Shown: positions 1 to 64,000 of the stretch, piece by piece
Numbering within the stretch: position 1 is the first letter of the stretch
Layout: each line of letters begins with the position of its first letter
Assembly: GCA_013416485.1 (NCBI GenBank)
Contig: JACCEO010000001.1
Location: 62,001 to 126,000, forward strand
DNA length: 64,000 bases
Direction: 5' to 3'
DNA from: Alcaligenaceae bacterium
GTDB taxonomy: Bacteria; Pseudomonadota; Gammaproteobacteria; Burkholderiales; Burkholderiaceae_B
Notes under the pieces: model-generated
Databases searched by the model: none
Told to the model about the DNA's origin: nothing
The model's input: the letters and a program-made list of their open reading frames with translations, nothing else
Made by a program: the position numbers and the translations under genes

Positions 1-2
1 TG

Positions 3-491
3 TTGCAAGGCTTAATTGAACTGGCCTCACACCAAGAGTGGTGGAACAGTGATAGCTATGCAGAGCCCATCAACGGCGAGCTGCAGTCACGCTACTTTAT
101 TCATGAAGAGCCTGACAATAGCTACGCCTTGTACTTGAATGTGATGAAGCCAGGTAAGCAGATTCGCCCTCATAATCACACGACTTGGGCCTGTATTGCC
201 GCTGCCGAAGGGGTCGAAAACAACTACTTGTATGACCGCACTGACGATGGCTCACAAGCCGGGGTGGCAACATTGGTCAAGGTGGGTGAAAAGCGCGTAG
301 GACCAGGTGAAGGGATTGCACTGCTAGCCGATGATATCCATGCCGTAGAGATCCTGGGTACTGACGCCATCCGTCATTTGCACATGTATGGTTTGGCCTT
401 GGAAAAGCTGACTGAACGCATTGTGTTCGATACAGAAAATGACACATGCAGCATTATGTCGGTGGGTGTCAAGACTCAGCGAGGCGCTTAA
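3..491 (+). CDS. Cysteine dioxygenase-family cupin, 5' end cut by window
   Basis: Probable thiol dioxygenase, a non-haem iron enzyme that oxidises cysteine or a related thiol such as 3-mercaptopropionate to the sulfinate in the cytoplasm. Visible from the first in-frame TTG are the cupin iron ligands His57 and His59 (RPHNHTTW), His113 (DDIHAVEI) and a C-terminal HLHMYG segment. That segment matches the His-Tyr part of the family's Ser-His-Tyr triad, with His instead of Ser. The family is usually near 190 residues, so some 20-30 N-terminal residues probably lie left of the window and the TTG is unlikely to be the true start. The stop codon overlaps the start of the rhodanese gene (TAATG), so the two are likely co-translated. 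Fold and class are clear; whether the substrate is cysteine or a mercapto acid cannot be told. Confidence 0.82.
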   Translation: MQGLIELASHQEWWNSDSYAEPINGELQSRYFIHEEPDNSYALYLNVMKPGKQIRPHNHTTWACIAAAEGVENNYLYDRTDDGSQAGVATLVKVGEKRVGPGEGIALLADDIHAVEILGTDAIRHLHMYGLALEKLTERIVFDTENDTCSIMSVGVKTQRGA

Positions 492-2125
492 TGCCCACAC
501 TGACTATGCCAAATACACCGGCAGCTTTGCAATACATTGATGCATCACAACTGAAAAGCTGGATACACGACACCACTGAGCTTGCTTTGCTGGATGTGCG
601 TGAACATGGTCAGTATGGTGAAGATCACTTGTTTTTTGCAGTGCCCTTGCCTTACAGCCAACTTGAGCAGCATATATTTCGTTTGGTGCCGCTTAAATCA
701 ACTCGTATTGTCGTGTACGCTGATGAAAGCACCGCTGCCGTTGTGCTCGCTGCTGCCACGGTGTTATGTGAACTGGGTTATACGCAAGTCTTTGTGTTGC
801 GCGGCGGCCTAGAGGCTTGGAAACAGGCTGGATATGGCAGTTTTGCAGGCGTTAACTTGCCTAGCAAAACCTTTGGTGAAATTGCCGAGCACGCTTACAA
901 CACGCCTAGGATATCTGCCAGTGCATTGCATGCAATGCAGCAGGACCCGCAAGCTGACATTATTATTCTGGATGGCCGACCCCCAGAGGAATATCGCAAG
1001 ATGAATATTCCTGGTGCCATATGCTGCCCGAATGGTGAGCTTGCCTTGCGTATCAATGAACTGGTGTCTAGCCCCAGCACCACCATAGTTATCAACTGTG
1101 CAGGCCGTACACGTAGCATCATAGGTGCCCAAACATTGATTAATTTGGGGATACCTAATCCAGTATATGCACTGGAGAATGGGACACAAGGGTGGTATTT
1201 AGCGGATCTGCCCCTAGAGCATGCTTCAAACCGGCTGTATCCAGAAACGATTGCGGAATCTACTAGGCCTATGCTGCAAGAGCGTTCGGCCAACTTAAGC
1301 AAAACGTTTCAGCTGGAAACGGTGGATGCGGGAAGTGTGCAGTCCTGGATGCAGGCAGAAACACATAATGTTTTTGTGTGTGATGTGCGTACCCAGCAGG
1401 AATACCTAAACGCTTTGCCAGCCTATGTGCAGCATACGCCCGGAGGTCAGTTAATACAGGCCACCGATCAGTATATTGGTGTGCGTAAGGCCCGCATTGT
1501 CATTTGTGACTTTGATGGTATACGTGCCCCTGTGGTAGCTAGTTGGCTACAGCAATTGGGCTGGACGGTGTATCTATTAACTGACCCCAAAAATTTAGCC
1601 AATTTACCGGTGCCACCGGCGTTTACTCCTGATCTGCAAGCGACCTTGACACTGGAAGCCGCTGATTTGGGTGACTTCATCCGCGAACATCCCGCAGCAC
1701 GTATTGTGGATACGCGCTCTAGCCAGGACTATCGCGCCAGCCATTTAGATGGTGCCAAGTGGTCGATCCGATCCACATTGTTGTCTGATCTGGGGGAGGC
1801 AAGTGGTGCTGACGCTACTGCACCAGTCGTGTTGTTAGGTTCCAGCATAGGGGGACTGCAGGTGCTGGCTTATGATCTGGAGCGTGCCGGGTATGGTGGT
1901 ATCCACCTATGCGTGATCAGTGGAAACGATCTGCAGGAAACCGGCCTGCCTATGGAACGCAATAGCCAGTTACCGTCTGATGCTAAGTGCATAGACTATT
2001 TGTTTTTTGTGCATGACCGCCATGATGGCAATAAAGCAGCAGCTAGAAAGTACCTGGAGTGGGAAACCAACCTAGTGTCACAAATTGACGAGCAGGAACG
2101 AAATACGTTTTCCTTACCCCAGTGA
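491..2125 (+). CDS. Four-domain rhodanese-like sulfurtransferase
   Basis: Protein of 544 residues with four consecutive rhodanese-like domains at about 12-118, 140-245, 295-390 and 405-515. Only the second has the catalytic cysteine loop (INCAGRTRS, Cys203). The equivalent loops of the others read YADEST, CDFDGIRAP and LGSSIGG, so domains 1 and 4 lack the Cys and domain 3 is degenerate. It presumably moves sulfane sulfur, or senses it, for the dioxygenase encoded just upstream. I chose the ATG at 491, which overlaps the upstream stop, over an in-frame ATG at 446 inside the dioxygenase gene. No signal peptide is visible, so it is probably cytoplasmic. Family assignment is firm; the physiological acceptor is unknown. 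Confidence 0.85.
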   Translation: MPTLTMPNTPAALQYIDASQLKSWIHDTTELALLDVREHGQYGEDHLFFAVPLPYSQLEQHIFRLVPLKSTRIVVYADESTAAVVLAAATVLCELGYTQVFVLRGGLEAWKQAGYGSFAGVNLPSKTFGEIAEHAYNTPRISASALHAMQQDPQADIIILDGRPPEEYRKMNIPGAICCPNGELALRINELVSSPSTTIVINCAGRTRSIIGAQTLINLGIPNPVYALENGTQGWYLADLPLEHASNRLYPETIAESTRPMLQERSANLSKTFQLETVDAGSVQSWMQAETHNVFVCDVRTQQEYLNALPAYVQHTPGGQLIQATDQYIGVRKARIVICDFDGIRAPVVASWLQQLGWTVYLLTDPKNLANLPVPPAFTPDLQATLTLEAADLGDFIREHPAARIVDTRSSQDYRASHLDGAKWSIRSTLLSDLGEASGADATAPVVLLGSSIGGLQVLAYDLERAGYGGIHLCVISGNDLQETGLPMERNSQLPSDAKCIDYLFFVHDRHDGNKAAARKYLEWETNLVSQIDEQERNTFSLPQ

Positions 2126-2131
2126 AATACC

Positions 2132-2165
2132 CTTGCCGTCAGTTGTTTTTATGGCTGGCGGCAAG
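2132..2165. terminator. Hairpin between convergent genes
   Basis: An 11-bp inverted repeat (CTTGCCGTCAG and CTGGCGGCAAG, one G-T pair) with a 12-nt loop lies between the rhodanese gene and the convergent DUF1850 gene and overlaps the latter's stop codon. It lacks a clean T-tract on either side, so it may be a bidirectional terminator or only an mRNA-stabilising hairpin. Confidence 0.5.
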
Positions 2166-2571
2166 CATACAACAGGGTAATACCTCCATCGGTGGGAAGT
2201 ATGTCCGTCATGGGCTGGCAATGTCCTTGTACACACCACTCGTAGTCAGCCGTATAGCCAGACCGGGTCAGGCGCAATACTGTGGGTAGTTGTGTATCAG
2301 GTAAATATTCATACCAGCCGTTCTGCAAGATGGCATCGGGTGGGGGTTCCATCCCCGCTGCGGAACCCTGGACTCTGGCCATTCCTGCTACTAATAAGGG
2401 TGGCTGATCCGTAGAGTTTGCAGCGGTGACGGTGTAGTCTTCTTCCCAGCGTGTTTTTTCAATGGAATGCGTCCAAGCCAGGGTGAAGGCGTGAACTGGT
2501 AAGTAGCGAGGTGTGTTGGGCTCTGCTGCTAGCGCTAAACACACCCCGAATCCAGCCAGTACCACTGACAT
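2149..2571 (-). CDS. DUF1850 protein linked to TAXI TRAP transporter
   Basis: A 140-residue protein with a hydrophobic N terminus (about residues 1-16, suggesting a signal peptide or anchor) and the motif HSIEKTRWEEDY, typical of DUF1850. DUF1850 genes are known to follow the fused permease of TAXI-type TRAP transporters, as here: this gene overlaps the 3' end of the permease gene by one base. It may be an extracytoplasmic accessory of that transporter, but its role is not established. Last gene of the minus-strand set 5679-2149. Confidence 0.75.
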   Translation of the reverse strand: MSVVLAGFGVCLALAAEPNTPRYLPVHAFTLAWTHSIEKTRWEEDYTVTAANSTDQPPLLVAGMARVQGSAAGMEPPPDAILQNGWYEYLPDTQLPTVLRLTRSGYTADYEWCVQGHCQPMTDILPTDGGITLLYACRQP

Positions 2572-4598
2572 CAGGCAGTAGCCAGTTTGGCCTTGCGACT
2601 ACTCAAGTAGTGCCAGATCAGGAATGCGGCGGTTGCCACTAGCCCGATTTGATCAGACAGGGGCGAGGCGGCGACCAAGAAGCCTGCGGCTGCGATCGCA
2701 TACAGTCGTTCAAACCAATTTAAGGGTTTAAACAAATAGCCCGTTGCACCTGCGCCCCATAGACCAATAGCTAGTACGGCTTTGAAGACGATGTAGACGA
2801 CATCGAAAGCGCTGCCGCCTTGTAGCATAAGTGCTGGGGAATAAACCGCCATATAAGGCACGACAAAGCCTGCAATGGCAACACGCAGTGCTTGGATACT
2901 GATTTTTAGGCCAGTTTCGCGTGCTATCGGTGCAGCAGCAAAGGCCGCCAATGCTACCGGTGGGGTTAGGTCAGCCATAATGCCAAAATAAAACACAAAC
3001 ATATGGGACACAATCAGCGGTACGCCCAGCTTCAGCAGTATGGGTGCTGCTAATGAACTGGTAATAATGTAGTTAGGAATGGTCGGTATGCCCATGCCTA
3101 GGACCAGACAGGTGATCATGGTCAAGAATAGCGCTAAGAATAGATTGTCTTCACCGATGGCGATTACCTGACCGCCAAATTCAGCAGCTACGCCGGTTAG
3201 GTTGATAATCCCAATAATGACACCCACCAGGGCGCATGCAATAGCAACGGGCAAAGCATGGCGGGCGCCATCGGCCATAGCCTTGATGGCCATTCTTAGT
3301 ACATCGGTTTCACGGCGGCGCAAGAGCAGGACAGCGGCTAGAAAAGCAGCAATCGCAAAGAAGGTGATAACGCCGAACTCGATAAAGCCAGTACACGCTA
3401 TGCCCAGCAAGACCCAGAATAAATAGCGCAGTACCTTATTGGAGGCCCCGCTAATGACTGCGGCACCAAAAATCAGGATAACGGTAAGACCCAAGCCGAC
3501 TGTGCCCGAGAATAATGGGGTATAGCCCGAGAACAGCAGGGCTACCAGACCAATTAAAGGAATTAATAAATACCAACGCAGTTTGACGGCAGCCCAAGGG
3601 TCGGGGCAGTCTTCTTTGGCTAAACCATGCAGGTTTTTACGCCCGGCTTCTAGGTGTACTGTCCAGAAAGCGGTCAGGAAATACAAGGCGGCAGGAATGA
3701 TGGCCGCTTTAACAATTTCAACGTAGGGCACGTTAATGGTTTCGGCCATAATAAAGGCGACTGCGCCCATGACTGGGGGCATGATTTGCCCACCCATGCT
3801 GGCAGTGGCTTCTACCCCGCCAGCAAATGCCGACGAATACCCAAAACGTTTCATTAAGGGGATGGTGAACTGGCCAGTGGTGACCACGTTGGCTACGCCA
3901 GAACCGTTGATGGTGCCCATCAAGCCGGAACTGATCACCGATACCTTGGCTGGCCCGCCTTTGCTGTGGCCCACAGTACCCATAGCGAAGTCACTGAATA
4001 GAGAAATCATGCCTGCCTGTTCCAGAAAGGAACCAAACAAAATAAACAGGAATATGTACGTGGACGACACATAGGTAGGTGTGCCGTAAATACCTTCTAC
4101 GCCAAAGCTCATGGTACTGACAATCTGGTCAAAACCATAACCACGGTGCGCAAGTATGCCGGGCAAGTACTCACCAAACAGGCCATACATCAGGAACATG
4201 CCGCAAATGAGTGGTAATGCCCACCCCATCATGCGGCGTGTGGCTTCAAAGACCAGCACTATGGTGATGATGCCTATCACCATGTCAGTATTGGTCATTT
4301 CACCGGCACGGGCAGTCAGGTCAGATTCGTAAATCCAATGGTAAAAGCTGACTACGAAGCCGATGATACCTAGCAACCAGCCCAAGACTTTGGTTTTTAG
4401 ACCAAAGAAGTTGGGGTACAGCGTGAATATCATTAACAGCACAAAGCCTACGTGTATGGCACGTACGACTTGGCTGGATAGTGGGCTAAAGGCGGCTGTA
4501 TAGACCTGGAAACAAGAGAATACGACCGCTATCCAGAAAACAACACGTGGCATATCCTCGAAGGGCTGATCTGGGGCTGGGACAGAGGGTGTGCTCAT
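2571..4598 (-). CDS. TAXI-type TRAP transporter fused permease (4TM/12TM)
   Basis: An integral membrane protein of 675 residues that combines the small (DctQ-like) and large (DctM-like) TRAP subunits in one chain, the arrangement typical of TAXI systems. It imports a carboxylate delivered by the periplasmic binding protein using an ion gradient. The N-terminal third has four to five hydrophobic helices. The DctM-like part contains the glycine-rich segments SSGLMGTINGSGVANVV and GMGIPTIPNYI, typical of the substrate path. Start ATG at 4598. It lies 121 bp downstream of the binding-protein gene and runs directly into the DUF1850 gene, so the three form a transport operon. The substrate is unknown; TAXI family members have been linked to glutamate and other carboxylates. 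Confidence 0.9.
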   Translation of the reverse strand: MSTPSVPAPDQPFEDMPRVVFWIAVVFSCFQVYTAAFSPLSSQVVRAIHVGFVLLMIFTLYPNFFGLKTKVLGWLLGIIGFVVSFYHWIYESDLTARAGEMTNTDMVIGIITIVLVFEATRRMMGWALPLICGMFLMYGLFGEYLPGILAHRGYGFDQIVSTMSFGVEGIYGTPTYVSSTYIFLFILFGSFLEQAGMISLFSDFAMGTVGHSKGGPAKVSVISSGLMGTINGSGVANVVTTGQFTIPLMKRFGYSSAFAGGVEATASMGGQIMPPVMGAVAFIMAETINVPYVEIVKAAIIPAALYFLTAFWTVHLEAGRKNLHGLAKEDCPDPWAAVKLRWYLLIPLIGLVALLFSGYTPLFSGTVGLGLTVILIFGAAVISGASNKVLRYLFWVLLGIACTGFIEFGVITFFAIAAFLAAVLLLRRRETDVLRMAIKAMADGARHALPVAIACALVGVIIGIINLTGVAAEFGGQVIAIGEDNLFLALFLTMITCLVLGMGIPTIPNYIITSSLAAPILLKLGVPLIVSHMFVFYFGIMADLTPPVALAAFAAAPIARETGLKISIQALRVAIAGFVVPYMAVYSPALMLQGGSAFDVVYIVFKAVLAIGLWGAGATGYLFKPLNWFERLYAIAAAGFLVAASPLSDQIGLVATAAFLIWHYLSSRKAKLATA

Positions 4599-4719
4599 GG
4601 GATATCCAGGCTATAAGTGCAAAAAATGCCTCGGGCGGTTGTGGTGCCAGAAACGTAAAGCAAGCGCCGCTACGCTGTCCTGGGTAAGGTCGCGTAGCGG
4701 TATAGGGCGTGTGCGGTGA

Positions 4720-5679
4720 TTATTGAATCACGCCTTTTTCTTTGTAATAGCGTTCAGCACCTGGGTGTATAGGTACGGGCATGCCTTTGGCGGCATTTTC
4801 CAATTTGATGGCTTTTGCGGCGTTGTGCGCTGCATATAAGCCGTCCAGGTTCTCGTAGAGTTCTTTGGTCATGGCATAGGCCAGATCATCAGAGACGCCG
4901 GAGTGAGTAACCAGGAAGTTGGGGATGGCAGCCGTAGGCATGTCAACGTCTTGACCCGCATAGGTGCCTGCAGGGATAACTGCAGGTTGATACGCGTCGT
5001 CGCCTACTTTTTTGACGACATCAGCAGGTACTGGAATAACAACAATTTTCACTGAGGTAGCCAAGTCACGAATTGACGATACGCCTAGACCTGCGGATTG
5101 CAAGGTAGCGTCAAGCTGGCGGTTTTTCATCAGTTCAACCGATTCACCAAAAGGCAGGTACTCGACCTTGGAGAGGTCGTCGTAGCTTAGGCCTGCAGCT
5201 TTCAGTATGGCGCGTGCATTCAGTTCGGTTCCTGAGCGCGCAGCACCTACGGATATCCGTTTGCCTTTAAGGTCATCTAGCGTGGTGATGCCGGCATCGG
5301 CGTTAGCGACGATTTGGATATAGTTGTTATAGGTAGCGGATAAGCCACGTAGTTTGTCCAGTGGTTTGGTGAAGCCAGCCTCGGCATTGCCTTGCCAGGC
5401 ATCTGATACCGAGTCAGCCAATGCCAGTGCCAGTTCGCCACGGCCTGCTTGTAGCAGGTTCATGTTCTCTGCAGAGGCTTTGGTTACCTGGGCAGTGGAT
5501 TTCACGTTAGGTATGGTTTTGGCGTAAATTTGTGACAGCGCGACACCCAGGGGGTAGTAAACACCGCTTTGGCCACCGGTAAGAATATTGATGAATTCTG
5601 CTTTTTGAGCTTGGGCTGGGCCAGTAACCATGAATGCTGCAGCTAAGGCGGCACTGGTGATCCACTTGTTTATTTTCAT
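4720..5679 (-). CDS. TAXI family TRAP solute-binding protein
   Basis: Periplasmic solute receptor of 319 residues. A Sec signal peptide is clear (about residues 1-24, ending GPAQA before QKAEF). The mature start FINILTGGQSGVYYPLG is the usual TAXI signature. It captures the ligand in the periplasm for the fused permease encoded downstream. The start is the ATG at 5679, preceded on the minus strand by a GGAGACAAGCAC ribosome-binding region. The gene is probably controlled by the LysR regulator encoded immediately upstream on the same strand. Confidence 0.9.
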   Translation of the reverse strand: MKINKWITSAALAAAFMVTGPAQAQKAEFINILTGGQSGVYYPLGVALSQIYAKTIPNVKSTAQVTKASAENMNLLQAGRGELALALADSVSDAWQGNAEAGFTKPLDKLRGLSATYNNYIQIVANADAGITTLDDLKGKRISVGAARSGTELNARAILKAAGLSYDDLSKVEYLPFGESVELMKNRQLDATLQSAGLGVSSIRDLATSVKIVVIPVPADVVKKVGDDAYQPAVIPAGTYAGQDVDMPTAAIPNFLVTHSGVSDDLAYAMTKELYENLDGLYAAHNAAKAIKLENAAKGMPVPIHPGAERYYKEKGVIQ

Positions 5680-5767
5680 GTGCTTGTCTCCGGATATTTT
5701 TTATAAGTACGTGTATAAAACACAACGCCTCAAACTATACCAGCTACGCTCTGGTTTTTTTACAGGA

Positions 5768-5780
5768 ATTACCCGGTAAT
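5768..5780. promoter_or_regulatory. Perfect 13-bp palindrome upstream of TAXI operon
   Basis: ATTACCCGGTAAT is a 6+1+6 dyad in the 155-bp gap between the LysR stop and the TAXI binding-protein start, 88 bp upstream of the latter. It has the size and placement of a LysR-type operator (short interrupted dyad near -65) but does not show a strict T-N11-A. Assignment is by position only. Confidence 0.3.
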
Positions 5781-5834
5781 AGGCACCAGGGAAACCCTGT
5801 TAAGACATCGTGTTGCACCCTTTCACAGCGGTAT

Positions 5835-6725
5835 TTAACGAGGAATGAATTCCAGTAGTTTGTCACGTAGCCATGTATTGGCCGGATCCTGGTCCACACT
5901 GCGATGCCAATATAAATACCACTCCATCGCAGGCAGTTCAAAAGGTAGCTCTAATTGCACAGCATCATAGCCTTGTACTAATCCTAGTGGAGCAGTCAGA
6001 GCCAGGTCAGTTCGCATAGCAATTAAGGGGGCCACCATATAGTGCTGTACTCGCATTTGAATTTTTCTAGGCTTACCCTGCTTGTTCAGCGCGGTATCGA
6101 CATATCCCAGGCCTTCGCGGCGGCTGGAAATATGAATATGGCCTAAGGCAAGATAGTTCTCCAGGGTCAGTGGTTGATTAGCCATAGGGTGCCCTTTACG
6201 TAGCATGCAGACAAAGCGTTCGCTCATGAGTGGGCTGCTGCGTAGTTGGGGATCATGGATAAGTGGGGCATCAATGGCCAAATCCAGTGCGCCTGTTGCC
6301 AGCTCACGGCTAGCATCGCGGCGGTTGCTAAGGTAGCTTTTGATCCGAATGCCTGGGGCCTCCCGCTGTAAGAGGTCTCCCAGAGCAGGCAGTAACAGCG
6401 TCTCTGTCAGGTCATTCATGCTGACGCGAAATACCCTTTGAGCACTAATGGGCATAAATTGATTGGCTTCTTGGACGCTGGTGTTCAGCAGCTGTAACGC
6501 TTCTCCTACGCGGCCAATAATGTTTTCTGCGACTGGCGTAGGCACCATGCCTTGGGGCGTACTGACAAATAACTGGTCATTAAATGTTTTGCGCATGCGC
6601 AGTAATGCGTTGCTGACGGCCGGTTGGGAGATAGACAGCACTTCTGCGGCTCGGGTCAGGTTGCGTTTGGCATAGATGGTTTCGAAAACCACAAACAAAT
6701 TCAGATCGACGCGATTTAATTTCAT
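5835..6725 (-). CDS. LysR family transcriptional regulator
   Basis: A 296-residue LysR-type regulator. The N-terminal winged helix-turn-helix (about residues 5-65) contains LTRAAEVLSISQPAVSNALLRMR, and the rest is the periplasmic-binding-like effector domain. I prefer the ATG at 6725, with an AAGGG box five to six bases upstream, over the GTG at 6731. It lies directly upstream of the TAXI transporter genes on the same strand and is divergent from the histidine phosphatase, so it could control either side. The N terminus (MKLNRVDLNLF, early helix-turn-helix) resembles the NodD/SyrM/NahR-like branch. The effector is unknown. Confidence 0.88.
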   Translation of the reverse strand: MKLNRVDLNLFVVFETIYAKRNLTRAAEVLSISQPAVSNALLRMRKTFNDQLFVSTPQGMVPTPVAENIIGRVGEALQLLNTSVQEANQFMPISAQRVFRVSMNDLTETLLLPALGDLLQREAPGIRIKSYLSNRRDASRELATGALDLAIDAPLIHDPQLRSSPLMSERFVCMLRKGHPMANQPLTLENYLALGHIHISSRREGLGYVDTALNKQGKPRKIQMRVQHYMVAPLIAMRTDLALTAPLGLVQGYDAVQLELPFELPAMEWYLYWHRSVDQDPANTWLRDKLLEFIPR

Positions 6726-6848
6726 AGGCACCCTTGCAGTACTTGCAAATCATCATAATCATTGTTTATGGCAGTGTATCAATATAATAAATTTTACGGA
6801 TATCAATTCCTTAGCTACTATGAAGATAAATAATGATAGAGGTATGGT

Positions 6849-7520
6849 ATGGCAGAGTTTTATCTGGTCAGGCATGGTCAGGCTTCCTTCGGGGCCGCGG
6901 ACTATGATCAGCTTTCGACCTTAGGCGAGCAGCAGTCCGTATGGTTAGGACAGTACTTTGCCGAACGTGATATTCAATTTGATCGGGTCATCATGGGGGC
7001 GCAAAAGCGCCACCGTCAAACTGCCGAGGCCATTTGTAGTGGCATGGGCAGCACGCTAGAGTTCACTGCACACCCTGAATTGAATGAATATGATTTTTCC
7101 GCACTGTGCAATTCTTTAGGGGATGATCACCCCGAGCTAACACGCTTGGTATCAGGGAATAAAGTCGACTTTTACAAAGGCTTGAAGCAAGTCATGCGGT
7201 TATGGTCCAGTAATGAACTGAAGGGGTCTTTGCCAGAAAGTTGGGCTGATTTTTCCCAACGCGTTAGCAATGCCAAACAGCTAATCCAGCAATCTGGCGC
7301 ACAACGTGTGTTGGTGGTTAGTTCGGGTGGAGCCATAGGCATGATGACCCGACAAGTTCTGGATGCATCAGTAACTACTGCGATTGAATTAAGTTTGCAA
7401 GTGAAAAATAGTAGTTTTTCACACTGCTATTTCAACGAGAAATCGGTCAGATTGGCAAGCTTCAATAACATCGCTCACCTTGATCAGCCAGATCGTTTCG
7501 ATGCCATTACCTATACGTAA
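6849..7520 (+). CDS. Histidine phosphatase superfamily protein
   Basis: Cytoplasmic protein of 223 residues with the phosphohistidine signature LVRHGQASFG (Arg8-His9-Gly10) at its N terminus and a second conserved region VLVVSSGGAIGMM near residue 155. The usual His of the C-terminal (S/T)HGG motif is replaced here by Ser-Ser-Gly-Gly, which would affect one active-site histidine. It has an AGAGG ribosome-binding site. It is the first gene of a plus-strand set followed after 20 bp by an APH-type kinase gene. In that setting it may hydrolyse a phosphorylated intermediate or a misphosphorylated product, but this is only inferred. Confidence 0.83.
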   Translation: MAEFYLVRHGQASFGAADYDQLSTLGEQQSVWLGQYFAERDIQFDRVIMGAQKRHRQTAEAICSGMGSTLEFTAHPELNEYDFSALCNSLGDDHPELTRLVSGNKVDFYKGLKQVMRLWSSNELKGSLPESWADFSQRVSNAKQLIQQSGAQRVLVVSSGGAIGMMTRQVLDASVTTAIELSLQVKNSSFSHCYFNEKSVRLASFNNIAHLDQPDRFDAITYT

Positions 7521-7540
7521 TCACACTAAGGGCTGAATAC

Positions 7541-8575
7541 ATGACGACCGACATCAACACCCTGGATACAGAAAAACTGGCAGCTTACTTGGAAACATGC
7601 ATCCAGGGATTTCAGGGGCCACTACTTGCAGAAAAGTTTGCTGGTGGGCAGTCCAATCCTACTTTCTTGCTTAAGGCACAAAGCGGTCAATACGTACTGC
7701 GCCGTCAACCACCAGGGGTCTTGCTAAAAGGAGCCCATGCGGTTGATAGGGAATTCCGGGTATTGGATGCGCTAAAAAACACAGGGGTTCCTGTGGCACA
7801 TGCCTATCTATTGTGCGAAGACCCGGACGTCATAGGCAGCATGTTTTACGTCATGAGTTTCGAGCAAGGAAGAATCTTCTGGAATCCGGCCTTACCAGAA
7901 CTGTCGTCTGCACAACGAGTGCCGGTTTATAACGAATTAATACGTGTAATGGCCACACTGCACGATGTGGATGTACATGCGGTAGGCCTGGGTGATTACG
8001 GCCGCGCAGGCAATTATTTCGAGCGCCAAGTGGGTATGTGGACCAAGCAATACCGTGCTTCTGAAACGGAACATAATCCCGCGATGGAAACACTGATCAC
8101 TTGGTTGACAGTCAATATGCCTGCCGACGATGGTCAGCTAAGCATGGTTCACGGCGACTACCGCATTGATAACTTGATGTTTCACCCGGACGAAGCGCGC
8201 GTGCTGGCCGTACTGGATTGGGAGCTTTCAACGCTAGGTCATCCCTTGGCAGATTTGGCATATTTTTGTATGTGTTTGCGCTTGCCCTCAAGCACTTATA
8301 TCCCAGGGCTAGCCGGTACGAATCGTCAGGAATTGGGTATTCCTACTGAAGACGAAATCATTACTCAATATTGTGCCTTGCGCGGTCTGGATGGCATAGA
8401 CAATTGGTCATTTTATTTGGCGTTCAGCTTCTTTAGGCTGGCGGCGATTGCACAAGGAGTATTGAAGCGTGCTTTGGATGGCAATGCATCTAGCGATCAA
8501 GCCGTGCAAGTAGGAGAAATGGCTGGTCCATTAGCACGTTTGGCAGTTGAATTAATAGAGCAGCATCAAGGCTAG
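7541..8575 (+). CDS. APH-fold kinase, LvaA/ACAD10-11 kinase-like
   Basis: A 344-residue aminoglycoside-phosphotransferase-fold kinase. It shows GGQSNPTF (nucleotide-binding region, about 35-42), the catalytic loop MVHGDYRIDN (His204, Asp206, Asn211) and the metal-binding [16 protein letters not shown] (Asp226). The [14 protein letters not shown] block is characteristic of the branch found fused to dehydrogenase domains in ACAD10/11 and in LvaA of the P. putida levulinate pathway. There the kinase phosphorylates the 4-hydroxyl of a 4-hydroxyacyl-CoA. Immediately downstream come an SDR, an ACAD10/11-like dehydrogenase and an acyl-CoA ligase, supporting that role rather than antibiotic resistance. 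A close paralogue lies at 47172-48248. Family and motifs are seen; the substrate is inferred. Confidence 0.85.
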   Translation: MTTDINTLDTEKLAAYLETCIQGFQGPLLAEKFAGGQSNPTFLLKAQSGQYVLRRQPPGVLLKGAHAVDREFRVLDALKNTGVPVAHAYLLCEDPDVIGSMFYVMSFEQGRIFWNPALPELSSAQRVPVYNELIRVMATLHDVDVHAVGLGDYGRAGNYFERQVGMWTKQYRASETEHNPAMETLITWLTVNMPADDGQLSMVHGDYRIDNLMFHPDEARVLAVLDWELSTLGHPLADLAYFCMCLRLPSSTYIPGLAGTNRQELGIPTEDEIITQYCALRGLDGIDNWSFYLAFSFFRLAAIAQGVLKRALDGNASSDQAVQVGEMAGPLARLAVELIEQHQG

Positions 8576-8624
8576 ATGCCTATAGGTATGGCCTAGTAAA
8601 AAACACACTCTTCCTGGAGGAACT

Positions 8625-9389
8625 ATGGGTACAACATTATTTGATTTAACAGGCAAGGTCGCCTTAGTTACTGGCGCTAGCCGGGGCATTGGCGAGGCGA
8701 TTGCCAAACTACTAGCTCAGCAAGGGGCGCATGTCATCGTCTCCAGCCGCAAAATAGACGGTTGCCAGCAGGTGGCAGATGCCATTGTTGCGCAAGGTGG
8801 TAGTGCCGAAGCGTTTGCCTGCCATGTGGGGGCAATGGAAGACATCATCGCCACGATCGCCTATATCAAGGAAAAGCACGGCAAGCTAGATATCTTGGTG
8901 AACAACGCGGCCGCTAACCCTTATTTTGGTCATATCCTGGATACGGACTTGGGGGCTTATAACAAAACGGTCGAGGTCAATATTCGTGGCTATTTCTTCA
9001 TGTCGGTCGAAGCTGGCAAGTTGATGAAAGAAAACGGTGGTGGGGCCATTGTGAATACCGCCTCAATTAATGCTTTACAGCCTGGCTACATGCAGGGGAT
9101 TTACTCGATTACTAAAGGGGCAGTCGTCAACATGACCAAGGCATTTGCCAAGGAATGTGCGCCTATGGGTATACGTGTCAATGCGATATTGCCTGGTGTC
9201 ACAAAAACCAAATTTGCCGGTGCCCTGTTTGAAAGCGAAAAAATCTACGACACAGTGATCTCGCAAATTCCTCTAGGACGACATGCAGAACCCCAGGAAA
9301 TGGCAGGTACGGTGCTGTATCTGGTGTCTGATGCATCCAGCTACACCACAGGTGCATGCGTCGTTGTTGACGGCGGTGTCACCCTGTAG
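8625..9389 (+). CDS. SDR family oxidoreductase
   Basis: Classical short-chain dehydrogenase of 254 residues. The cofactor motif TGASRGIG is at 16-23, NNAA near 91-94, a Ser in NTASIN, and the catalytic Tyr160/Lys164 pair is in YSITK. A strong GGAGG ribosome-binding site precedes the ATG. It lies between the APH-type kinase and the ACAD gene. In the lva pathway an SDR (LvaD) reduces a 4-oxoacyl-CoA to the 4-hydroxy compound that the kinase then phosphorylates, so this is a candidate for that step. A generic 3-hydroxyacyl-CoA dehydrogenase role is the main alternative. Confidence 0.88.
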   Translation: MGTTLFDLTGKVALVTGASRGIGEAIAKLLAQQGAHVIVSSRKIDGCQQVADAIVAQGGSAEAFACHVGAMEDIIATIAYIKEKHGKLDILVNNAAANPYFGHILDTDLGAYNKTVEVNIRGYFFMSVEAGKLMKENGGGAIVNTASINALQPGYMQGIYSITKGAVVNMTKAFAKECAPMGIRVNAILPGVTKTKFAGALFESEKIYDTVISQIPLGRHAEPQEMAGTVLYLVSDASSYTTGACVVVDGGVTL

Positions 9390-9425
9390 TTACGAATAGT
9401 TAATCACCAACATAAGAGGTTGATC

Positions 9426-10676
9426 ATGGATTTTGGATATTCACCAAAAGTAGAAGAGCTGCGTAATCGCGTACGTAACTTTATGGATGCACACATTGTG
9501 CCGCGTGTACGTCAGTACAACGAAGAAGTCAGCGCTGGCATTTATCCTGTGTCGTTTATGGAAGACTTGAAAGCCCTGGCCAAGTCAGAAGGCTTATGGA
9601 ATCTGTTTTTGCCCAGCCTGAAAGCGGACGAGCCTGGTAATGGCTTAAGCAATCTGGAATACGCACCACTGGCAGAAATTATGGGGCGTATCAGCTGGGC
9701 ATCGGAAGTGTTTAACTGTAATGCTCCTGATACCGGCAATATGGAACTATTGCATATGTTTGCCACCCCAGAGCAAAGCAAACAGTGGTTGACGCCCCTG
9801 TTAAATGGCGAAATACGTTCGGCATTTGCTATGACGGAACCGGATGTCGGTTCTTCCGATGCCACGAACGTTACCACTTCAATTACGCGTGATGGTGACG
9901 ATTACGTCATCAATGGCCGCAAGTGGTTTATTACCAATGCTGCTCACCCCAACTGCAAAATTTTCATCCTGATGGGTAAAACCGATCCCAATGCGGAAAC
10001 CCATAAACAGCAAAGCATGATATTGATTCCCAGGGATACCCCCGGAGTAAAAATCTTACGCAATATCAATATCATGAACCATTACAGCCCTGAAGGTCAT
10101 TGCGAAATCATGTTCCGTGATGTCCGCGTTCCTGCTGCTAACTTACTGGGCGAGGAAGGTAGTGGTTTTGCGTTGGCACAGGCACGCTTAGGTCCTGGTC
10201 GTATTCACCACTGCATGCGCTCAATTGGTGCTGCCGAGCTGGCGCTGGAGCTGATGATAGAGCGTTCACAAGAGCGCAAAACCTTCGGTAAATACCTGCA
10301 TCAGCAAGGCATAGTGGCTGAATGGATAGCTCGTTCACGTATTGAAATTGATCAAGCACGCTTGTTGGTCTTGAAAGCAGCCTGGATGATAGATAACGTA
10401 GGGGCCAAAGAAGCTCGCAAAGAAATATCCATGATTAAAGCATTGGTGCCTAACGTGCATACCACCGTCTGCGATCGTGCCATGCAAACCTTTGGTGCGA
10501 TGGGTATCAGTCCCGATACCCCTCTTGCTGATCACTGGACTTGGGGACGTGCGCTGCGTTATGCCGATGGCCCTGATGAAGTCCACTTGCAGTCGATTGC
10601 ACGCCAGGAAATCAAGCATAGCCAGAAAACCTTAGGTGCTACAGCGGCTTACCTGACGCCACCGCTAGACGCATAA
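9426..10676 (+). CDS. ACAD10/11-like acyl-CoA dehydrogenase
   Basis: Flavoprotein of 416 residues with N-terminal, middle and C-terminal acyl-CoA dehydrogenase domains (FAMTEPDVGSSDATN, GRKWFITNAAHPN, GPGRIHHCMRSIG). The motifs FNCNAPDTGNMELL and DGPDEVHL mark the ACAD10/11/LvaC branch. By eye, the position of the usual catalytic Glu (the EGT motif) holds Asp in DGPDEVH. In that branch the partner kinase product, a 4-phosphoacyl-CoA, is converted to an enoyl-CoA. I start at the ATG at 9426, six bases after an AAGAGG box, rather than at a TTG at 9420. The paralogue at 48259-49506 shares long identical blocks. A terminator hairpin follows about 50 bp downstream. Confidence 0.87.
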   Translation: MDFGYSPKVEELRNRVRNFMDAHIVPRVRQYNEEVSAGIYPVSFMEDLKALAKSEGLWNLFLPSLKADEPGNGLSNLEYAPLAEIMGRISWASEVFNCNAPDTGNMELLHMFATPEQSKQWLTPLLNGEIRSAFAMTEPDVGSSDATNVTTSITRDGDDYVINGRKWFITNAAHPNCKIFILMGKTDPNAETHKQQSMILIPRDTPGVKILRNINIMNHYSPEGHCEIMFRDVRVPAANLLGEEGSGFALAQARLGPGRIHHCMRSIGAAELALELMIERSQERKTFGKYLHQQGIVAEWIARSRIEIDQARLLVLKAAWMIDNVGAKEARKEISMIKALVPNVHTTVCDRAMQTFGAMGISPDTPLADHWTWGRALRYADGPDEVHLQSIARQEIKHSQKTLGATAAYLTPPLDA

Positions 10677-10727
10677 GTGGTGCAGCAACGCTAATAGTTG
10701 CTTGAAATACCGTGAAATGTGACGACT

Positions 10728-10760
10728 GAAAACCTCTAGACTTCATGTCTAGGGGTTTTC
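10728..10760 (+). terminator. Rho-independent-type terminator
   Basis: A 14-bp stem (GAAAACCTCTAGAC with GTCTAGGGGTTTTC, one T-G pair) with a five-base TTCAT loop. The 3' arm ends in TTTT. It follows the acyl-CoA dehydrogenase gene and separates it from the ligase transcription unit. Confidence 0.8.
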
Positions 10761-10881
10761 ATCCTATTAAAGCATCCCAAGGTATTGTAGGACGATTTTG
10801 CAGTATTATTACTAGTAGCATTTTGACAAGAGCGTGGGTTTTTTAGTGATGATTAGCCCATCATTGTGCATAAGGACATTT

Positions 10882-12552
10882 ATGAGCTTTGCAATTTACG
10901 ATGAAAAACCGTGGCTCGCACGTTATCCTGAACAGCAGCAACATCAGCTGACCCCTGCATACGATAATTTGCTTGAAGCATTTAGGGCGCGCCTAAATGA
11001 CGCCCCAGACAGCACCATCATTCAGTACTTTGATGGCTGTATTACGCATCGCGAATTGGACCTTGCATCAAATGCTCTGGCTAACGCCCTGATCCTGGGT
11101 GGTTTTCAACCCGGTGATCGGCTTGGGCTGTTGACACAAAATGACCCGGCCTTTGTGATTGGACTGCTGGCCGCCTGGAAAGCAGGTGGCATAGTGATTG
11201 CCATTAATCCCATGAATAAAGAACGGGAGCTGGCGTATATTCTTAACGACTCAGGGGCTAAGGCCTTATTGTGTCTAGATGAACTGTATAGCGGCTCAGT
11301 GCAACCTGCCCTAGCCACTGAGAATAGTCAGGTACTGATTTGTATTACCTATTCAGCGCTGGATTACCAAAGTCTGAATGACAAACGTATTTTGGATGCC
11401 GACTCGCGTGTCGCTGTGCCTGCGGGTGTGTTGTCATTAAGCCAGATCGTTCAGAACAGTATGTACCAAGGCGATGCAGCGCTGCCAGATCTCCAGATAG
11501 GCTCCGATGATACGGCGTTGCTGGCATATACCTCGGGTACAACCGGGCAGCCCAAAGGCGCAATGATCACGCATGGCAACATGGTGTTTAATGCCTATGT
11601 ATTTAAGGACTGGGCTGGCCTGACCCGCGAAGATGTGAACTTGTGCATTGCACCGTTATTTCACATTACTGGCCTAATAGCGCATGTAGCTACATCGTTG
11701 TTGGTGGGGTGTCGTTTGGTGCTTAACCATAGATTCCACCCAGAAGTTGCCTTGGACATCATCCGTCGTGAACGGCCTACATTCACCATAGGCGCCATCA
11801 CTGCTTTTATCAGTCAGCTGAATACTGGGAAAGTCCAAAAAGGGGATTTTAATAGTTTCCGATCCATCTATTCGGGTGGTGCACCCGTATCCGCAGCGGT
11901 TACTGAGCAGTTTCAGGCCATTACTGGCCATTATCTGCATAATGCCTATGGCATGACGGAAACTACCTCGGCCACACTGTTAGTGCCACAAGGCAGTACA
12001 GCACCCGTGGATGTGGAGTCAGGGGCCTTATCCATTGGCGTACCTGTTTTTAATACCATGATCCGTATTCTGAAAGAGGACGGGACCGCCGCCAAGCCAG
12101 GCGAGGTGGGCGAGCTCGCCGTATCCGGGCCACAAGTCATGAAGGGTTATTGGAATCAACCCGAAAGTACAGCCAGCGCGATGAAAGATGGGTTTTTACT
12201 GTCTGGTGACGTAGGGTTCATGGATGAAAACGGCTGGGTTTTTCTTGTCGATCGTAAAAAAGACATGATAAACGCGGGGGGGTACAAAGTGTGGCCCCGT
12301 GAGGTGGAAGACGTTATGTATGGTCACCCAGCGGTACGTGAAGTAGCGATTGTTGGTATCGCCGACGACTACCGTGGGGAAACCGTTAAGGCTTTTGTGT
12401 CGTTGAAAGAGGGCATGTCAGCGACAACAGATGAACTTATCGCTTATGGCAAGGCCAATATGTCCTCGTATAAATACCCTAGAGTTATTGAGTTCATGAA
12501 GGAACTGCCTAAAACCAATACCGGAAAAATTTTACGGCGCAGTTTGCGCTAA
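10882..12552 (+). CDS. Acyl-CoA ligase (AMP-forming)
   Basis: A class I adenylate-forming enzyme of 556 residues that would activate a carboxylic acid to its CoA thioester. Visible are the P-loop-like LLAYTSGTTGQPKGAM, the YGMTETT motif, GDVGFMDENGWVFLVDRKKDMI and the C-terminal catalytic-lysine region PKTNTGKILRR. The ATG at 10882 has an AAGGA box at 10872-10876 and is preferred to a GTG at 10834. A consensus -35 hexamer (TTGACA, 10823-10828) lies upstream, but no good -10 follows it. It is similar to the ligase at 32071-33735. It probably activates the acid processed by the kinase/SDR/ACAD genes upstream or imported by the TRAP transporter downstream; chain-length preference is unknown. Confidence 0.88.
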   Translation: MSFAIYDEKPWLARYPEQQQHQLTPAYDNLLEAFRARLNDAPDSTIIQYFDGCITHRELDLASNALANALILGGFQPGDRLGLLTQNDPAFVIGLLAAWKAGGIVIAINPMNKERELAYILNDSGAKALLCLDELYSGSVQPALATENSQVLICITYSALDYQSLNDKRILDADSRVAVPAGVLSLSQIVQNSMYQGDAALPDLQIGSDDTALLAYTSGTTGQPKGAMITHGNMVFNAYVFKDWAGLTREDVNLCIAPLFHITGLIAHVATSLLVGCRLVLNHRFHPEVALDIIRRERPTFTIGAITAFISQLNTGKVQKGDFNSFRSIYSGGAPVSAAVTEQFQAITGHYLHNAYGMTETTSATLLVPQGSTAPVDVESGALSIGVPVFNTMIRILKEDGTAAKPGEVGELAVSGPQVMKGYWNQPESTASAMKDGFLLSGDVGFMDENGWVFLVDRKKDMINAGGYKVWPREVEDVMYGHPAVREVAIVGIADDYRGETVKAFVSLKEGMSATTDELIAYGKANMSSYKYPRVIEFMKELPKTNTGKILRRSLR

Positions 12553-12603
12553 ATCTACAGAGTCGCCTAGATGCCACATATTGCCACCGATAAGGTCCAG
12601 CCG

Positions 12604-13284
12604 ATGAAGAACACAGACTCTGCTAGCGGAGCGCGAATAAGTGCTTCAGATGTGGTCTTCAGAGGCATAATGCGCGGCCTGGAAGCGCAGCAGTTTGTTC
12701 CTGGCCAGCGCTTGGTTGAAACTGACTTGATGGTTAGATTCAACGTGGGACGTAATTCAGTACGCGAGGCCATGCAGCGTTTGGCAGCCGAAGGCATGGT
12801 AGATCTATCGCGCCATAAAGGGGCCACTATTCGGGTGCTGTCCCCACAGGAAACACTGGATCTATTGGATATTGTGGAGCGCATTCTAGGCTTATTGACA
12901 CGAAAAGCTGTGCGTTCCAGTAACAACCCTGCTTATATTGAAGAGCTGCAGCTTGCTATGCATAGGCTAGAAGAGGCGGACGAACAACGTGATGTCTTGG
13001 CGTTTTCAGACGCACGTCTTTATTTCTATCGTGTACTGCTGAACATGGGGGGCAACGTAGATCTGAAACGTCTGTTTACCACGGTGCATATTCCTGTTTT
13101 GTACGCTCAGCAGCGTGTGCCTGCTTTGCAAAAAATACGCATGACCGATTATCGCAGAATCGTTACTACGGTTTTGGCCGGTGACGAGGATGAGGCAGAC
13201 CGTGCGGGCGCCTTGCATGTACAGAACGTGCGTCAGGCCTTACTGGAACAACTGGCACAAAACCAAGCCACATACACACATTAA
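12604..13284 (+). CDS. GntR family regulator with FCD-type domain
   Basis: A 226-residue GntR-type regulator. The N-terminal winged helix (about 10-80) includes GQRLVETDLMVRFNVGRNSVREAMQRLAAEGMV, and an all-helical FCD-type ligand domain follows. The ATG at 12604 has AAGG eight bases upstream; an in-frame ATG at 12571 would add eleven residues. It stands between the acyl-CoA ligase and a TRAP transporter, so it probably responds to a carboxylate or acyl-CoA and controls the transporter and possibly its own upstream genes. Confidence 0.85.
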   Translation: MKNTDSASGARISASDVVFRGIMRGLEAQQFVPGQRLVETDLMVRFNVGRNSVREAMQRLAAEGMVDLSRHKGATIRVLSPQETLDLLDIVERILGLLTRKAVRSSNNPAYIEELQLAMHRLEEADEQRDVLAFSDARLYFYRVLLNMGGNVDLKRLFTTVHIPVLYAQQRVPALQKIRMTDYRRIVTTVLAGDEDEADRAGALHVQNVRQALLEQLAQNQATYTH

Positions 13285-13324
13285 TAATTAAGGCATAAAC
13301 GAATAACGCCCACTAGGAGACAAC

Positions 13325-13366
13325 ATGGAAAGTACTACGGCCTACCCAAAATTGCATCACTCATAG
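13325..13366 (+). other. 13-codon micro-ORF with good ribosome-binding site
   Basis: An ATG with an AGGAGA box four bases upstream starts a 13-codon ORF (MESTTAYPKLHHS) in the gap between the GntR gene and the TRAP small permease. It could be a leader peptide, or debris of a lost gene: a second frame across it stays open to 13397. Nothing homologous is recognised. Confidence 0.25.
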
Positions 13367-13387
13367 GTGGCTATCGGGGTGAGGCGC

Positions 13388-13403
13388 TACGTTCATAGAC
13401 GTA
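13388..13403. promoter_or_regulatory. Inverted repeat before TRAP genes, possible GntR operator
   Basis: TACGT-TCATAG-ACGTA is a 5+6+5 inverted repeat 33 bp upstream of the TRAP small-permease start and about 100 bp downstream of the GntR gene. Short dyads of this kind are typical GntR-family targets, but the match is positional only. Confidence 0.3.
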
Positions 13404-13436
13404 TAAAAATAATGAGAGACAACTAGGAATAGAAAA

Positions 13437-13964
13437 ATGATCCTACTTACATGGATAGACCGGCTCAATTCGGCATTTGGGAGGTTGGCCAGTTATCTGA
13501 TTTGGTTTGGCATCGTCATTATCGTGCTCGAGGTGACGCTAAGGTATGTATTTAATGCTCCTACCGTTTGGGGCCCAGGCTACACGCAGCGGATTTTCGG
13601 AGCCTATTTTGTACTGATAGGGACGTATACCTTATTGAAAAATGGCCACGTGCGTGTTGATGTGTTGTTGCATACGCGCTCACCGCGTTTCAATGCCTTA
13701 CTGGACGTACTGAACTATAGCGTTTTGGCGATCTGGTCAGGCGCGCTAGTTTACGAAGCGTGGTACTACTTTTATGAGTCATGGGCCTTTTCCGAGTTAG
13801 ATGACAGTGCCTTGGGACACCCTCTGTGGCCGGTCAAACTCGCGTTGTTTTTAGGCGTATTAACCATTTTCCTGCAAGGGATTACTGAAATTATCCGTTC
13901 CATATGCCAGGTCATTTCGCCCAGTCCTAAATCCCAGCTTACAACTAACGGAGTGAATCCATGA
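13437..13964 (+). CDS. TRAP transporter small permease (DctQ family)
   Basis: A 175-residue protein with four hydrophobic helices (about 15-35, 50-68, 90-112 and 135-155) and the DctQ motif EVTLRYVFNAPTVWGPGY after helix 1. It forms the membrane complex with the large permease and couples to the periplasmic binding protein. An AGGAA box precedes the ATG. Its stop overlaps the large permease start as ATGA, indicating translational coupling. Confidence 0.9.
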   Translation: MILLTWIDRLNSAFGRLASYLIWFGIVIIVLEVTLRYVFNAPTVWGPGYTQRIFGAYFVLIGTYTLLKNGHVRVDVLLHTRSPRFNALLDVLNYSVLAIWSGALVYEAWYYFYESWAFSELDDSALGHPLWPVKLALFLGVLTIFLQGITEIIRSICQVISPSPKSQLTTNGVNP

Positions 13965-15265
13965 GTCCGGAGATTCTCACATTTGGTATGTTCGGACTGC
14001 TTATAGTATTTATCGTACTAGGCGTATCCTTATCGTATGCGTTAGGTGGTGTTGCCGTTATTTTCACACTGATAATGCACGGCCCCAACGGTCTGTTTCC
14101 TATACTTTCAGCTGTATTCACCAGCATGTGGTCTATTTTGCTGGCTGCCGTTCCTTTGTTTGTGTTTATGGGTATTGCACTGGCAAGGTCAAAGATCTCC
14201 CATGACTTGTATCACGCGTTTTATGTGTGGTCAGGTCGTGTATCTGGCGGTTTATTGCTGGGTACTACGGGCTTTGCCGCGGTGTTATCTGCCATGACTG
14301 GCAGTACTGCAGCGGCGACAATTACAACGGGTATGGTAGGAATGCCCTCGATGGAGAAGCATGGCTACGACCGTAAGCTCATGCTGGGTACTATAGGGGC
14401 AGCAGGTACTCTGGGTGTGTTAATTCCACCGTCCATCACACTAATCGTGATAGGCATGACAACAGGCTTATCGGTTGGAAAACTTTTCATGGGAGGGCTG
14501 ATCGCGGGTCTGATCATGCTGTTTGCCATGATTGTTTATATCGCCATACGCACGGCAATGAATCCGTCATTGGCACCTTCGGCTGGATTGCGTGTTCCTT
14601 TAAAAGAAAAATTTCAAGCCCTGAAAGCCGTTATACCCCCTTTGGCCATCATTATGATCGTGTTGGCATCTATTTTTATGGGGTTGGCAACACCAACAGA
14701 AGCGGCAGCGGTGGGTGCATTTGCTGTCACGGTGGCGATTGCACTGCGCGGCGAAGTGAATTTAAAGTTCATCCGTGAGGTCACTTACATTACCGCGACC
14801 ACAACCGGCATGGTGATGTGGATAGTATTTGGTGCCACGGCATTTGTATCGGTGTATTCCTCAGCGGGTGGCATCCAGTTTATGCAAAGCGTGCTGTTAT
14901 CACTGGATATTGGTCCTTGGGCACTGATCATCGTCATGCAGTTGGTGGCCTTGTTGCTAGGTATGTTTTTGGACCCCGTCGGGATTATCCTGATGGCTTT
15001 GCCAATTTTCTACCCCATAGTGGTGAAGCTTGGCTTTGATCCACTATGGTTCTGCGTGATTTTCCAGGTCAACCTGTGCATAGGCTATATCACGCCCCCC
15101 TTTGGTTACAACATCTTTTATCTAAAAAGCTTAAGGCCAGATACGCCTATTACTACGATTTATCGCAGTTTGGCGCCATTCATCATCTTGATGCTTTCAT
15201 GTGGTGCCATATTTTTGGCATTTCCTAGCATTCTGATCAAGGGTGTTGAGTTGTTAGTGTTTTAA
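13961..15265 (+). CDS. TRAP transporter large permease (DctM family)
   Basis: Membrane protein of 434 residues with about 12 hydrophobic segments, the channel-forming TRAP subunit that imports a carboxylate by ion symport. Typical blocks are FVFMGIALARS, TGSTAAATITTG, GTLGVLIPPSITLIVIGMTT and, at the C-terminal end, GYITPPFGYNIFYLK. The start overlaps the DctQ stop by four bases. A small hairpin separates it from the binding-protein gene. Substrate not deducible. Confidence 0.92.
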   Translation: MSPEILTFGMFGLLIVFIVLGVSLSYALGGVAVIFTLIMHGPNGLFPILSAVFTSMWSILLAAVPLFVFMGIALARSKISHDLYHAFYVWSGRVSGGLLLGTTGFAAVLSAMTGSTAAATITTGMVGMPSMEKHGYDRKLMLGTIGAAGTLGVLIPPSITLIVIGMTTGLSVGKLFMGGLIAGLIMLFAMIVYIAIRTAMNPSLAPSAGLRVPLKEKFQALKAVIPPLAIIMIVLASIFMGLATPTEAAAVGAFAVTVAIALRGEVNLKFIREVTYITATTTGMVMWIVFGATAFVSVYSSAGGIQFMQSVLLSLDIGPWALIIVMQLVALLLGMFLDPVGIILMALPIFYPIVVKLGFDPLWFCVIFQVNLCIGYITPPFGYNIFYLKSLRPDTPITTIYRSLAPFIILMLSCGAIFLAFPSILIKGVELLVF

Positions 15266-15283
15266 AAGTACAGACCTCTAAAT

Positions 15284-15307
15284 TTTGGCTTAACTAACTT
15301 AGCCAAA
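15284..15307 (+). other. Intercistronic stem-loop before TRAP binding protein
   Basis: TTTGGCT and AGCCAAA form a 7-bp stem with a ten-base loop between the large permease and binding-protein genes. There is no T-tract. Such hairpins can stabilise the downstream mRNA, which would fit the higher demand for a periplasmic receptor, but this is inferred. Confidence 0.35.
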
Positions 15308-15336
15308 TACTTATTGTCATTACAAGGAGAGACAAG

Positions 15337-16401
15337 ATGGATAAGAAAAATCAACAGTCACGCCGGTCGTTCTTACTGGCTACCGGTGGCGTCGCTGCTG
15401 GTACGCTGGCCAGTGTGCATGCGCCAGCCGTTATGGCATCCGGTAAACAGCCTAAGTTTCGCTGGAAGATTCAAACCCACTGGCCCCAAGGTACGTGGTA
15501 CTACCAAGCTATTTTTCAAAAAATGGCAGATGACGTCAAAGCAGCAACTGATGGCGAACTTGAACTGGAAACACACCATCCAGGTTCTGTGGTGGGAACG
15601 GGTGATGTCTTGCGTGCGGTTCAACGGGGAACCCTGGATAGTGCGTTTACATGGCCAGCCTATTGGGTAGGGCAAATTCCCGTGGCCGGTCACCTGAATG
15701 GTAATTTGGGTACCTGGGGTAGCCACGAAGAAATGCATTTCTTCATGTATGACATGGGAGCGCTTGATATCATTCGTGAAGCTTACGCAGAGCGCGGTGT
15801 GTATCAATTAGGCCCATACTCGGCGGCTGGCTTGTCGGTTTTTTCAAAGAAACCGGTTCGTACCATAGAAGACTTCAAGGGCTTTAACATTCGCTCAACA
15901 GGAACTCCAGCCAAAGTGTTTGAAAAGCTGGGTGCTGCGCCGGTTTCTATCTCTGGTGAAGAGCTGTATCAGGCATTGCAAACAGGTGTCGTGGATGGTG
16001 TGCACTGGGGAGGCGTCGCTGCAGGTTGGGGCATGAGCTTCCAAGAAGTCACGTCCTACATTCTGCGTCCGAACTTCCTGGGGCATACGAATGGCGAAGT
16101 CATCATCAACATGAAGAAGTGGAATGAACTAGGGGAAGACCATAAACAAGTGCTAGATAGTGTTTTGCGCGCTACCAGCATTAACTCAAGCGCCCAGTTT
16201 ACCTACAATGACTATCTACTAATGGAAAAATTCACTAAGGATTTTAACGGCGAGATCGTCAATATGGGTGGTGACGTCATGGAGCAAGTTCGTAAACATT
16301 CTATGGATGTGGTGAACGAAGATGCCAAGAAGGATGAAAAATACTCGGGCAAGGTGACAACATTACTGAACGAGTTCATGAGGCTTACAGGTAAGGCCTA
16401 A
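15337..16401 (+). CDS. TRAP transporter substrate-binding protein (DctP family)
   Basis: A 354-residue periplasmic receptor. The N terminus carries a twin-arginine motif (SRRSFLLATGG) and a hydrophobic stretch ending near VMASG, so export is probably by Tat. Mature sequence WKIQTHWPQGTWYYQ and the IRSTGTPAKVFEKLGAAPVSISGEELYQALQTGVVDG block are DctP-like; the Arg in NIRSTGT is the usual carboxylate-binding residue. The HWPQG start resembles the DctP subgroup that binds 2-oxo or hydroxy acids, though this is weak evidence. An AAGGAGAGA box precedes the ATG. It completes the Q-M-P transporter set and is followed by a terminator. Confidence 0.9.
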   Translation: MDKKNQQSRRSFLLATGGVAAGTLASVHAPAVMASGKQPKFRWKIQTHWPQGTWYYQAIFQKMADDVKAATDGELELETHHPGSVVGTGDVLRAVQRGTLDSAFTWPAYWVGQIPVAGHLNGNLGTWGSHEEMHFFMYDMGALDIIREAYAERGVYQLGPYSAAGLSVFSKKPVRTIEDFKGFNIRSTGTPAKVFEKLGAAPVSISGEELYQALQTGVVDGVHWGGVAAGWGMSFQEVTSYILRPNFLGHTNGEVIINMKKWNELGEDHKQVLDSVLRATSINSSAQFTYNDYLLMEKFTKDFNGEIVNMGGDVMEQVRKHSMDVVNEDAKKDEKYSGKVTTLLNEFMRLTGKA

Positions 16402-16432
16402 CCGTAAGCTTAGCTTGTGGTGTCAGTCGACC

Positions 16433-16460
16433 AGCCCCCGTCAAATGACGAGGGCTTTTT
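16433..16460 (+). terminator. Rho-independent terminator after TRAP operon
   Basis: Stem AGCCC-C-CGTCA with TGACG-A-GGGCT, a loop of two bases, and a following run of T. It lies 32 bp after the binding-protein stop. Confidence 0.82.
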
Positions 16461-16523
16461 ACTACCCTGTATATCAATGTATATACTTGTCATTGTCCTA
16501 TTTGTTTTGCAGGAATATCGTCT

Positions 16524-17312
16524 ATGGAACACACAGATACCGCCCGCCAGGCCGCTATTGATTTAAGTACATGCTGGAAGCTGGGCCAGCATAGGGAACA
16601 CTTGGCCGCCAATGTGCGGCCACAAAACCGTGAGCAAGGCTATGCGATACAGTCATGTTGGGCGGACCACGTAGGCCAAGAGATTGCCGGTTGGAAAATT
16701 GCAGCAACCAGCGTGGCTGGTCAGCAGCATATCGGCGTTGATGGGCCACTGGCAGGGCCAATTTTTGCACAGCATGTGCAGCCTGAAGGTACTCAGGTTT
16801 CATTAGAAAATAATCGCATGAGGGTCGCAGAAGCTGAGGTCGTGTTTATGATGGGAAAGACGCTAGTCCCCAGACCCACTCCATACACCCGTGACGAAGT
16901 TCTTGCCGCCGTTCAGGCGGTCCAGCCAGGCATAGAAGTGCCTGATTCCCGTTTTTTGAATTTTGAAAAAGCAGGTGCTGCTCAGTTGATTGCTGACTGT
17001 GCTTGCAGCAATAAAATGGTTTTGGGTACTACCGCCGCTACTAAAATGCTGTTTGATGACTTGCCGGGTTTGCAGACGAGTGCCACCGTGAGTGACGGAC
17101 GTCAGTTTGCTGGCAGTGGTGCTAATGTATTGGGTGATCCTGTGCTTGCCTTGTGCTGGCTAGTGAATGAATTGTCGGCTCATCAATTGACTCTGCGCCA
17201 AGGCCAGTTTGTGACTACAGGGGCATGTATTCAACCGATACCGGTATCGTCTGGGGACGAGGTGACTGTGGATCTGGGTTGGGTAGGGAAAATTAACGCA
17301 CGTTTTATTTAG
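16524..17312 (+). CDS. FAH/2-keto-4-pentenoate hydratase family enzyme
   Basis: A 262-residue member of the fumarylacetoacetate hydrolase fold, closest in layout to 2-oxopent-4-enoate hydratase and 4-oxalocrotonate decarboxylase. Acidic metal ligands are visible in RVAEAEVVFMMG (Glu pair, about 101-105) and IEVPDSRF. The C-terminal GDEVTVDLGWVGKINARF matches family ends. AGGAA precedes the ATG. It lies between the TRAP operon terminator and a ketopantoate-reductase-family gene and is probably co-transcribed with the latter. No other meta-cleavage genes are near, so it may act on a different 2-oxo acid. The exact reaction is open. Confidence 0.82.
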   Translation: MEHTDTARQAAIDLSTCWKLGQHREHLAANVRPQNREQGYAIQSCWADHVGQEIAGWKIAATSVAGQQHIGVDGPLAGPIFAQHVQPEGTQVSLENNRMRVAEAEVVFMMGKTLVPRPTPYTRDEVLAAVQAVQPGIEVPDSRFLNFEKAGAAQLIADCACSNKMVLGTTAATKMLFDDLPGLQTSATVSDGRQFAGSGANVLGDPVLALCWLVNELSAHQLTLRQGQFVTTGACIQPIPVSSGDEVTVDLGWVGKINARFI

Positions 17313-17358
17313 CGTGCTTGAAACAGTACGGTACAGAATGAATCAGGAATTACTACCT

Positions 17359-18399
17359 ATGAAAGCAGCAATTGTTGGTGTGGGGTCGTTGGGAACCATT
17401 ATGGGGGCGTTAATGACTCAAAAGGGCTATGCCATCCAGATGGTAGATGCCAATGCCGAGCATGTCGATGCCTTGAACCGTGATGGGGCCACGATAACAG
17501 GTGCCATGTCATTAACGGTACCGGTGCAGGCGTGTTTGCCAGAGCAGATGTCAGGAACCTATGACCTGATCATACTCATGAATAAGCAAACGACGAATTC
17601 GGTAGTACTGCCAAACCTGCTGAAGCATTTGCATGACAGCAGCATAGTTTGCACCTTGCAAAATGGTATACCCGAAGAGGACGTTGCTGCTGTCGTTGGT
17701 GCGCACCGGACCATAGGCGGTGCGGTAGGGTTTGGTGCTACCTGGCTAAGGCCAGGAGTATCACAGCTAACCACTGACGCCGACACTATGCGCCAGTTTG
17801 CCTTTGAGATTGGCGAGCTGGATGGCGTGATGCGCCCCAGGCTAAAAGACGTGCAAGCCTATCTGGGATGTGTTGGTCAAACTGACTTGCTGCCTAATCT
17901 CATGGGGATACGCTGGGCTAAGCTGCTGATGAATGCAACTTTTAGCGGTATGTCGGCGGCATTGGGATGCACGTTTGGCGAAGTGTTAAACAACCCCAAG
18001 GCAATGGTGTGCATTGCGTTTATTGCTAACGAATGCATACGTGTCAGTCATGCCCACGGCATAATTTTAGAGCCTATGCAGGGTGCGGATATGTCTGATC
18101 TAGCTTTTGATACAGCACAGCAGATTCCCGAAAAAATGCCGCTGTACCAGAAAATATGGGGCCCGCACGTGAATCTTAAGGCCAGTATGCTGCAAGACCT
18201 GGAGAAAGGTCGTGATTGCGAAATTTTGCAAATCAATGGCGTGGTGTGCCGTAAAGGTCGGGAAGTGGGTATTGCCACACCGTTCAATGACAAGGTCGTT
18301 GAACTGGTAAGTAGTGCCCAAACTAGGCGAGGTGTGAATGATTATTCCTACCTTGAGCAATTCATGCCCTTGATAGAACAGTACGCGCCAGGCGTTTAA
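17359..18399 (+). CDS. Ketopantoate reductase family NAD(P)-dependent enzyme
   Basis: A 346-residue protein with the N-terminal Rossmann motif GVGSLGTIMG and the family layout of 2-dehydropantoate 2-reductase (NGIPEE, GAVGFGATWL, and the Asn/Lys-rich helical C-terminal domain with WAKLLMNATFSGM). I start at the ATG at 17359, which puts the Rossmann strand at the very N terminus and has AGGA ten bases upstream; longer starts at 17338 and 17314 are possible. At 346 residues it is longer than the usual PanE (about 300) and sits in a catabolic context. It may reduce a 2-oxo acid other than ketopantoate, or oxidise a 2-hydroxy acid. Confidence 0.82.
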   Translation: MKAAIVGVGSLGTIMGALMTQKGYAIQMVDANAEHVDALNRDGATITGAMSLTVPVQACLPEQMSGTYDLIILMNKQTTNSVVLPNLLKHLHDSSIVCTLQNGIPEEDVAAVVGAHRTIGGAVGFGATWLRPGVSQLTTDADTMRQFAFEIGELDGVMRPRLKDVQAYLGCVGQTDLLPNLMGIRWAKLLMNATFSGMSAALGCTFGEVLNNPKAMVCIAFIANECIRVSHAHGIILEPMQGADMSDLAFDTAQQIPEKMPLYQKIWGPHVNLKASMLQDLEKGRDCEILQINGVVCRKGREVGIATPFNDKVVELVSSAQTRRGVNDYSYLEQFMPLIEQYAPGV

Positions 18400-18408
18400 C
18401 GCCTGGCG
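18386..18408. terminator. Perfect hairpin between convergent genes
   Basis: CGCCAGGCG-TTTAA-CGCCTGGCG is a perfect 9-bp stem that includes the stop codon of the ketopantoate-reductase-like gene and is followed by a T-rich stretch. The convergent FadJ-like gene ends 16 bp further on, so it may serve both strands. Confidence 0.7.
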
Positions 18409-18423
18409 ATAGGCTTTTATTGC

Positions 18424-20508
18424 TTAGTTTGCGCCAGCTTTTGCCAGGCTGCTGGGTATATCCCAGTAGCCAAAGGCATTGCCGGTATGTTTAGCAAACG
18501 CCTGCATACTAGCCACCACGCGGTCTGGGCCTATGGTGCTGGCGTAGAACATAGGACCACCGCGAAATGCAGGGTATCCATAACCATGCAGCCACACAGT
18601 ATCTATGTCGCCAGATCGGTAGGCGATACCTTCTTCTAGAATTTTGTAGCCTTCGGCAATCAGAGGGTATAGGCAGCGCTCAACCACTTCTTGTGCGCTA
18701 ATGTCTGTACGCTGAGTGATGCCATGTTCCTGGGCCAAGCGGGCAAATAGCTCTAGGGCGGCTGTATCTTCTACCGGTGTGCGACCCTCATAGCGGTAGT
18801 AACCACTGCTGGTTTTTTGTCCGTAGCGACCTTCCTCAAAAAGCCGTTGCACTACGACACGGTAGGTGTCATCGTCGGGCAGGCTGCCTGATTTCTTTTG
18901 TTCCAGTACGACCTTGGCAGCAACGTCAACACCAGCCATGTCTATCATGCGGCAAGGGCCCATAGCCATACCGTAATCTTCTAGAGCTTTATCAATAAAG
19001 CTGGGTGTAGCCCCTTCCAGCAATAGGAATTCGGCTTCGCGTAAATAGCCTTCCAGCATGCGGTTGCCGATAAAGCCAAAACACACCCCGGACACGGCAG
19101 CGACCTTGTTAATACGCTTAGCCAAACGCATGACAGTAGCCAGTACCTCAGGTGCAGTATGGTCGCAGCGCACGACTTCGAGTAGGCGCATAATGTTTGC
19201 TGGACTAAAGAAGTGCATGCCCAGTACATCGGGGACCCTGCCTGAACATTCTGCCAGTACATTGACGTCTAGCGATGAGGTATTGCTGGCCAGTATCGCA
19301 CCTGGTTTGGCGATTTCACCTAAGCGTTTGAAGATGGCTTTTTTGATATCAAAATTTTCAAATACCGCTTCAACAATAAGATCGCAAGTCGATAATTGCA
19401 GGTCATCTTCTGTGGTGCTGATCAAGTCAGTACGATGCTGCGCTTCCTGTGGTGTCAGGCGGCCTTTGGTAACTGAGCCTTGGTAGGTTTTAGCGATTAG
19501 CTCATTTGCGCGTGTCAGAGTCTGTGCACTAAGGTCTTGCAATACGACGGGGAAACCCGCGTTGGCAAAGCTCATGGCAATGCCAGTACCCATAGTCCCA
19601 GCACCCACAATACCTATAGACTGTATGTTTCTTAGGGGCAGGTCGCGTGGTAAATTAGGTATGCGAGCGGCTTCACGTTCGGCAAAAAAAGCATGCCTTA
19701 ACGCTTTGGATTCGTCGGTATCCCGGCAAGCAACAAATGCCTGTCTTTCGTAGGCTAGGCCTTCGGCCAGGGATAGGCTGCCTGCCAGTTCCGTGCATTT
19801 GGCGGCTGCGCGTGTTGCATTACCGCCTTTGTCGGCAGTAGGCAATTTATTGACCTGTTGTTCTAGGTTTGCCTTGTCGGTATCACTAAGGGTCAACGGC
19901 AAATTGCCTATCACGCGATTCGCGTGGTCTACGTCAGTAATGTTGCGGCAGTAGGCTAAGGCTTGTGCGTGTAAGTCGTCATTGAAGATAGCGTCTACTA
20001 GGCCGATATCCAGCGCATGGGCGGCCGATATAGGCTGGCCACTAACAATCATGCCCAGTGCTTTGGTGAAGCCCACAAGGCGTGGCAAACGCTGGGTGCC
20101 GCCGCTGCCAGGCAATACGCCTAGCTTGACTTCAGGCAAGCCCATTTGTGTTGAGTCTTGGGCAACACGGTAATGACAAGACAAGCACAGTTCAAGTCCG
20201 CCACCTAGTACTGTGCCATGCATGACGGCAACAACTGGCACCTGCATGGATTCGATCAGCGCATGGATATCGTTGGGGTCAGGTGCTGGGATTTCCGGTA
20301 AATCAAATTCGCGGATGTCCGCTCCGGCCATAAAGGTACGGCCAGCACAGCTAAGCATAATGGCTTTAATGTCGGCATTATTACGCAGTTGCTCGAAGGC
20401 CGACAGGAGCTGCTCGCGTACGGCTTGTGAGCTGGCATTGATAGGTGGATTGTCAATGGTAACAATGCCGATATCACCCTCTTGGGTGTATGTGACTAGT
20501 GCTGACAT
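18424..20508 (-). CDS. Bifunctional enoyl-CoA hydratase/3-hydroxyacyl-CoA dehydrogenase
   Basis: A 694-residue multifunctional beta-oxidation enzyme (FadJ/FadB-like, closest in layout to the peroxisomal type). The N-terminal crotonase domain (1-190) keeps both catalytic glutamates (GGGLELCL and LPEVKLG). The NAD-binding domain starts near 297 with GIVGAGTMGTGIAMSF and includes the catalytic MHFFSPANIMRLLEVV. Two C-terminal 3HCDH helical domains follow. It would hydrate enoyl-CoA and oxidise the 3-hydroxyacyl-CoA. It is the last gene of a minus-strand operon with an acyl-CoA dehydrogenase, an SDR and a ligase. A thiolase is encoded across the TetR gene at 25752. Confidence 0.93.
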   Translation of the reverse strand: MSALVTYTQEGDIGIVTIDNPPINASSQAVREQLLSAFEQLRNNADIKAIMLSCAGRTFMAGADIREFDLPEIPAPDPNDIHALIESMQVPVVAVMHGTVLGGGLELCLSCHYRVAQDSTQMGLPEVKLGVLPGSGGTQRLPRLVGFTKALGMIVSGQPISAAHALDIGLVDAIFNDDLHAQALAYCRNITDVDHANRVIGNLPLTLSDTDKANLEQQVNKLPTADKGGNATRAAAKCTELAGSLSLAEGLAYERQAFVACRDTDESKALRHAFFAEREAARIPNLPRDLPLRNIQSIGIVGAGTMGTGIAMSFANAGFPVVLQDLSAQTLTRANELIAKTYQGSVTKGRLTPQEAQHRTDLISTTEDDLQLSTCDLIVEAVFENFDIKKAIFKRLGEIAKPGAILASNTSSLDVNVLAECSGRVPDVLGMHFFSPANIMRLLEVVRCDHTAPEVLATVMRLAKRINKVAAVSGVCFGFIGNRMLEGYLREAEFLLLEGATPSFIDKALEDYGMAMGPCRMIDMAGVDVAAKVVLEQKKSGSLPDDDTYRVVVQRLFEEGRYGQKTSSGYYRYEGRTPVEDTAALELFARLAQEHGITQRTDISAQEVVERCLYPLIAEGYKILEEGIAYRSGDIDTVWLHGYGYPAFRGGPMFYASTIGPDRVVASMQAFAKHTGNAFGYWDIPSSLAKAGAN

Positions 20509-20554
20509 AAGTACTTTTCCCTGTTTGTTGTGTGCTTAGATGAGAACGGTGTGA

Positions 20555-22360
20555 TTAGAACCAGTTGTCTTGCATGGTTGAAACGGTATGGTTTTCATCA
20601 AGTATTAAGTTCAACCAACCTTCTGCTTTTGCAAGTTCGTAGGCATAGAAGTAATGCATAGCACTACGCTTGCCAGCGACAAAATCGGCATCGGCCGTGA
20701 TACTGCTTTGGGCTGCCAATGTGACTTCCAGCCATAGCCAGGCCATAACAATATGACCAAAGGCCTGCATATAAGGGGTGGCATGCGCCAGCGACATTTC
20801 CAACATGCCGTCTTGTTGAGATTTTTGCGTGGCCTTGATCAGGTGCTGCAGCTGCGTATTGAGGTCGTTTGCAAAATGGCTTAGGTCGGCGTGGCTTTGA
20901 GCTAGTACTATGGTTTGCTTGACTTCGGATAGCCATAAATCAAAGGCGGCGCCATTGTTTTGTCTTACCTTTCTGCCCAGTAGATCCAGCCCTTGTATGC
21001 CATGAGTTCCTTCGTGAATCATGTTCAAACGGTTGTCGCGCCAGTATTGTTCGACCGGGAAATCACGTGTGTAACCCGAACCTCCCAGTACCTGTATGGC
21101 AAGGTTATTGGCTTCCAGGCACCACTCGCTAGGCCAGCTTTTAGCAATAGGGGTCAGCAGCTCAAGTAGGGCATGGGCCCGGTCTTTTTGAGCATCTGTG
21201 CCAGTGCGTTTGTCGTCGATCAGGCTGGCGCAATACAGGACTAAGGCCAAAGCCCCTTCGCTGAAGGATTTTTGCGCCAACAACATGCGTTTTACATCGG
21301 GGTGTTCTATGAGCTTTACCTGGGAATTACCGCGCTCAGTACCCTTGTTGCTGCGCAAATGACCTTGGCGTCGTTCGCGAGCATAGTCTAGCGACGACTC
21401 GTAGCCGGCATAGCCCAACATGGCTGCACCCATACCAATATTGATACGTGCTTCGTTCATCATGTGGAACATCAGTGCCAGGCCTTGGCCAGGCTCGCCA
21501 ATGCGATAGCCTATAGCACCGCTATTTTCACCAAAGCTAAGCAAGGTATTAGGAATGCCTCGATAACCCAGCTTGTGGTTTAAACCGGTGAGCACCACGT
21601 CATTGCGAGTGGTGCTTAGGTCGCCGTTGCTATCGACCAGGAATTTAGGCACTACAAATAAGGAAATGCCTTTTGGACCTGGAGGCAGTTGCCCGTTGGC
21701 ATCAGGAATCTTGGCCAGCACCAGGTGAATGATGTTGTCGGTTAAGTCATGTTCGGCACCAGATATCCACATTTTACTGCCCTTGATATGGTAGCGTGGA
21801 CCTAAGGTGCAGTCTTGGTAGTCATCGCCATCAGGGGTGGCTTTGGTAGTGATATCACCCAGGCTAGAACCCGCCGAGGGTTCGCTTAGGCACATGGTGC
21901 CAAAATAACGACCTTCTAGTTGTGGCAGGGCGAAGGCATTTTTTTGCGCATCCGTTCCGTGTGCCATAAGCAGGTTGGCGTTTGCGTAGGTAAGCATGCC
22001 AAATGCCGACAAACTAATGCTATGGAACGCAAAAAAAGTATTCGCTGCCATGTCTATGACATAAGGTAGTTGCATGCCGCCCACCTCTTCAGCGTGGCCT
22101 GCTGCCAGCAAGCCAGATTCTGTATAAGCTTTTAGTGCTTGTGCAACGCCATCGGGAAGCTTGACGGCTCCGTTAATGAATTCAGGCTCTTGATCATCAG
22201 TTAGCCGGTTCAGCGGTTGAAATTGCTCTAGGGCTATTTTTTCGCTGACGTCCAGTACTGAGTCAAAGGTTTCGCGACTGTGTGCCGCATAGTGATCACG
22301 ACTGGTCAGGTCTTGTACTTTGAGCCAGTCATACATCATGAATTCTAAGGTTTTTCTCAC
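20555..22360 (-). CDS. Long acyl-CoA dehydrogenase (about 600 aa, DmdC-like branch)
   Basis: A 601-residue acyl-CoA dehydrogenase with the extra C-terminal domain found in the DmdC (3-methylmercaptopropionyl-CoA dehydrogenase) and related long-chain branch. Visible are CLSEPSAGSSLGDITTKA, KMWISGAEHDLTDNIIHLVLA, LGGSGYTRDFPVEQYWRDNRLNMIHEGT with the canonical catalytic Glu in HEGT, and a helical C-terminal tail. The start used is a GTG at 22360 with AGG eight bases upstream; ATGs seven and eight codons in are alternatives. It works with the FadJ-like enzyme downstream. The acyl substrate is not evident, and DmdC function should not be assumed. Confidence 0.88.
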   Translation of the reverse strand: MRKTLEFMMYDWLKVQDLTSRDHYAAHSRETFDSVLDVSEKIALEQFQPLNRLTDDQEPEFINGAVKLPDGVAQALKAYTESGLLAAGHAEEVGGMQLPYVIDMAANTFFAFHSISLSAFGMLTYANANLLMAHGTDAQKNAFALPQLEGRYFGTMCLSEPSAGSSLGDITTKATPDGDDYQDCTLGPRYHIKGSKMWISGAEHDLTDNIIHLVLAKIPDANGQLPPGPKGISLFVVPKFLVDSNGDLSTTRNDVVLTGLNHKLGYRGIPNTLLSFGENSGAIGYRIGEPGQGLALMFHMMNEARINIGMGAAMLGYAGYESSLDYARERRQGHLRSNKGTERGNSQVKLIEHPDVKRMLLAQKSFSEGALALVLYCASLIDDKRTGTDAQKDRAHALLELLTPIAKSWPSEWCLEANNLAIQVLGGSGYTRDFPVEQYWRDNRLNMIHEGTHGIQGLDLLGRKVRQNNGAAFDLWLSEVKQTIVLAQSHADLSHFANDLNTQLQHLIKATQKSQQDGMLEMSLAHATPYMQAFGHIVMAWLWLEVTLAAQSSITADADFVAGKRSAMHYFYAYELAKAEGWLNLILDENHTVSTMQDNWF

Positions 22361-22381
22361 GTTTTTTACCTAATATGCTTA

Positions 22382-23188
22382 TCAAAGAGAATTGACGGTT
22401 TGCCCACCGTCGACTACGACGACTGAACCTGTCATATAACTGCTAGCGTCGGACGCCAGCAACAAGGCTGCACCAACCAAGTCTTGGCTTTTGCCAAAGC
22501 GACGCTGGGGTATGCGTTTTACCAATGCATCTGTAAAGCCTGCGTCTTCGAAATCGCGATGCATATCGGTTTCTATATTCCCAGGGCACAAGGCGTTGAC
22601 ACGAACGTTATTACGCGCCAGTTCATAGGCCATCACTTTGGATAAGTGGATCAGGCCTGCTTTGCTAGCGCCGTAGCTGGATAAAAATCCACCGGGTCTG
22701 ATGCCGGCCGTAGAGGCTATGTTGATAATGGATCCGCCACCTTGCTTGACCATTTCGGCTGCAGCGCGTTGTCCAACTAAAAAGGCGCCACGTAAATTGA
22801 CACCAATGACAGAGTCAAGGTCTTCCGGGGTTTGTTCCAGAAAAGGTTTTAGTAGTGCTATACCCGCGCAATTGACCACGACATCGGGGTAGCGACCAAA
22901 CTCTTGATGGACCTGGTCAAAGGCTGCGTTTATGGACGTGGCATCGGCCACATCCATAGCGATGCCTTTTGCAACTGCACCTTGGTCACACAAGCGTTGC
23001 GCTTCTTGGGATACCCGTGATTCGCGGCGTGCGCATAGCACTACCGTAGCGCCGGCGCGAGCCAATGCCCCGGCGAGCGACAGCCCTATGCCGCTAGATG
23101 CCCCAGTGACGAGTGCTAGCTTATTTTTTAAGCTAAATAAGATGTCTTCGTTCTCGGGCGAAGAGGCGTTGTTAGCAGATTGATTCAT
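22382..23188 (-). CDS. SDR family oxidoreductase
   Basis: A 268-residue short-chain dehydrogenase with TGASSGIG at about 29-36, NCAG, NIAST and the catalytic SYGASK (Tyr and Lys present). The C-terminal SYMTGSVVVVDGG is typical of classical SDRs. It sits 21 bp upstream of the acyl-CoA dehydrogenase and 44 bp downstream of the ligase in the same operon, so it probably acts on a hydroxyacyl-CoA or related alcohol/ketone intermediate. Confidence 0.88.
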   Translation of the reverse strand: MNQSANNASSPENEDILFSLKNKLALVTGASSGIGLSLAGALARAGATVVLCARRESRVSQEAQRLCDQGAVAKGIAMDVADATSINAAFDQVHQEFGRYPDVVVNCAGIALLKPFLEQTPEDLDSVIGVNLRGAFLVGQRAAAEMVKQGGGSIINIASTAGIRPGGFLSSYGASKAGLIHLSKVMAYELARNNVRVNALCPGNIETDMHRDFEDAGFTDALVKRIPQRRFGKSQDLVGAALLLASDASSYMTGSVVVVDGGQTVNSL

Positions 23189-23232
23189 AGTTAGTCTCGG
23201 TATGATGCGCAGCCAATTGCACTAAGAGGAAA

Positions 23233-24858
23233 TTATTTGCTGCTTTGTTGTGTGTGTTCACGCAGTAATTTTTTATTGAGCTTGCCTACACTTGTGCGAG
23301 GTAGCTCATCAACAAAGTGGATTTCATCAGGGGTGGCGTAAGGGGGGAACTTACCTTCGTCAATACGCTGTTTTAAGATGTTGCGCATTTCTGCAGCAAT
23401 GACATCTGTTGCCGCGTCGGGTTGTTTTAATTTGACAAAAGCGCATGGTCTTTCACCCCATTTTTCACTAGGAATCGCAATAACAGCGACTTCATCAACC
23501 TTAGGATGCTCGGATAGGCAGGCTTCCAGATCTAGGGATGACAGCCATTCACCGCCGGTTTTAATGACGTCTTTGGTGCGATCCACTAAGTGGAAAGCGC
23601 CGTCATCTTCTTGGATGACGACATCACCTGTATGCAAAAACCCACCTTTCCATAGTTGTTCTGATAGGGCAGGTTCGTTGTGGTAACCCTGGGTCAGCCA
23701 CACAGACCTGGCGACCAATTCGCCTTGAGCACTACCTGCTTGGGCATCTATTTTCAAGGTGGCAAGGGGGATAGGGTGGCCTATACGGCAGAGTTTTTCG
23801 GGGTGCGCCGCAGCATCTTCTGCCGTGGTTTGGGCAAAGCTGATAATGGGGCAGGTTTCCGACATGCCATAGCCGGTATAAACATGTAAACCGGATGCCA
23901 TAGCGCGCTTTGCTAGCACGGGTGACATGGCAGAACCACCCACCAGTACCTTCCAACCGGGTAATTTTTGAGATTTTTTCTCGGCTTCGGCTAGCACCAT
24001 TTGTAGGATGGTTGGCACGCAATGAGAAAACGTTACACCTTCGGTTTGGACCAGATCCACCAAGGCTTGGGCATCGTAGCGACCGGGATATACCTGTTTA
24101 ACCCCTAGTAGCGTAGCGACATAAGGTAGCCCCCACGCATGTACGTGGAACATGGGGGTCAAAGGCATATAGACGTCTGTACGCCTAAAGGCCTGGTAGT
24201 CATCGGCGGTCCCTAATGCAAACCCAGAGGCCAAGGTATGGGTCACCAACTGACGGTGTGTGTAGCTTACGCCCTTGGGCAGGCCGGTAGTTCCAGTGGT
24301 ATAGAAATGCGTCGCAATGCTATCTTCACTGACGTATGGGAATTCAAAAGAGGCATCGGCAGCGTCCAGCAAGGCTTCATATTCGCCGACACAAGATAGT
24401 GTCGAATCCGATTCGCCAATAATAATAATGGGGGGAATCTTGTCGGTATCGGCGTAAACCTGCTCGAGTAACGGCATGAATTCAGCGGCAGTAATAATGA
24501 CTTCCGACTGACTATGTTCCAAGGTGTAGCGTACTTGGTCGACCGACAGGCGGATATTCACCGTCATTAAGGTGGCGCCCAGCATAGGTATCGCAAAATA
24601 AGACTCAAGATACCTATGGCTATCGCGTTCTAGAACGGCGACACGAGTGGCGTGCTTTACACCTAGCTTTTGCAGGGCATGGCCTAATTTCTTAACGCGT
24701 ATACCCAGGTCTTGGTAGCTTAGACGCAGGCCACCATAAGTAACTATTTCTTGGGTGCCGCCAGCGATAAGACCGCTGGCTAAAACGGTGTCTAGTGTCA
24801 GTTCGCAGCGGTAGTTGCCAGGGGTGGGTTTTGATCCTGAAAAGCTTGTGGTTGTCAT
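23233..24858 (-). CDS. Medium/long-chain fatty-acid-CoA ligase
   Basis: An AMP-forming acyl-CoA ligase of 541 residues, first gene of the minus-strand beta-oxidation operon. Motifs include THFYTTGTTGLPKGVSYTH, YGMSETCP, TGDVVIQEDDGAFHLVDRTKDVIKTGGEWLSS and the C-terminal PRTSVGKLNKK. The WLSSLDLE segment and VPTILQMVL are typical of the medium-chain ligase group. The ATG at 24858 (GGA eight bases upstream) is preferred over a TTG at 24885. It is divergent from a TetR regulator that is its likely controller. Confidence 0.9.
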   Translation of the reverse strand: MTTTSFSGSKPTPGNYRCELTLDTVLASGLIAGGTQEIVTYGGLRLSYQDLGIRVKKLGHALQKLGVKHATRVAVLERDSHRYLESYFAIPMLGATLMTVNIRLSVDQVRYTLEHSQSEVIITAAEFMPLLEQVYADTDKIPPIIIIGESDSTLSCVGEYEALLDAADASFEFPYVSEDSIATHFYTTGTTGLPKGVSYTHRQLVTHTLASGFALGTADDYQAFRRTDVYMPLTPMFHVHAWGLPYVATLLGVKQVYPGRYDAQALVDLVQTEGVTFSHCVPTILQMVLAEAEKKSQKLPGWKVLVGGSAMSPVLAKRAMASGLHVYTGYGMSETCPIISFAQTTAEDAAAHPEKLCRIGHPIPLATLKIDAQAGSAQGELVARSVWLTQGYHNEPALSEQLWKGGFLHTGDVVIQEDDGAFHLVDRTKDVIKTGGEWLSSLDLEACLSEHPKVDEVAVIAIPSEKWGERPCAFVKLKQPDAATDVIAAEMRNILKQRIDEGKFPPYATPDEIHFVDELPRTSVGKLNKKLLREHTQQSSK

Positions 24859-24998
24859 ATGCAATATCCATTCGTTAAATATCAAGGTTGCCCTATGGGG
24901 GCTCGCAAAACACAGCTCGCCAGTGCTGATAGACCCACATTAAATCAAGCAATGATTTAACTTTGAAACCAGGGATAACACTGATGAATACTAGTGAC

Positions 24999-25008
24999 CA
25001 AGCGCTTG
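24999..25008. promoter_or_regulatory. Palindrome in divergent ligase/TetR promoter region
   Basis: CAAGCGCTTG is a perfect 10-bp palindrome roughly midway in the 210-bp gap between the divergent ligase (24858) and TetR (25069) genes. It is a candidate TetR operator by position. No promoter hexamers could be assigned securely. Confidence 0.3.
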
Positions 25009-25068
25009 CTTCATTTTTGATTCTACCTCTATACTTGATCGTATTCCAGTACTCGATTACCACTACAC

Positions 25069-25683
25069 ATGACTGACTTTGTCCTATCCCCTAGCAGCAA
25101 AAGCAAGGATCTCGCCGCACCAGCGACTGAGTCCACTAGGGCTCGGATACTGGATGCCACGGCTAGTCTTATTCGTCAAAAAGGCTTTAAGGCAACCACG
25201 GTCAGGGATATCGGTACTGCGGTTGGTTTGTATTCTGGTAGCTTGTTTCATTACTTCAAAAGCAAAGACGAGATCCTGATGGAAATAATGCGTGCCGCAT
25301 TTATCTCCATTTGTACACGTCATGAACAAGCACTGGCCTTACCGTTAACACCACTTGAAAAACTACGTCGATTTATTTGGCAGGAAGTCGATCTGGTGTT
25401 TATGACCGAAGAGGGTGACTACCACGCTGTGCTGTATTTTGATTGGCGTGACGTGTCCCCTAAGAACATGCCTGAACTCATACAGTTACGAAAACGCTAC
25501 TTCAGTTCTTGGACTGAGGTGGTCCAGCAGTGCCATGATGCAGGGCACCTAAAGGGTGATCCGGCAATTTCCGTACGCATCATAGAAGCGACGTTACGCG
25601 GCATGATGAGCTGGTATCGACCAGATGGTCGCTACGATCCACATCAAGTGACCGACGAAATTATTTTGATTCTTGCCAGGTGA
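25069..25683 (+). CDS. TetR family transcriptional regulator
   Basis: A 204-residue TetR-type regulator. The N-terminal helix-turn-helix (about 22-70) reads TRARILDATASLIRQKGFKATTVRDIG followed by SLFHYFKSKDEIL. The C-terminal domain is helical and would bind an effector, probably an acyl-CoA or fatty acid given the neighbours. It is divergent from the beta-oxidation operon and upstream of the thiolase/LIV transporter set, and could repress both. Confidence 0.9.
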   Translation: MTDFVLSPSSKSKDLAAPATESTRARILDATASLIRQKGFKATTVRDIGTAVGLYSGSLFHYFKSKDEILMEIMRAAFISICTRHEQALALPLTPLEKLRRFIWQEVDLVFMTEEGDYHAVLYFDWRDVSPKNMPELIQLRKRYFSSWTEVVQQCHDAGHLKGDPAISVRIIEATLRGMMSWYRPDGRYDPHQVTDEIILILAR

Positions 25684-25751
25684 GTCCGTATTTTTGACTA
25701 CCCAATTCTATTGATAGATGTTTATCAACCGGATTACAACTAGGAAGTATT

Positions 25752-26942
25752 ATGAGAGCAGCCGTTATTGTTTCCACCGCCCGCACCCCCATTGGCAAAG
25801 CCTTCCGCGGGGCACTTAACAATATAAAATCCCCTTCGTTGATGGGGCATGCAATTCATCACGCCGTACAGCGTGCCAATATTGACCCGGCCGAAGTTGA
25901 AGATGTACTTGTGGGTACCGTGCTGGGCGCTGGTACAGCGGGTGGCAATATTGCCAGGTATGCAAGCTTGGCGGCGGGGTTGCCAATTTCTGTACCAGGT
26001 CAAACAATGGACAGGCAATGCGCCTCGGGTTTGATGGCTATTGCAGCTGCTGCGCGCCAAGTTACCTTGGAAGGCATGGATATTGTGGTTGCTGGTGGCC
26101 AAGACAATATCTCGGCAGTGCAAAATGACTACATGCCTTGGACCTTTAACAGCGCTGATCCCGCTGTTATCCGCGCTGCTCAGCACGCTTACATGCCTAT
26201 GTTGCAAACAGCAGAGTACGTTGCTAGTAAATATGGCATTAGCCGAGACGCCCAAGATGCTTACGCACTGGAATCACAGATGCGTACAGCGGCGGCACAA
26301 GAAGCTGGCTTGTTCAATAATGAAATTGTGCCCATCACCACTAGCCAGGCGATCACCGATAAAGCCACTGGCGTAACCAGCTATCAAGAAGTCACACTCT
26401 CCCAAGACGAAGGTAATCGTCCCCAAACTACCTTAGCCAGTCTGGCTGGACTTAAGCCAGTTATTGATGGCGGCTTGGTGACTGCAGGTAATGCTAGCCA
26501 GTTATCCGATGGTGCATCCGCATGTGTAGTAATGGATGCCGCACTGGCTGAACGCCGTGGGCTAGAACCATTAGGCATTTACCGTGGCATGGCAGTGGCT
26601 GGGTGCGCACCCGAAGAAATGGGTATAGGCCCAATACTGGCTATACCTAAGCTGCTGAAACAGCATGGTCTAAGCGTTCAAGACATCGGATTATGGGAAA
26701 TTAACGAGGCTTTTGCCTGTCAAGTTCTGTATAGCCGCGATTATCTAGGCATAGACCCCAGCTTGTGCAACGTGAACGGGGGTGCTATTTCTATCGGCCA
26801 TCCTTATGGTATGACCGGGGCAAGGCTAGTTGGTCATGCGTTGCTCGAAGGTAGGCGTCGTGGCGCACGTTATGTAGTCGTTAGTATGTGCGTTGGCGGT
26901 GGCATGGGAGCCGCAGGCTTATTTGAAGTAAGCGGTAAATAA
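25752..26942 (+). CDS. Acetyl-CoA acyltransferase (thiolase)
   Basis: A 396-residue thiolase that would release acetyl-CoA from 3-oxoacyl-CoA, the last step of beta-oxidation. The active-site Cys90 is in MDRQCASGL, the His in [14 protein letters not shown], and the second Cys in [11 protein letters not shown]. It has an AGGAAG box before the ATG. It is the first gene of the plus-strand set with the LIV-type ABC transporter and complements the FadJ-like enzyme encoded on the other side of the TetR gene. Confidence 0.93.
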
Positions 26943-26985
26943 CAATAATAGCCAGGCTGGTTATTAGCCAAATACGGAGACTCGA

Positions 26986-27933
26986 ATGGAGTTTTTTCTA
27001 ATCTCTCTACTGAATAGCCTTAGCTACGGACTGCTGTTGTTTATGCTGTCCTCGGGCTTAACGCTCATTTTCAGTATGATGGGCGTTCTTAACTTTGCCC
27101 ATGCAAGCTTTTACATGCTAGGTGCTTATTTGGCCTATACCATTAGTGGTGTGGCTGGATTCTGGGTGGCATTTTTTGTAGCGCCTATATTGGCAGGGGT
27201 GGGAGGCGTTCTGGTAGAGCGCTACGGGCTACGTGCCGTACATAAATATGGCCACGTTGCTGAACTGCTTTACACCTTTGGTATGTCCTACCTGATGCTG
27301 GAAGCCGTACAGCTGATATGGGGCAGATCCGCAGTGCCATATGCCATTCCCGAGATCCTGCAAGGGTCCTTATTCACCATTTACACCACGTCATTTCCTA
27401 AGTATCAGGCCTTCATGATGCTGATTGCCGTGTTGACGCTGTTGGCGCTGTATTTGGTCCTGACGCGTACCAGGGTAGGCTTAATCATCCAAGCGTCATT
27501 AACCCACCCTGAAATGGTTGAGTCCTTAGGGCATAACGTACCACGTGTGTTTATGTTGGTGTTTGGTGGGGGCTGTGCCCTGGCGGGCTTGGCTGGGGTC
27601 ATAGGCGGTAATGCCTTTGTTACCGAACCCAGTATGGCAGAAACCCTGGGAACCATAATTTTTGTAGTTGTAGTTGCTGGCGGTATGGGCTCGTTAATGG
27701 GTGCATTACTCGCATCACTGCTGCTAGGCATCATCCAAACCTTTGCTGTGGCCATAGACCTGTCGCTACTAGATGGCTTGTCGGCAATAGGCTTAGGTGT
27801 AGGACCTGACGTATTCGGTCACTCTGTATTAAGCGTCACCGTTTCACAAGTCGCCCCCATACTGCCATACGCTCTTCTCGTGTTGGTGTTGATATTTCGT
27901 CCACGTGGATTGCTGGGCAAACGGGAGAATTAA
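26986..27933 (+). CDS. LIV-type ABC transporter permease (LivH family)
   Basis: A 315-residue membrane protein with about eight to nine helices and LivH-type blocks (YGLLLFMLSSGLTLIFSMMGVLNFAHASFYMLG at the N terminus, GGMGSLMGALLASLLLGI late). It forms the transport channel with the LivM-like permease encoded three bases downstream. HAAT-family transporters take up branched-chain amino acids, short amides or aromatic and alicyclic acids; the thiolase and ligase neighbours favour a carboxylic acid here. Confidence 0.9.
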   Translation: MEFFLISLLNSLSYGLLLFMLSSGLTLIFSMMGVLNFAHASFYMLGAYLAYTISGVAGFWVAFFVAPILAGVGGVLVERYGLRAVHKYGHVAELLYTFGMSYLMLEAVQLIWGRSAVPYAIPEILQGSLFTIYTTSFPKYQAFMMLIAVLTLLALYLVLTRTRVGLIIQASLTHPEMVESLGHNVPRVFMLVFGGGCALAGLAGVIGGNAFVTEPSMAETLGTIIFVVVVAGGMGSLMGALLASLLLGIIQTFAVAIDLSLLDGLSAIGLGVGPDVFGHSVLSVTVSQVAPILPYALLVLVLIFRPRGLLGKREN

Positions 27934-27936
27934 GCC

Positions 27937-29217
27937 ATGTCTACACATTCCTTAAGTGCTAACCAGCCTAACAGCCTGACGACCAATCGCATGTCATTGA
28001 TTTGGCTAAGCTTTGCCGTTGTCCTGGTGGTTGCACCACATGTTTTTTCTTCGTCTTTAGCGCTTTCTCATTTGACACAAATGAGCACCATGATGGTGTT
28101 GGCGCTTTCATATAACGTATTGCTTGGCCAAAGTGGCATGCTGTCTTTTGGGCATGCCGCATTTTCTGGCCTAGGTGCATTTGTGTCTGTGCATGCCATG
28201 AACCTTGCCGGGGACGGCGTCATTTGGTTGCCACTACCCTTAATTCCTATTGTAGGTGCCTTGGCCGGTTTGGCCTTTGCCACATTGATAGGGTATGTCA
28301 TTACCCGCACATCTGGCGTCACCTTTGCCATGATTACGCTGGGCATAGGCCAGATGGTGTTTGCAAGTGCTCTGATGTTCCCCGCTTTTTTTGGTGGTGA
28401 AGGTGGTGTTTCCACCGATCGGGTATACGGAACCTTTTTATTCGACTGGGATTTCGGACCGCAAATTCAGGTGTATTACCTGGTTGCCGCTTGGTTGTTC
28501 GTATGTGTCATGGCGACGTTTTACTTAACCAGAACCCCATTAGGGCGCCTGCTTAACGGTGTGCGTGATAACGAAGAACGTGTCGCTTTTATTGGCTTTA
28601 ACCCCCATTTGCTACGCTACATGGCACTGATGGTGTCGGGTCTGTTTGCTGGCGTGGGTGGTGCATTAATGGCCATTAACTTCGAAATTGCCACAGACGA
28701 AATACTTAGCCTGCACGAATCCGGCGCCGTATTGCTATTCACCTTTATTGGCGGTACTGGAACCTTTATTGGTCCCATGCTGGGTGCAGTTGTTGGGGTG
28801 TTATTAACCAAGTTTCTTCCTGACTACACCGCTGGCTGGCAAATGTATTTGGGCTTGGTGTTTATGTTGGTTGTGGTTTATGCACCTGGCGGTATCAGTA
28901 GTCTGTTAAAGCCAGCACTAGATGTGTTGCGACAAACCGTAGCACAACGGCAGTACCTAGCGTTCTTGCGTTTAGCCCTAAGTGCAGTGGTACTGTTGGT
29001 TGGCACCATCACCATGATAGAACTGATGTATCACCGGGCTGCTGGCGAATCGGATCCTTTAGCGATCTTTGGACTGACGCTGAATCATCAAGGCCCTTGG
29101 GCTTGGGTATTCGCGGCGGTGATCTTGCTGGCTGGAGTACTAACGATCAAGCCTGCAGGACGGTTTTTACTTGAACGATTAGGCGTAAACAAACCCGAGC
29201 TTCAGGGGGGCATGTAA
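27937..29217 (+). CDS. LIV-type ABC transporter permease (LivM family)
   Basis: A 426-residue permease with about ten hydrophobic segments. LivM signatures are LSYNVLLGQSGMLSFGHAAFSGLGAF, RDNEERVAFIGFNPHLLRYMAL and GGTGTFIGPMLGAVVGVLL. It is longer than the usual 320-350 residues because of a C-terminal extension with two further hydrophobic stretches (about 345-370 and 385-410). The stop overlaps the next gene start (TAATG). Confidence 0.9.
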   Translation: MSTHSLSANQPNSLTTNRMSLIWLSFAVVLVVAPHVFSSSLALSHLTQMSTMMVLALSYNVLLGQSGMLSFGHAAFSGLGAFVSVHAMNLAGDGVIWLPLPLIPIVGALAGLAFATLIGYVITRTSGVTFAMITLGIGQMVFASALMFPAFFGGEGGVSTDRVYGTFLFDWDFGPQIQVYYLVAAWLFVCVMATFYLTRTPLGRLLNGVRDNEERVAFIGFNPHLLRYMALMVSGLFAGVGGALMAINFEIATDEILSLHESGAVLLFTFIGGTGTFIGPMLGAVVGVLLTKFLPDYTAGWQMYLGLVFMLVVVYAPGGISSLLKPALDVLRQTVAQRQYLAFLRLALSAVVLLVGTITMIELMYHRAAGESDPLAIFGLTLNHQGPWAWVFAAVILLAGVLTIKPAGRFLLERLGVNKPELQGGM

Positions 29218-29999
29218 TGACCGACACCATACTTGAACTTAAAGATGTACGTAAACAGTTTGGTAAAACCGAAATCATCAGAGGGGTAGACCTGGCGGTA
29301 AAAAGGGGTGAACGCCTGGCTGTGATTGGTCCTAACGGTGCAGGTAAGTCAACCTTGTTCCACCTGATTTCTGGCCGTTTACCCATTAGTTCTGGCCAAA
29401 TCTGGTTCGATGGTAAACAAATCGACCAGCAAAATGCACAAAATATATATCGCAGCGGGCTAAGCCGTAGTTTTCAGATTACCAACTTGTTTCATCGTCA
29501 GTCGGTCTACGAAAACATACTGTCAGCGTGCATGTGGTCCAAGGGCTATCACTATACATTTTGGAAACGTATCAGTCAGCTCAAACCATTACACGAGCGT
29601 GCGCAAGAAGTGCTAGAACTCATTGGGCTAGAGTCGCGTCGTGACGTTGCGGTTAATTTACTAACCTATGCTGAACAACGTGCTTTGGAAATTGGCATAG
29701 CCGTTGCTGGCGGTAGCAGCACCATATTGCTGGATGAGCCTACTGCCGGCATGAGCCGTGGTGAAAGCGATGCGGCCATAGAATTGATTAGAACGGTCAG
29801 TACCGATAAAACACTACTTATGGTCGAGCACGATATGGGTGTCGTGTTTGGTTTGGCTGACCGGGTCGCTGTCGTTGTATATGGCCAGGTTATTGCTTGC
29901 GATACACCAGAGAAAATACGTGCCAATGCTAGCGTCCAAGAGGCCTACCTAGGCGTTTCGAAAGATCAACAAACAGAGGTGCAAGATGGCGTTGCTTGA
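29217..29999 (+). CDS. LIV-type ABC transporter ATPase (LivG family)
   Basis: A 260-residue ATPase with a canonical Walker A (GPNGAGKST, about 40-48), a Walker B (ILLDEPTAGM) and the Q-loop QITNLF. The segment LTYAEQRALEIG replaces the usual LSGGQ-type signature: instead of LSGGQQR it reads LTYAEQR, a variant seen in LivG proteins. It powers import together with the LivF-like subunit, whose gene overlaps it by 14 bases. Confidence 0.9.
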   Translation: MTDTILELKDVRKQFGKTEIIRGVDLAVKRGERLAVIGPNGAGKSTLFHLISGRLPISSGQIWFDGKQIDQQNAQNIYRSGLSRSFQITNLFHRQSVYENILSACMWSKGYHYTFWKRISQLKPLHERAQEVLELIGLESRRDVAVNLLTYAEQRALEIGIAVAGGSSTILLDEPTAGMSRGESDAAIELIRTVSTDKTLLMVEHDMGVVFGLADRVAVVVYGQVIACDTPEKIRANASVQEAYLGVSKDQQTEVQDGVA

Positions 30000-30684
30000 T
30001 ATTAAAGGCTTACATGCCTATTACGGGAAAAGCCACGTACTGCAAGGCGTCGATCTTCACGTCAATCCTGGCGAAATTGTTAGCTTGTTAGGGCGTAATG
30101 GCGTGGGGCGTTCAACCACGATTAAGGCGGTCATGGGCTTGGTGCAGTCGGCCGGCTCTGTTGTGTTCGATGGCAAAGAAATCACGAACATGAAAACCCA
30201 CGAAATCGCCTTAAGTGGTTTAGGGTATGTGCCGGAAAGCCGCGATATCTTTCCCTCGCTAACCGTAGAACAAAACTTAATCCTGGGTCAGCAGCGCGGT
30301 AAGAACTCGCAATGGAGCCTGGAAGACATGTACAACATGTTCCCTCGTTTAAAAGAACGTAGGAACACGCCTGCCGGGGTCATGTCAGGTGGCGAACAGC
30401 AAATGTTGACGCTGTGTCGTTCGCTAATTGGTGATCCTAAACTTATTATGATTGACGAACCCACGGAAGGGCTGGCGCCCTTGATCGTTGATCAAGTTGC
30501 CGAGTACCTGGACGTTTTGCGCCAGCGCGGCATTGCAGTTTTGCTGGTGGAACAAAAGCTAGCAATTGCACTCGATATTTCACAACGGCTTTATGTTATG
30601 GGTCATGGAACTATCGTTTTTGAAGGAGCTCCCGATGACTTGTCCAATGCACAGGAAGTACGCAGAGACTGGTTGGAAGTTTAA
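29986..30684 (+). CDS. LIV-type ABC transporter ATPase (LivF family), Walker A Lys to Arg
   Basis: A 232-residue ATPase, the second nucleotide-binding subunit. It has the LivF signature MSGGEQQMLTLCRSL and Walker B LIMIDEPTEGLAP. The Walker A reads GRNGVGRSTT: the essential lysine is arginine (codon CGT at 30109-30111), which would normally impair ATP hydrolysis. The partner LivG-like subunit keeps its lysine, so the transporter may have one degenerate site. I have some memory of Arg here in other LivF-like proteins, so it may be a subgroup trait rather than a defect. Confidence 0.88.
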   Translation: MALLDIKGLHAYYGKSHVLQGVDLHVNPGEIVSLLGRNGVGRSTTIKAVMGLVQSAGSVVFDGKEITNMKTHEIALSGLGYVPESRDIFPSLTVEQNLILGQQRGKNSQWSLEDMYNMFPRLKERRNTPAGVMSGGEQQMLTLCRSLIGDPKLIMIDEPTEGLAPLIVDQVAEYLDVLRQRGIAVLLVEQKLAIALDISQRLYVMGHGTIVFEGAPDDLSNAQEVRRDWLEV

Positions 30685-30716
30685 CGTTTGTACTGCTAAT
30701 TAAGACTGGAGACACT

Positions 30717-31964
30717 ATGAAACAAAAAACACAACTTAAATTAAGCGCTATTGCACTGACTATGGGCCTGTTTACGGGCATGGCTCATGCGGATAACGTA
30801 AAAATTGCATTAATTGATCCGTTATCTGGATCATTTGCGGCACTAGGCGAAAATCAGCTACGTACCTGGCAATACATTGGCGACATTGCCAACAAAGAAA
30901 AATGGGCCGGCGAGCACACCTTGGAGTTTGTTGGCTTTGACAATAAAGCGGGTGTACAAGACAGCTTAAGCCAGCTTAAACGCGCCATAGACCAAGGCTA
31001 TCGTTATGTAGCCCAAGCTAACGGTTCTGGCGTTGCGTTTGGCCTAGTGGATGCCTTGAATAAACACAATGCTCGTAACCCTGGCAAAGAAGTTATCTAT
31101 ATCAACCACGGTGCCGTGGATCCTGAACTGACCAACGACAAATGTAGCTTCTGGCAGTTTAGTGTTGACTCTAACTCCGACATGAAAATGCAGGCCTTGG
31201 TTAACCACTTGGCGAAAAACGAAGAGGTTAAGAAGGTTTACATTATTGGCCAAAACTATGCCTTTGGTCGCGCCGTCAGTAAGGCTGCCAAAGAAATGCT
31301 GGGTAAAAAACGTCCTGACATAGAAATTGTTGGCGACGACTTGCACCCCATCGGTGAGGTCAAAGACTTTGCACCTTATATTGCCAAAATCAAAGCCTCT
31401 GGTGCCGATACCATTATTACGGGTAACTGGGGTTCCGACCTGGCGCTACTGATTAAAGCGGCCCGTGCTTCTGGACTGGACGCCGATTTCTACACGTATT
31501 ACGCCGTACTGAAAGGCTCGCCAACTGCTATGGGCGAAAGCGGTCTTGAGCACGTTAAATACGTAGGAGTATGGAACGTTAACAACGAAGACTATAAAGG
31601 TAGGGACATTGTTGAAGGCTTCAAAGCAAAGCACAACGATGACTTGACTTGGTTGCAGGCGTACTCAGGTGTTTCATTGCTGGCTAAAGCCATGAAAGAA
31701 ACAGGCTCTACCGATCCTGTGGATGTTGCATTTGCCATGGAAGACATGGAGTTGGATAGTCTGAATGGCAAAATCAAAATGCGTGCCAATGACCACCAGC
31801 TGCAACAGGCCTTGTATGTAGCAACATGGTCCAAGGTTAACGATACCAACGTACAACTTGAGCAGGAAGGCACAGGTTTTGGCTGGCGCACCGAGGAAGT
31901 GATTCCTGCTGCCGAAGCGCAATTGCCTACAACTTGTGAAATGAAACGTCCAAAACGCAAATAA
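30717..31964 (+). CDS. LIV-type ABC transporter substrate-binding protein
   Basis: A 415-residue periplasmic receptor of the type 1 binding-protein fold. A Sec signal peptide (about 1-25, ending AHA before DNVKIALIDPLSGSFAALG) is clear. The N-terminal domain carries the usual GVQDSLSQLKRAIDQG and SGVAFGLVDALNKH. It delivers the substrate to the LivHMGF-like complex encoded upstream. It is somewhat longer than LivJ/LivK (about 370). A GGAGA box precedes the ATG. Confidence 0.9.
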   Translation: MKQKTQLKLSAIALTMGLFTGMAHADNVKIALIDPLSGSFAALGENQLRTWQYIGDIANKEKWAGEHTLEFVGFDNKAGVQDSLSQLKRAIDQGYRYVAQANGSGVAFGLVDALNKHNARNPGKEVIYINHGAVDPELTNDKCSFWQFSVDSNSDMKMQALVNHLAKNEEVKKVYIIGQNYAFGRAVSKAAKEMLGKKRPDIEIVGDDLHPIGEVKDFAPYIAKIKASGADTIITGNWGSDLALLIKAARASGLDADFYTYYAVLKGSPTAMGESGLEHVKYVGVWNVNNEDYKGRDIVEGFKAKHNDDLTWLQAYSGVSLLAKAMKETGSTDPVDVAFAMEDMELDSLNGKIKMRANDHQLQQALYVATWSKVNDTNVQLEQEGTGFGWRTEEVIPAAEAQLPTTCEMKRPKRK

Positions 31965-31979
31965 TTAGCAGTTTGTGAC

Positions 31980-32020
31980 ACTCGCTGCTTGGGGCTGTCG
32001 TATCGCCCCAGGTAGCGAGT
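31980..32020 (+). terminator. Stem-loop after LIV transporter genes
   Basis: ACTCGCT-G-C-T-TGGGG pairs with CCCCA-G-G-T-AGCGAGT around a loop of about nine bases, just after the binding-protein stop. The hairpin is long but no T-tract follows, so termination may be partial. Confidence 0.5.
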
Positions 32021-32070
32021 ACTGAATTGATTGCTTAAGCTGCTAGAAAACTCTTCAATACCCCCTCCCC

Positions 32071-33735
32071 ATGCCCGAACCACAAATTACTCGTCCCTGG
32101 CTGGACATTACACCAGCCCCGGCTCATGGAGCTATTCCGTTTACAGCACGCCACACAGATGTACTTAGTATGTTTCATCATGCGCTGGATGGTGCTGCAG
32201 ATAAGCCCGCCATACATTATTTCGACAAGTCCATATCGTATGCAGAGCTAAACGACTACGCCAATAAGTTTGCTTTGAAACTGCTAGAGCTGGGAGTCAA
32301 AAAGGGCGATAGGGTGGCCTTGTATATGCAGGGCATTCCCCAGTTTGTGATTTGTGCCGTGGGCCTATGGAAGGTTGGAGCAATAGGGGTCACTATTAAC
32401 CCCATGAACCGTACCCGCGAGCTAAAACAGCTTTTGCATGATAGTAAAAGCAGGGCTATTGTGCTGCAAAATGGGCTATACAACAGTGTTGCTCAAGCCG
32501 TTTTGTCGGAACTGCAACATGACGTCACACCCATAGTCACCAGTGCGCGTGAGTTCCAAAGCCGAAATGACAGCCGGGCTATCAATACTGACGATGACGT
32601 TCCATGCGAAGGCGTATTGCGGTTGGCTGATATCTTGCAGACTGATAGGTCCACTAGCGATATATCAGTAATGTTGCGTAGCGCTCAGCCCAGTGACCCC
32701 GCCATGTTGGTGTACACCTCGGGGACTACGGGCACGCCTAAGGCAGCAATTATTACCCACGAAAACATGGCAACAGATGCCTTGCTGTATCGGGCATGGA
32801 TGGGTATCAACGATGGTACTGCCATACTAGGTATGGCACCGTTATTTCATATTACAGGGCTAATAGGGCATGTGGCTTTTGCCTTGGCGTCTGCCTCGGC
32901 ACTGATATTAACGTCCAGATTTCATCCCGAGGTCTTGGCCGAAGCCGCCGATGAATACAAACCAGAATTTGTTATTGGCGCATTTACCGCGTTTATTGCT
33001 TTGATGAACAATGACCGTATCAAGGTCAGCCAGTTTCAATCCCTTAAGCAGGTATACACAGGTGGTGCTTCGGTGCCTGCCGTGATTGCCGCACAGTTTG
33101 AACAAAAATTTGGTCTGCCCATACGTAACTGCTATGGCTTAACCGAAAGTACCGGCCTAGCATTGGCGGTGCCGTCACACGTGGCTACCGCTGTAGATGA
33201 TCAAGGGATATGTGCTGTCGGCATCCCGGTGTTTGCTACCGACGCTTATATTGCTGGCGATGATGGGTCTGTCTTACCACCCGGTGAGGTTGGCGAGATC
33301 ATGTTGCGTGGTCCACAGGTAGTGCCCGGTTATTGGGCCAATCCAGAACAAACGCAGGAAATGCGTAAAGACGGCTATCTTAAAACTGGGGATGTTGGCT
33401 ACATGAATGCCCAAGGTTGGTTTTTCTTGGTAGATAGAAAAAAAGACATGATTGTTGCCTCGGGCTATAAGGTTTGGCCCAAAGAGGTCGAAGACGTTAT
33501 ATACAGCCACCCGGCCATTATGGAAGCCAGTGTTATTGGTGTTCCAGACGATTACCGTGGCGAGACCGTCAAGGCGGTAATCAGTCTGAAACCCAATAGC
33601 GAGCTGACAGAAGCGGAATTGATCAGCTTCTGTAAAGAACGTTTGGCGGCGTATAAATACCCACGCATTGTGGAAATTTTGGACGAACTGCCCAAAACCG
33701 CCACAGGAAAAATCATGCGTAGGATGCTGCGTTAG
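32071..33735 (+). CDS. Acyl-CoA ligase (AMP-forming)
   Basis: A 554-residue adenylate-forming ligase with MLVYTSGTTGTPKAAI, YGLTESTG, TGDVGYMNAQGWFFLVDRKKDMIVASGYKVWP and a C-terminal PKTATGKIMRR. It is clearly similar to the ligase at 10882-12552 (for example both have a PMN-R-REL motif and the DYRGETVKA block), so the two are probably paralogues for related acids. Placed after the LIV transporter, it likely activates the imported acid. Its stop codon overlaps the stop of the convergent acetate kinase gene by four bases. Confidence 0.88.
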   Translation: MPEPQITRPWLDITPAPAHGAIPFTARHTDVLSMFHHALDGAADKPAIHYFDKSISYAELNDYANKFALKLLELGVKKGDRVALYMQGIPQFVICAVGLWKVGAIGVTINPMNRTRELKQLLHDSKSRAIVLQNGLYNSVAQAVLSELQHDVTPIVTSAREFQSRNDSRAINTDDDVPCEGVLRLADILQTDRSTSDISVMLRSAQPSDPAMLVYTSGTTGTPKAAIITHENMATDALLYRAWMGINDGTAILGMAPLFHITGLIGHVAFALASASALILTSRFHPEVLAEAADEYKPEFVIGAFTAFIALMNNDRIKVSQFQSLKQVYTGGASVPAVIAAQFEQKFGLPIRNCYGLTESTGLALAVPSHVATAVDDQGICAVGIPVFATDAYIAGDDGSVLPPGEVGEIMLRGPQVVPGYWANPEQTQEMRKDGYLKTGDVGYMNAQGWFFLVDRKKDMIVASGYKVWPKEVEDVIYSHPAIMEASVIGVPDDYRGETVKAVISLKPNSELTEAELISFCKERLAAYKYPRIVEILDELPKTATGKIMRRMLR

Positions 33736-34955
33736 TTCGTCAGCAAGGTCAGCGCCTGGCTAGCTGCCACCCATTCTTCATTGGTAGGCTCTACAGCAAT
33801 TATTACTGTGCTGTCTGGGGTGGAAATCACGGGAGCATTGTCAGCATTGGCGCCGTCGTTGATTTGCATGCCAAGAAACGCCAACGCGTCGCAAATGCGC
33901 TTGCGGATTTCGGCACTGTGTTCGCCTACACCAGCGGTGAAGACCAGCATATCCAGGCCACCCAGCACGGCGACCAGAGCGCCAATTTCACGCACGATAC
34001 GGCGCACGTATAACGCTAGAGCATCACGAGCACGGGCACCGGCTTCGCTGTCTTCGGACTCTAGGGGTAGCAGTACCCTAGGCTCGGATGAGGTTCCTGA
34101 AACTCCCAGCAGGCCTGACTTGTGGTAAAGCACTTGGCCTACTTCTGCCAGGGTCAGCTTCTCGATTTCCATTAGGTATAAGACCGCGCCAGGGTCCAGT
34201 GCGCCGGTGCGGGTGCCCATCATGAGGCCATCAAGCGCAGAAAACCCCATTGTGGTGGCGACACTTTTTAGGTTTTGCATGGCACACAGACTGGCGCCGC
34301 TGCCCAGGTGGGCAACGATGGTGCGGCCACATGCCAGATCACCATGTCGCTCGGGTAACGCCGTTGCCATGTAGTCATATGACAGGCCATGAAATCCGTA
34401 ACGGCGCAGGCCGCGTTCCCAGGCATCGTAAGGCAGGGGTAGTAATTGTTCGACCTTAGGCAGGGTGTGGTGGAAGGCGGTATCGAAACATGCCACCTGT
34501 GGCAGGTCTGGGCGTGACAGCAATAGTGTTTCTATGGCTTCCAGTGCAAAAGGCTGATGCAAAGGTGCCAACGGAATATAAGCTTTCAGGTCGTCTAGCA
34601 AGGCCTGATTCACCCTTACAGGAGCAAAGAATTTGTTGCCACCGTGCACGACACGATGCACTACGCTGTGCAGCTTGCGCCCATCCAGGCGTGCCAGTAC
34701 ACCTTGTTGGATACGTGCCAGTGCTGCGCTATAGGGACGCTCGGGATCTAGAGCTACCTGGATAGGGGTAATACCTGTTTCACCGTAAGTGGGTGCCGGT
34801 CCGCCTATGCCTTGTACCTTGCCGTTCCAGACAGGCGTACGTTGTAAGTCTGAACCTGCAGCGTCAAACAGTGCAAATTTAATACTGGATGAGCCGCAGT
34901 TAAGAACAAGAATAAGATCGCCCCGAGTGGCGTATCGGTCAGTGAGTAGACTCAT
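33732..34955 (-). CDS. ackA: Acetate kinase
   Basis: A 407-residue acetate kinase that makes ATP and acetate from acetyl phosphate. The N-terminal LVLNCGSSSIKFALF, the central ACFDTAFHHTLP and RRYGFHGLSYDY, HLGSGASLCAM, and MGTRTGALDPG motifs are all present. It is the last gene of the minus-strand cluster and its ATG overlaps the stop of the MaoC-Pta fusion gene (ATGA), so the two steps of the Pta-AckA route are translationally coupled. A paralogous propionate kinase is unlikely given the neighbour. Confidence 0.95.
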   Translation of the reverse strand: MSLLTDRYATRGDLILVLNCGSSSIKFALFDAAGSDLQRTPVWNGKVQGIGGPAPTYGETGITPIQVALDPERPYSAALARIQQGVLARLDGRKLHSVVHRVVHGGNKFFAPVRVNQALLDDLKAYIPLAPLHQPFALEAIETLLLSRPDLPQVACFDTAFHHTLPKVEQLLPLPYDAWERGLRRYGFHGLSYDYMATALPERHGDLACGRTIVAHLGSGASLCAMQNLKSVATTMGFSALDGLMMGTRTGALDPGAVLYLMEIEKLTLAEVGQVLYHKSGLLGVSGTSSEPRVLLPLESEDSEAGARARDALALYVRRIVREIGALVAVLGGLDMLVFTAGVGEHSAEIRKRICDALAFLGMQINDGANADNAPVISTPDSTVIIAVEPTNEEWVAASQALTLLTN

Positions 34956-36397
34956 GGAGGGGTGTTCCGATAAGAATGTGCAATTAAGACAGCAATGGCG
35001 CAGGAAGCAATACGGGTTTCGCGTGAGTCAGCACGGCTGGTCAGGACGATAGGGACTTTAGCACCAAGTACTATGCCAGCGCTGGCCGCATTGCCCATGT
35101 ATTCAAGCTGCTTGGCAAGTATGTTGCCACTTTCAAGATCGGGGGCCACGAGTACGTCGGCTTGGCCTGCCACTTCTGACTGTATGCCTTTGATGCGGGC
35201 AGCCGCAGGGGAAACTGCATTATCAAATGCCAGTGGCCCGTCAAGCAGACCACCAGAGATCTGACCACGATCGGCCATTTTGCACAATGCCGCGGCATCT
35301 AGTGTGGCGGGCATGGAGGGTGTAATGGTTTCAACAGCAGCCAGTATGGCGACGCGAGGTTCTTCAACACCTATGATGTGTGCAAGGTCTATCGCGTTGC
35401 GAATGATGTCGGCTTTTTCTTCTAAAGTGGGTGCGATGTTAATGGCCGCATCAGTAATAATGAAAGGCCGTGGGTAGGCTGGGGTCTGCATTAAATAACA
35501 ATGGCTGAAGCGGCGCTTGGTGCGTAAGCCTGCTTTGGAAGCCACGATAGCACCCATGAATTCGTCGGTGTGCAGACAACCCTTCATTAAGGCCTCGACC
35601 TCGCCTTTGCCTGCCATTTCCGCTGCACGTGTGGCGGCCGCATGGCTATGCGGTACGTCTTCAATGATGATGCCGTCCAAGTTTAGACCGGCTTCGGCAG
35701 CTACGGCTTGTAGTCGTGAGTGCGGGGCGACCAGTACAGGTTCGATCAGGCCCGCATGCTTAGCGTCCAATGCTGCCGTTAAGCTTAATGCGTCGCAGGG
35801 GTGTACGACAGCCATCCGAATAGGATTGAAGGAACGAACATGGGAGAGTAAACGTTCTAGGCCGTGACCCGTTGTGGTTTCTAGGCGAACCTCAGGTAAG
35901 GTGGCGCGGTCCAGTTCGATACGTTCGGTGGGGGCGATGACATCGACCTGGCCGTCGATAACGGTTTCATCTTCCTGGTTCACACATAGGCAATCCAGGG
36001 TGACTCGTTTGGTGTCCGGATCAAGGGCACTTACGGTAACGCGGATGTGCAAGGTGTCACCTAAGTTGACTGGCTTTAGGAAGCGCAGGTCTTGGCGTAA
36101 ATAGACGGTGCCTGGACCAGGTAGACGGGTACCTAGTACACCGGAAATCAGGCCACCACCCCACATTCCTTGGGCGATAACGCCTTGGCTGTGATTCGAT
36201 GCTGCGCGTTCGGATTGAATATGAGGAGGCTTGAGGTCGCCCGCTTGCAACGCAAAGAACTGGATGTCTTCGACAGTCAGTGTGCGCTCGACGCTGGCGC
36301 TGTCGCCTACAGAAAGTTCATCAAACGTATGGTTGCGTAATACCCCTAGCTCTGGGTCAGAGTGACTACTTTTGGGGAGGGTTTGGTTTTGCTGCAT
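34952..36397 (-). CDS. MaoC hydratase-phosphotransacetylase fusion
   Basis: A 481-residue two-domain protein. Residues about 15-155 form a MaoC-like hot-dog domain (FDELSVGDSASVERTLT, QGMWGGGLISGVLGTRLPG). Residues about 170-475 are a phosphate acetyl/butyryltransferase domain (VVHPCDALSLTAALDAKHAGL, VLVAPDLESGNILAKQLEYM). The fusion is a known architecture (bifunctional enoyl-CoA hydratase/phosphate acetyltransferase) found in Burkholderiales next to acetate kinase. It would form acetyl or acyl phosphate for AckA; the role of the MaoC part is not established. By eye the usual Asp-His dyad of an active hydratase is not obvious in the N-terminal half. Confidence 0.9.
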   Translation of the reverse strand: MQQNQTLPKSSHSDPELGVLRNHTFDELSVGDSASVERTLTVEDIQFFALQAGDLKPPHIQSERAASNHSQGVIAQGMWGGGLISGVLGTRLPGPGTVYLRQDLRFLKPVNLGDTLHIRVTVSALDPDTKRVTLDCLCVNQEDETVIDGQVDVIAPTERIELDRATLPEVRLETTTGHGLERLLSHVRSFNPIRMAVVHPCDALSLTAALDAKHAGLIEPVLVAPHSRLQAVAAEAGLNLDGIIIEDVPHSHAAATRAAEMAGKGEVEALMKGCLHTDEFMGAIVASKAGLRTKRRFSHCYLMQTPAYPRPFIITDAAINIAPTLEEKADIIRNAIDLAHIIGVEEPRVAILAAVETITPSMPATLDAAALCKMADRGQISGGLLDGPLAFDNAVSPAAARIKGIQSEVAGQADVLVAPDLESGNILAKQLEYMGNAASAGIVLGAKVPIVLTSRADSRETRIASCAIAVLIAHSYRNTPP

Positions 36398-36451
36398 AAG
36401 ACCTCAGAATGATCAAATCGAATAAGGAAAGCTTTTGGTTGTTTGTACGTT

Positions 36452-37195
36452 TTAATACATGTGCTGGCCGCCATTTATGGCCACATTACTACCCGTCATG
36501 AAAGCGCCAGCGTCACTGACAATGAAGGCGATCAAAGCAGCAACTTCTTCGGGTTTGCCCAGACGGCCTACTGGAATACCGGCAACGATTTGCTCCATGA
36601 CGTTCTCGGGAACCGAAGTGACCATTTCAGTGGCTAAGTAGCCCGGTGAAACGGTATTGACAGTAATGCCTTTTCTGGCCACTTCTTGGGCTAGCGACTT
36701 CGTGAAGCCATGAATGCCGGCTTTGGACGCGGAGTAGTTGGTTTGGCCAAACTGACCTTTGCTAGCGTTGACTGACGAAATATTGACGATACGACCCCAG
36801 CCGCGCTCCAGCATGCTGTCAATCAGGGGTTTGGTCATGTTGTATAGGGAGTCCAGGTTGGTGCGCAATACCGCATCCCAGTTCAGCTTACTCATTTTGC
36901 GGAAAGTACCATCGCGGGTAATGCCTGCATTGTTGATCAGGATATCGACGTGGTGGCCATCGGCATGAAGTTTGTCGGCCATCGCCTGACATAGCGTGTC
37001 GTCAGCGACATCCGTCGCATAAGCAGTAAAGGTATAGCCTTCGGATTTTTGTTGTGCTAACCAGGTGTCTACGTGCTGGTGGTTGGGAGTATGGGTTACC
37101 AAGACGGTATGCCCCTCGTTGTGCAGTAACCGAGCTATTGTGGTGCCCAAGCCACCCATACCGCCGGTGATCAGTGCGGTGCGTTGTTGAGTCAT
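36452..37195 (-). CDS. phaB: Acetoacetyl-CoA reductase
   Basis: A 247-residue SDR of the PhaB/PhbB type, giving (R)-3-hydroxybutyryl-CoA for polyhydroxybutyrate. The cofactor motif is TGGMGGLG (about 10-17), followed by NNAGITRDGTFRKM, NISSVN and the catalytic NYSASK. The NAGITRD-FRKM segment is typical of acetoacetyl-CoA reductases. Start ATG with GGAG about nine bases upstream. Its own 87-bp leader contains a 14-bp palindrome. It lies in the PhaC-FabI-PhaB-Pta-AckA cluster. Confidence 0.9.
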   Translation of the reverse strand: MTQQRTALITGGMGGLGTTIARLLHNEGHTVLVTHTPNHQHVDTWLAQQKSEGYTFTAYATDVADDTLCQAMADKLHADGHHVDILINNAGITRDGTFRKMSKLNWDAVLRTNLDSLYNMTKPLIDSMLERGWGRIVNISSVNASKGQFGQTNYSASKAGIHGFTKSLAQEVARKGITVNTVSPGYLATEMVTSVPENVMEQIVAGIPVGRLGKPEEVAALIAFIVSDAGAFMTGSNVAINGGQHMY

Positions 37196-37251
37196 GTTGC
37201 TTACTCCGTATGATAATGGGTGTAGATATCAAGCCGTTTGTATGATGTGCG

Positions 37252-37265
37252 TAATGTTAACATTA
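37252..37265. promoter_or_regulatory. 14-bp perfect palindrome upstream of phaB
   Basis: TAATGTTAACATTA, centred 63 bp upstream of the phaB start in the gap after fabI. Its core TGTTAACA recurs in the leader of the PHA synthase gene (39573-39580), so both may bind one regulator. No known consensus is recognised. Confidence 0.45.
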
Positions 37266-37282
37266 GTAACAGTTGGCACAGT

Positions 37283-38047
37283 TCAATTCAGGATGTGAAA
37301 TCCGCCGTCCACGTATTGAGTGGTGCCAGTAATGGCACGGGCACCATCACTGGCTAAAAAAGCACAAAGAGGACCAACATCGTCTATGGTGAGGGCGCCG
37401 CGCATAGGCATACGCTGCTGACTGTCGATGATCATGGTGTCCAGGCTGGCTAATCCGGAAGCGGCTCGCGTTAAGATGGGGCCCGGTGAAATTGTGTTGA
37501 CACGAATTCCGGCAGCTCCTAGTTCCAGGGCTAGGTAACGCACGCTGGATTCTAGGGCGGCCTTGACGGGACCCATAATGCCATAGCCAGGAATGACCTC
37601 TTCACTACCGATATAGCTCATGGTCATTAAACTGCCGCCGTTTGTCATTAAGGGCTCTGCCAGGCGGGCCATGCGCATGAATGAATGGCAAGAGACATCC
37701 ATAGCTTGCAGGAAACCCTCGGGGGAACTGTCTACTACCCGTCCGTGCAGGTCCTGCTTGGGGGCGAAGGCAATGGAGTGCAGAAGAAAGTCCAGACGTC
37801 CCCAGCGTTGTTTAATGGTGTCGAACACCGCCTGCAATTGGGCTGGATCGGTAACGTCCAAAGGCATTTGAATATCAGTGCCTATCTGCTGCAGCAAGGG
37901 TTCTACATAAGGGCGAGAACGTTCAGTTTGCCAGGTTGCAGCAAGTTCAGCGCCTTGCTCGTGAAAGGCACGGGCACACGCCCAAGCAATGCTATCTTGG
38001 TTAGCGATACCAACAATTAAGCCTTTTTTACCAGTGAGTTGTTTCAT
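37283..38047 (-). CDS. fabI: Enoyl-ACP reductase FabI-like
   Basis: A 254-residue FabI-type NADH-dependent enoyl-ACP reductase. It has the divergent cofactor motif GIANQDSIAWACAR and the catalytic Y-X6-K (YGIMGPVK) that distinguishes FabI from classical SDRs. The gene lies only three bases downstream of the PHA synthase gene, so it is co-translated with it. A second, housekeeping fabI is expected elsewhere in the genome; this copy belongs to the PHA/acetate cluster and may act on CoA-linked rather than ACP-linked substrates. That is inferred. Confidence 0.9.
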   Translation of the reverse strand: MKQLTGKKGLIVGIANQDSIAWACARAFHEQGAELAATWQTERSRPYVEPLLQQIGTDIQMPLDVTDPAQLQAVFDTIKQRWGRLDFLLHSIAFAPKQDLHGRVVDSSPEGFLQAMDVSCHSFMRMARLAEPLMTNGGSLMTMSYIGSEEVIPGYGIMGPVKAALESSVRYLALELGAAGIRVNTISPGPILTRAASGLASLDTMIIDSQQRMPMRGALTIDDVGPLCAFLASDGARAITGTTQYVDGGFHILN

Positions 38048-38050
38048 GTT

Positions 38051-39556
38051 TTAGCGTTCTTTAACGTAGTTGCCAGGAGCATCGGCAATGACAGCGTAGC
38101 CATTGTCGGGTGCGCCCATAGAAGGAGGGTTTACTTTGGTGCCAGAGCGTGCCTGTAGCCAGCGTAACCATTCTGGCCACCAGGACCCAGATTGCATAGG
38201 TGCCTGTGCGACCCATTCGTCAGGGGTAATGGCTTTGGCGCCAAAAGGACGAGTTTTGACCTGATATTGGCGACGGGGATGACCAGGCTGGCTAATAATG
38301 CCGGCGTTGTGACCACCATTAGTAAGTGCAAAGGTAATTTCAGCTGGCGATAGCGTATGCAGCTTGTAGGCTGACTTCCAAGGTGCGACGTGGTCACTTA
38401 GGGTGCCAACGGCGAATATCGGTAGGGCTAAATCAGTGAGTGAAATCGGGCGATCTTTGACGCAGTAGTGGCCCTGGGCAAGGTCATTATGCAGATACAG
38501 ACGGCGTAAATACTGGGAATGCATACGTGCTGGCATGCGTGTGGTGTCTGCGTTCCATGCCATGAGGTCATTCATGGGCTGTCGATCACCTAGTGCGTAT
38601 TCGTTAATAAGACGGGACCAAAGCAAGTCATAGGAGCGCAGCATCACAAATGCGGTAGCCATTTGTTCACCACTAAGATAGCCCTTTTGTTGCATTTGTA
38701 CGTCTAGCATGTCCAGCTGTTTTTCACTGATATACAGGCTGAGTTCGCCGGGCTCACTGAAGTCAGTCTGTGCGGCTAGCATGCTTAAGGAAGCTAAGGT
38801 GTCGCCTGCGCCGTCACGTGTCATGGTGGCAGCGGCTATGGACAATAAGGTGCCGCCTAGACAATATCCTGTGGCATGTACCTTTTGATTGGGAACAATG
38901 GCGTTAACCGCATTCAAGGCGGCGTAAAAACCTAGCTCAAGGTAGTCATCCATACCCATGTCCCGATGTTCAGCGCCTGGGTTTACCCAGGAAATACAAA
39001 ACACAGTATGCCCTTGGTCGACCAAGTATTTGATTAAGGAATTGTGTTGTGACAGATCCAGGATGTAGTACTTCATGATCCAGGCAGGCACAATTAAAAT
39101 GGGTTCTGGATGGACTTTTTTTGTGGTTGGCGTGTATTGAATCAATTCCATTAAGGGGGTGCGCAGAACCACTTTTCCTGGTGTGGCGGCAACTTCCTGA
39201 CCAACAGTAAAGGCTTCAGTCCCGGCTGGGGGACGGCCTGAAAATAGGCGATTGAAGTCGTCCTTCAGGTGTTCTAGACCTCGTTGCAGGTTGGCGCCAT
39301 GTTCATCGTGTGTACGTTTCAATACAACAGGGTTGGTCATAGGCCAGTTGCCTGGCGAATAGAATTCCAACCACTGGTTAATAGCAAAAGCCAGTACCTT
39401 CTGATCGCGCTCTTCGACCCCCTGCATGCCTTGGGCGGTTTGGTTCCACCATTGCTGTTGCAGTAGAAAATAGTCACGCCAAAGGGCGTAAGGTGCTTGT
39501 TCCCAAGCGGGATCATTAAAGCGGCGTTGATTTATCTTTTTATTTATATCCTGCAC
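38051..39556 (-). CDS. phaC: Polyhydroxyalkanoate synthase (class I-like, short N terminus)
   Basis: A 501-residue PHA synthase that polymerises (R)-3-hydroxyacyl-CoA. The lipase-like box is GYCLGG with the catalytic Cys232; the Asp is in GTLSDHVAPWKS and the His in NGGHNAGI. The protein begins almost at the conserved RRFNDPAW segment, so the usual first 80 or so residues of class I enzymes are missing. The start is a GTG at 39556 with AGGGA five bases upstream. It is the first gene of the cluster with fabI, phaB, the MaoC-Pta fusion and ackA. Equivalent clusters in related bacteria are known to respond to low oxygen, but no convincing FNR/Anr box is visible here. Confidence 0.9.
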   Translation of the reverse strand: MQDINKKINQRRFNDPAWEQAPYALWRDYFLLQQQWWNQTAQGMQGVEERDQKVLAFAINQWLEFYSPGNWPMTNPVVLKRTHDEHGANLQRGLEHLKDDFNRLFSGRPPAGTEAFTVGQEVAATPGKVVLRTPLMELIQYTPTTKKVHPEPILIVPAWIMKYYILDLSQHNSLIKYLVDQGHTVFCISWVNPGAEHRDMGMDDYLELGFYAALNAVNAIVPNQKVHATGYCLGGTLLSIAAATMTRDGAGDTLASLSMLAAQTDFSEPGELSLYISEKQLDMLDVQMQQKGYLSGEQMATAFVMLRSYDLLWSRLINEYALGDRQPMNDLMAWNADTTRMPARMHSQYLRRLYLHNDLAQGHYCVKDRPISLTDLALPIFAVGTLSDHVAPWKSAYKLHTLSPAEITFALTNGGHNAGIISQPGHPRRQYQVKTRPFGAKAITPDEWVAQAPMQSGSWWPEWLRWLQARSGTKVNPPSMGAPDNGYAVIADAPGNYVKER

Positions 39557-39571
39557 GGGTATCCCTGTTAT

Positions 39572-39597
39572 TTGTTAACAAGCATTTCAATTGAAAT
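39572..39597. promoter_or_regulatory. Two adjacent palindromes in phaC leader
   Basis: TTGTTAACAA (39572-39581) and ATTTCAATTGAAAT (39584-39597) are perfect palindromes separated by two bases, 16-41 bp upstream of the phaC start and in the gap shared with the divergent LuxR-type gene. The first shares the core TGTTAACA with the palindrome upstream of phaB. They are probably operators; the binding protein is unknown. Confidence 0.45.
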
Positions 39598-39698
39598 TAT
39601 TGGTCATGTTGTATTACATTTAATGATATTGCAGTATGGGTAAATATGTCCAATGTAGGGCCTATACTAATCAATTGGCCTAGTCACACGATCTCGCT

Positions 39699-42050
39699 AT
39701 GCATCCACGTTTGACCCCCGGCAGCGTAGAGCGTACCCAATTACTGGAACGCTTGAAAAAAGCGCGTCACAAAACCTGTTTGTTAATTCACGGACCAGCG
39801 GGCAGTGGTAAGACGTCGCTTGCTATACAGTGGCGGGCAGTGGCATTGACCTTGGGTCATGACATCGCCTGGTTAGCGGTGCAGTCGCGCGATGGTCGCC
39901 AAGACCTGCTGCATGATTTGTTCGATGCACTGGATGGTGTGGATCCAGACTTGTCTCGTGAAGGGCGGTTTTTGTATAACCGGGGCGGTACCGCACGCCA
40001 TGACGCGATTGTACTGGCGCTGTTGCGGGCACAGCTATTGCGCACACGACCCTTGACGCTTGTTATTGATGACTGGCAATACGCCAGTACGGTCAATGCC
40101 AATATGGTATTACAGACCTTGCTGGATTGCGCACCAGAAAATTTGCACGTGGTTATTGTGTCGCGTAGTGTTTCAGGGATTGCACTGGCACGCTTACGGG
40201 ATCAAAGACAACTTGAAGAAATTGGGCCATACGACCTGCGGTTTTCCCTAGAGGAAGTGCAAGCCTTTATTCGACCCAGGCAGTCTGACGATAGCCCGGT
40301 GGATGCACGCAAACTACTGGAAATGACTGATGGCTGGGCAGCAGGCTTACGCTTGGTGGCGTGGCAGCCCTTGGCCCCTACAGCACCGGTACAAAATGCA
40401 CAGGACTTTACGGCGTATTTTAATCGCGAGGTGCTTTCCCATCTTGATGATGCGGATATTGGGACTATGTGCCGTTTGGCTGCCGCATCAGGATTTAACG
40501 TGTCCTTGGCGGCTACGCTGGCCGGCGATCAGCAAGGGCCTTTGTTGGTACGTCGTTTGCATGATAATAATTTGTTTGTTACCTCACAAAGGGATGCGGT
40601 AAATGATGCCTGGTATGTCTTCCACCCTTTGTTCCGGGAGTTATTACTAGAGCGATTTCAGCGCTTGCGGTCTGAAGAGCAGCGCCGTACCCATCTGATC
40701 TTTACGCAGTGGTTTGGTGCGAAACGTCATCTGCAGGATGCGGTTTACCATGCAATGGCGGCGGGGGATCACCAGCAAGCGGTACTTTGGGTAGAGCGAT
40801 GGGCACGTGAGCTCTTCTTGAACGGCGAGTTGCAGCAATTGGCACGGTCAGTGGCAAAACTGCCCCTTAATGCGTTGTATGCCCACCCTTCGTTATTGTT
40901 GTGGCAGGGCTGGACTCAGCTTTGCTACCATCAGTTTTCTGCGTGTCACGATACCCTGGCGCTGTTGGCACCGCGGATTAACGGGACTAGTGCTGCCGAA
41001 CGTGACAGGCACGCGCATTGGTTATTGCTGTCATTTTCCTTGGCTTTACAAGAAGAAAACATAGATGCAGCCTTAACTATGTTGCCCGATATGCTGAACT
41101 TGCGGCAAGGGACAGATGCGGTGTTGATCGGTGGGCGGCGCAACTTGCTGGGCTGGCTGTATACCCGTGTTGGCCAATATGAGCACGCAAGAAAAATCTT
41201 ACAAGGCCAAGCCCCGTTACTAGAAGGCGGAAAACCCTTGTTGGGTTCGGCATTTGGCCACATTATTACGCGATCTTTGTATGGTTTATCTTGGTTGTTC
41301 CAAGGGGATGTCCGACAAGCCGAACCCGCATTGCGCGAAGCCTTGTCGCAAGCAGAGGCAGATCTGGGCCGTTATAACGAATCTACTTGCAATGCAGCTG
41401 CCTATGTATCCGCCGTGTTGTATGAAACCAATGAGCTAGAGGCCTTGCATGGCTTGCTTGAAGGGCGCCTTGATGCCATCGAGCGCGTCGCCTTACCTGA
41501 TGCGCTGGTAACCGTGGCCTTGTCGTTTGCGCGATTGCGTTGCTCAGAGGGTAATCCCCTGGAAGCCATTGAGGGCCTGGAAAGACTGGAAGAAATGGCC
41601 AGTAAGCGCTCTTTAGATCGCCTGCTGGCGTTTTCCTTAAGCGAGCGGGTGCGTTGTTTGCTACAAGCGGGGGACTACCCCGCAGCACAAACCGTTTTAC
41701 AGCAACTGTTATTTTTAGCAGCACGGCACAGCCACCAAACAGGCGCCATCAGCCGGCGGGTAAAAGGCTTGGCGCACTATACTGTAGTGCTTTACCGAGT
41801 GGCTATGAACGAGGATCAAGCCGCGCTAGACCTGCTTATGACAGAAGACGGCGACATATGCCTGGGTCGGGATGTCTACGGCATGCGCCTATTAAAGGCG
41901 CTGCTGCTTAAACGCACAGGCGAGCACGAACTTGCCCTATCTGCCATGCATCCGGTCTTGTTGCAGAGTCAGGCCTGTGGTCTAGTGCGCACGTTGCTGG
42001 ATTTTGGCAAACCTATGTTAGATCTGGCTCAAGACTGTGCACGACTGTGA
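39699..42050 (+). pseudogene. LuxR-type ATPase regulator, 5' part, interrupted by IS
   Basis: This 783-codon ORF is the N-terminal part of a MalT/LAL-type regulator. It has a P-loop HGPAGSGKTS (about 31-40), a Walker B LVIDDW and a long helical, TPR-like sensor region up to its end, but no helix-turn-helix. After Arg782 the frame runs into the inserted element and stops one codon later. Joining it to the fragment at 43806-44129, and removing one copy of the 16-bp duplication, gives a continuous 884-residue protein of the usual length with a C-terminal LuxR domain. It lies divergently from phaC and upstream of the TRAP/kinase operon, so it probably controlled one of them. The truncated product could still be made but could not bind DNA through its normal domain. 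Confidence 0.88.
42030..42045. repeat. Target-site duplication, left copy
   Basis: CAAGACTGTGCACGAC occurs here and identically at 43806-43821, flanking the insertion sequence. The 16-bp length is longer than most IS duplications; long duplications are a known trait of some IS1202-like elements. Confidence 0.9.
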
Positions 42051-42094
42051 TTACCAAGGGAAACTGGCGGACTAATTGCCAAGGGACTTTGTCG
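42046..42094. repeat. IS left end with two iterated motif copies
   Basis: Two copies of a motif of the form TTACCAAGGGA-N-TGGCGG / TTGCCAAGGGA-N-TTGTCG lie at 42051-42070 and 42076-42094, about 25 bp apart. They match inverted copies at the right end and are probably transposase-binding sites. Confidence 0.7.
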
Positions 42095-42141
42095 TAGCAG
42101 CGTACAAGCAGCCCGGTGATTAAGCAATGGGCGAGGCATCG

Positions 42142-43665
42142 TTATGCGGCGGCTTGCGATGCTTTTGCTCTGTGCACCCGTAAGGCGCTGGTGTTCATTT
42201 TTTCCCTGAGCCATACATGCCGCACGCCCGCGGGACTGATTTCAAGCTGGTGAGTCGTTTTCAGTTGAGCCGATACCTGCACCTGGCCTAAATGCGGGTT
42301 CTCCAACGAGAAGGCAATGATCACCTCTTCCGTGCTTTGAGCGGTTCGGTTTTTGTGGTGGATCTCAGGGCGAAATGTGCGCTTCAGCGCCAAGGGGCCT
42401 TTTTCTTTGAGCAGCCTTCGGTTTTTGTAGATCGTTTCGCGGGAGCAGCCACTGATGCGTGCAGCCTCGGCGACATTACCCAACGTGTCCGCGAGCGCGA
42501 TAGCATCCAGTTTCCGTTGAATTTCCAAGTCATACATAGACGGCTTGGTGGGTTCTATCACCTCAGAAATCGCGAGGTGACGACCGGCAAAGTGGGCGGT
42601 GAAGCGGCCGCCCGATTGCTTACGGATCTCTATGCTCTGCTTGGCAATCGAGTGCTTGAGCGGGGACTCAATCAAGTAAAACTTGTTGCCATAGCTGAAC
42701 GTATGATCGTTGCGGATTTTACGATGCTCTTTTTGCACACAGATGTCATCTAGATTCAGGTGGCGCGGCACAAGCGTAAATTCTGAGGCGGTATTTTTAG
42801 CCTTGACGACAATGGTTTGTTGCCAGTATTGAGGAATAAAAATGGTTTGCAGGTAGTGGTTGGCACTTTGCATGTCCGTAATATTTCGCAGGCGTAACTC
42901 AGGCACCAGGCGGTCCTGAAACGTATCAAAAGAACGCTCAATGCGCCCTTTACCCTGCGGGGAATTGGCGAAGATAATTTCGATGCCAAGCTCTTCGCAG
43001 GCGCGTTGCATTTGAGAGAAGTTGCAACGCTTGGGCCCACCGAAGATACCCGCCCTATCCACGTACAGGGCTTTAAACAGCCCTTTCTGTTCAATGTAGT
43101 GCTGCATGACTTTTAGGCAGCCCAGCGTCGTTTCGGACTCAAAGAACTCGGCATGGATTTCGCTGGTCGCATCATCAATGAGGGCAATCAGACACGACGT
43201 CTTGCCGCCGAACCAGCGGTGAGGGCTGCCGTCCATTTGCAAGAGCAACCCCGCCGACTCCATTCTTTCTCGTCGTTTACGTATCTGCGAACGGCGCCGT
43301 TTAGCGCGCTTCACATGGTGAATATCATGGGCCCAGGCTCGCAGCGTCTCGCGTTTCACCTGGATGCCTTCATTCCGCTCCATGAGTTCGGCCAGATGCT
43401 GCAAATTCACATCGTAGTATTTGTCTTTGATAAGGGACTGCACCCGTCTTTTAAGGTCGTCAGGCGTTTTATTGGCTGGCGATCGGCCCGTATTGCGGTG
43501 AATCACGAACTGAATGCCGACGTCCTCGTAGCGTTGGAGATATCGCTCAATCGTGCGGCGAGACTTATTCAAGAGCTTGGCCGCATTGGCAATGCTGATC
43601 TTGCTTTGTGCGACTTTAGAGACCACATCAGCGGTGAGTTGGGCTTTGGAATCCAAAATAATCAT
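42142..43665 (-). CDS. DDE transposase, ISNCY/IS1202-like
   Basis: A 507-residue transposase. The N terminus has a helix-turn-helix (SIANAAKLLNKSRRTIERYL) and a second DNA-binding part. The integrase-type catalytic core includes LLQMDGSPHRWFGG (first Asp), ALYVDRAGIFGGPKR (second Asp) and SPQGKGRIERSFDTFQDRL (Glu in the third position). This spacing and the QGKGRIER motif are characteristic of the ISNCY/IS1202 group. The start is uncertain: the ATG at 43665 (GGAG ten bases upstream) or a GTG at 43689. No internal stop or frameshift is seen, so the element is probably active. Confidence 0.88.
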   Translation of the reverse strand: MIILDSKAQLTADVVSKVAQSKISIANAAKLLNKSRRTIERYLQRYEDVGIQFVIHRNTGRSPANKTPDDLKRRVQSLIKDKYYDVNLQHLAELMERNEGIQVKRETLRAWAHDIHHVKRAKRRRSQIRKRRERMESAGLLLQMDGSPHRWFGGKTSCLIALIDDATSEIHAEFFESETTLGCLKVMQHYIEQKGLFKALYVDRAGIFGGPKRCNFSQMQRACEELGIEIIFANSPQGKGRIERSFDTFQDRLVPELRLRNITDMQSANHYLQTIFIPQYWQQTIVVKAKNTASEFTLVPRHLNLDDICVQKEHRKIRNDHTFSYGNKFYLIESPLKHSIAKQSIEIRKQSGGRFTAHFAGRHLAISEVIEPTKPSMYDLEIQRKLDAIALADTLGNVAEAARISGCSRETIYKNRRLLKEKGPLALKRTFRPEIHHKNRTAQSTEEVIIAFSLENPHLGQVQVSAQLKTTHQLEISPAGVRHVWLREKMNTSALRVHRAKASQAAA

Positions 43666-43724
43666 CCTTCGCGATCTCCGAATAGGCACAATGGAATATT
43701 CAGAGAATCACTGATCACATAGAT

Positions 43725-43805
43725 CCGTCAATTTCCCTCGGTAATTAACCCATGCGACAAAATCGCTTGGTAATTAAAGTACGACAAAGTCGCTTGGTGT
43801 TCACA
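43725..43805. repeat. IS right end with three iterated motif copies
   Basis: Three inverted copies of the left-end motif lie at 43725-43746, 43755-43775 and 43782-43805, 27-30 bp apart (on the minus strand they read ACCAAGCGA-N-TTGTCG, with the innermost ACCGAGGGA-N-TTGACGG). The asymmetric arrangement, two copies left and three right, resembles transposase-binding arrays in other elements. Confidence 0.7.
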
Positions 43806-43821
43806 CAAGACTGTGCACGAC
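43806..43821. repeat. Target-site duplication, right copy
   Basis: CAAGACTGTGCACGAC, identical to 42030-42045 on the other side of the insertion sequence. Both copies encode QDCAR in the same reading frame of the split regulator. Confidence 0.9.
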
Positions 43822-44129
43822 ACTACCAAGAGCAAGACCCGATACTGTTGTATTACGTAGAGCAGTTGTATGTACAGGCTCACTATCAGCCAGTGATTCA
43901 GAACACCCCTTTACAGTTGGTCGAGCCCTTATCGGACCGTGAGCAAGATGTCCTTAATGCCTTGGCCTATAGCATGTCGAATAAACGTATAGCAAAGGTG
44001 CTGGGGGTTTCGCCTGAAACCGTTAAATGGCATTTGCGTAATATTTACGGAAAGTTGAACGTAGCTGGGCGTGATGATGCTGTTGCCCGAGCCCGAGACA
44101 TGGGCTTGGTAATAAACCAAATTATTTAG
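43806..44129 (+). pseudogene. LuxR-type regulator, 3' part with DNA-binding domain
   Basis: The 3' fragment of the interrupted regulator encodes QDCARHYQEQDP onward and a complete LuxR helix-turn-helix (about the last 65 residues: LSDREQDVLNALA, RIAKVLGVSPETVKWHLRNIYGKL). An ORF extends into the IS with an ATG at 43752, giving a 125-residue product, but no ribosome-binding site precedes it. If expressed it would be a free DNA-binding domain without ATPase or sensor control. I treat it as a gene fragment. Confidence 0.85.
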
Positions 44130-44224
44130 CAAACGGAGGGCTACCTACCCGTAAGGGGTGGGGTGTTCTACCTGGTGTTGCGCGACCATAGAAAGACAAA
44201 TTCAAACTATGGGAGACAAACCAC

Positions 44225-45307
44225 ATGCTTAAACCTATTGCTACTGCTGCTGTTACAGCAGCCATGTTAACCGTGGTTGTACCTGCTCAGGCAAAAGACC
44301 TGATCATTGCAGCTAGCTTACCTAAGGCACATTTTTGGGTTGGCGGACATATGGAGCTTTTCGCCGATGAGATCGAAGCGGCGACTAACATCCGATTTCA
44401 GCGGTTTGATGCCGGAGCATTGACTGGCGTGGGGCGCGAGATGGACGCCTTAACTGGTGGCTCAATTGATGTGGCCGCTCCGTTGCTAGCACCCTACCAT
44501 GAAGGCCGCTTTCCGCTATCGGATGTTACTCAGTTACCCACCTACGGCACGAATGCGGTCATGGTCACCAAAGCGTTTCTGAAGCTTATGGATTCTGATT
44601 TCAAACTGAAAGGGGATGACAACTTCTTAAGCTACGAAATCACCAGTAAAGGTCTATTGGCTTGGCCTGTGGGCACAACAGGTGCTTATGTAATATCCAC
44701 GACAGGTAAGGAACTACGCTCACCAGATGACTTACGTGGTTTACCGCTGCGCGCAGGCTCTGCCTTGCACACAATAGTGCTTGAGCAACTGGGCGCTACT
44801 CCTGTAACCATGCCTTCTTCACAAGCCTATGAGGCCATGTCCAGGGGAACAGTAGATGGTCTGGTGTCATCCATAGGCGACTGGAAATCATATTCTTTCC
44901 AGGAGCTGCTGAAGTACACCATTAGTGGCGTGTCATTGGGTAACTGGGGCAGTTATCTGGCAACCACCAACGAGGTCTGGAACAAACTGTCTGAACAGGA
45001 CAGAAAAACATGGGATGGCATTGCACGCAAGGCAGCGCTTAGCAATGCAGCTGCCATTGATAAACAAGATACCGACGTGCGTGTAGCTGCTGAAGCCGCT
45101 GGAAGCAAGTTTGTCGATATCAGTGAGCTACCCGACGCCATGCAAGAGCATGTTGCTAAGGCGGGGGCTAACACTTGGATTAGGTGGATAGAGCAGACCG
45201 AAGCCAAGGGACACCCAGCGAAAGCAACTGCCAAACTATGGGTGGAATTAATTCAAGAACAGGGCGGACGTGTGCCCCAGGGTGTGTCGGAATACCTGGA
45301 GAAATAA
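44225..45307 (+). CDS. TRAP transporter substrate-binding protein (DctP family)
   Basis: A 360-residue periplasmic receptor with a Sec signal peptide (about 1-23, ending PAQA before KDLIIAAS). The DctP core is visible in LRGLPLRAGSALHTIVLEQLGATPVTMPSSQAYEAMSRGTVDGLVSS, with the carboxylate-binding Arg in LPLRAGS. It is the first gene of the second TRAP set, in the order P-M-Q, unlike the Q-M-P order of the first. A GGGAGA box precedes the ATG. The preceding 95 bp hold no clear promoter. Confidence 0.9.
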   Translation: MLKPIATAAVTAAMLTVVVPAQAKDLIIAASLPKAHFWVGGHMELFADEIEAATNIRFQRFDAGALTGVGREMDALTGGSIDVAAPLLAPYHEGRFPLSDVTQLPTYGTNAVMVTKAFLKLMDSDFKLKGDDNFLSYEITSKGLLAWPVGTTGAYVISTTGKELRSPDDLRGLPLRAGSALHTIVLEQLGATPVTMPSSQAYEAMSRGTVDGLVSSIGDWKSYSFQELLKYTISGVSLGNWGSYLATTNEVWNKLSEQDRKTWDGIARKAALSNAAAIDKQDTDVRVAAEAAGSKFVDISELPDAMQEHVAKAGANTWIRWIEQTEAKGHPAKATAKLWVELIQEQGGRVPQGVSEYLEK

Positions 45308-45309
45308 GT

Positions 45310-46620
45310 ATGGAGCATTCCACGATTCTCTTTTTGGTCGCAGCCTGGTTCAGCCTGTTTTTAATTCTAGGCCAAAACGTTTCTACCGTTTTGCTGGGCT
45401 CAGGCCTGGTGGGGATCTGGTTATGGACTGGGCCGCGTGTGTTTAACGGCATTATCGGCCCAGATATCTTCTTTACGTCTTCTATTTATTCATTATCGAT
45501 TATTCCCTTGTATCTGATGATGGCACAGTTGCTATTGCGTGGAGGGGTGATCACCGATTTGTTTCGCGTCGCGTATCGCATGTCCGGCTATAAACGCTTC
45601 CCACTAGGGGTTGCAACGATTTTTACCGGTGGAATGCTAGGAGCGGTATGTGGCTCGGGCTCGGCCAGTGCGGCGGCCCTGGCAACGTTGGCGGGTGATG
45701 AGCTTGAGCGCGTAGGCTATACCCGGCGTTACGCTATTGGGTTGGCGGCGGTCTCTGGTTCATTGTCTGCCATTATTCCGCCCAGCTTGATTGTCATTAT
45801 TTATGGCTCCATCACTATGGTATCCATAGGTAAGCTGTTCATAGGCCTGCTTATTCCCGGTCTGCTTTGCATGCTGGTGTATACCGGATGCTTAATGTTT
45901 TATTCTGAGACACGCCCTGGAGTACCGGATGGCGTCAAGCCTGAGATCGAGGAAGATCCGGAAATATTTCGTCGCAGCCTGTACGCCTTTTCCTTTGTTG
46001 TGTTTCTTATGAGCGTGGTGTTTGGGGGTATATACGGGGGCGTGATTACAGTGGGTGAAGCCGGGGCGATAGGGGCATTTACAGCACTGATAGGTATGGT
46101 TGCCATGCGGCGCGTCACGCTCAAGGATATTGGCGTGGCCTTGTCAGACTCTGTGGTGGTGACTGGCATGCTAATGATGCTGGTGATAGGAGCCCAGATA
46201 CTCGCCCGTTTCCTGGCGTTTTCCAGGTTGCCGAACGAGTTGGTTGTGTTGCTTCAGCCCTGGCTGGATCAGCCGATATTGCTGCTGTTTTTTATTATGC
46301 TGTTGTTCTTTTTCGCTGGCATGATACTTGAGTCTGCGGCCGTCATCGTGTTGTTGGTTCCCATACTGTTGCCCGTGCTGAATGCAGCAAATATCGACTT
46401 GCTGTGGTTCGGTGTCATGGCTTGCTTCATGATTTCTTTGGGCCTGTTGACACCGCCTGTGGGTTTGTCTGTTTATGCCGCTGCCAGTGCGGCGCGCTAT
46501 CCCGTTGCCGAGGTCTTCCGGCCAGCGATGGTGTTTGCATCAACAGGGGCTTTGGTGGTGACCATCCTGATGCTGCTCTTTCCCGGTTTGGTGACCTGGT
46601 TGCCTAGCCATATCAATTAA
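45310..46620 (+). CDS. TRAP transporter large permease (DctM family)
   Basis: A 436-residue membrane protein with about 12 hydrophobic segments. Typical blocks are LGAVCGSGSASAAALATLA, SGSLSAIIPPSLIVIIYGS and GLLTPPVGLSVYAAASAA. The ATG at 45310 starts two bases after the binding-protein stop. An upstream in-frame start at 45184 lies inside that gene and is rejected. The small permease follows after 12 bp. Channel subunit for an unknown carboxylate. Confidence 0.92.
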   Translation: MEHSTILFLVAAWFSLFLILGQNVSTVLLGSGLVGIWLWTGPRVFNGIIGPDIFFTSSIYSLSIIPLYLMMAQLLLRGGVITDLFRVAYRMSGYKRFPLGVATIFTGGMLGAVCGSGSASAAALATLAGDELERVGYTRRYAIGLAAVSGSLSAIIPPSLIVIIYGSITMVSIGKLFIGLLIPGLLCMLVYTGCLMFYSETRPGVPDGVKPEIEEDPEIFRRSLYAFSFVVFLMSVVFGGIYGGVITVGEAGAIGAFTALIGMVAMRRVTLKDIGVALSDSVVVTGMLMMLVIGAQILARFLAFSRLPNELVVLLQPWLDQPILLLFFIMLLFFFAGMILESAAVIVLLVPILLPVLNAANIDLLWFGVMACFMISLGLLTPPVGLSVYAAASAARYPVAEVFRPAMVFASTGALVVTILMLLFPGLVTWLPSHIN

Positions 46621-46632
46621 CAAGAGGTCATT

Positions 46633-47175
46633 ATGTCATTTTGGAATGCGATTGATCGCTTCGAGGGAAGGTTGGCTGCGGTGGGTGCAGGAACCGCTTT
46701 GATGTTCATGGTTGTGGTTACCGTGCTTAGTGTGGTTGGCAGATATTGGTTGCAAACGGATTTGATTCCGGGTAGCTACAACATGATAGAACGAGTCTTC
46801 TTCCCACTGATAGTGTTTTGGGCCATACCTTACGCGCATCGGAAAGGAACTTTTCCACGTTTCGATAGCGTGTCCAATAGTCTTCCAGCTAGCGTACAGC
46901 GCTGGCTGCAGGCCTTGCTTTTGGCAGTAGAGCTGGTTATTCATGCTGTACTCATGTGGTACATCATGCGTTACACCTGGAGCAGCATAGAAATTGCACG
47001 CACTATGCAAATTGGGACCCGGTTGTGGCCGATGTGGCCAGTATTGATCATGATGCCTTTGGCATTTGCTCTGCTGATACTAGAGATGTCGCATCAATTG
47101 TGGCGTTGCCTGATGGGTTTACCTGCCCAGAATAATACGCAGGCTGAAGCGGATGTCGTAAACCCAATATTGTGA
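46633..47175 (+). CDS. TRAP transporter small permease (DctQ family)
   Basis: A 180-residue protein with four hydrophobic helices (about 15-38, 50-65, 95-115 and 135-155) and a weakly conserved DctQ layout ([17 protein letters not shown] after helix 1, [21 protein letters not shown]). AAGAGG precedes the ATG. It completes the second TRAP transporter. Its stop overlaps the GTG start of the kinase gene, linking the transporter to catabolism. Confidence 0.87.
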
Positions 47176-48248
47176 GCATGTATATGGATCAAGCCCAAAC
47201 AAGTGTGGGTGCAGGTGAAATGCGCTCCCAAGATATCGATAGGCTGGATGCGTTTCTTCGCAGGCACATTCCGGGACTGCAGGGTAGCTTGCAGCTACAG
47301 GGAATTATAGGGGGGCAATCTAACCCCACTTTTTTCCTGGATTACGACAACCGTCATTTGATATTGCGTAAAAAACCTACAGGAAACCTGCTGCCTTCAG
47401 CGCATGCCGTTGATAGGGAATACAAGGTTATGGCCGCTTTGGCCGACACTGATCTGCCTGTGCCTAAGGTGTTGCTGTATCACGCTGACCCAGATGTCCT
47501 GGACACCCCTTTCTATTTGATGGAGCGTGTTGAAGGTAGGGTGTTTTCTGACAATACCTTAGCTGGCATGACACAGGACCAGCGCCAAGGTATTTATTTC
47601 TCCATGATAGACAGCCTGACCAAGCTGCACTCCATCGATTGGCGTGCTGTTGGTCTAGCTGATTATGGCCGCGCCGAAGGCTATTTCGAGCGTCAGCTTA
47701 ATCGCTGGAGCAAGCAGTGGGCCTTAACCGAAGGGGCGGAAAATCCAGCCATAGACCGTTTATTGGAGTGGCTGAAAGCCCATTTACCCGTGGATCAGGA
47801 AACCACCTTGGTGCATGGAGATTTCAAACTCAATAACTTGATATTCCATCCCACAGAAAATCGTGTGGTGGCCGTGTTGGATTGGGAACTGTCTACCTTG
47901 GGTCATCCGTTGGCAGATGTGGCATTCAACACCATACCCTGGCGTAGCTATCCTGCTGAATATGGGGGTATCCGCGGCCTGGACTTGGCGGCATTGGGGA
48001 TTCCAAAGGAAGCTGACTATCTGCGGTATTACTACGAACGTACAGGCCGGCAGGATCCTAGCCGGCAAGCACAGCCTTTTCATTGGGCTTTTGCATTCAT
48101 GCGTTTGGCAGTCATTTTTGAGGGCATTTCTGCACGAGTACGTATGGGAAATGCTGTCGCACAGGACGCGTCAGATGTTGGTGCGTTGGCTGCAGTCGTT
48201 GCACATCGAGGACTGGAAGTTGCCGGTCTCATAAAAGAACACACTTAA
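47172..48248 (+). CDS. APH-fold kinase, LvaA/ACAD10-11 kinase-like (second copy)
   Basis: A 358-residue APH-fold kinase. The nucleotide region GGQSNPTFF (about 48-55), the catalytic loop [10 protein letters not shown] (His215, Asp217) and the metal-binding [16 protein letters not shown] (Asp237) are all present. It is paralogous to the kinase at 7541-8575 and, as there, is immediately followed by an ACAD10/11-like gene (10 bp). By analogy with LvaA and ACAD10/11 it probably phosphorylates a hydroxyacyl-CoA. The start is the GTG at 47172, which overlaps the DctQ stop; an ATG two codons later is equally possible. Confidence 0.85.
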
Positions 48249-48258
48249 GGAGTAGAGC

Positions 48259-49506
48259 GTGGATTTTGCATATTCTAAGAAAACGCAAGAGCTTCAGGAA
48301 AACTTGGAGCAGTTTATGTCACGTTATGTCTTGCCAAGGTATCAGGAATTTGAAGATATCGCGGCAAGGGGTGAATTTCCCCTGGCTATCATCGACGAGC
48401 TAAAAGCCAAAGCTTATGAAGCGGGTTTGTGGAACCTGTTTTTGCCTGGCCTGCAGGCAGATGAACCTGGCATGGGCTTAAGCAATATGGAATATGCGCC
48501 TTTGGCGGAAATTATGGGTCGCATCCCATGGGCATCTGAGGTATTCAACTGTAGTCCGCCTGATACGGGCAACATGGAACTACTGCATTTGTTTGCTACA
48601 GACGAACAAAAGCAACGCTGGCTGGTGCCTTTGCTAGAGGGTAAGATCCGCTCGTGTTTTTCTATGACAGAACCTGATGTTGCTTCATCTGACGCAACGA
48701 ATATCTGCACTACAGTACGACGCGAAGGCGATGAGTACGTGATTAATGGGCGCAAGTGGTTTACCACCGGTGCCATGCATCCGAATTGTAAGTTCGCGAT
48801 TGTGATGGGGGTTAGCAACGAGGCCGAAGATGCATCACGTCACGAGCGTCATTCTATGGTGATAGTACCTATGGAAACGCCCGGCGTCACGATAGTGCGC
48901 AACGTCGCGATCATGCATCACTATGCCCCTGAAGGCCACTGCGAGATCGTTTATAAAAATGTTCGGGTCCCTGTCAGCTATTTGCTGGGCCAAGAAAGTG
49001 CCGGATTTGCACTGGCTCAGGCTCGATTAGGACCTGGCCGTGTGCACCATTGCATGCGCACGATAGGGCAGTGTGAACTTGCACTGGAGCTCATGTGTGA
49101 ACGGACACTTAGTCGCAAAGCGTTTGGTAAGACGCTGAACGAGTATGCCAATGTCCAGGATTGGATTGCACAGTCACGGGTTGAAATCGATCAAGCTCGT
49201 TTATTGGTATTGCATGCCGCGTGGAAAATGGATACATATGGGAATAAAGCAGCTCACATCGATGTGTCAGCGATCAAGCTAGTTGCAGCGCGCTTACAGA
49301 CACAGGTCGTTGACAGGGCTATCCAAGTGTTTGGCGCTATGGGAGTCACCCCAGATACACCGCTTTCTTTCCTGTGGTCCTGGGGTCGAGCTATGCGATT
49401 TTTTGATGGGCCCGATGAAGTTCACTTGCGTGCTATTGCTCGTACCGAGTTGAAAAAAGCTCGAGAAAACCTAGGTGCCACAGCACCCTATTACCGCGTG
49501 TCTTAA
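48259..49506 (+). CDS. ACAD10/11-like acyl-CoA dehydrogenase (second copy)
   Basis: A 415-residue flavoprotein of the same branch as that at 9426: FNCSPPDTGNMELLH, FSMTEPDVASSDATN, GPGRVHHCMRTIG and FFDGPDEVHLR. By eye the common catalytic Glu position again holds Asp (DGPDEVH). It would convert the kinase product to an enoyl-CoA. The start is a GTG with an AAGGAG box. Downstream lie two crotonase-fold genes, a ligase and a MaoC hydratase that could complete degradation. Confidence 0.87.
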   Translation: MDFAYSKKTQELQENLEQFMSRYVLPRYQEFEDIAARGEFPLAIIDELKAKAYEAGLWNLFLPGLQADEPGMGLSNMEYAPLAEIMGRIPWASEVFNCSPPDTGNMELLHLFATDEQKQRWLVPLLEGKIRSCFSMTEPDVASSDATNICTTVRREGDEYVINGRKWFTTGAMHPNCKFAIVMGVSNEAEDASRHERHSMVIVPMETPGVTIVRNVAIMHHYAPEGHCEIVYKNVRVPVSYLLGQESAGFALAQARLGPGRVHHCMRTIGQCELALELMCERTLSRKAFGKTLNEYANVQDWIAQSRVEIDQARLLVLHAAWKMDTYGNKAAHIDVSAIKLVAARLQTQVVDRAIQVFGAMGVTPDTPLSFLWSWGRAMRFFDGPDEVHLRAIARTELKKARENLGATAPYYRVS

Positions 49507-49518
49507 GGCGTATACGAT

Positions 49519-50295
49519 ATGAACAACATGGTTACTTTGGAACGGCAGAACGGAATCGCCAGAATACAGTTCAATCGCCCCCAAGTGCTGAATGCGATTA
49601 ATCTGGATATGGCTCACGAGTTTCTACATATTATTGAAACGCTGGCCGTGGATCGTCAATTACGTGTGATTCATCTTAGCGGGGCAGGGCGCTCTTTTAT
49701 GGCAGGTGGTGATGTTGCTGCGATGCAGGCAGCACCAGAGCCTGCGGCGGCTGTTCTGATTCGCGTTATGCATCAGGCAATTCGCCGGCTGTCACAACTG
49801 GATGTGCCTAGCGTGTGTACGGTGCAGGGGGCTGTCGCTGGTGCGGGTTTGGGCTTAATGATGAACTGCGACTTCGTCTTGGCAGATGATCAAGCCAGTT
49901 TTGGTGTGGCCTATCCATTAATCGGTACCAGTTGTGACTGTTCGACGTCGTGGTTTTTGCCGCGTCTGGTCGGCCTGCGCAAGGCAACGGAACTGACCTT
50001 ATTAGGCGACCGAGTGGATGCCGTCGAAGCGCAACGTTTGGGGCTGGTAAATCGTATCGTGCCCAGCGATACACTAGCCGCTGAAACAGATGCCTTATTG
50101 CAGCGACTAGCACAAGGGCCAACGGTTGCTTATGGACGTTTACGTAAGTTATTGCGTACTGCCTTGGATCATAACCTTGATGAACACCTGGATGCGGAAG
50201 CCGCTGACTTCATGGTCTGTGCAAGCACTCAGGATTTTCGCGAGGGGTTACGTGCGTTTGTGGAAAAGCGAAAACCCAAATTCACAGGTGAATAG
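49519..50295 (+). CDS. Crotonase-fold enoyl-CoA isomerase-like protein
   Basis: A 258-residue crotonase-family protein with the CoA-binding FMAGGDVAAM and the oxyanion segment GAVAGAGLGLMMNCD. The two hydratase glutamates are absent: Gly replaces the first, and Tyr sits at the second (FGVAYPLIG). An Asp140 in CDCSTSWFLPR matches the single acidic residue of PaaG-type isomerases. It is therefore more likely an enoyl-CoA isomerase or related enzyme than a hydratase. It lies 12 bp after the ACAD gene. Confidence 0.82.
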   Translation: MNNMVTLERQNGIARIQFNRPQVLNAINLDMAHEFLHIIETLAVDRQLRVIHLSGAGRSFMAGGDVAAMQAAPEPAAAVLIRVMHQAIRRLSQLDVPSVCTVQGAVAGAGLGLMMNCDFVLADDQASFGVAYPLIGTSCDCSTSWFLPRLVGLRKATELTLLGDRVDAVEAQRLGLVNRIVPSDTLAAETDALLQRLAQGPTVAYGRLRKLLRTALDHNLDEHLDAEAADFMVCASTQDFREGLRAFVEKRKPKFTGE

Positions 50296-50316
50296 GCAAT
50301 ATCAAGGAATTAGAAG

Positions 50317-51303
50317 ATGCAAATGAAAACACGAATTACAGAGCTGTTGGGCATTCGTTACCCGATTATCCAAGGTGGCATGCAGTGGGTGGGTACAGCA
50401 GAGCTGGCGTCAGCGGTGTCCAATGCCGGTGGACTGGGTATTTTGACCGCATTGACGCAAGCCACCCCCGAAGACCTGGTGCGCGAAATTGCCCGTTGTC
50501 GGGACATGACGGACCAGCCTTTTGGCGTGAATATGACCATTTTGCCTACCTCTAAGGCACCGCCTTATGAAGAGTATCTGGATGCGGCGCTGGATAGTGG
50601 TATTCGGATTCTGGAAACGGCAGGAAACCATCCACAAGACCTGATCGATAAGGCAAAGCGCAAAGGGGCACGCATCTTGCACAAGTGCACTACCGTACGC
50701 CATGCCTTGGCCGCAGAACGACGCGGGGTAGATGCCATCAGCATAGATGGCTTCGAGTGTGCTGGCCATCCTGGTGAAGAGGATATTCCAGGCCTGATAC
50801 TGATACCTTTGGCGGTACGGGCTTTGCGTATACCTGTGATTGCCTCGGGGGGCTTGGCAACTGGGGATGGCATGGCTGCTGCCTTGACGCTGGGTGCCGA
50901 GGGCATCAATATGGGAACTCGGTTTTGTGCAACACAAGAGGCTCCTATTCATGACCATATTAAACAGGCCCTAGTTAATGCATCGGAGCAAGATACTAAT
51001 TTGATCTTTCGTAGCTTTAGAAACACCGGGCGTGTGTTGAAAAATGTGATCTCTGATCAAGTGGTTGCAATGGAGAATCGTCCCGGAGGCTGTGAGTTTT
51101 CCGATATTCAACCCTTGGTTGCTGGACAGCGTGGGCGTGAAGCCCTAATCACCGGGGAGCTGGATGCAGGCTTGGTGTGGGCAGGGCAGGTAGTGGGCTT
51201 GATAGACGACATACCCAGTTGCGACACCCTGATTACTCGTTTGGTAGCCGAGTGTCGTGCAGCTTTGCAGCAAGCAAGTTGTCTGGCCGCTACGGTGGCT
51301 TAA
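50317..51303 (+). CDS. Nitronate monooxygenase-family flavoprotein
   Basis: A 328-residue TIM-barrel flavoprotein of the 2-nitropropane dioxygenase/FabK-like family. Motifs: YPIIQGGMQWVGTAELASAVSNAGGLG at the N terminus, GFECAGHPGEED with the family His, and the FMN-phosphate segment IPVIASGGLATGDGMAAAL plus GAEGINMGTRF. The actual substrate is not likely to be a nitroalkane: such genes often accompany acyl-CoA degradation operons and may act as enoyl or dienoyl reductases, but this is not proven. AGGAA precedes the ATG. Confidence 0.85.
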   Translation: MQMKTRITELLGIRYPIIQGGMQWVGTAELASAVSNAGGLGILTALTQATPEDLVREIARCRDMTDQPFGVNMTILPTSKAPPYEEYLDAALDSGIRILETAGNHPQDLIDKAKRKGARILHKCTTVRHALAAERRGVDAISIDGFECAGHPGEEDIPGLILIPLAVRALRIPVIASGGLATGDGMAAALTLGAEGINMGTRFCATQEAPIHDHIKQALVNASEQDTNLIFRSFRNTGRVLKNVISDQVVAMENRPGGCEFSDIQPLVAGQRGREALITGELDAGLVWAGQVVGLIDDIPSCDTLITRLVAECRAALQQASCLAATVA

Positions 51304-51329
51304 CTACGCACAAGGAGGAGACCCGTACC

Positions 51330-52913
51330 ATGTATGAAACCCGTCGAGAGGTACATTTTGGTCAGCGCGTAATTCATTGCTATAAGGATAGAGCCAATAA
51401 TCTGAACCAGCTATGGCGTGCTGCCGCTAAGCGGCATCCAGATCGTGAAGCTTTGGTGTGTGGTCAGCAGCGCATCAGCTGGCAGCAATTTGATGACCAA
51501 GTGATGCGCTTGGCAGCGGGTTTGCAGGCACAAGGCGTAGGTAAGGGTGATCGAGTCGCACTGCTGTTGGCTAATGAACCGGAATTTGTACTGGCTTGTT
51601 ATGCCTCATGGGCACTGGGGGCAGTCATTGTGCCGGTCAGTACACGAGAACAAATGCCTGGCCTTAGCTATATTTTGAATAATTCAGGTGCTAGTGCGCT
51701 TTTTTATGATGCTGGCTTGCACGTCATTGTGCCCCCGCAACAGCAGACACCCGAACTGAAGCAGCGTATTGTTGTCGGTGGGGGATATGATCAAACTTTG
51801 ACATTTTCTGAGCTATTGCAGCATACCCCTTTGCCTGATTGCGTCGCTGTCCACGAAGAGGATTTGGCCGCTATTACATACACCTCGGGTACTACAGGCT
51901 TGCCCAAGGGCGCCATGTTGTCGCACTTTGGTATGGTGCACACCATCATGGGATATACCCAAATACTGGGTTTGGATGAACAGGTTAGAGGGGCGGCTGT
52001 GGTTCCCTTAAGCCATGTAACTGGCTTGGCAGCCCTGATGGCCGTGGTTCTTGGTCTGGGTGGGACGCTGGTGATTATCCCGCGTTTTAAGGCAGAAGAG
52101 TTTCTTCCGCTGGCACAAACTGAAAAGATCAGCTACACCCTGATGGTCCCGGCTATGTATCAACTTTGTCTATTACGAGATGATTTTTCAGCCTATGACT
52201 TGTCTGCCTGGACCGTAGGTGGGTTCGGTGGGGCGCCTATGCCACCAGAAGTCATTGATCAATTAGCGCGTCACTTACCTCATTTGCGCCTATCAAATTG
52301 CTACGGCGCCACAGAAACCACGTCTCCAGTTGCCGTAATGCCTGCGCACTTGACCCGAGAGCATCTAGATAGTGTGGGTTTGGTGTTGCCTACCGCCGAA
52401 GTTGTTGTCATGGATGGGAATTTTCGCGAATTGCCACCGGGCGAGACGGGTGAGCTGTGGCACCGAGGTCCTATGGTGGTTGAGGGATACTGGGATAACC
52501 CCAAAGCTACCGAAGAAAACTTTATTCATGGCTTTTGGCGTAGTGGCGATGTGGGATGTTTGGATGCGGAAGGCTATCTGTATGTGATGGATAGGTTTAA
52601 AGACCTGATTAATCGCGGCGGCTACAAAGTGTTTAGTGTCGAGGTGGAAAAATGCTTGACCGAACATCACGATGTGATCGAGGTGGCTGTCGTGGGTAAG
52701 CCTTGTCCTGTGCTGGGTGAGCGTGTCCATGCGTTTGTGGTATTGCGATCAGGGGTGGAACTGACACCAGCAGAATTACAGGAATTTTGTGCCCAGCGTT
52801 TGGCTGACTATAAAGTTCCCGAGAGCTTTACCTTCGAGCTGGACGCCTTGCCCCGCAATGCTAACGGTAAGTTAATGAAGCGCAGCTTGCGCGAAAGTGT
52901 GGCCCAACGCTAA
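51330..52913 (+). CDS. Acyl-CoA ligase (AMP-forming)
   Basis: A 527-residue adenylate-forming ligase with ITYTSGTTGLPKGAML, YGATETTSPV, WRSGDVGCLDAEGYLYVMDRFKDLINRGGYKVFS and a C-terminal PRNANGKLMKR. The ATG at 51330 has an AAGGAGGAGA box; an in-frame start at 51177 lies inside the preceding gene and is rejected. It belongs to a different branch from the ligases at 10882 and 32071. It probably activates the acid taken up by the second TRAP transporter. Confidence 0.9.
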   Translation: MYETRREVHFGQRVIHCYKDRANNLNQLWRAAAKRHPDREALVCGQQRISWQQFDDQVMRLAAGLQAQGVGKGDRVALLLANEPEFVLACYASWALGAVIVPVSTREQMPGLSYILNNSGASALFYDAGLHVIVPPQQQTPELKQRIVVGGGYDQTLTFSELLQHTPLPDCVAVHEEDLAAITYTSGTTGLPKGAMLSHFGMVHTIMGYTQILGLDEQVRGAAVVPLSHVTGLAALMAVVLGLGGTLVIIPRFKAEEFLPLAQTEKISYTLMVPAMYQLCLLRDDFSAYDLSAWTVGGFGGAPMPPEVIDQLARHLPHLRLSNCYGATETTSPVAVMPAHLTREHLDSVGLVLPTAEVVVMDGNFRELPPGETGELWHRGPMVVEGYWDNPKATEENFIHGFWRSGDVGCLDAEGYLYVMDRFKDLINRGGYKVFSVEVEKCLTEHHDVIEVAVVGKPCPVLGERVHAFVVLRSGVELTPAELQEFCAQRLADYKVPESFTFELDALPRNANGKLMKRSLRESVAQR

Positions 52914-52922
52914 GGAGCCGTA

Positions 52923-53729
52923 ATGACAGTAGAAAGTATCGTTTACGAGCCGTTGCAGACCGGGTTGGGGTTGATTCGTCTGCAACGCCCCAAACAGTTG
53001 AATGCCCTGCGTATTGAAGATGCGCAGGCATTGCATCGTATGTTGGACAGTGTTCTGGCCGATACGCAACTAAGGGTGTTGATCCTGACAGGCGAGGGCA
53101 AGGGGTTTTGTGCTGGTCTGGATTTGAAGGCCTTGCTAAACACCGAGCAAAAATACACACCTACCGTCAGCCAGGCAATGTCCTTGCAATTATGTTTTGC
53201 TGGCTTGATCAGTCGCTTGCGTGAATCGGGTGTCATAGTTATTGCCGCGGTCAACGGGGTGGCGGTTGGTGCGGGTATGGCCTTGGCATTAGCGGCAGAT
53301 ATCCGGCTGGCCACTGAACAGGCTAGCTTTCATATTGGTGCCGTCAAATTGGGGCTGACCTCAGGGGAGTGTGGCATTAGTTATCACTTGCCTCGTTTGA
53401 TTGGGGTGGGTCCGGCACTGGACCTGATGCTTACTGGTCGCCCAGTATCAGCAGATCAGGCCTTTAGTTTGGGTATGGTATCCGAGGTATGCAAACCCGA
53501 TGCCTTGCTAGATGCTGCCATCATGCGTGCTCAGTGTATTTTGGAGCTATCGTCTTATGCGACAGCACACACCAAACGACTATTCTGGAGTAACTTGGAA
53601 GCCTCCAGTTTGACGGCCGCCATGGAATTGGAAAATCATGCTCAGGTATTAGGCTTGATGACTGCCGATTTCCAGGAAGCCGTACAGGCGTTTGTTGAAA
53701 AGCGTCCACCTAACTTCACGAGAAAATAA
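52923..53729 (+). CDS. Enoyl-CoA hydratase/isomerase family protein
   Basis: A 268-residue crotonase-fold protein with FCAGLDLKALL and the oxyanion GVAVGAGMALALAAD. As in the other crotonase here, the usual first Glu is replaced (Ala), and the second position is Ala (IGAVKLG). A Glu in SGECGISYHLPR occupies the position of the isomerase acidic residue. It is the typical sequence pattern of a broad EchA-type group. An AAGGAG box precedes the ATG, and its stop overlaps the MaoC start by one base. Confidence 0.87.
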   Translation: MTVESIVYEPLQTGLGLIRLQRPKQLNALRIEDAQALHRMLDSVLADTQLRVLILTGEGKGFCAGLDLKALLNTEQKYTPTVSQAMSLQLCFAGLISRLRESGVIVIAAVNGVAVGAGMALALAADIRLATEQASFHIGAVKLGLTSGECGISYHLPRLIGVGPALDLMLTGRPVSADQAFSLGMVSEVCKPDALLDAAIMRAQCILELSSYATAHTKRLFWSNLEASSLTAAMELENHAQVLGLMTADFQEAVQAFVEKRPPNFTRK

Positions 53730-54235
53730 TGTCTAGCTCTACGATCAATCTGACCCCAGTTTGCCAAAATTTAGCTGCCCTGCAGGCGTGTATAGATTCA
53801 GAAGTTTACTGTAGCGATTGGGAGGTCATCACCCAAGAAAGAATTGCACAGTTCGCACAGGCAACGGGGGATTTTCAATGGATACATGTAGATCCTGATC
53901 GGGCTAGGCGCGACTCGCCTTATGGTGAGACCATTGCGCATGGGTTTCTTACGCTGGCTCTTTTAGGTAAGTACTACGAAGCTTTTCTGCCTGGTCTGCT
54001 GCCATTTTGTGATATTGGCATCAACTACGGTCTGGACCGAGTCCGTTTCACACAAGCCGTCCGTTCAGGTAGTAAAGTACGTGGTCGCTTCTTGCTGCAA
54101 GAGGCACAACAAGAAGGCGAGCATATTCGCTTAATTTTTCAGGTGCAAATTGAAATACAAGGTGGGTCAAAACCTGCTTGTGTGGCACAGTCTATTGTCT
54201 TGCGCCGGCTTACAGATTCGGAAAAAACAGCATGA
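53729..54235 (+). CDS. MaoC family (R)-specific enoyl-CoA hydratase-like
   Basis: A 168-residue hot-dog protein with the hydratase-2 motif QATGDFQWIHVDPDRARR (Asp and His at the catalytic positions) and AHGFLTLALL. It probably hydrates an enoyl-CoA in the second TRAP/kinase operon. It is coupled on both sides: one-base overlap with the preceding crotonase and an ATGA overlap with the following oxidoreductase gene. Confidence 0.88.
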   Translation: MSSSTINLTPVCQNLAALQACIDSEVYCSDWEVITQERIAQFAQATGDFQWIHVDPDRARRDSPYGETIAHGFLTLALLGKYYEAFLPGLLPFCDIGINYGLDRVRFTQAVRSGSKVRGRFLLQEAQQEGEHIRLIFQVQIEIQGGSKPACVAQSIVLRRLTDSEKTA

Positions 54236-55212
54236 AAGCTTTAGTATGTACGCATTATGGTCCACCGTCAGAACTGGTTCTTCAAGAAGTCCCTGAACCC
54301 GTAGTGCAGGAAACTGATGTATTGGTCGATATTCAGGCAGCGGGAATTAATTATCCAGATACCTTGATCATTGAAAACCGCTATCAGTTCAAACCAGACC
54401 TTCCGTTTAGTCCAGGAGGGGAGTTTGCTGGCCGCATACGCAAAGTGGGCGCCCAAGTTCAGGGCTTAACCGTCGGTCAGGCTGTCATAGGGTTTTCTGG
54501 TTGGGGAGCGTTTGCCGAACAAATTGCGGTTCCGGCCGATACCTTATTTACCTTGCCAGACGGGGTGCCATTCGAGGTTGCAGGTACGCTGTTAATGACC
54601 TACGGGACGGCCTACCATGCGCTAAAAGACAGAGCACAATTACAGCCAGGCGAGACTGTTCTAGTCCTAGGGGCTGCGGGTGGTTTAGGTACGGCCACGA
54701 TAGAACTGGCCAAAGCAATGGGCGCGCGAGTTATTGCTGCGGCATCTACGCCAGAAAAGTTACAAGCTTGCCGTGATCATGGCGCCGATGCTGTCATTGA
54801 TTATTCCACTGAAGACGTGCGGGCCCGTATAAAAGAATTGACCGATGGCCGTGGTGTCGATGTGGTTTGCGACCCTGTGGGTGGCGATATTAGCGAACTG
54901 GCCTTGCGCAGTACGGCTTGGCGAGGCCGGTTTCTTGTTATTGGTTTTGCTAGCGGTGACATTCCACGCATTCCTTTGAACCTGCCATTACTTAAAGGAT
55001 GTGCCTTGGTGGGGGTGTTCTGGGGTGACTACATGAAGCGTGAACGCGCTGCCGTACAAGCTGATGTAGACGCGTTAGTGGACCTATATTTATCCGATAA
55101 AATTCGACCCACAATTACCCAGCGCTATTCACTAGCGCAAACCGCTGCAGCTTTGGAAGGGCTTAAAGCGCGTAAAGTGATAGGAAAGTGGGTGGTAATA
55201 CCGGGTCAGTAA
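54232..55212 (+). CDS. Quinone oxidoreductase-like MDR protein
   Basis: A 326-residue medium-chain dehydrogenase/reductase lacking zinc ligands, of the NADPH:quinone oxidoreductase type. It has GINYPDTLIIENRYQFKPDLPFSPGGEFAG near 40-70 and the cofactor motif LVLGAAGGLGTATIELAKAMGA. The ATG at 54232 overlaps the MaoC stop as ATGA; an earlier in-frame start at 54178 is rejected. It is the last gene of the operon and could reduce an enoyl-CoA rather than a quinone. Confidence 0.9.
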   Translation: MKALVCTHYGPPSELVLQEVPEPVVQETDVLVDIQAAGINYPDTLIIENRYQFKPDLPFSPGGEFAGRIRKVGAQVQGLTVGQAVIGFSGWGAFAEQIAVPADTLFTLPDGVPFEVAGTLLMTYGTAYHALKDRAQLQPGETVLVLGAAGGLGTATIELAKAMGARVIAAASTPEKLQACRDHGADAVIDYSTEDVRARIKELTDGRGVDVVCDPVGGDISELALRSTAWRGRFLVIGFASGDIPRIPLNLPLLKGCALVGVFWGDYMKRERAAVQADVDALVDLYLSDKIRPTITQRYSLAQTAAALEGLKARKVIGKWVVIPGQ

Positions 55213-55226
55213 TCTGACACTTACTT

Positions 55227-55252
55227 GGCAGCTATTGGGCTGCCGTCTTTTT
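55227..55252 (+). terminator. Rho-independent terminator of second TRAP/kinase operon
   Basis: GGCAGC-TATTGG-GCTGCC, then G-T-C and a five-base T run, 15 bp after the oxidoreductase stop. It overlaps the 3' end of the convergent Sel1 gene. Confidence 0.82.
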
Positions 55253-56191
55253 GATTTGCTGATGCAGTATTTTCAACGGGCTTTGGCTTTTCGCCATTTC
55301 CCGACTTAGTGCTTGCCCCGTTTCAATTTCCTTTCCTGTCATCTTTGCCGCCAAGGCATCACGTATTTCCATTGCCTGGTGGACGTCGGCCGAATCATTG
55401 GCCGCTGCAAGATTCAGTAAGGCATAAGCTGCTAGCGGGTTTTTTTCTACGCTTTCGCCATTTGCGTACATTATCCCCAGAAGCTGCTGAGCATCAGCGT
55501 AGCCCTGATCTACGGCAAGGCTGAACCATTTAGCGGCTTCCTGGTAATCCTGAAGCACACCGCTCCCGTGGTAATACAGGAGGCCTAGCTGAGTCTGTCC
55601 GCCAGCATGGCCCTGATCGGCGGCAAGGACGTACCACTTAGCCGCTTCCTTGTCATTCTGCGGTACAGCCCTGCCAAGGGAGTGCATTAGCCCGAGACGA
55701 TGCTGTGCGTCAGCGTAGCCTTGATCTGCTGCAAGGCCGAACCATTTAATGGCTTCCTTGTCATTCTGTGGGACGCCGTTACCAAGGGAATACACTATTC
55801 CGAGGTTGTACTGCGCGTTAGCGCTGCCCTGATCTGCTGCAAGGTGGAACCATTTAGCGGCTTCTTTGTAATCCTTCGGCACACCCTCGCCGTGGGAGTA
55901 CATGCTTCCTAGGTGAACCTGTGCGTCAGCGTTGCCCTGTTTTCCCACAAGTTTGAACCACTTAGCCGTTTCCTTGAGGTCCTGCGGCACACCATTACCA
56001 AGGGCGTACATCATCCCTAGGTTGTACTGCGCTTGGGCATGGCCTTGGTTTGCCAGTGGGAGAAACTCTTTCAGTGCTATCGCGTACTCACCTTTCTGGT
56101 AGGCAGCAGCCCCTTCTGGAAACCCGCTCCATGCAGCCTGACTGACACAGAAGATTGACAGCGCTGCGAGCGCCAGGGGGAATTTTCTCAT
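55232..56191 (-). CDS. Secreted Sel1-repeat protein
   Basis: A 319-residue protein with a Sec signal peptide (about 1-22, ending WSG) and six to seven Sel1-type TPR repeats of about 36 residues each (pattern QGxAxAQxxLGxMYxxGxGVPxDxKEAAKWFxLAAD) from about 30 to 280. The repeats are very alike, suggesting expansion by duplication. A charged C-terminal tail follows. Sel1 proteins scaffold protein-protein contacts; no specific partner is indicated by neighbours. Confidence 0.9.
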   Translation of the reverse strand: MRKFPLALAALSIFCVSQAAWSGFPEGAAAYQKGEYAIALKEFLPLANQGHAQAQYNLGMMYALGNGVPQDLKETAKWFKLVGKQGNADAQVHLGSMYSHGEGVPKDYKEAAKWFHLAADQGSANAQYNLGIVYSLGNGVPQNDKEAIKWFGLAADQGYADAQHRLGLMHSLGRAVPQNDKEAAKWYVLAADQGHAGGQTQLGLLYYHGSGVLQDYQEAAKWFSLAVDQGYADAQQLLGIMYANGESVEKNPLAAYALLNLAAANDSADVHQAMEIRDALAAKMTGKEIETGQALSREMAKSQSPLKILHQQIKKTAAQ

Positions 56192-56320
56192 TGTCTCTCC
56201 GATTGCGTGTTGGTTATATTTTTGGACGCTTCGTCATAAATGGAAATGATAGCGATATTTCCAATGGATTCTATTCTAAGATGACGAGATGTGGCGGTGC
56301 AATAGGCAGAGCCGGAAAGC

Positions 56321-56350
56321 AAAACGCCAACCCCGAAGGATTGGCGTTTT
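56321..56350 (-). terminator. Rho-independent terminator downstream of tRNA-Thr
   Basis: Perfect 10-bp stem AAAACGCCAA with TTGGCGTTTT and a ten-base loop. On the minus strand it follows the tRNA by 12 bp and ends in TTTT. Confidence 0.8.
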
Positions 56351-56362
56351 GTTTGAATCTTT

Positions 56363-56438
56363 TGGTGCCGGTTAGAAGAGTCGAACTCCTGACCTTCGCA
56401 TTACAAGTGCGCTGCTCTACCAACTGAGCTAAACCGGC
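56363..56438 (-). tRNA. tRNA-Thr(UGU)
   Basis: On the minus strand the sequence folds as a cloverleaf: acceptor GCCGGTT with AACCGGC, D-arm GCTC-GAGC, anticodon loop CTTGTAA (anticodon TGT), T-arm with GTTCGA, discriminator A and encoded CCA. One G-A mismatch closes the anticodon stem at its base. A TAGAAT-like -10 lies 11 bp upstream of the 5' end. Confidence 0.95.
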
Positions 56439-56605
56439 GAAGAACGATATTCTACACGAGTTTTAGAAATTATGCTTGAACTTATCAATTAGTCCAAAAA
56501 ACCCGCATTATATGGAGCGCCAATGGCCGGCTTTCTGTCTAACTGACGGCCAAAGCTCGTAGTATCTATCTAGGAACACTATCTTGTTTAAGGGGAAGCG
56601 TGGTC

Positions 56606-57763
56606 ATGACAACAAGCAATAAATCCATCACGGTGCTGGGCGCTGGAAAAATTGGTTTTGCGATTGCCTTACTACTTAAGCAGACAGGGCAATACAGAAT
56701 ACTGGTGGCAGATCGCGATCTGGCTCAATTACAAGCTGTAGAGGCTTTGGGATGCGAGACGCTATGTATCAGTGATACCCAATCTATGACGCAGGCAGTT
56801 GCTGGGCGTTATGCGGTGTTGAATGCCTTGCCTTTTCGGTATGCCGTGGATGTAGCACCTTTGTGCGTTAGCGCCGGGGCGCACTATTTTGATTTGACCG
56901 AAGACGTAGAGGCCACGCATGCCATACAAGCGTTAGCGGCGGATGCTGCAACGGTGTTGATGCCGCAATGTGGGCTGGCGCCAGGTTTTATTGGCGTGGT
57001 GGGCAATGATCTGGCACAGCGTTTCGACACCCTGCATGACTTACACATGCGGGTAGGGGCTTTACCGCGGTTTCCATCCAATGCTTTGCGTTACAACTTG
57101 ACCTGGAGCACAGATGGCTTGATCAACGAGTACTGCAACCCTTGCGAGGCAATCGTGGATGGGCAAGCCACTTATGTTCGTGGCTTAGAGGGCTACGAGA
57201 CCTTTAGTCTAGATGGAGTCGAATACGAAGCGTTTAACACGTCGGGTGGCTTGGGCACCTTAAGTAAAACCTTATTGGGTAAGGCCCGCAATGTGGATTA
57301 CAAGTCCATACGCTACCCTGGGCATTGCGCCAATATGCGCTTATTGTTAAATGATCTCGGACTACGCCATCGGCGCGACTTATTGAAAGAAATCTTTGAA
57401 AGCGCCATACCGTCAACCCGCCAGGATGTCATCGTGATTTTTGCGACCGCTACGGGCTTGCGTAATGGACGCTTACAAGAGGAGTCGTACTCTACGCGTA
57501 TTGTGGGTAAAACCGTGCTGGGTCATGCTTTGACCGCCATACAGCTGACGACTGCCTCTGGAATATGTGCAGCATTGGATTTGGTGGTGCAAGGGAAATT
57601 GCCACAGGCTGGGTTTGTGGGCCAAGAGCAGATACCGCTTGCTGTCTTACTAGGGAATCGCTTTGGCGTGTGCCGGTCCTACCGCCCAAGTCTGTTTTTA
57701 ATTATTGCTTTTAATCCGTACAATACCAGCCTGCGCCTATACATACTTGTTATAAGGATATAG
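56606..57763 (+). CDS. Saccharopine dehydrogenase-like oxidoreductase
   Basis: A 385-residue protein of the saccharopine dehydrogenase/lysine 6-dehydrogenase-like group. The N-terminal Rossmann motif is GAGKIGFAIALLL; AGAHYFDLTEDVEAT and CGLAPGFIGVVGNDLA follow. The ATG at 56606 with AGGGGAAG seven bases upstream is preferred to a GTG at 56600. The family normally ends near the segment GNRFG. Here the frame continues for about 30 hydrophobic residues (YRPSLFLII onward), suggesting a 3' frameshift or an extended C terminus. It heads a set of genes for uptake and breakdown of an amino-acid-like compound. Confidence 0.82.
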   Translation: MTTSNKSITVLGAGKIGFAIALLLKQTGQYRILVADRDLAQLQAVEALGCETLCISDTQSMTQAVAGRYAVLNALPFRYAVDVAPLCVSAGAHYFDLTEDVEATHAIQALAADAATVLMPQCGLAPGFIGVVGNDLAQRFDTLHDLHMRVGALPRFPSNALRYNLTWSTDGLINEYCNPCEAIVDGQATYVRGLEGYETFSLDGVEYEAFNTSGGLGTLSKTLLGKARNVDYKSIRYPGHCANMRLLLNDLGLRHRRDLLKEIFESAIPSTRQDVIVIFATATGLRNGRLQEESYSTRIVGKTVLGHALTAIQLTTASGICAALDLVVQGKLPQAGFVGQEQIPLAVLLGNRFGVCRSYRPSLFLIIAFNPYNTSLRLYILVIRI

Positions 57764-57805
57764 GCGACCCTAAAGAATACTCAATATTGGGTTGTGGAGA
57801 ACCAG

Positions 57806-58564
57806 GTGAGCAGACAAACTGTTGTGGTAGTGACCGGAGCGGGTTCGGGCATAGGGGCAGCCATTGCGCGCAAAGTGGCGCGACCTGGTGTGTCCCTGAT
57901 GCTGCATGCCCGTGGGGCAGATCAAGCCAGTCAAGATAATTTGGCTAAGGTAGCCCACGATGTAACTGCTGCGGGCGCTTTGGTTGCTACTTGCCATGCT
58001 GATCTTACGCGTAGTGGTGCTGCTGACGACATCATTGCAGCAACCTTAGATCGCTTTGGTGCTTGCGACCAATTGGTAAGTAATGCAGGTTTTGCGGAAT
58101 CGGGCTCCATACTGCAAGCTACACGTGCTAGCTTTGACAGGGCTTACAGCGGTATGGCGGGCGCGTTGTTTGACTTAGTCAAGGCGGCCCATGCGTCGCT
58201 GGTCAGTTCCGACTGTGGACGTATCGTGGTGACCAGTTCGTTTGTTGCCCATCGTTTCCGTGTGGGCCAGAATTTTCCTGTTACCGCAGCAGCAAAAGCC
58301 GCCTGCGATGCCTTGGCCATGAGCCTGGCAACAGAATTGGCGCAACACGGTATTACCGTCAATTGCGTAGCACCTGGCTATACGCATAAAGACAAAAATC
58401 GTCATGCCGCATCAAACTGGGAAACCACAATACCCTTCCCGCCTCTAGGGCGCTTTGCCAAGCCTGAAGATGTTGCTGAACTCGTGGCTTTTTTGCTTAG
58501 CCCTGCAGCAGGCTATATTACTGGGCAAATTATTGCCGTGGACGGTGGCCTTAAGCTGTCCTGA
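57806..58564 (+). CDS. SDR family protein with altered active site
   Basis: A 252-residue classical-layout SDR with the cofactor motif TGAGSGIG and a C-terminal GYITGQIIAVDGG. The Ser is present (VVTSSFVAH), but the catalytic Tyr of YxxxK is replaced by Thr (codon ACC at 58280-58282, TAAAKAA), which should reduce or abolish normal reductase activity. The GTG at 57806 has GGAGA five bases upstream; the GTG at 57794 has none. Located between the saccharopine-dehydrogenase-like gene and an amino-acid ABC transporter. Confidence 0.85.
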   Translation: MSRQTVVVVTGAGSGIGAAIARKVARPGVSLMLHARGADQASQDNLAKVAHDVTAAGALVATCHADLTRSGAADDIIAATLDRFGACDQLVSNAGFAESGSILQATRASFDRAYSGMAGALFDLVKAAHASLVSSDCGRIVVTSSFVAHRFRVGQNFPVTAAAKAACDALAMSLATELAQHGITVNCVAPGYTHKDKNRHAASNWETTIPFPPLGRFAKPEDVAELVAFLLSPAAGYITGQIIAVDGGLKLS

Positions 58565-58589
58565 TCAACCATAGAACCGAACGAGAATT

Positions 58590-59252
58590 ATGTATACCTG
58601 GGACTTCATGCTGTTGTGGAAATACCGCGAGCTCTTTGTTATGGGCTTGGGGTACACCATGTATTACACGGTTTTGTGTGTCATTTTTGGTCTGGCGATA
58701 GGCCTAGTGCTGGCGTTGTCGCGTCTGGCCGCGCCGCGTATTGTTAACATGCCCTTGCAGCTGATCGTTGAGCTGTTCAGGTGTACGCCATTTTTGGTAC
58801 TGCTGATCTGGTTTTATTACGCCTTTCCGGTGCTAATAGGCATAGACATGTCTGCGTCGCTGGCGGCATTGTTGGCCTTGTCACTATACGGCGGTGCGTT
58901 TTATTCGGAAATCATCCGTGCAGGTATTGTGTCTATAGACACCGGCCAACGAGAGGCAGCACAGGCCTTAGGCATGACCAAAGGTCAGGCCTTACGACGT
59001 ATTGTTTTGCCTCAGGCCTTGAAGCGCATGGTGCCGCCGTTAATGAATCAGTCTATCTTGCAGTTGAAGAACACGTCGCTGGTGTCAGTATTGGCAGTGC
59101 CCGATCTACTGTATCAAGGCCAACTGGTAGCCCACGAAACCTACCGACCGCTGGAAATTTATACTGTGGTGGCATTGTTATATTTTGCAGTGCTGTTCCC
59201 CGCTACCATACTGGTGCGCAACTACGAGCGTCGTCTGGCGGCAAGCGACTGA
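58590..59252 (+). CDS. Polar amino acid ABC transporter permease (HisMQ family)
   Basis: A 220-residue membrane protein with five helices and the EAA loop [23 protein letters not shown], typical of HisM/GlnP-type permeases. Only one permease gene is present in the set, so it probably acts as a homodimer. It works with the ATPase at 59278 and the binding protein at 61684. AGAATT is the only weak ribosome-binding region before the ATG. Confidence 0.92.
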
Positions 59253-59277
59253 AATACCAAGGTCAGCAAAGCAAATC

Positions 59278-60033
59278 ATGATTACTGTAAAAAATCTACG
59301 CAAGTGCTATGGCAGTCTAGATGTTCTTCAAGACATATCTTTGACGGTGCCAGCGGGTAATGTATTGGCCCTGATAGGCCCCTCGGGGTCAGGCAAGTCT
59401 ACCTTGCTGCGCTGTATGAACTTGCTGGTCACACCAGATGGTGGTGATTTAACCGTGGGCGACCGGAGCTTTAGCTTTGGTCCCGGTAAAAAGCTACCCA
59501 ACGACCGTGAGCTGGCAGCGTTTCGGGCGTCTACTGGTATGGTGTTCCAGCATTTCAACTTGTTTCCGCATATGACGGTGTTGGCCAATATTATGGAAGG
59601 CCCATTAACCGTATTGCGCAAAAGCCGCGAAGAAGCATCGGCGACAGCACTGGCACTATTGGAAAAAGTGGGTTTGTCCAGTAAAGCTCAGCAGTTTCCC
59701 AGCCGATTGTCGGGTGGTGAGAAGCAAAGGGTGGCCATAGCGCGTGCCTTGGCTATGCAACCCACTGTTATGCTGTTCGACGAAGCCACATCGGCATTGG
59801 ATCCAGAATTGGTTGGTGAAGTGCTCAACGTAATGCGTACTTTGGCAGAAGAAGGTATGACGATGGTGGTAGTGACTCACGAAATTGATTTCGCCCGCGA
59901 CATGGCCGATCGCATCTTGTTTATGAAAGACGGCGTGGTGGTCGAAGAAGGTCCGCCCGATCAGGTGATAGATCACCCACAAAATCCGGCAACCCAGGCT
60001 TTTCTTAACCATTTCCATAGTCACGCGAACTGA
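59278..60033 (+). CDS. Polar amino acid ABC transporter ATPase (GlnQ family)
   Basis: A 251-residue ATPase with Walker [11 protein letters not shown]-loop [14 protein letters not shown], signature [15 protein letters not shown] and Walker [16 protein letters not shown], all canonical. The ATG at 59278 matches family starts ([12 protein letters not shown]); an in-frame start at 59185 lies within the permease gene. It drives import with the single HisM-type permease. Confidence 0.93.
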
Positions 60034-60068
60034 ACGCGGCGTTGTCAGCAACGGATCAAGGGTTTGAT

Positions 60069-60251
60069 GTGAATAATAATGAACGTATGGTGATGGCAAC
60101 CCGCTTGCCTGATGCTGCCAGCCCCCAAGAACAGCAAGACTTTCAAAATGGCTTGGTGTTGATGGCTTCTTTTTTGCGCACGCCTACGGGTGCAGATCAG
60201 GAATTTACGTTTTTACCTAACCCCTTGCTTGCTGTGTGGCCTCAAGAATGA
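60069..60251 (+). CDS. AtzG-like small amidase partner (DUF4089-like)
   Basis: A 60-residue protein encoded directly before the AtzE-like amidase. Its layout (a short helical protein with an end of the type FLPNPLLAVWPQE) fits the GatC-like AtzG/DUF4089 group, whose members form complexes with AtzE-type amidases. I take the GTG at 60069, which has AAGGG six bases upstream, as start; a TTG at 60042 would add nine residues. Its stop overlaps the amidase ATG (ATGA). Similarity is judged by size, context and end motif, so function is inferred. Confidence 0.6.
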   Translation: MNNNERMVMATRLPDAASPQEQQDFQNGLVLMASFLRTPTGADQEFTFLPNPLLAVWPQE

Positions 60252-61660
60252 CTTACGCTGTATTTAACCAAGCGATCGTCACGCTTAGGCAGGCGCTCCT
60301 GGAAAAGGAAACCAGTGTCCTGGATGTCACGCAGGCGTATTTACAGCGTATAGACACGACTCAGGCTGAATTGGCTGGTTACACCCGTGTGTTGCACGAC
60401 ACTGCCATCCAAGCCGCGGTAGCTAGCGATGCACAGCTAGCAAACGCAGCAATAAGCGGCTATGTGCCTGGCCCATTGTTTGGCGTGCCCATTTCCCTTA
60501 AAGACACCATCGATGTCGCTGGTGTGCCCACGACGGCATGTTCGCACTCGCAACTGCATGCAACGGCCCAGCAAGACGCCGCGTTGGTGACTCAACTGAA
60601 GCAGGCGGGCGCCATCATCATCGGCAAGGCCAATTGCCACGAATTTGCGTTTGGTGGCCCGGCCTTTGATCTGCCGTTTCCGCCAGCGCGTAACCCTTGG
60701 GATCCACAATTGTTTCCCGGCGGTTCGTCCAGTGGGTCAGGGGTTACAGTGGCCTCGGGTGGCGCAATGGCATCCATAGGCACAGATACCGCTGGATCTA
60801 TACGTTTGCCTAGTACTCATTGCGGGCTAGTGGGGATGAAACCCACTTACGGCGTGGTGTCCCTAGACGGCATACGGCCACTAAGCTTAAGCATGGATCA
60901 TGCCGGACCTTTGGCAAGTCGAGTAGAGGACTGTCGTGCAGTGTATCAAGCCATCGTCAGCACCTCTGATGCTTCCCCAGTGCAGCCTGTCCAAACGGCG
61001 AGTAATCGCCAGGCTAGGCGCAGTGGTGATTTCCAGGGCGTGCGGGTAGCCATCCCCCATCAGTTGTGGGGACAACAAGCACGTATAGACGACGCTGCGA
61101 TGGCAGCGTATCAGCAGGCCATAGACGTTTTTCTAGCACAAGGTGCTGAAATCCTGGAAGTTACTCCGCCTTCACTTGAGGCGTTGCATGCCGCGGCCAG
61201 CATTATTATGATGTCCGAAGTCGCCCGTGTTTTTGCACCCAAGGTGCGTGCCGACTTCGATAGCTACGGTGAGGTGTTCCGTAATCGTGTGCTGGTGGGT
61301 GAAAATGTCTCGGCCGATGCGTATTTGGGGGCATGCCAACAAAGGTTGATCATAGGGCGCCAAATGATGGCACTCCTAGAGTCTGTCGATGTTTTCCTGC
61401 TGCCAGGTTCCTTGTCAGTGGCTGGACCGCTACGTACTGTGGACAAATTCTACTTTCTTAAAGATCCTAATCTGAATGTGGTGGCAAACTTTACCGGGCA
61501 GCCAGCACTGGCCTTGCCTGTCACCCAGACTCCGCAGGGGATTCCTACAGGAATCCAATTAATTGGCGCCCATTATGGCGAAGATGATTTGTTCGATATT
61601 GGGGAGGGCTTAGAGGCGCAGCTACGTTTTGCCGAGTCTTCCTTTATGCCGACCAAATAA
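60248..61660 (+). CDS. AtzE-like amidase (amidase signature family)
   Basis: A 470-residue amidase signature enzyme. Catalytic Lys is in GVPISLKDTIDVAG, the Ser pair in FPGGSSSGSGV and GTDTAGSIRLPS. The AtzE-like length and a small partner gene upstream suggest the GatA-like AtzE/AtzG complex, which in the atrazine-type route hydrolyses 1-carboxybiuret. Other amides or N-carbamoyl compounds are equally possible. I use the ATG at 60248, which overlaps the upstream stop, over a GTG at 60236. It lies between the ATPase and the binding-protein gene of an amino-acid transporter, so the substrate is probably imported. Confidence 0.85.
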   Translation: MTYAVFNQAIVTLRQALLEKETSVLDVTQAYLQRIDTTQAELAGYTRVLHDTAIQAAVASDAQLANAAISGYVPGPLFGVPISLKDTIDVAGVPTTACSHSQLHATAQQDAALVTQLKQAGAIIIGKANCHEFAFGGPAFDLPFPPARNPWDPQLFPGGSSSGSGVTVASGGAMASIGTDTAGSIRLPSTHCGLVGMKPTYGVVSLDGIRPLSLSMDHAGPLASRVEDCRAVYQAIVSTSDASPVQPVQTASNRQARRSGDFQGVRVAIPHQLWGQQARIDDAAMAAYQQAIDVFLAQGAEILEVTPPSLEALHAAASIIMMSEVARVFAPKVRADFDSYGEVFRNRVLVGENVSADAYLGACQQRLIIGRQMMALLESVDVFLLPGSLSVAGPLRTVDKFYFLKDPNLNVVANFTGQPALALPVTQTPQGIPTGIQLIGAHYGEDDLFDIGEGLEAQLRFAESSFMPTK

Positions 61661-61683
61661 AATACAACTCAGAGAGACACTCC

Positions 61684-62562
61684 ATGAAAAATACCGATAC
61701 TGGCTTTTCCCTTTCACGTCGTCAAATGACGCAAGCCGCTGTGGCATCTGCTCTGGGCTTGGCGCTGCCTGCAGCAGCGATTGCACAGACAGCCGCGCCT
61801 GCGGGCGGGACAGAATCCACCCTAGAACGTGTGCGTCGTACCAAAAAATTGCGTATCGCTGCCTTAGTCGGTGAGCCGCCTTACTTCGCCAAAGACCCCT
61901 TAACAGGCGTTTGGCATGGCGCAGCCGTTGAAATGGCAAAAGACATTGCCACTATCCTGGATGTCGAGCTGGAAATGGTGGACTCCACCTACGGCAACTC
62001 GGTAATACAACTGCAAACTGGCAAGGTAGACTTGGCTATGGCCTTGACGCCGACACCGCAGCGCGCCTTGTCTATCGACTTTTCCCATCCTACCTATTTG
62101 CACCCTTATGGTCTGGTCAGCAATAAAGACATCAATGTGTCTACCTGGGAAGAACTTAACCAGTCTGACCTGAAAATTGCGGTTGACTTGGGTTCCACGC
62201 AAGAAATGCTGGCACGTCGTTTGGCACCTAACGCCAAAATTACTGCCTATGCTACTCGTGATGACGTCATGATGGCTTTGCAAAGCAAGCGTGTTGATTG
62301 CGCCGTATTCGCTGTTCTGCTGGGTCTGACCGCGGTGAAGAAGAACCCCTCGATAGGCAAGTTCTCTATGCTGAAAGAGCCCGTCATCGGCTTGACCTCG
62401 GCGTTGGCGTTTTCTAAAGAAAGCAACACAGACTTTGCTAATTTCCTGAACGTTTGGGTGGACTACAACCGTAGCTTGGGCCAAATTCAGGAATGGATAT
62501 TTGATGGTTTGAAACTGTCAGGCGTAGAACGTAACGATATCCCTTCAGACGTCGTATTCTAA
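61684..62562 (+). CDS. Amino acid ABC transporter substrate-binding protein
   Basis: A 292-residue family 3 binding protein. The N terminus has a twin-arginine motif (SRRQMTQAA) and a hydrophobic stretch ending AIAQ, so export may be by Tat. The ligand-binding region includes LRIAALVGEPPYFAKDP and LTPTPQRALSIDFSHP with the conserved Arg. The TPTPQR segment supports an amino-acid-like ligand with a free carboxylate. AGAGA lies before the ATG. Confidence 0.9.
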   Translation: MKNTDTGFSLSRRQMTQAAVASALGLALPAAAIAQTAAPAGGTESTLERVRRTKKLRIAALVGEPPYFAKDPLTGVWHGAAVEMAKDIATILDVELEMVDSTYGNSVIQLQTGKVDLAMALTPTPQRALSIDFSHPTYLHPYGLVSNKDINVSTWEELNQSDLKIAVDLGSTQEMLARRLAPNAKITAYATRDDVMMALQSKRVDCAVFAVLLGLTAVKKNPSIGKFSMLKEPVIGLTSALAFSKESNTDFANFLNVWVDYNRSLGQIQEWIFDGLKLSGVERNDIPSDVVF

Positions 62563-62586
62563 GTTGTTATTCTGGATCTAGCCTTT

Positions 62587-63861
62587 ATGGATAGTACACA
62601 GCAGGACCATGATGTTGTCGTAGTCGGTGGCGGCCTTATCGGGCTGGCTACCGCCTTGGCTTTACAGGAAAATGGTCAGGCTGTGGTCCTGATTGATCCT
62701 GGGCTAGATAAGGTCCGAGCCTCATACGGTAATGCGGGGGTTATTAGCCGCGCATCAATTTTTCCTATGGCCAGTCCGTCGATATGGCCCAAGTTAGTGC
62801 GCTATGCCAGAGGCGCTGATCCAGCACTTAGAATTAGGTATCAGGATTACGCTACCTTAGCGGCTTGGTTGCCTAGGTTTCTTTGCCATGCAACGCTGGC
62901 AGCCTATCAAAAGGCTGCTGACGCATTGGATCCATTGGTCGCCCAGGCCTACAGCACACATATGGCTTTGGCCACGCATGTTGGCGCAAGTCACTTAATA
63001 CAAAAAAAAGGCTGGATGCGGGTGTACCGTAATCAGGCTGGGTTTAATAGCAGCCTGATGGAAAGGCGTGTATTAGCCACGCATGGGGTCGATACCCAGG
63101 CTTTGTTGGCAGATGATATCTACGACTTGGAACCGTCGTTACAGCGTCGGTTCACACACGGCATATTGTTTCCCGATACGGCAGCCGTCAATACACCTGG
63201 TCGTTTATTAGAGTGCTACTTACAGACGTTTATTGCCCAAGGCGGTAGCGTAATCGCCAGTCGGGCGACTGACTTAATGCAGCAGGGCAGTGGTGTGTTG
63301 GTATCGTGCAGCGCAGGCCTGATCAAGGCCAAGTATGCGGTACTTGCGGCCGGGGCCTGGTCAGGGGAATTAGCGCGACGTATGGGCTACAAAATCCCTT
63401 TGGTTGGCGAGCGCGGCTACCATATGCAGTATGCCTTGGCCGAAGGTTCTGTGTTGAATCGACCCGTGCATGACGCTGCCGGAGCCTATGTGATATCACC
63501 TATGGATCAGGGCGTACGCATATTGACGGGTGTGGAACTGGCGCACCCAGACAGCCCGCCCAATTATGCGCAAATGACACGGGCAGTACAGCAAGCAGGT
63601 GATAGCGTGCCGCTGGGGCAAGCACAAGATAATACGGTCTGGATGGGCAGTCGTCCGTCAACGCCAGATAGCTTGCCTGTAATAGGTTTTCCTGCACGGC
63701 ATGACCGCATAGTATTTGCCTTTGGGCATGGACATATTGGTATGTCTACTGCACCCATTACTGGCAAGCTGGTTAGCGAACTGTTGCTGCAACGACCTAC
63801 ATCGATTCCATTAGCCTCGTTTAGTCCAGATCGCTTTCGGCGCTGGCCCTTAGCTATTTAA
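62587..63861 (+). CDS. FAD-dependent D-amino-acid dehydrogenase-like oxidoreductase
   Basis: A 424-residue DAO-type flavoprotein with the dinucleotide motif VVVGGGLIGLATAL (about 11-24), SYGNAGVIS, a C-terminal SRPSTPDSLPVIGFPARHDRIVFAFGHGHIGMS. This is the layout of DadA-like D-amino acid dehydrogenases. It probably oxidises the amine of the compound taken up by the linked transporter. Its stop overlaps the stop region of a convergent minus-strand gene by eight bases. Confidence 0.88.
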   Translation: MDSTQQDHDVVVVGGGLIGLATALALQENGQAVVLIDPGLDKVRASYGNAGVISRASIFPMASPSIWPKLVRYARGADPALRIRYQDYATLAAWLPRFLCHATLAAYQKAADALDPLVAQAYSTHMALATHVGASHLIQKKGWMRVYRNQAGFNSSLMERRVLATHGVDTQALLADDIYDLEPSLQRRFTHGILFPDTAAVNTPGRLLECYLQTFIAQGGSVIASRATDLMQQGSGVLVSCSAGLIKAKYAVLAAGAWSGELARRMGYKIPLVGERGYHMQYALAEGSVLNRPVHDAAGAYVISPMDQGVRILTGVELAHPDSPPNYAQMTRAVQQAGDSVPLGQAQDNTVWMGSRPSTPDSLPVIGFPARHDRIVFAFGHGHIGMSTAPITGKLVSELLLQRPTSIPLASFSPDRFRRWPLAI

Positions 63862-64000
63862 CGACAGTAAATCGCCTGGTAGGTTTGACTGGAGTAGGGC
63901 TGTCAGGATCGTCAGGTTCCTGGCCCATTCCTTCAGGGCTGGCGACAGCACTAGGGCCACTGCTGCCAGGCTGTTCCTGGGCATTACCCCGGTCAGCTGG
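63854..64000 (-). CDS. 3' end of a gene cut by the window, Pro/Ser-rich tail
   Basis: The minus strand is open from the right edge to a TAG at 63854 and encodes 48 residues ending in RRFTVVK. The segment is rich in Pro, Ser, Gly, Gln and Asp, like the disordered C terminus of a larger protein. I do not recognise it; a cell-envelope protein such as a penicillin-binding protein is only a guess. Confidence 0.45.
   Translation of the reverse strand, partial: PADRGNAQEQPGSSGPSAVASPEGMGQEPDDPDSPTPVKPTRRFTVVK

Follow-up and report, generated by a model that had tools for sequence, protein, structure and literature searches.

The window analysed here is a stretch of 64,000 nucleotides from an Alcaligenaceae bacterium, in which an insertion sequence (IS) separates the two parts of a LuxR/LAL-type regulator gene (Table 1). 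Two copies of CAAGACTGTGCACGAC, identical at 16/16 positions and 1760 bp apart, flank the element as a target site duplication (TSD), as the initial annotation had reported. Removal of the element together with one TSD copy restores a single 884-codon frame, again as described initially, whose sole stop is terminal and which reads AQDCARHYQEQ across the joint. With the element in place, the N-terminal frame runs on into the IS and terminates at 42050, and an ORF that starts at ATG 43752, within the IS end, continues into the C-terminal part; a promoter scan of 43600-43900 detected no promoter-like site at this IS end. The N-terminal part carries an AAA_16 domain above the cut-off and a MalT-like TPR region (TPR_MalT) marginally below it, and the C-terminal part carries a GerE domain (the LuxR HTH). 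The joined 884-aa protein has the architecture of a LAL regulator, with a P-loop ATPase, a TPR region and, at the C-terminus, a LuxR HTH, all within a single chain of roughly 900 aa, and its N-terminal part scores below the curated MalT cut-off (201.7 bits vs 537). A PHA synthase/acetoacetyl-CoA reductase cluster lies on one side of the regulator, and a set of genes for a TRAP transporter, an acyl-CoA dehydrogenase and an enoyl-CoA hydratase on the other.

Uninterrupted alignments match the rejoined protein to a 907-aa frame in one genome over residues 10-877 (G022, 40%, 599 bits) and to a 941-aa frame in another (G031, 29%, 284 bits), and we therefore consider the regulator to have been originally one gene. 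That each ORF is a gene in its own right, with an ancestral stretch of 1.76 kb between them, is hardly conceivable: both intact homologues span the joint, the TSD is perfect, and the element is found in other hosts with other flanks. Nothing in support of separate genes was found, and this explanation was rejected. The N-terminal part has a match of any kind in 8 of the 61 genomes searched (its own included); it has none in the sole same-genus genome among them, and no sister with an empty site was seen in this set. The insertion has left an ATPase/TPR part without an HTH and a separate HTH part. The function of the regulator has presumably been lost, and the insertion may alter regulation in this strain, as first proposed. 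By itself, a split regulator is an ordinary outcome of IS insertion. The initial annotation also called the event recent; the identical TSD copies and the intact transposase noted there (a 515-codon open frame) fit this reading, but 16 bp are too short for dating.

Table 1. Features of the insertion and of the interrupted regulator gene (window positions)
Feature	Position	Strand	Basis or detail
LuxR/LAL regulator, N-terminal part, 782 codons	39699..42045	+	ORF, domain search, rejoining
TSD copy 1	42030..42045	no strand	exact repeat comparison
IS1202-family insertion sequence, 1760 bp	42046..43805	-	TSD pair and ends; relatives built alike
Left terminal inverted repeat, transposase-distal	42046..42071	+	18/26 bases common to the other end
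Inner end-repeat copy, left side	42078..42094	+	2 mismatches to the unit
Transposase, 515 codons from GTG 43689	42142..43689	-	NF033594, 409 bits; D153, D211, E251, Q258
C-terminal domain, aa 390-498, proposed target reader; related to the N-terminal DNA-binding region of IS481 transposases	42196..42522	-	homology
Weaker inner end-repeat copy, right side	43726-43742		5 mismatches
Inner end-repeat copy, right side	43755..43771	-	comparison with the end-repeat unit
Right terminal inverted repeat, transposase-proximal	43780..43805	-	18/26 bases
TSD copy 2	43806..43821	no strand	exact repeat comparison
LuxR/LAL regulator, C-terminal part with LuxR HTH	43822..44129	+	ORF, domain search, rejoining
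Transposase-proximal flank, place of the target motif in relatives	43822..43857	-	window keeps part only

The element was compared with the features given for the IS1202 family in the available sections of Harmer et al. (PMC10132070). Its transposase scores 409.3 bits against the ISNCY/IS1202 model NF033594 (cut-off 250) and has a DDE triad with Q at E+7, the residues having been identified by motif in this protein. The start common to relatives is ATG 43665, which gives 507 aa. The element has TGT/ACA ends (TGTGA...TCACA) with an imperfect inverted repeat (18/26 matches, in the range of about 24-28 bp given for the family), inner end repeats (a single copy on the left; a clear and a weak copy on the right) and a 16-bp TSD, as in the long-TSD subgroup (16-28 bp). 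On these sequence features, we assign it to the long-TSD subgroup of the IS1202 family with transposases of about 505 aa, in agreement with the group first suggested. A 16-bp duplication had been called unusual though known from this group; in Table 7 of PMC10132070 this length is usual for the subgroup (ISShha1, ISVbsp4 and ISVisp7, 1737-1742 bp, 504-507 aa, 16-bp TSD). The transposase falls below the curated cut-off of the IS481 family (145.5 bits, cut-off 224). The ISAjo2-type arrangement, a 3-5 bp TSD beside a dif-like site, does not fit either, given the 16-bp TSD and flanks in which no dif-like site was seen by eye. One copy of the element was found in its own genome (48 contigs).

Relatives were collected from the order of the window (matches in 2/399 genomes at 1e-60, own included), its class (15/369 at 1e-40, own included), genomes around G770 (16/394 at 1e-100) and three family samples at 1e-150 (11/246, 16/227 and 1/74 genomes, overlapping with earlier matches), with 2 further loci from genome contigs, the 8 highest-ranking plasmid records out of 3119 and 1 viral contig. 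A plasmid DNA search with 41800-44100, a viral contig search with a single transposase protein and a BLAST search with the flank of L061 were unproductive, and a phage search gave two distant matches only. The TSD could be verified, with up to 2 mismatches allowed and at most 1 seen, in 34 of the 56 rows examined (own included), with a length of 16 bp in 20 and of 17 bp in 14. A fragment in Xenorhabdus (L053) had no TSD and was excluded. Removal of the window and of two duplicate flanks (L078 and L093) left 31 sites for motif analysis, 11 in clade A and 20 in clade B of the transposase tree. This tree of 36 transposases (30 different) separates the two clades with 100/100 support and places the window in clade A.

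These 31 non-duplicate insertions, whose TSDs measure 16-17 bp, have a motif at a fixed distance on the transposase-proximal side. With sites oriented by the transposase, the 20 bases preceding the TSD carry 19.3 bits of signal in clade A and the TSD itself 13.5. In clade B, the three 20-base blocks preceding the TSD carry 6.7, 11.5 and 11.5 bits and the TSD itself 0.7; the far-side flank has 0.9-2.4 bits per 20 bases. The clade-A consensus is TGTCAGA.CAAGTCTGAACTA.TACA, with TGnnA at -18..-14 and a central CA in the TSD in 11/11 sites. GTCC or GGGC occurs at about -18..-14 in 18/20 clade-B sites, the core being missing in L051 and L079. By row, the A motif is present in 11 of 15 clade-A rows (the exceptions are the window, L025 with a recombined flank, and two rows without a readable left flank) and the B motif in 19 of 21 clade-B rows (again except L051 and L079). 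Among 23 further loci, mostly fragments, the protein clade agrees with the flank type, as judged by eye, in all 16 that have a readable left flank. Rfam gave no family match in 14 loci. An integron attC as the clade-B target was dropped by eye, its GTTRRRY box being inconsistent, as was a copy of the element's own end as the target. The flanks of four copies of a distant 411-aa relative (G050) showed no evident common motif by eye.

The motif was evaluated by withholding whole flank clusters and ranking the true site within its own locus. Over -36..+8, the true site ranks within the top 1% for its locus at 11/11 clade-A and 16/20 clade-B sites, and in the top 5% at 11/11 and 18/20; cluster medians are under 5% in 4/4 clade-A and 9/11 clade-B clusters, the clade-A sites forming only these 4 flank clusters, one of them with 7 sites. 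Over -22..-1, clade A again gives 11/11 sites and 4/4 clusters, and clade B 16/20 sites in the top 1%, 17/20 in the top 5% and 8/11 clusters. Five loci (L064, L066, L069, L076 and L091) had been assigned to A or B for this test beforehand, and a later protein comparison agrees. An earlier pooled test, which assumed the TSD length where it was unverified and is superseded by the strict test on verified non-duplicate sites, placed 31/46 sites under 1% and 36/46 under 5% over -36..+8, and 24/46 and 36/46 over -31..-1; the window's own site ranked at 6-9%.

Comparison of the flanks indicates that the usual target of clade A is the outer end of another IS, chiefly of IS481 type. At L047, the neighbour is a complete IS481-family element (NF033577, 295 bits) with both ends and its own 7-bp repeat, ACTAAAG, and the IS1202-type TSD consists of the last 8 bases of this IS481 and 8 bases of flank. 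A second complete IS481 at L066, with both ends and its own repeat CATGAGA, shows the same 8+8 geometry. In both complete copies, the staggered cut is centred on the IS tip. In three plasmid records the match to the L047 IS481 spans exactly query 11-1216, with tips identical to those deduced, and another match is annotated as ISSod13-like (3-1222). Among six hand-picked transposase-like ORFs in the flanks, the best match is IS481 for four, IS30 for one and IS5 for one; those of L047 (IS481) and L065 (IS30) score above curated cut-offs and the remainder are fragments. Other clade-A loci have an end-like motif, and no transposase was recognised there on inspection of the ORFs viewed. Insertion into the tip of another IS may disable that IS.

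Shared flanks of this kind could also arise if insertion were unselective and ISs merely accumulated in IS-rich regions. The window site lies in a gene and fits its clade motif poorly, and in the available sections of PMC10132070 long-TSD members are reported without a target; both points favour such a process. It would account less well for the fixed distance, the fixed orientation, the exact position at the tip and the ranks of the left-out clusters; one genome (G1574) moreover has six copies, four of which have near-identical 3' target motifs but different outer flanks. We consider unselective insertion improbable, and for the subgroup it was rejected on the leave-cluster-out test. By this comparison, insertion of the long-TSD subgroup is non-random, with the motif at a fixed transposase-proximal distance marking the target.

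The C-terminal domain of the transposase shows homology to the DNA-binding region of IS481 transposases. In the window protein it aligns to residues 9-116 of the IS481 transposase at L047 (34%, E 3e-17), and the same region of the IS1202-type transposase at that locus does so at 42% (E 1e-23). Against this IS481 domain, six clade-A C-domains score 68-88 bits and four clade-B C-domains 55-63; none of the N-domains of these ten transposases exceeds 34. Scanned alone, the C-terminal part matches IS481 model positions 2-111 at E 1.6e-16, IS630 at 3e-7 and its own family model at 0.007. The domain was undetected in 13/13 distant relatives. Two of these, L027 and L041, are partial, and in three of the 13 the N-terminal part matched the IS481 domain weakly over a short stretch. 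Since the N-terminal part of the transposase is itself weakly IS481-like (31 bits; the IS481 model covers aa 22-276), common descent accounts for part of the likeness. The C-region is the most divergent part of the transposase between clades A and B, with 45% and 31% identity in its two halves vs 66% in the N-terminal HTH, 77% in the DDE core and 50% in the linker. An AlphaFold model of moderate quality (mean pLDDT 71.6, pTM 0.43) has two helical bundles in this region; the top structures in Foldseek are IstA, the CAST TnsB and MuA, with low TM-scores, and a sequence search of solved structures gave no credible match.

We infer that the C-terminal domain aims the element at its target. It would bind an IS481-type end in the target DNA and, once bound, would position strand transfer at 8 bp to each side of the tip; in the case of the copy in the window, a degenerate site would have been used. 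An alternative is that targeting is real and the C-domain is not the reader, the transposase being guided by a host or IS481 protein bound at the site or by its own N-terminal HTH. The available part of Harmer et al. suggests contact with XerC for ISAjo2-type elements (PMC10132070), IS30- and IS5-type ends are hit too, and the IS481 likeness of the transposase extends weakly to its N-terminal part. We regard another reader as a somewhat unlikely explanation: of the groups tested, this subgroup alone has the C-domain, the best match of the domain is to the protein that binds the most frequent target, and its sequence diverges between the two clades, which have different targets. Returning to the C-domain as reader, the account as a whole (IS1202 insertion in a LAL gene, motif targeting by the subgroup, recognition of IS481-type ends by the C-domain and an off-target event in the window) is in our judgement moderately probable. 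A further step, for which we see an even chance, is that a DDE lineage acquired an end-binding domain from a rival IS family, IS481, at its C-terminus, uses it as a target finder and so parasitises IS ends, and that divergence of the domain re-aimed the sister clade.

The available sections of PMC10132070, which named the IS1202 family, give no target for the long-TSD subgroup. ISShha1, ISVbsp4 and ISVisp7, compared here by description only, are alike in size, TSD and transposase length, TGT/ACA ends, inner repeats and a DDE triad with Q at E+7, to which a target motif and an IS481-type C-domain are added here. The dif/pdif-targeting ISAjo2-type elements, as described in the same sections, belong to the same family and likewise insert in a single orientation and at a constant spacing from the target, but have a 3-5 bp TSD, 441-457 aa and a dif-like target, in contrast to the 16-17 bp TSD and the IS ends or clade-B motif found here. 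IS4321/IS5075 (IS1111 family), which target the terminal inverted repeats of the Tn21 family, likewise aim at the ends of another element; in the available descriptions IS1111/IS110 transposases are DEDD and RNA-guided, whereas the window element is DDE. In the available part of the IS481EU paper (PMC10045372), IS1202 lies inside IS481 in the tree, and TSD lengths are about 10 bp apart; targets are not mentioned in that part. In our comparison the IS481 family, with its ISSod13-like members, is both the source of the C-domain homology and a main clade-A target, and the window transposase falls below its cut-off. Siguier et al. are said to have described a XerCD-targeting subclass in 2023.

Titles and abstract openings in the literature contained no report of IS1202-family elements targeting IS481 ends, nor of the C-domain likeness. 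If the C-domain is the reader, a visible domain gain would explain site preference, which would make DDE target choice directly testable, would give a natural example of a transposase target set by an added domain, and would offer a natural design for protein-guided insertion.

Because the window site lies within a gene and not at an IS end, and fits the clade-A motif poorly, the insertion in the regulator is probably an off-target use of a degenerate site. No IS481 was found in its own genome at E 1e-40, a threshold that overlooks fragments (a known one in G1235 was not returned), nor any IS481-type end with fewer than 3 mismatches; the two 3-mismatch matches equal the number in a reversed-pattern control. 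Window positions that score equally well make up 15-39% with the A matrix, 2.4-2.7% with the B matrix and 1.8-4.0% with both. The site is without T at -18 and A at -14, both present in 11/11 clade-A sites. It retains the G at -17, GTC over -17..-15 and the central CA of the TSD; GTC and CA in that spacing, a core chosen post hoc with GTC in part of clade A, occur at 159 of 124,388 window positions.

In the left, motif-carrying flanks of L090, L091, L092, L094 and L095 (genomes G1574 and G1482), the target of clade B, one of the two transposase clades among relatives of the window's insertion sequence (IS), is located at the end of an intergenic repeat that has diverged and measures about 100 bp. 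The stretch of this repeat at L094 matched 48 plasmid records, mostly from Vibrio, and accessory genes adjoin the L094-type stretch in all five of the matching records that were examined. An Rfam scan of 14 loci matched no family to the repeat. Two other clade-B insertions, L058 and L061, have an IS481-like end in the right (far) flank.

L022 (JACCEP010000005.1, Alcaligenaceae bacterium CGII-56) is a fragment of the closest relative among those found, with 85-86% identity over about 100 amino acids. The motif of clade A, to which the window's transposase belongs, is present at its flank, and the fragment adjoins what appears, by eye, to be a split IS256-type transposase gene.

At L069 (genome G1003), a copy of the IS shortened to 862 bp has both ends and a perfect 16-bp target site duplication; it may be a non-autonomous derivative that was mobilised in trans. 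The copies L025 and L039 (genome G751) have a common right flank and different left flanks, as after recombination between copies. The L048 locus (Pseudoalteromonas sp. CuT4-3) may be rearranged, because a second stretch resembling the right end of the IS itself lies directly past the target site duplication.

The window also encodes a polyhydroxyalkanoate (PHA) synthase with the neighbours listed below.

PHA synthase and neighbouring genes, with their position in the window
Feature	Position	Content
PHA synthase and neighbouring genes	34952-39556	PHA synthase beside a FabI-type enoyl reductase, an acetoacetyl-CoA reductase and a fused enoyl-CoA hydratase/phosphate acetyltransferase
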